A stretch of 10,854 nt of DNA from Lysinibacillus sp. (GTDB lineage Bacteria; Bacillota; Bacilli; Bacillales_A; Planococcaceae). The notes under the pieces are model-generated. The model was not told the DNA's origin, ran no database searches, and saw nothing but the letters and a program-made list of their open reading frames with translations. The stretch spans positions 1-10,854 of the forward strand of contig JAAYHP010000228.1 of NCBI GenBank assembly GCA_012735355.1, in the 5' to 3' direction. Position numbers and translations under genes: made by a program. Below, one piece after another: positions 1-10,854 of the stretch (the stretch's first letter is position 1; every line of letters begins with the position of its first letter).

Positions 1-71
1 AAAAATATCGCTGGACTTTGATTTGATTTTATTTTTGGTTCGATATGTTTAAAATCAAAAGGTGACTTCAT
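1..71 (-). CDS. 5' end of an unidentified gene, cut by the window edge
   Basis: An ATG at 71-69 (minus strand) is preceded by a good Shine-Dalgarno site (GGGAGGAAA, a few bases upstream), and the frame stays open to the window edge for 23 codons. The visible N-terminus begins MKSPFDFKHIEPKIKSNQ. It is polar, with no signal peptide or membrane segment, and I do not recognise a family from so short a piece. It is divergent from the plus-strand gene starting at 425. A promoter candidate lies at 119-148. The start is well supported by its ribosome site; the identity is unknown. Confidence 0.55.
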   Translation of the reverse strand, partial: MKSPFDFKHIEPKIKSNQSPAIF

Positions 72-118
72 AGCGTTTCCTCCCTAAATATTAGAAACTA
101 TAAATTTCTACTATTTGA

Positions 119-148
119 TATATAATTTTTATCCTACCATTTTTCCAA
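119..148 (-). promoter_or_regulatory. Candidate sigma-A promoter for the left-edge gene
   Basis: On the minus strand, TTGGAA (143-148) and TATATA (119-124) are separated by 18 bases. Transcription would begin roughly 40 bases before the ATG at 71. An inverted repeat TAGAAA/TTTCTA (92-97 and 105-110) lies between this promoter and the start codon and could be an operator. In DNA this AT-rich such matches are common, so this is a weak call. Confidence 0.3.
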
Positions 149-332
149 TCATTCGACACTATTGCACACTAGAAGAAATGTATTTATTTTTATTCCCTAT
201 AAAAACGGTAAATTAATAGCATCGCTTAAAACAAAGGTAGTTCCTTCATTTTCATTATTATAGAAAATAATGTCGATATAATGATTCTTTTATATTATTT
301 TTAGTTTTATTGTCAACTTTTTTATTTTTAAT

Positions 333-365
333 TTGGAAAAATTGTAAATTTAGTTATAAACTAAA
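333..365 (+). promoter_or_regulatory. Candidate promoter with overlapping inverted repeat
   Basis: TTGGAA (333-338) and TATAAA (355-360) are separated by 16 bases and lie about 65 bases before the ATG at 425. A perfect 7-bp inverted repeat, TTTAGTT-ATA-AACTAAA (349-365), covers the proposed -10 element. That is where a repressor dimer would bind to block transcription. The repeat is visible directly; its function is inference, and chance is possible in this AT-rich DNA. Confidence 0.35.
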
Positions 366-424
366 ATTGAAACATTAATATTTATGTATCAAACATTGTA
401 AAAAACTATAAAGGGGTGTATTCC

Positions 425-1030
425 ATGTATAGGGAAATAACAGTGGATCGTAGCATATTGTATATTGAACAACATCATGTTGATACGTTTGTTAATTTAG
501 CAGAAAAGTATGAAGCTTTTAATGAAATAGTAAATGAAGCAGCTGTGAATAAAAAAGATGCATGGATTATCGCTTTTAATATATGGCTTTTATTGTTACC
601 TGATAATAGCAATATTATCCACTCTGCTGAAAAAACCCTATACTACTCCACAAATTTTGTCTTACTGAATGCATTTCAAAAGAATGCATATTTTAATCAA
701 TTGAAAATGCGCCAAATTCGCCCTGAACCATTATACTATATCCTTTCATTGAAACTTGCAGCTGGATTGAACAGCTGGCTTTTCTATGTAAAGGAAAAGA
801 ATAATTTAACATACATGGCTGAACGTAATAAACATAGAGTATATTTTGACAGTCACAACGGACCATCAGAAGAGGTACAAAGCTTTTTAGAAGATCAATC
901 AAAATTTGTGAAAGCAGCTGTGAAAGAATTAAATTCATCGGATTCCTTTGATAAAATGATTAAAGATTGCATAGATGACGCGATGAATCTTTATAATAGC
1001 CATTACGTAAATGAGCCATCCCCACAATGA
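425..1030 (+). CDS. Hypothetical protein, 201 aa, no family recognised
   Basis: The frame encodes a 201-residue protein. I start it at ATG 425 because the Shine-Dalgarno sequence AAAGGGG (410-416) ends 8 bases upstream; a GTG at 416 lies inside that site and is unlikely to be used. The product looks soluble and probably helical. It has one hydrophobic stretch near residues 47-60 (containing IWLLLLP), a YYILSLKLAAGL segment near the middle, and a charged C-terminal half. It has no signal peptide, no CxxC and no motif I can assign. It is the only gene in the window on the plus strand. Its stop codon sits in the loop of the terminator hairpin at 1010-1042, so it converges on the heme monooxygenase gene and is transcribed alone. 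Confidence 0.75.
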   Translation: MYREITVDRSILYIEQHHVDTFVNLAEKYEAFNEIVNEAAVNKKDAWIIAFNIWLLLLPDNSNIIHSAEKTLYYSTNFVLLNAFQKNAYFNQLKMRQIRPEPLYYILSLKLAAGLNSWLFYVKEKNNLTYMAERNKHRVYFDSHNGPSEEVQSFLEDQSKFVKAAVKELNSSDSFDKMIKDCIDDAMNLYNSHYVNEPSPQ

Positions 1031-1055
1031 GAATGGCTCATTTATTAATCATTAA
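1010..1055. terminator. Probable bidirectional intrinsic terminator
   Basis: A perfect 10-bp stem, AATGAGCCAT (1010-1019) with ATGGCTCATT (1033-1042), encloses a 13-base loop that contains the stop codon of the plus-strand gene. It is followed on the plus strand by T-rich sequence (TATTAATCATTAATTATTTT). Read on the minus strand it sits just past the stop of the heme monooxygenase gene (1052), but its T-tract is short there. It therefore probably ends the plus-strand gene efficiently and may also serve the nrd/heme side. Confidence 0.6.
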
Positions 1056-1369
1056 TTATTTTCTAATGTAGATGCGACTTCTGCAATTACTACTAAATTG
1101 TCAATTGTTGGACTGTTTTCGTCGGCACCGCTCGGGCGTGTATGGGATTCTTTAAAAGCATCGCTATTTCTCCAAACTTCAAAGTCTTCTAGCGTATCCC
1201 AATACATCACAACGCTCATTTCATCATAATCTTCAAATTGAGTACTAACTAACACTTCCACTTTTCGGAAACCTTTGAAAGTAAGTAATGCCCCTGGTTG
1301 TGTAAATCGAGGTGCCATTTTTTTTGCAAAACCTTTTTTTACTCTAATTCGGTTTGTTACTGTATACAT
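1052..1369 (-). CDS. Heme-degrading monooxygenase, IsdG/HmoA type
   Basis: This 105-residue protein belongs to the antibiotic-biosynthesis-monooxygenase (ABM) fold family of non-canonical heme oxygenases, cytoplasmic enzymes that open the heme ring and release iron. From the start at 1369 it shows the catalytic Asn6 (in MYTVTNRI), Trp66 (EVWRNSDAF) and His76 (ESHTRPSG). This matches the N-W-H triad and spacing of Staphylococcus aureus IsdG/IsdI, so it should be active. An upstream in-frame ATG at 1393 would add 8 residues, but AAAGGGG lies between the two ATGs and serves the one at 1369. A near-perfect Fur box (1398-1412) lies about 30 bases upstream, so expression should rise in iron limitation. 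nrdF ends about 80 bases upstream with no strong terminator between, so some readthrough from the nrd operon is possible. Confidence 0.88.
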   Translation of the reverse strand: MYTVTNRIRVKKGFAKKMAPRFTQPGALLTFKGFRKVEVLVSTQFEDYDEMSVVMYWDTLEDFEVWRNSDAFKESHTRPSGADENSPTIDNLVVIAEVASTLENN

Positions 1370-1397
1370 TATAAGTTCCCCTTTACAGTTCATTTAT

Positions 1398-1412
1398 TGA
1401 GAATCATTATCA
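1398..1412 (-). promoter_or_regulatory. Fur box before the heme monooxygenase gene
   Basis: The plus-strand sequence TGAGAATCATTATCA matches the Bacillus 7-1-7 Fur consensus TGATAATnATTATCA at 13 of the 14 specified positions. It lies just downstream of a possible minus-strand promoter (TTGCAG at 1438-1443, 17-base spacer, TTTAAT at 1415-1420) and before the heme monooxygenase start. That position suits iron-dependent repression. The box is a strong sequence match; the promoter assignment is weaker. Confidence 0.82.
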
Positions 1413-1447
1413 ATATTAAAACATAATTTTCATTGAACTGCAATGAT

Positions 1448-2431
1448 TTAAAATTTTGACGATAAAAAATCGAATTGAAACGTTTCATCTGTAATTGGCT
1501 CTACTTTTGCTAAAGCATAGGTTGAGCCTTTTTGGGAGAAAAAGTCGTAAGTCGATCCTTCATTTCGAATACCATTCATAACAATAGGGTTAATCTCTTC
1601 TTCAGGAAACATCGTTTCTAAACCTAAATTCATTAAAGCTTTATTTGCGTTATAACGGATGTATGCCTTTACCTCTTCAATTAATCCTGTTCCTTCATAT
1701 ATATCTTCCGTATATTGTAGTTCATTATCATATAAATCAAGTAAAAATTCATTCCCCCACACTTTTAATGCATCCTGCTCTTCCTTTTTCAGTCGATGGA
1801 AAATATTTTGGGCAAAGGCACCTACCGCTACACCGTGAATGGATTCATCTCTCAAAATGAGGGATATCACTTCCGCGCTATTCCGTAAAATCCCTTGTCC
1901 GCCTAAATAAAGGGGATAGAAAAATCCCGAATAAAATAAAAAGGATTCCAACATGACAGAAGCAAACATCGCTTTATAAAGGGATACTTCATCATTTTCC
2001 TTAATCGATGAATAAATTTCCGATATTTTATTCGCTTTGTATTGCAATTGTTGATTTTCCTTCACCCACTTGAACACTTCATCAATTTCATCGTTGTTGC
2101 ATAGGGTTGTAAAAATATATGAATAGGACTTGGCATGAATCGCTTCAAAGGCACCAAATACGGTTAATACCGCTTTTTCTTGTAAATCAGGATTGTATTT
2201 TGCAATTTCATTCATTCCGATATTCGTTTGAATAGTATCAAGGAGGGTTAGCCCACCAAATACTTTTTTATATGTTTCTTTATGTGAAAAGTCTTTCCAC
2301 TGTTTCATATCTTTTGACACGGCAATTTCTTCCGGAAACCACATTTGTTTCCATTGTTGATCCCAAAAAACTTTTGCAAGAGGGTTCGTTGTCTTGTTCC
2401 AGTTCACTGCTTCATATGTTAAATGGTGCAT
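1448..2431 (-). CDS. nrdF: Class Ib ribonucleotide reductase, small (radical) subunit NrdF
   Basis: NrdF carries the dimetal site and tyrosyl radical that start ribonucleotide reduction in NrdE. It is a cytoplasmic ferritin-fold protein of 327 residues, a normal length. Numbered from the start chosen here, visible metal ligands are Asp65 (LTLLDT), Glu96 and His99 (FEAIHAKSY), Glu162 (MLESFLFYSGF), and Glu196 and His199 (RDESIHG). The radical tyrosine is Tyr103. In class Ib enzymes the site is loaded with manganese with the help of NrdI, or with iron. I chose ATG 2431 because GGAGG lies 10 bases upstream; the ATG at 2440 is only about two bases after it. The gene overlaps the end of nrdE by 13 bases, so translation is probably coupled. 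It is the last gene of the nrdHIEF operon. Confidence 0.96.
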   Translation of the reverse strand: MHHLTYEAVNWNKTTNPLAKVFWDQQWKQMWFPEEIAVSKDMKQWKDFSHKETYKKVFGGLTLLDTIQTNIGMNEIAKYNPDLQEKAVLTVFGAFEAIHAKSYSYIFTTLCNNDEIDEVFKWVKENQQLQYKANKISEIYSSIKENDEVSLYKAMFASVMLESFLFYSGFFYPLYLGGQGILRNSAEVISLILRDESIHGVAVGAFAQNIFHRLKKEEQDALKVWGNEFLLDLYDNELQYTEDIYEGTGLIEEVKAYIRYNANKALMNLGLETMFPEEEINPIVMNGIRNEGSTYDFFSQKGSTYALAKVEPITDETFQFDFLSSKF

Positions 2432-4512
2432 GCTACACATTCCTCCAATGTTTGTAATCGTTGGCGAACATAATAAACGGTTTTAATTCCACGCAACCAT
2501 GCGTAAATATAAACCTTTGCCAATTGCTCTGTCGTCCACTGATCCGTTACATATAAAGTCATAGAAATCCCTTGGTCTACATGTTTTTGGGCTGTTGCGT
2601 ACAAATCAATTAATTTATATGGATCTATATCATAGGCTTCCACATACAACTTCAAATTGCCATTGTTTAAAAATGGCATCGGATAAATCGTTCGACTATC
2701 GGCATAATCGCGAATTTCAACCCGTTCGGTAATCGGTGCAATGGAAGCTGTACAAGAACGGATATAAGAAATCGAGACAGTTGGAGCGATGGCTAATCGA
2801 TATGCATTGAATAGACCATATTTCATCACGATTTCTTTCAATTGTTGCCACATCGCTGCTGTTATGACAGGAACATTTCCTAAAGCCTTTTTCACGATAG
2901 GGCTTGGCTCTTTATCAATTTTAGTTACATAATCGTTGAAGTAGCCTCCCGTTCTATATTCGCTTTCCTCAAATCCATAAAAAGTTACTCCCTTTTCCTT
3001 TGCCATTTCCATAGAAGCTTTTAATGAATAATAATTTAATGCTTCCATAAAGAAATCGACAAATTCAATCGATTCCGAAGAACCATACAATATATTTTCC
3101 GAGACGAAATGTCCGTGTAAATTCATTACTCCTAAACCAACTGAATGCATCAATTCGTTTGCTTTTTTAACAGAAGGTACGTTTTTAATGTTCGTCTTTA
3201 AAGATACTTGTGTTAATAACCGCATCGACGTATCCACCAACTCTTCAAAACTTTGAACTTTTGTCGACTGATGAACATCGATGGAACCTAAATTACAAGA
3301 AACGTCTAAACCATATTCATTCGGTTCATCCATATCTGTAATGATGCTCGTTTTTTGTACTTGTAATATTTCTGTACAAAGATTAGACATTTTCACTCTG
3401 CCAATATTTTTTAACGGGTGGGCTTCATTTACATGATCATCAAAAATTTCAAAAGGATATCCAGTTTCAAACTGGCTTTTTTTTATTTCCGTATAAAGTT
3501 TTCTTGCATTAATCCGCTTTAATTTTCGGATGTTCGGATGGCGTAGAAGCTCTTCATACATTTCTGTTATGCTGATTTCTGACATTCGTTTTCCATATTG
3601 CTGAAAAATATCGTAAGGACTAAATAATACGATGTCTTCGTCCTTTTTCATCAGTTCAAAAAATATATCAGGAATGATTACACCTGTTGATAATGTGGCA
3701 AGGCGAATTTTCTCATCCGCATTCGGCTTTTTCGATGAAATAAATTCTTCAATATCTCCATGAAAAATATTTAAATACACTACTCCAGAGCCGTTCCGTT
3801 GACCTAATTGGTTAGAGTAGGAAAAAGAATTTTCAAGTAGCTTCGCAACAGGCATGATACCACTTGCTCTATTTGCTATTCCTTTAATAGGATCACCTAA
3901 AGGTCTTAAGTCGGTTAAATTTACTCCGACCCCTCCCCCAAGTCTTGAAAGCTCTAAACAATAACCAATGTTTTCAGCGATGCTGTTCATCGTGTCATCC
4001 ATCGTCAATTTAAAACAACTTACTAACTCTCCCCGGGCTTTTTTCCCACTATTTAAAAAGGTTGGAGTAGCCGGTTGAAACGCTGCCATCATTGAATCAA
4101 TTGCTTTTGTTGCAAGCTTTTCATCCCCATCAGCTAAATAAAGAGCGACAATCGTCATTCGGTCTTCATAAGTTTCTAAAATTTCTTTTCCGTCTCTAGA
4201 TTTCATTGCATAGCTATCATAAAACTTACTCGCACTCATAAAAGAGCAAAATTGAAATTTGTAAGAATACGCTTTTTTAAAAATCGATTGGATAAAATCC
4301 GTGGAATACTTTTGTAAAAACTGTGCTTCATAATATTGCTCTTTTATTAACCATTGTATTTTCTCCTCTAAACTAGTAAATTTACGCATGTTTTTATCAA
4401 CATATTCCAATAAATATAGCCTTGTTGCCTCTCGATCTCTCTCTATATGAATGACCCCTGTTTCACTATATTGCTGTAACACTTCATTATTGAGCTTTAA
4501 ATATTCCTTCAT
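2419..4512 (-). CDS. nrdE: Class Ib ribonucleotide reductase, large (catalytic) subunit NrdE
   Basis: NrdE reduces ribonucleoside diphosphates to deoxyribonucleotides. The 697-residue length fits class Ib enzymes, which lack the full N-terminal ATP-cone. The redox cysteine pair is Cys166 (GELVSCFKL) and Cys406 (DVSCNLGSID). The active-site N-x-C-x-E motif is Asn377-Cys379-Glu381 (SNLCTE). The radical-transfer tyrosines are Tyr680-Tyr681 (TVYYVR). The C-terminal tail ends in ECVACTI, whose Cys692/Cys695 pair is recharged by NrdH. The glycine-rich loop LSRLGGGVGVN (about 188-198) is also typical. The start ATG has AAGGGG 8-9 bases upstream and overlaps the nrdI stop by 4 bases (ATGA). All catalytic residues I looked for are present. 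Confidence 0.97.
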   Translation of the reverse strand: MKEYLKLNNEVLQQYSETGVIHIERDREATRLYLLEYVDKNMRKFTSLEEKIQWLIKEQYYEAQFLQKYSTDFIQSIFKKAYSYKFQFCSFMSASKFYDSYAMKSRDGKEILETYEDRMTIVALYLADGDEKLATKAIDSMMAAFQPATPTFLNSGKKARGELVSCFKLTMDDTMNSIAENIGYCLELSRLGGGVGVNLTDLRPLGDPIKGIANRASGIMPVAKLLENSFSYSNQLGQRNGSGVVYLNIFHGDIEEFISSKKPNADEKIRLATLSTGVIIPDIFFELMKKDEDIVLFSPYDIFQQYGKRMSEISITEMYEELLRHPNIRKLKRINARKLYTEIKKSQFETGYPFEIFDDHVNEAHPLKNIGRVKMSNLCTEILQVQKTSIITDMDEPNEYGLDVSCNLGSIDVHQSTKVQSFEELVDTSMRLLTQVSLKTNIKNVPSVKKANELMHSVGLGVMNLHGHFVSENILYGSSESIEFVDFFMEALNYYSLKASMEMAKEKGVTFYGFEESEYRTGGYFNDYVTKIDKEPSPIVKKALGNVPVITAAMWQQLKEIVMKYGLFNAYRLAIAPTVSISYIRSCTASIAPITERVEIRDYADSRTIYPMPFLNNGNLKLYVEAYDIDPYKLIDLYATAQKHVDQGISMTLYVTDQWTTEQLAKVYIYAWLRGIKTVYYVRQRLQTLEECVACTI

Positions 4513-4880
4513 ACGAAAATCCCCTTCTCAATTACTTCATGATAAAACTGTATAATCTTGTCATAATCCTTTTGGAATCCCCGCAACTCTATTTTGCGTA
4601 CGATAGGTATGCCAAAATTTCTATGAATAATATCTGCCGATTTACAAAAATAAGCATGCCCAAAGTTGGAATTACCGCTAGCGATTACACCTTTACAAAA
4701 CTCACTATTGCGTTGTAAAAAACTTTCGACGACTTTAGGGACTTCCCCTAATCCATCTGTATAAGTGAACAATAAAAAAGGTTGTTCTAAAATAAGGCCG
4801 TCATCAATTTCAATATAGGGTAACCCTAATTGCTTAACAATGTAACGAACATTTCCAGTTCTCGAAGAATAGGCAATCAT
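4509..4880 (-). CDS. nrdI: NrdI, flavodoxin-like activator of class Ib RNR
   Basis: NrdI is a small flavodoxin-like FMN protein. It supplies the oxidant used to assemble the dimanganese-tyrosyl radical cofactor in NrdF. This 123-residue product shows the FMN phosphate loop near the N-terminus (YSSRTGNV, residues 4-11), the TYTDGLGEVP loop in the middle, and the SGNSNFGHAYFC segment with the downstream LRGFQKDYDKI region that is diagnostic for the family. It overlaps nrdH upstream and nrdE downstream by 4 bases each. There is no strong Shine-Dalgarno site of its own, so it probably depends on translation of nrdH, which matters because nrdH seems frameshifted. Confidence 0.95.
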   Translation of the reverse strand: MIAYSSRTGNVRYIVKQLGLPYIEIDDGLILEQPFLLFTYTDGLGEVPKVVESFLQRNSEFCKGVIASGNSNFGHAYFCKSADIIHRNFGIPIVRKIELRGFQKDYDKIIQFYHEVIEKGIFV

Positions 4881-5106
4881 AGTGGCATCTTGCTAATGGA
4901 TTCTTTCATGCTTTCTATATCACCCATTAGCTCTCCATTTATTTCAACAACTGGAACCGTTAAAAATCCTCTTGCTAGTAACTTCTGTTTAGCTTCTTCA
5001 TTGTTATCAATAAATATTTCTTCGTATTTTCCTTCAAGTCCTAATTTGTTTAACTCAAATTTCAAAAGCATGCATTTTGGGCAAACAGTTTCGTATAAAG
5101 CTTCAT
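4877..5106 (-). pseudogene. nrdH: NrdH glutaredoxin-like redoxin, apparently frameshifted near its start
   Basis: NrdH is the thioredoxin-fold electron donor of class Ib RNR. The ATG at 5106 follows a purine-rich ribosome site (AAAGGAAG) and begins MKLYTK, a typical NrdH start. In that frame translation ends after 14 codons (MKLYTKLFAQNACF). The -1 frame continues as TVCPKCMLLKFELNKLG and runs to the expected C-terminus, including the TVPVVEINGELMGD cis-proline and glutathione-like loop region. Adding one A to the AAA run at 5089-5091 would restore MKLYTKTVCPKC and a normal redoxin of about 76 residues. As the sequence stands, the only ATG in the long frame lies just after the second active-site cysteine (64 residues, no CxxC). 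The restored frame overlaps nrdI by 4 bases. The cause is either a real mutation or a sequencing error in a homopolymer. Confidence 0.8.
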
Positions 5107-5137
5107 ATTTCTCTTCCTTTCCTATTACTTAATAAAT

Positions 5138-5168
5138 AAAAAAAGCCATACCGTAAACGGTATAGCTT
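5138..5168 (-). terminator. Intrinsic terminator of the cobalamin riboswitch
   Basis: On the minus strand, AAGCTATACCG (5168-5158) pairs with CGGTATGGCTT (5153-5143) as an 11-bp stem with one U-G pair. The loop is TTTA, and the stem runs straight into a 7-T run followed by ATTTATT. It lies between the riboswitch aptamer and the nrdH start, the classic place for a transcription-attenuating expression platform. The structure is visible directly; control by cobalamin is inferred from the adjacent aptamer. Confidence 0.9.
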
Positions 5169-5182
5169 AGAAATGGAAACAG

Positions 5183-5232
5183 TCGGGCATTATAGGAAAT
5201 GGACCTTCTTGCTTCCATTTCCTAGCCCCCGA
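5183..5232 (-). promoter_or_regulatory. Long hairpin between aptamer and terminator
   Basis: In the leader RNA, TAGGAAATGG (5224-5215) pairs perfectly with CCATTTCCTA (5202-5193). Across a small internal loop, TCGGG (5232-5228) pairs with CCCGA (5187-5183). The first arm could instead pair with a second copy, TTCCATTTCTA (5178-5168), which touches the terminator stem. It may be part of the switching platform or simply a spacer hairpin. Confidence 0.6.
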
Positions 5233-5248
5233 AGAAATGTGCAATATC

Positions 5249-5417
5249 GTTTATTAGGCAGGTCTCCTGGCTTAAGCTTCATCCTACAAGTTCCCTTCCC
5301 ATACGAATTCGTACAGTGGTTTTGAACTTTTCGGCAGCATTTTACAGTTGCGGGGACAGCATCAGATTTTCACTGATTTCCCTTTTAATCTACTACATAT
5401 AGTAGAACCTAACAAAC
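5249..5417 (-). ncRNA. Cobalamin (AdoCbl-type) riboswitch aptamer
   Basis: Read on the minus strand this is a complete cobalamin aptamer. P1 forms between GTTTGTTAGG (5417-5408) and CCTAATAAAC (5258-5249). P2 is TCTACTA-TATG-TAGTAGA (5406-5389). The core GCTGTCCCCGCAACTGTAA is at 5360-5342, and the B12 box GCCAGGAGACCTGCC is at 5271-5257. The peripheral CCACTG...TGGGAAGG arm, closed by AAGTTC/GAACTT, is the form found in adenosylcobalamin-sensing class I aptamers. The aptamer lies between the nrd promoter and a strong terminator, so bound AdoCbl should stop transcription before nrdH. It points at the reductase operon, not at the cobalamin salvage genes, which lie upstream of it. Confidence 0.95.
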
Positions 5418-5437
5418 TAATATACCATATATTGTGT
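5390..5437 (-). promoter_or_regulatory. Tandem NrdR-box-like sites in the nrd leader
   Basis: ACACAATATATGGTAT (5437-5422) fits the NrdR box consensus acaCwAtATaTwGwgt at 14 of 16 positions. CTACTATATGTAGTAG (5405-5390) fits at 11 of 16, with 9 of 10 in the CwAtATaTwG core. The starts are 32 bp apart with a 16-bp gap, the spacing known for paired NrdR boxes. They lie just downstream of the predicted transcription start, where a repressor would block the promoter. The second site is also the P2 palindrome of the riboswitch, which could explain its fit by chance. Confidence 0.55.
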
Positions 5438-5447
5438 TGTGTGTTTT

Positions 5448-5476
5448 ATTCTATCATGACCTTATGGTAATGGCAA
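5448..5476 (-). promoter_or_regulatory. Sigma-A promoter of the nrdHIEF operon
   Basis: On the minus strand, TTGCCA (5476-5471) and TAGAAT (5453-5448) are separated by exactly 17 bases, a good match to the vegetative consensus. Transcription should begin near 5441, about 24 bases before the aptamer P1 stem. The promoter lies between the end of cblS (5499) and the riboswitch, so the nrd operon can be transcribed independently of the salvage genes. I see no terminator after cblS, so readthrough into the leader is also possible. Confidence 0.7.
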
Positions 5477-5498
5477 GATAAAATAGGAAATTGAATTT

Positions 5499-6173
5499 TT
5501 ATCGAATTTTAATCGGTTCAATCGGTGCACTAATATATTCATATAATTGTTCAGTTTTTCCTTTTTCCACCGCTACGATAACGCTTGTGGCAGGTCCCGA
5601 TGATTTTTCAAGGGGTAAGTCACATTCTACTTCAAAACCATTGAATAGCCTTGAAAGCTCTGCACCGATTCCTCTAGAACCGACTGGCCAAACTCGTTTT
5701 AAAACCCCTAATTTAATTAATAAATAAATTTCACTTAACTTCACTACATCGTCTTTATGTTCGATTACTTCTTGTCCAACGAGCGGTTTTCCTACAACAA
5801 ACCAATCACATAGCTCGGCGGAAGTATCCCTTAAGATTTTCCCTACCATCATGACGCTTATGCCCGATTGTAAAGATTTGAAATTCGATTCTGTAGAACC
5901 AGCTAAAGGTGGCATTTTTTCTCCAATTTCTTCTAAGGCTTTGGAAATTCCTCTCTCATAATCTTTCCATGCGTCCTCTCCCGTAAAATTCGATAAAAAT
6001 AAATGGGTAGGATGACTTCCAGCACACCATTGTTCCAATAAACCAACCCGCGCTGAATAATAGGCCGTTAATTCGTTTGATGCTTTCACCGCGTCCAATT
6101 CCTTTTCTCCGATACAACCGGAATTATCGACAGTAACAACATATTGTTGATCTATAATGACAGCATTTCTCAT
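5499..6173 (-). CDS. cblS: Alpha-ribazole kinase CblS (AIR synthase-like fold)
   Basis: The product resembles the CblS alpha-ribazole kinases described in Listeria and Geobacillus, which phosphorylate salvaged alpha-ribazole to alpha-ribazole phosphate, the lower-ligand substrate of CobS. It has 224 residues, is cytoplasmic and has no membrane segment. The N-terminal TVDNSGCIGEKELDAV stretch (about 14-29) resembles the acidic nucleotide/metal-binding start of PurM/ThiL-like proteins. A second conserved-looking stretch, VWPVGSRGIGAELSRLFNG, lies near residues 160-180. The start ATG overlaps the cblT stop by 4 bases, which links kinase and transporter. The identification rests on remembered family features plus the tight cblT/cobS context. 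The alternative is an uncharacterised AIR-synthase-related protein. Confidence 0.82.
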   Translation of the reverse strand: MRNAVIIDQQYVVTVDNSGCIGEKELDAVKASNELTAYYSARVGLLEQWCAGSHPTHLFLSNFTGEDAWKDYERGISKALEEIGEKMPPLAGSTESNFKSLQSGISVMMVGKILRDTSAELCDWFVVGKPLVGQEVIEHKDDVVKLSEIYLLIKLGVLKRVWPVGSRGIGAELSRLFNGFEVECDLPLEKSSGPATSVIVAVEKGKTEQLYEYISAPIEPIKIR

Positions 6174-6664
6174 ACATTTCGAACCTTTCTTTTATTAAAA
6201 ATATTCATGATCATTGGTATAAACATAAAAGCCACAATCGCATTGATCAACGTCGCGATGAATAAATTCGGAAGGGATAAGAAGTAAAATTCCGGCGACA
6301 CTAAAAAATAAAATGGTAACGGAGCAAGTAATCCATTAGCTACAATTAAAAAAGCCCACTTCAAAACATGATTGCCTTTTTGGTGAAACACATTAAAGAA
6401 ATAAACGATGAGAAACATTTCAACTGCAATGATGAAGTGAAATGGACCTAACGGAAAACCTGAAGTTAAACCTGTCGTTAAGTGACCAATTAGCCCTGCA
6501 AATCCTGAATAGATTGGCGGTAAAAATGCAACGCTAATAAACGCAGGAGCAGAATCCAGCGCTGCTGTTGTAATAAAACCCGGCACTTTAATAAAACTAC
6601 CGATAACACAAAGAGCTGATATCAAAGCAGTAAGCACAATATATCGTAATTTGCTACTTTCCAT
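6170..6664 (-). CDS. cblT: CblT, ECF transporter S-component for alpha-ribazole
   Basis: A 164-residue, very hydrophobic membrane protein with about five to six predicted helices, the size of an ECF-type substrate-binding S-component. The N-terminal LRYIVLTALISALCVIGSF helix and the GHLTTGLTSGFPLGPFHF loop near the middle are typical of such proteins. It needs the shared ECF energizing module (EcfA, EcfA', EcfT), which is not encoded here. Its 4-base overlap with cblS and its place among cobU/cobS/cobC genes indicate alpha-ribazole as substrate, as shown for Listeria/Geobacillus CblT. Transport of another cobalamin precursor is the main alternative. Its start shares a TAATG junction with the upstream gene and has a strong GGGGGAG site. 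Confidence 0.83.
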   Translation of the reverse strand: MESSKLRYIVLTALISALCVIGSFIKVPGFITTAALDSAPAFISVAFLPPIYSGFAGLIGHLTTGLTSGFPLGPFHFIIAVEMFLIVYFFNVFHQKGNHVLKWAFLIVANGLLAPLPFYFLVSPEFYFLSLPNLFIATLINAIVAFMFIPMIMNIFNKRKVRNV

Positions 6665-7080
6665 TAAAACTCTCCCCCTTTTAAAATCTCAGGTATTCCG
6701 TACCAAACACGAATCACTTTTTCGCTTTTCATAAAAAGCTGTTGATATAATCTACCACATGTGTCTCGTAACTTTCTATCTTCCTTCGATAAAGGAACAA
6801 TGCCTCGACCGATATCAGTACAAATACAAACTACATTGGCCAGACTGTCTAATATAATTAATTGCCTTAAGATGTCCGATACAATTTTCTCTTCATCTAC
6901 ATCTTTATATTGGGGAATAATCTTTTCAAAATTTCCAATAATGATATAATCTTCTTTTGTAAAATTTCCTTTAGGAAGTTCACCTTCATATGTATAAATA
7001 TTTTTTATTCCCTTACTTTTTAAAGTCTCCATTACAAATTTTCTTTTACCGTTATAGGCACCACCGATAACTGCGTGCAT
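6664..7080 (-). CDS. Short, divergent CobU-like protein
   Basis: At 138 residues this is clearly shorter than CobU (about 180). It has an N-terminal P-loop-like GGAYNGKR (6-13), with Arg where CobU has Ser after the lysine. The middle part carrying the guanylated histidine (RHxxDR-like) is missing. The C-terminal part looks canonical for CobU: CTDIGRGIVPLSKEDRKLRDTCGRLYQ and then WYGIPEILK. It may be a regulatory or accessory subunit, a specialised kinase, or a degenerate duplicate. The ATG has a strong GGGGGAG site and overlaps cobC by 49 bases. It sits in the middle of an intact cobalamin salvage operon and its frame is undamaged, so it is probably kept for a function. Confidence 0.75.
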   Translation of the reverse strand: MHAVIGGAYNGKRKFVMETLKSKGIKNIYTYEGELPKGNFTKEDYIIIGNFEKIIPQYKDVDEEKIVSDILRQLIILDSLANVVCICTDIGRGIVPLSKEDRKLRDTCGRLYQQLFMKSEKVIRVWYGIPEILKGGEF

Positions 7081-7628
7081 CCAACTCCCCCTTTGAATAA
7101 CTGTATATTAGGCCATTGCAACGTATAAATAGTGCGATGCTCAGCATGAATGTCTTGAAAATCCTTATCCATTAAAAACTTTGAGAGCAATAACCGAATC
7201 ACCCCGCCATGGACGATAAACACATACTCTCCCTTTTTATTTACAATCCGCTGAAAGCAATCTAACACTCTTTTTTCAAAATTTTGAAAGGATTCTCCAT
7301 TAGGTGGTGTCACTGTTCGGGGTAAATCAATCCACTCTCGATAAATGGGTAAATCTTTTAATTCGTCATAAGTTTTCATTTCAAAATCCCCGAAATAAAG
7401 CTCTTTTAAATCAGGGTACCCTTCGAAATTAGCTGTCGGAAAGTAAAGGGTGCTCGTTTCATAACAACGTTTTAAATCGCTACCATAAACGACATTAGTC
7501 TTTATTGGAATGTTACATGTTATATTTTGATTAACGATTGACTCATCGGTCCAACCAACATATTTACGTTCCATATTTCCTTTAGTTTTTTCATGCCGGA
7601 TTAAATGAATAACAACAGAATCCCCCAT
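7032..7628 (-). CDS. cobC: CobC-like alpha-ribazole phosphatase (histidine phosphatase family)
   Basis: This cytoplasmic enzyme would remove the 5'-phosphate from adenosylcobalamin phosphate or alpha-ribazole phosphate, the last step of nucleotide-loop assembly. The 198-residue protein begins with the phosphohistidine motif HLIRHEKTKGN (nucleophile His12). It has the acid-bearing region ELYFGDFEMKTYDEL near residue 92 and the second catalytic histidine in FIVHGGVIRLLL near residue 139. The histidine phosphatase fold alone does not fix the substrate; the position between cobS and the CobU-like gene does. It overlaps cobS by 28 bases and the next gene by 49 bases, so the operon is tightly packed. 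I saw no other in-frame start near ATG 7628; the Shine-Dalgarno spacing there is long. Confidence 0.87.
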   Translation of the reverse strand: MGDSVVIHLIRHEKTKGNMERKYVGWTDESIVNQNITCNIPIKTNVVYGSDLKRCYETSTLYFPTANFEGYPDLKELYFGDFEMKTYDELKDLPIYREWIDLPRTVTPPNGESFQNFEKRVLDCFQRIVNKKGEYVFIVHGGVIRLLLSKFLMDKDFQDIHAEHRTIYTLQWPNIQLFKGGVGCTQLSVVPITVKENL

Positions 7629-8374
7629 AACGCCAATTCCATCCCTTCATATAAAGCACCAAGTAAATCTCCTGTCATTCCACCAAAATGCTTTATTGTC
7701 CACTTTCGGTACAAAATAGTAAAGCCAAACATACAAACTAATAAAATGAATATAGTACTATTATGCAAAATAAAACTTGTAAAAATAATAATGAAAATAT
7801 ATAACACAATATACATCCATAGATGCTGGTCCAAAACTTGATTTTTAAAATATGCTGCTAACCCAGTATCTTTTATATTTTTCGTCAAATTAAAATAAAT
7901 TAACATCGCTAATCGGCTTAACACTGGGATAAATATAAAAAAGCAAAGCATATCATGTGGTTGTTGTATTAATATTTCATAAAAAAAAGCTATTTTTAAT
8001 AATAGCATAACGAATAATCCGATTGCTCCAAAGGCTCCTACCCTTGAATCACTTAATATTTCCAATCTTCTTTCCCGATCTCTATAAGAAAAATAGGCAT
8101 CACTTAAATCAATCCAGCCATCAACATGTAGCCCACCTGTCATGGCAATATTTAAAACAACAATCACGATGGCTAGTAAAAGTGGCGTAAATTGAAAGTA
8201 TGTATTGTTCAAATAATTTGTGAAAACAATGATTAGTCCCATGAAAAAACTAATGATTGGCATTGTACAAAACATCGCTGTTACGCTTTGTTGATTCATT
8301 GGTAATGTCTTTCGTATAGGGATGGATGTAAAAAATTGAAGAGATAATAAAAAACCATTTAAAATGTTTTTCAA
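7601..8374 (-). CDS. cobS: CobS, adenosylcobinamide-GDP ribazoletransferase (cobalamin synthase)
   Basis: CobS is the integral membrane enzyme that joins adenosylcobinamide-GDP with alpha-ribazole (or its phosphate) to form adenosylcobalamin (or its 5'-phosphate). The 257-residue protein has the usual length and many hydrophobic helices. It shows the family's acidic signature GGLHVDGWIDLSDAYFS (residues 80-96) followed by DRERRLEILSDSRVGAFG, the metal/substrate region. An N-terminal SLQFFTSIPI segment is also typical. Translation starts at a TTG (8374) with AAGGTGG about 7 bases upstream. It begins 12 bases after the cobU stop. Its substrates would come from CobU (corrinoid side) and from CblT/CblS (alpha-ribazole side). 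Confidence 0.95.
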   Translation of the reverse strand: MKNILNGFLLSLQFFTSIPIRKTLPMNQQSVTAMFCTMPIISFFMGLIIVFTNYLNNTYFQFTPLLLAIVIVVLNIAMTGGLHVDGWIDLSDAYFSYRDRERRLEILSDSRVGAFGAIGLFVMLLLKIAFFYEILIQQPHDMLCFFIFIPVLSRLAMLIYFNLTKNIKDTGLAAYFKNQVLDQHLWMYIVLYIFIIIFTSFILHNSTIFILLVCMFGFTILYRKWTIKHFGGMTGDLLGALYEGMELALWGILLLFI

Positions 8375-8386
8375 TATGACACCACC

Positions 8387-8941
8387 TTATTTTCTCCGTA
8401 CGCTTATACTATAATCTAATTCGTAGGCTTCATCGCAAGTTGAAACAATCCATTGATGAAGCTTTCCAAGTAATTCCCTATATAAATTCACTTCTTTAAA
8501 TGTAGAAGTTGGCTCATCTAACACTTCATTGGAAACAAGGATGACTGTAGCGCCATCGTTTCTCCACTGTATTACTTTCGTCTGTAATAGTTTAATGATT
8601 TGATGAATTTTCATTGTTCTTTCATGTTCGAACGATTCTGTTACATATAATACATTATTTAACCAAGTAGTAATACAATCCCATAAAATTATATCACCGA
8701 TTTGAAAAGTTGTGGATGGCAGTTCAGTTTCTACTTCGATCGTAGTCCAAGGCATGTTGGACTTTAATCGATCCTCTTGATGCCGTAAAATCCGCTTTTT
8801 CATTTCATCATCAAAACCAACTCCGGAGGCTAAATAATATAGGTTTGTTTGTTTTTTTTGAAAAAGTTGTTGCGCATATCGTTCTGCAAAGGCGCTTTTT
8901 CCACTTCGAACGCATCCGGTAATAAATATAATTTTATCCAA
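8387..8941 (-). CDS. cobU: CobU, adenosylcobinamide kinase/guanylyltransferase
   Basis: CobU phosphorylates adenosylcobinamide and then adds GMP to give adenosylcobinamide-GDP, the substrate of CobS. From the start chosen here the protein has 184 residues, with a P-loop TGCVRSGKS (8-16), the RHQEDR segment holding the likely guanylated His54, and ILWDCITTWLNN in the middle. The C-terminal part is unusual: after VSNEV it reads LDEPTSTFKEVNLYREL instead of the usual GxGxVP...RDxxGRxNQ motif. I prefer TTG 8941 as start because GGGGG lies 7 bases upstream; ATG 8947 is almost on top of that site. It begins 25 bases after the germination gene stop with no terminator between. Confidence 0.9.
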   Translation of the reverse strand: MDKIIFITGCVRSGKSAFAERYAQQLFQKKQTNLYYLASGVGFDDEMKKRILRHQEDRLKSNMPWTTIEVETELPSTTFQIGDIILWDCITTWLNNVLYVTESFEHERTMKIHQIIKLLQTKVIQWRNDGATVILVSNEVLDEPTSTFKEVNLYRELLGKLHQWIVSTCDEAYELDYSISVRRK

Positions 8942-8966
8942 AATCATTCCCCCTAGTTCTCTTCAA

Positions 8967-10172
8967 TTATCTCCATTCCATTCCAACTCGTCGGATTTCA
9001 TAATTCAAATTGATTTGAATTTCCAAATCTTTATATAATTCGTACCAACCTTCATCATTCTTTACATTTTCATTCCAATATTTCGGATAAAAAGCTCTCA
9101 ACCTTGCCCCAATTCCAAGTACATCGGATTCATCCTGCTGCAATTTTTTGATTACAGTAGTTAGCATATTTTCCACATGCTCAGTTGCAACTAATTCAAT
9201 TTGTTTTAATTTTTCTTCATTTACATCGTTTGCATAAACTTGTTCTACAACAATACCGTCGATATCAACGTTTATCGATATATTCGGTTTTCCTTCTATT
9301 ATGTCTAATTTTATGTTAGATTTTCTTTTGCTTGGCTTAATGAGATAAACTCCATTATTTTCACCAGGTGATATGACATCAGAATATCCTGCTGGATTAA
9401 ATCCCATCATCGCTAAAATCCCACCTGTTTCCATTGGCGACAGTTTTCCTACCATCTTATCATCTTTAAAATAAGCAAGGCCATCTACCATAATATGATC
9501 CCCCATAGGTTTTACGAGAGGAATCATTGCATCTACACCGATATCTGATAAATCTATCCATACTTTCCCTAAATACTCTTTAGGTAATTTACCGAATTTT
9601 ACAGCTTGGTTCAACGTATTTGCTAAGTATAAAGAAGGCACCGTTTGAATTGGTGGAGTTGCTTTTAATACTTTTTGCGCTTCTCCTTCGGTAATCATAA
9701 ACCAAGCTGTTCTTCTTATTTCATAATCCCTTCTAAAAAAGTCTAATATTTCATTAAGACCTTTTTTAGCTATTTTGTCACTTACTACGATAATTTGAAT
9801 ATGTCCTAAATATATTTTTCCAGCGAGTTCTTGTTGTAAATTAGATAGTGTATCTTTCATTGTATATCCATAAGTAACCAAAAGCCAATCGGTCTCATCC
9901 GAAGTTGTATCTCCACCTTCCGGACCTAACATTATCTTCCCTGGAACTGCCAATTGAGCAGTCACTTTATAGATAGTGCCCCTCCCCTGTTCTGGAAACT
10001 CCCCTTTTCGGTGAGTAACTTCGGGCATATTAATTTCTTCTCCTTCTTCAACAAAATCAATAGAAAGAGCTAAAATGATTGCTCTTTCTTCAATCTCATA
10101 ACTATCCCAACACCCGCTTAACAATAAAGAAGTTGCTATAACAATAAGAAATGTTAGTAGAAATCTTATCAT
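8967..10172 (-). CDS. Ger(x)C family spore germination lipoprotein
   Basis: This is the C subunit of a nutrient germinant receptor, a lipoprotein on the outer face of the spore inner membrane that works with A and B subunits. The 401-residue protein begins with a lipoprotein signal peptide and the lipobox LLSGC (Cys21), directly followed by WDSYEIEERAIILALSID, the typical N-terminus of the family. Length and the alpha/beta C-terminal domain fit GerAC/GerKC proteins. The start overlaps the B-subunit stop by 4 bases. The receptor type (GerA, GerB, GerK or other) cannot be told from this sequence, so I give no symbol. Genes of this kind are normally expressed in the forespore under sigma-G; the promoter would lie outside the window. 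Confidence 0.93.
   Translation of the reverse strand: MIRFLLTFLIVIATSLLLSGCWDSYEIEERAIILALSIDFVEEGEEINMPEVTHRKGEFPEQGRGTIYKVTAQLAVPGKIMLGPEGGDTTSDETDWLLVTYGYTMKDTLSNLQQELAGKIYLGHIQIIVVSDKIAKKGLNEILDFFRRDYEIRRTAWFMITEGEAQKVLKATPPIQTVPSLYLANTLNQAVKFGKLPKEYLGKVWIDLSDIGVDAMIPLVKPMGDHIMVDGLAYFKDDKMVGKLSPMETGGILAMMGFNPAGYSDVISPGENNGVYLIKPSKRKSNIKLDIIEGKPNISINVDIDGIVVEQVYANDVNEEKLKQIELVATEHVENMLTTVIKKLQQDESDVLGIGARLRAFYPKYWNENVKNDEGWYELYKDLEIQINLNYEIRRVGMEWR
8997..9026 (-). promoter_or_regulatory. Weak promoter candidate with palindromic spacer inside the Ger(x)C gene
   Basis: Near the 3' end of the germination gene, the minus strand has TTGGAA (9026-9021) and TATGAA (9002-8997) separated by 18 bases. 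The spacer is exactly a perfect inverted repeat, ATTCAAAT-CA-ATTTGAAT (9020-9003). This could be a repressed internal promoter for the cob genes starting about 55 bases downstream. It also encodes ordinary protein (EIQINLNYE), so chance is a real possibility. Confidence 0.25.
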
Positions 10173-10854
10173 CCCAATCCTACCCTTTTTCGAAAATGAG
10201 ATATGATTAATAAAAAAATAGGGAGTATAATAAATATAAAAAGCCCAATAAATGTGATTTTGAGAACATATTCATGTAATTCATAAATATTGTTTGGAAT
10301 TAAAGCGATGATAAATAATATAGGAATTATGAGCTTAGAAATCATATTATATTTATCTGTATGAAAAATCTCTGCTGTTCCTCGAACAATCATTAAATAA
10401 TAAGAAAGCAATGTAGTGAATACGGCAAATATCCAAGTTACTAAAATTATTGCATCGATTCGTGATAACACTTCTCCCGGTATTTGTATTATTCGGCTAA
10501 GTGATAAAACTGGCCACAACATTTGTTCCAATTCAACAGCACCAAAAACACCTAAGGAAATCACAATTGTGTAGAGGATGGCAATTCCACCTAAAAAAAA
10601 TCCCCAAATACCATTTTTTAAACATTTTTCATAATCTTTTATATATGGAAATAGCATTGTAATGACAAAATAATTGGTTACCGCTCTCGTCAAGATAAGA
10701 GCACCATTCATAAACTGTTGGAAAGATAGCTCATGACCAAAAATCGGGAAAAAATGATAAGATTTAATATCTTCATAGGCAAAGAAAAAGAAAACCAATG
10801 GAATCAATAAAAATGGTAGAGCGGCTTTTTCTCCATCGGGTCCAAGGCCAGGGC
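10169..10854 (-). CDS. GerB-family germination permease, C-terminal 227 residues (cut by window edge)
   Basis: The frame is open to the window edge, so only the C-terminal part of a protein of about 360 residues is present. Visible are about six hydrophobic helices with short loops and a basic C-terminus (HFRKRVGLG), as in the spore germination permeases of the APC transporter superfamily (GerAB/GerKB type). These form the germinant-binding membrane subunit of a Ger receptor. An in-frame TTG at 10807 is internal: residues before it (GLGPDGEKAALPFL) continue the same family sequence. The 4-base overlap with the downstream Ger(x)C gene supports a B-C operon; the A subunit gene would be farther right or elsewhere. 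Confidence 0.92.
   Translation of the reverse strand, partial: PGLGPDGEKAALPFLLIPLVFFFFAYEDIKSYHFFPIFGHELSFQQFMNGALILTRAVTNYFVITMLFPYIKDYEKCLKNGIWGFFLGGIAILYTIVISLGVFGAVELEQMLWPVLSLSRIIQIPGEVLSRIDAIILVTWIFAVFTTLLSYYLMIVRGTAEIFHTDKYNMISKLIIPILFIIALIPNNIYELHEYVLKITFIGLFIFIILPIFLLIISHFRKRVGLG

Follow-up and report, generated by a model that had tools for sequence, protein, structure and literature searches.

A cobalamin riboswitch before a class Ib ribonucleotide reductase operon of Lysinibacillus, with a candidate NrdR operator box in its P2 helix

The stretch of DNA analysed here, which we call the window, comprises 10,854 nucleotides of a contig (JAAYHP010000228.1) from Lysinibacillus sp. On its minus strand it carries a cobalamin gene cluster (5499-8947), followed on the same strand by the nrd leader and the nrd genes (Table 1). 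Within the cluster, the ECF S component gene and the unmatched gene next to the leader resemble the alpha-ribazole transporter/kinase pair CblT/CblS. The first-pass annotation had read the nrd genes as an nrdH-nrdI-nrdE-nrdF series on one strand. NrdI, NrdE and NrdF were all found above their NCBIfam cut-offs in a single operon, as expected of class Ib, but the reading frame of nrdH is broken: the ATG is in one frame and the CPKC motif in another, and the product scanned from 5071 falls far under the NCBIfam cut-off (25.9 versus 85.75 bits). The gene is intact in two relatives (loci L009 and L051), and the break in the window is possibly a real inactivation or an assembly error. This break and the NrdR boxes described below had been missed in the first reading. 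Four more cobalamin riboswitches were found elsewhere in the assembly of the same genome; judged by eye from their open frames, these seem to stand before btuF-like ABC transporter, cbiM-like, cobT-like and FecCD/btuC-like genes.

Table 1. Positions of genes and leader elements in the window
Feature	Position	Strand	Basis or remark
cobU	8947-8387	-	followed by cobS and a CobC-like phosphatase gene
short second CobU-like gene	6664-7080	-	
ECF S component gene	6170-6664	-	
unmatched gene	6173-5499	-	directly before the nrd leader
sigma-70-type promoter candidate, TTGCCA-17-TAGAAT, TG before -10	5448..5476	-	10/12 matches
NrdR box 1, ACACAATATATGGTAT	5422..5437	-	end overlaps first bases of aptamer match
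cobalamin riboswitch aptamer (RF00174)	5427-5240	-	Rfam match, full length
P1 5' strand of aptamer	5418-5407	-	
P2 hairpin of aptamer, CTACTATATGTAGTAG; proposed NrdR box 2	5390..5405	-	published core motif, preferred spacing
L5 (UGUCCCC), kissing-loop partner of L13	5352..5358	-	
B12 box	5273-5257	-	Rfam match and sequence
P13 stem	5216..5239	-	L13 at 5231-5224, CGGGGGCU
antiterminator helix	5170..5221 (5221-5211 with 5180-5170)	-	predicted; extends through L13 to terminator 5' arm
intrinsic terminator	5168-5143	-	11 pairs, 4-base loop, T run
nrdH, frame broken	4877..5106	-	break between ATG (5106) and CPKC motif (5083-5072)
nrdI	4880-4509	-	TIGR00333, 89.8 bits, cut-off 74.65
nrdE, class Ib large subunit	4512-2419	-	TIGR04170, 918.4 bits, cut-off 750
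nrdF, class Ib small subunit	2440-1448	-	TIGR04171, 429.4 bits, cut-off 355

A cobalamin aptamer had been read in front of the nrd genes from the letters alone, and an Rfam check of the site confirmed this observation. The RF00174 match spans the full model (positions 1-189) and scores 134.9 bits against a gathering threshold of 31.5 (E 1.5e-34); it is the sole match listed for the window at E <=1, with an overlapping hit from the same clan left aside. The positions first given for the 5' strand of P1 and for the B12 box were right to within one or two bases. The aptamer is predicted to bind AdoCbl. Transcription would be expected to start near 5441, from the promoter candidate in Table 1, which is weak when taken alone because two such sites were found where 1.9 are expected by chance.

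We then compared the window with its relatives. The sample consisted of 121 genomes of the family, that of the window included, and 120 stretches upstream of class I large-subunit genes, from 117 of the other genomes, were scanned with Rfam; G044 and G058, whose nrdE places were not listed, and G107, in which no NrdE was found, were left out of the 117. NrdJ was called in two parts. An RTPR profile matched in 96 genomes, mostly weakly, and in none of those where a scan with TIGR02504 showed class I only; that scan, run on 32 genomes, added G039, G108 and G110 and confirmed 21 absences besides the genome of the window. A cobalamin riboswitch was present on the nrd strand in 96 of the 120 stretches. 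Counted by genome, 95 of the 96 with NrdJ have it in front of a class I operon, compared with 0 of 21 without NrdJ. The exception, G098, has NrdJ and no riboswitch at nrdE; this assembly shows 8% contamination, and its NrdJ lies on a 4 kb contig whose identity to the 12 nrdJ loci used for comparison does not exceed 77%. Among genomes with two operons, the riboswitch stands before both in G005, before one in G041 (contig C22, locus L085, carries the operon without it) and before neither in G043, which has no NrdJ. Cobalamin riboswitches are present elsewhere in all 21 genomes lacking NrdJ, from 1 to 12 in each. These 21 genomes span eight genera, and since four of the genera (g1, g3, g7 and g17) also include genomes with NrdJ and the riboswitch, the two would have undergone at least four joint changes, provided that the genera are natural groups. 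The isozyme-switch logic proposed in the first-pass annotation, in which cobalamin supply decides between a class I reductase and NrdJ, is well supported by these counts and by a decayed riboswitch remnant in G113, a genome without NrdJ.

Three groups of riboswitch leaders can be told apart, of 26 stretches plus the window, of 59 stretches and of 11 stretches. NrdI is encoded upstream of NrdE in all 26 stretches of the first group and in 0 of the 11 of the third, and one large subunit of the second group is a class I enzyme of another type (NF006665) that does not reach the class Ib cut-off. Among named genomes, NrdE exceeded the class Ib cut-off in all 10 that were scanned, and a B12 box was found at most 1.5 kb upstream of nrdE at 18 of 27 loci, including those of a Neobacillus, two Paenibacillus and a Cohnella. 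Several other features were seen in passing. At L125, L126 and L152 the cobalamin riboswitch is preceded, at a distance of some 0.9-1.5 kb, by a guanidine-I riboswitch of the same orientation; group I introns lie inside nrdJ at L174 (6754-7278, G046) and L177 (4887-5144, G033); and short or split nrdJ and nrdE frames occur in further genomes of the family.

The first-pass annotation had inferred that the genome of the window itself also encodes NrdJ. The profiles TIGR02504, PF02867 and TIGR02505 found no NrdJ in the assembly, which is 90.6% complete, but the place where nrdJ would be expected falls in a contig gap. In Ureibacillus thermosphaericus (G029), nrdJ, identified by profile search, follows a yqhQ-like gene and a TSUP gene and precedes lipM, yqhL and gcvPB (neighbours named by eye). 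The 19 kb around it match the genome of the window as far as the final base of C80, a contig that ends within the yqhQ-like gene; the match resumes at yqhL on C467 and gcvPB on C41. Between the C80 and C467 matches there is only a 349-base match of 68% to a TSUP gene on C222; this gene was rejected as a marker of the nrdJ place, being 60.5% identical to the nrdJ-adjacent one and having other neighbours. No lipM ortholog was found in the assembly either, the best lipM-like match having 30% identity. Because C80 ends inside the upstream gene and lipM is missing too, the absence of NrdJ coincides with an assembly gap, which weakens loss of nrdJ as its reason. The place has also been rearranged, since an unrelated block of about 4.5 kb, not lipM, precedes yqhL on C467; positions 1-4555 of this contig (L189) encode a response regulator, a histidine kinase and a membrane protein, where U. 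thermosphaericus has lipM and nrdJ. A monomeric class II reductase (RTPR) was considered as a hidden B12 enzyme and rejected, as it had no match in the genome of the window. RTPR exceeded the cut-off in one of the 121 family genomes, G117, where locus L036 (contig C30) holds an RTPR-type class II reductase in a frame of 772 aa plus another NrdJ-like frame.

Behind the aptamer, the strong terminator noted at first reading was recovered, one being present where shuffles gave 0.4. A terminator was detected in all 37 leaders searched, 51-134 nt past the aptamer in 36 of them and with a doubtful assignment in L096, and none of 100 shuffled leaders (20 leaders, five shuffles each) had one of -11.5 kcal/mol or better. 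L5 and L13 of the window leader can form six consecutive pairs; complementarity of this kind was found in 31 of the 37 leaders, several of which use hairpins other than P13, compared with 295 of 1850 shuffles. Each of the 26 class Ib leaders aligned can form all eight pairs of P13 (208 of 208 cells), and these pairs show no two-sided covariation. The 3' strand of P13 can alternatively pair, as GAAAUGGAAGC with GUUUCCAUUUC, within an extended helix that continues through L13 and reaches the foot of the 5' arm of the terminator. When cut before the 3' arm of the terminator, the window leader is predicted to fold into this antiterminator (-29.5 kcal/mol), competing folds having -23.9 kcal/mol with the antiterminator 3' strand unpaired and -16.6 kcal/mol with P13 enforced. 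All 26 class Ib leaders have a helix of at least nine pairs (L083 in a different register), compared with 464 of 3600 shuffles and 0 of 10 third-group leaders tested. Its covariation is small, at two pairs, with 28-40 of 500 shuffles equally good. We discarded covariation as support for P13 and the antiterminator, since it is weak in both, and likewise discarded upstream pairing of the terminator arm as proof of an antiterminator (31 of 36 leaders versus 992 of 1440 shuffles), the control being too close. The P13 3' strand is predicted to pair into an antiterminator exclusive with the terminator; the helix is above chance and the arm pairing barely so. An extra hairpin, AGGAAAUGGA/UCCAUUUCCU, was seen at 5223-5194 in the window and also in two relatives, with a compensating change in L051; it competes with P13 and the antiterminator and is compatible with the terminator.

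We consider it very probable that the B12-independent class Ib reductase at this locus is under the control of a cobalamin riboswitch that represses by terminating transcription. Bound AdoCbl would let L5 and L13 kiss and stabilise P13, which would block the antiterminator, so that the terminator would form and nrdHIEF would not be expressed; B12-dependent NrdJ would then provide the deoxynucleotides. Without AdoCbl, the P13 3' strand and L13 would pair with the stretch preceding the terminator 5' arm, and nrdHIEF would be transcribed. NrdR, a sensor of dATP/ATP, would most likely act on initiation, through the box abutting the aptamer and a second box inside the P2 helix. A comparable riboswitch precedes metE of Priestia megaterium, where the mechanism was shown by mutation and cobalamin represses (PMC10653944). 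Its kissing loop, P13, antiterminator and terminator, with the P13 3' strand feeding the antiterminator, correspond to the elements predicted in the window; it differs in controlling methionine synthase and in that the window has the extra competing hairpin (PMC10653944).

Two other readings of the riboswitch were weighed. If NrdJ had truly been lost, the riboswitch would have to be a relic, as otherwise B12 would starve the cell of its sole reductase. The failure of three profiles to find NrdJ in the assembly speaks for such a loss, and G113, of the same genus, is likewise without NrdJ; the neighbourhood of nrdJ is, however, interrupted in this assembly, and in genomes lacking NrdJ the nrd riboswitch is gone (21 of 21) and visibly decayed in G113, whereas that of the window scores 134.9 bits. 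We regard the loss as very unlikely. More improbable still, to our mind, is that B12 binding activates nrdHIEF, as in A. halodurans cobT. An activating corrinoid riboswitch is known (PMC10653944), but in that type P13 and the terminator share a strand while here they are separate (Table 1), and activation of a B12-independent enzyme would leave its tie to NrdJ unexplained.

We next examined the NrdR boxes of the leaders, with box scores (out of 16) against an NrdR consensus and with a motif test that used the published regular expression on both strands. An NrdR-like box stands 9-12 bases before the aptamer start and scores at least 13 in 42 of 45 nrd leaders, compared with a score of 13 in 12 of 900 shuffles and a higher one in none. 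Box 1 of the window scores 14, its core fits the published expression, and such a box directly precedes the aptamer in all 27 class Ib leaders compared. A second box upstream at the correct spacing was found in 0 of these 27; upstream candidates at short or long (40-43) spacing were rejected as background, with means of 6.4 and 7.4. In the same 27 leaders the P2 hairpin, 31-32 bp downstream of box 1, scores 11-12. The 11 third-group leaders are reversed, with 12.3 at the upstream position and 5.5 at P2. NrdRs of four species bind boxes 14-17 bp apart, with weaker or no binding at most other distances, as reported in one study (PMC12051234); in the window the gap of 22 between cores amounts to a spacing of 16 bp, which falls within this range by a motif that is loose.

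By the published motif, a short-spaced pair (15-16 bp) with its second core in P2 is present in 27 of 27 class Ib leaders, while 0 of 27 cobalamin riboswitches not associated with nrd genes have a pair of any kind, and shuffling the downstream part yielded a pair in 79 of 5400 cases. Among further leaders, Neobacillus L031 has the pair of box 1 and P2, Paenibacillus L018 has an upstream pair and a P2 without the motif, and the motif finds no pair in L020 and L023. Of the ten bases of the P2 core, only positions 4 and 7 vary in the 27 unselected leaders, both of them motif-free (chance 0.13); with four more leaders, chosen for matching, position 2 varies too and position 4 takes a fourth letter (chance 0.03). 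P2 and the ligand core are about equally conserved, in contrast to P1 and several other loops, which drift. Over 97 leaders, uncorrected for kinship, 54 have the upstream box only, 32 the P2 box only, six both and five neither; the five with neither by score are second-group leaders of genus g3. In most second-group leaders the published expression detects no pair (53 of 59), although 49 of the 59 score at least 10 upstream against the consensus, and it also fits an unrelated P2 in 8 of the 11 third-group leaders that already have an upstream pair. NrdR itself was not found in the assembly of the window; it is present in 24 of 24 other genomes of the genus.

The boxes are also seen where the riboswitch is missing. 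Nine stretches without a riboswitch encode NrdI, in genera g1, g7, g16 and g18, all from genomes without NrdJ. Eight of them contain a pair by the published motif, 20-23 bases apart; seven of the eight have scores of at least 11 for both boxes, a level attained by 0 of 900 shuffles. The motif misses the boxes of the ninth (L063), which score 16 and 12 and lie 31 bases apart. One stretch, L064 of G113, has as its second box CTACTATATGTAGTAA, the P2 sequence, with a decayed riboswitch readable behind it. In this remnant the B12 box is changed (14 of 16 bases), the GCAACTG stretch is altered and no Rfam match is left; the rest of the aptamer shares 74% with L084, compared with 81-84% for four intact relatives (the misaligned row of L067 was not used). 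The core of box 1 is kept in G113 at 10 of 10 bases and that of P2 at 9 of 10, the change being at a motif-free position. Because G113 keeps the P2 box while its riboswitch has decayed, the P2 box appears to outlive the aptamer.

These patterns suggest that P2, in the family's class Ib operons and in one of a Neobacillus, is probably both a helix of the RNA aptamer and the second DNA operator box of NrdR. In detail, it seems likely that the same 16 bp would serve as operator at initiation and as aptamer helix during elongation, the two sensors constraining each other's sequence; a further part of this reading, which we also think probable, is that upon loss of nrdJ the aptamer would decay and the P2 box would stay. 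It is less likely, but deserves serious weight, that the P2 box arose by chance and was passed on within one lineage of leaders and that NrdR acts via one box or not at all. The leaders do share ancestry, P2 hairpins are palindromes, the P2 boxes mismatch the consensus at some positions, and the expression is loose enough to fit unrelated P2 hairpins in the third group; the chance figures for the variable P2 positions are weak, five g3 leaders score for no second box at all, and P. acnes nrdAB is described with a single nrd-box (PMC3848588). Coincidence does not sit well, however, with the report that NrdR of S. coelicolor and of E. coli does not bind a single box and needs two (PMC12051234), with the contrast between class Ib leaders and other cobalamin riboswitches, with the largely mutual exclusion of upstream and P2 boxes over the 97 leaders, again uncorrected for kinship, or with the pair being kept in class Ib operons without the riboswitch. 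The double role of P2 is the reading we prefer.

Comparative work of about 2003 reportedly found, as a general rule, that B12-free isozymes are repressed by B12 where both isozymes exist. In Streptomyces, work by Borovok in 2006 reportedly showed that AdoCbl represses the B12-independent class Ia reductase operon nrdABS through a riboswitch where NrdJ exists, and that NrdR acts too; this system differs from the window in its class and in belonging to the Actinomycetota. The first-pass annotation had treated a class Ib version in a Bacillus-like host as unfamiliar, yet a 2021 review already places nrdEF (and metE) of P. megaterium under a cobalamin riboswitch with NrdJ present (PMC8390425). Like the operon of the window, it is a reductase operon of the Bacillales with a cobalamin riboswitch, and differs in that its control is only stated in the review (PMC8390425). 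In P. acnes, cobalamin riboswitches are annotated at nrdAB and nrdDG and NrdJ is present; nrdAB has its single nrd-box at the promoter, and RNA-seq suggests early termination (PMC3848588). P. acnes thus resembles the window in combining a riboswitch with an NrdR box at a reductase promoter in the presence of NrdJ, and differs in the operons concerned and in the single box reported at nrdAB (PMC3848588). Because these P. megaterium and P. acnes examples exist, the class Ib riboswitch described here is a further case of a known type. Known NrdR operators consist of two palindromic boxes commonly 15-16 bp apart, a spacing that the candidate boxes of the window share (PMC12051234, PMC9110341); in the window, by contrast, the second candidate forms part of a riboswitch helix that is transcribed. 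The main texts of these two papers contain the word "riboswitch" nowhere (PMC12051234, PMC9110341), and no mention of an NrdR box lying within a riboswitch turned up in the literature searched on B12 riboswitches, reductases and NrdR operators, most of it covered as listings.

The earlier interpretation is thus partly supported: its logic was right, NrdJ is unconfirmed in an incomplete genome, and the case is less new than hoped. The class Ib riboswitch was already known, and the P2 operator would be new if real; the overlap of two regulators, riboswitch and NrdR, is probably the unexpected feature of these leaders. For the family, the co-occurrence amounts to a wide natural test, by which class I reductases retain a cobalamin riboswitch only in the presence of NrdJ. 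If the reading of P2 is true, an aptamer helix doubles as a protein operator, with RNA and DNA codes layered on the same bases, and this would explain how seemingly one-box operons are controlled by a repressor that is said to need two.
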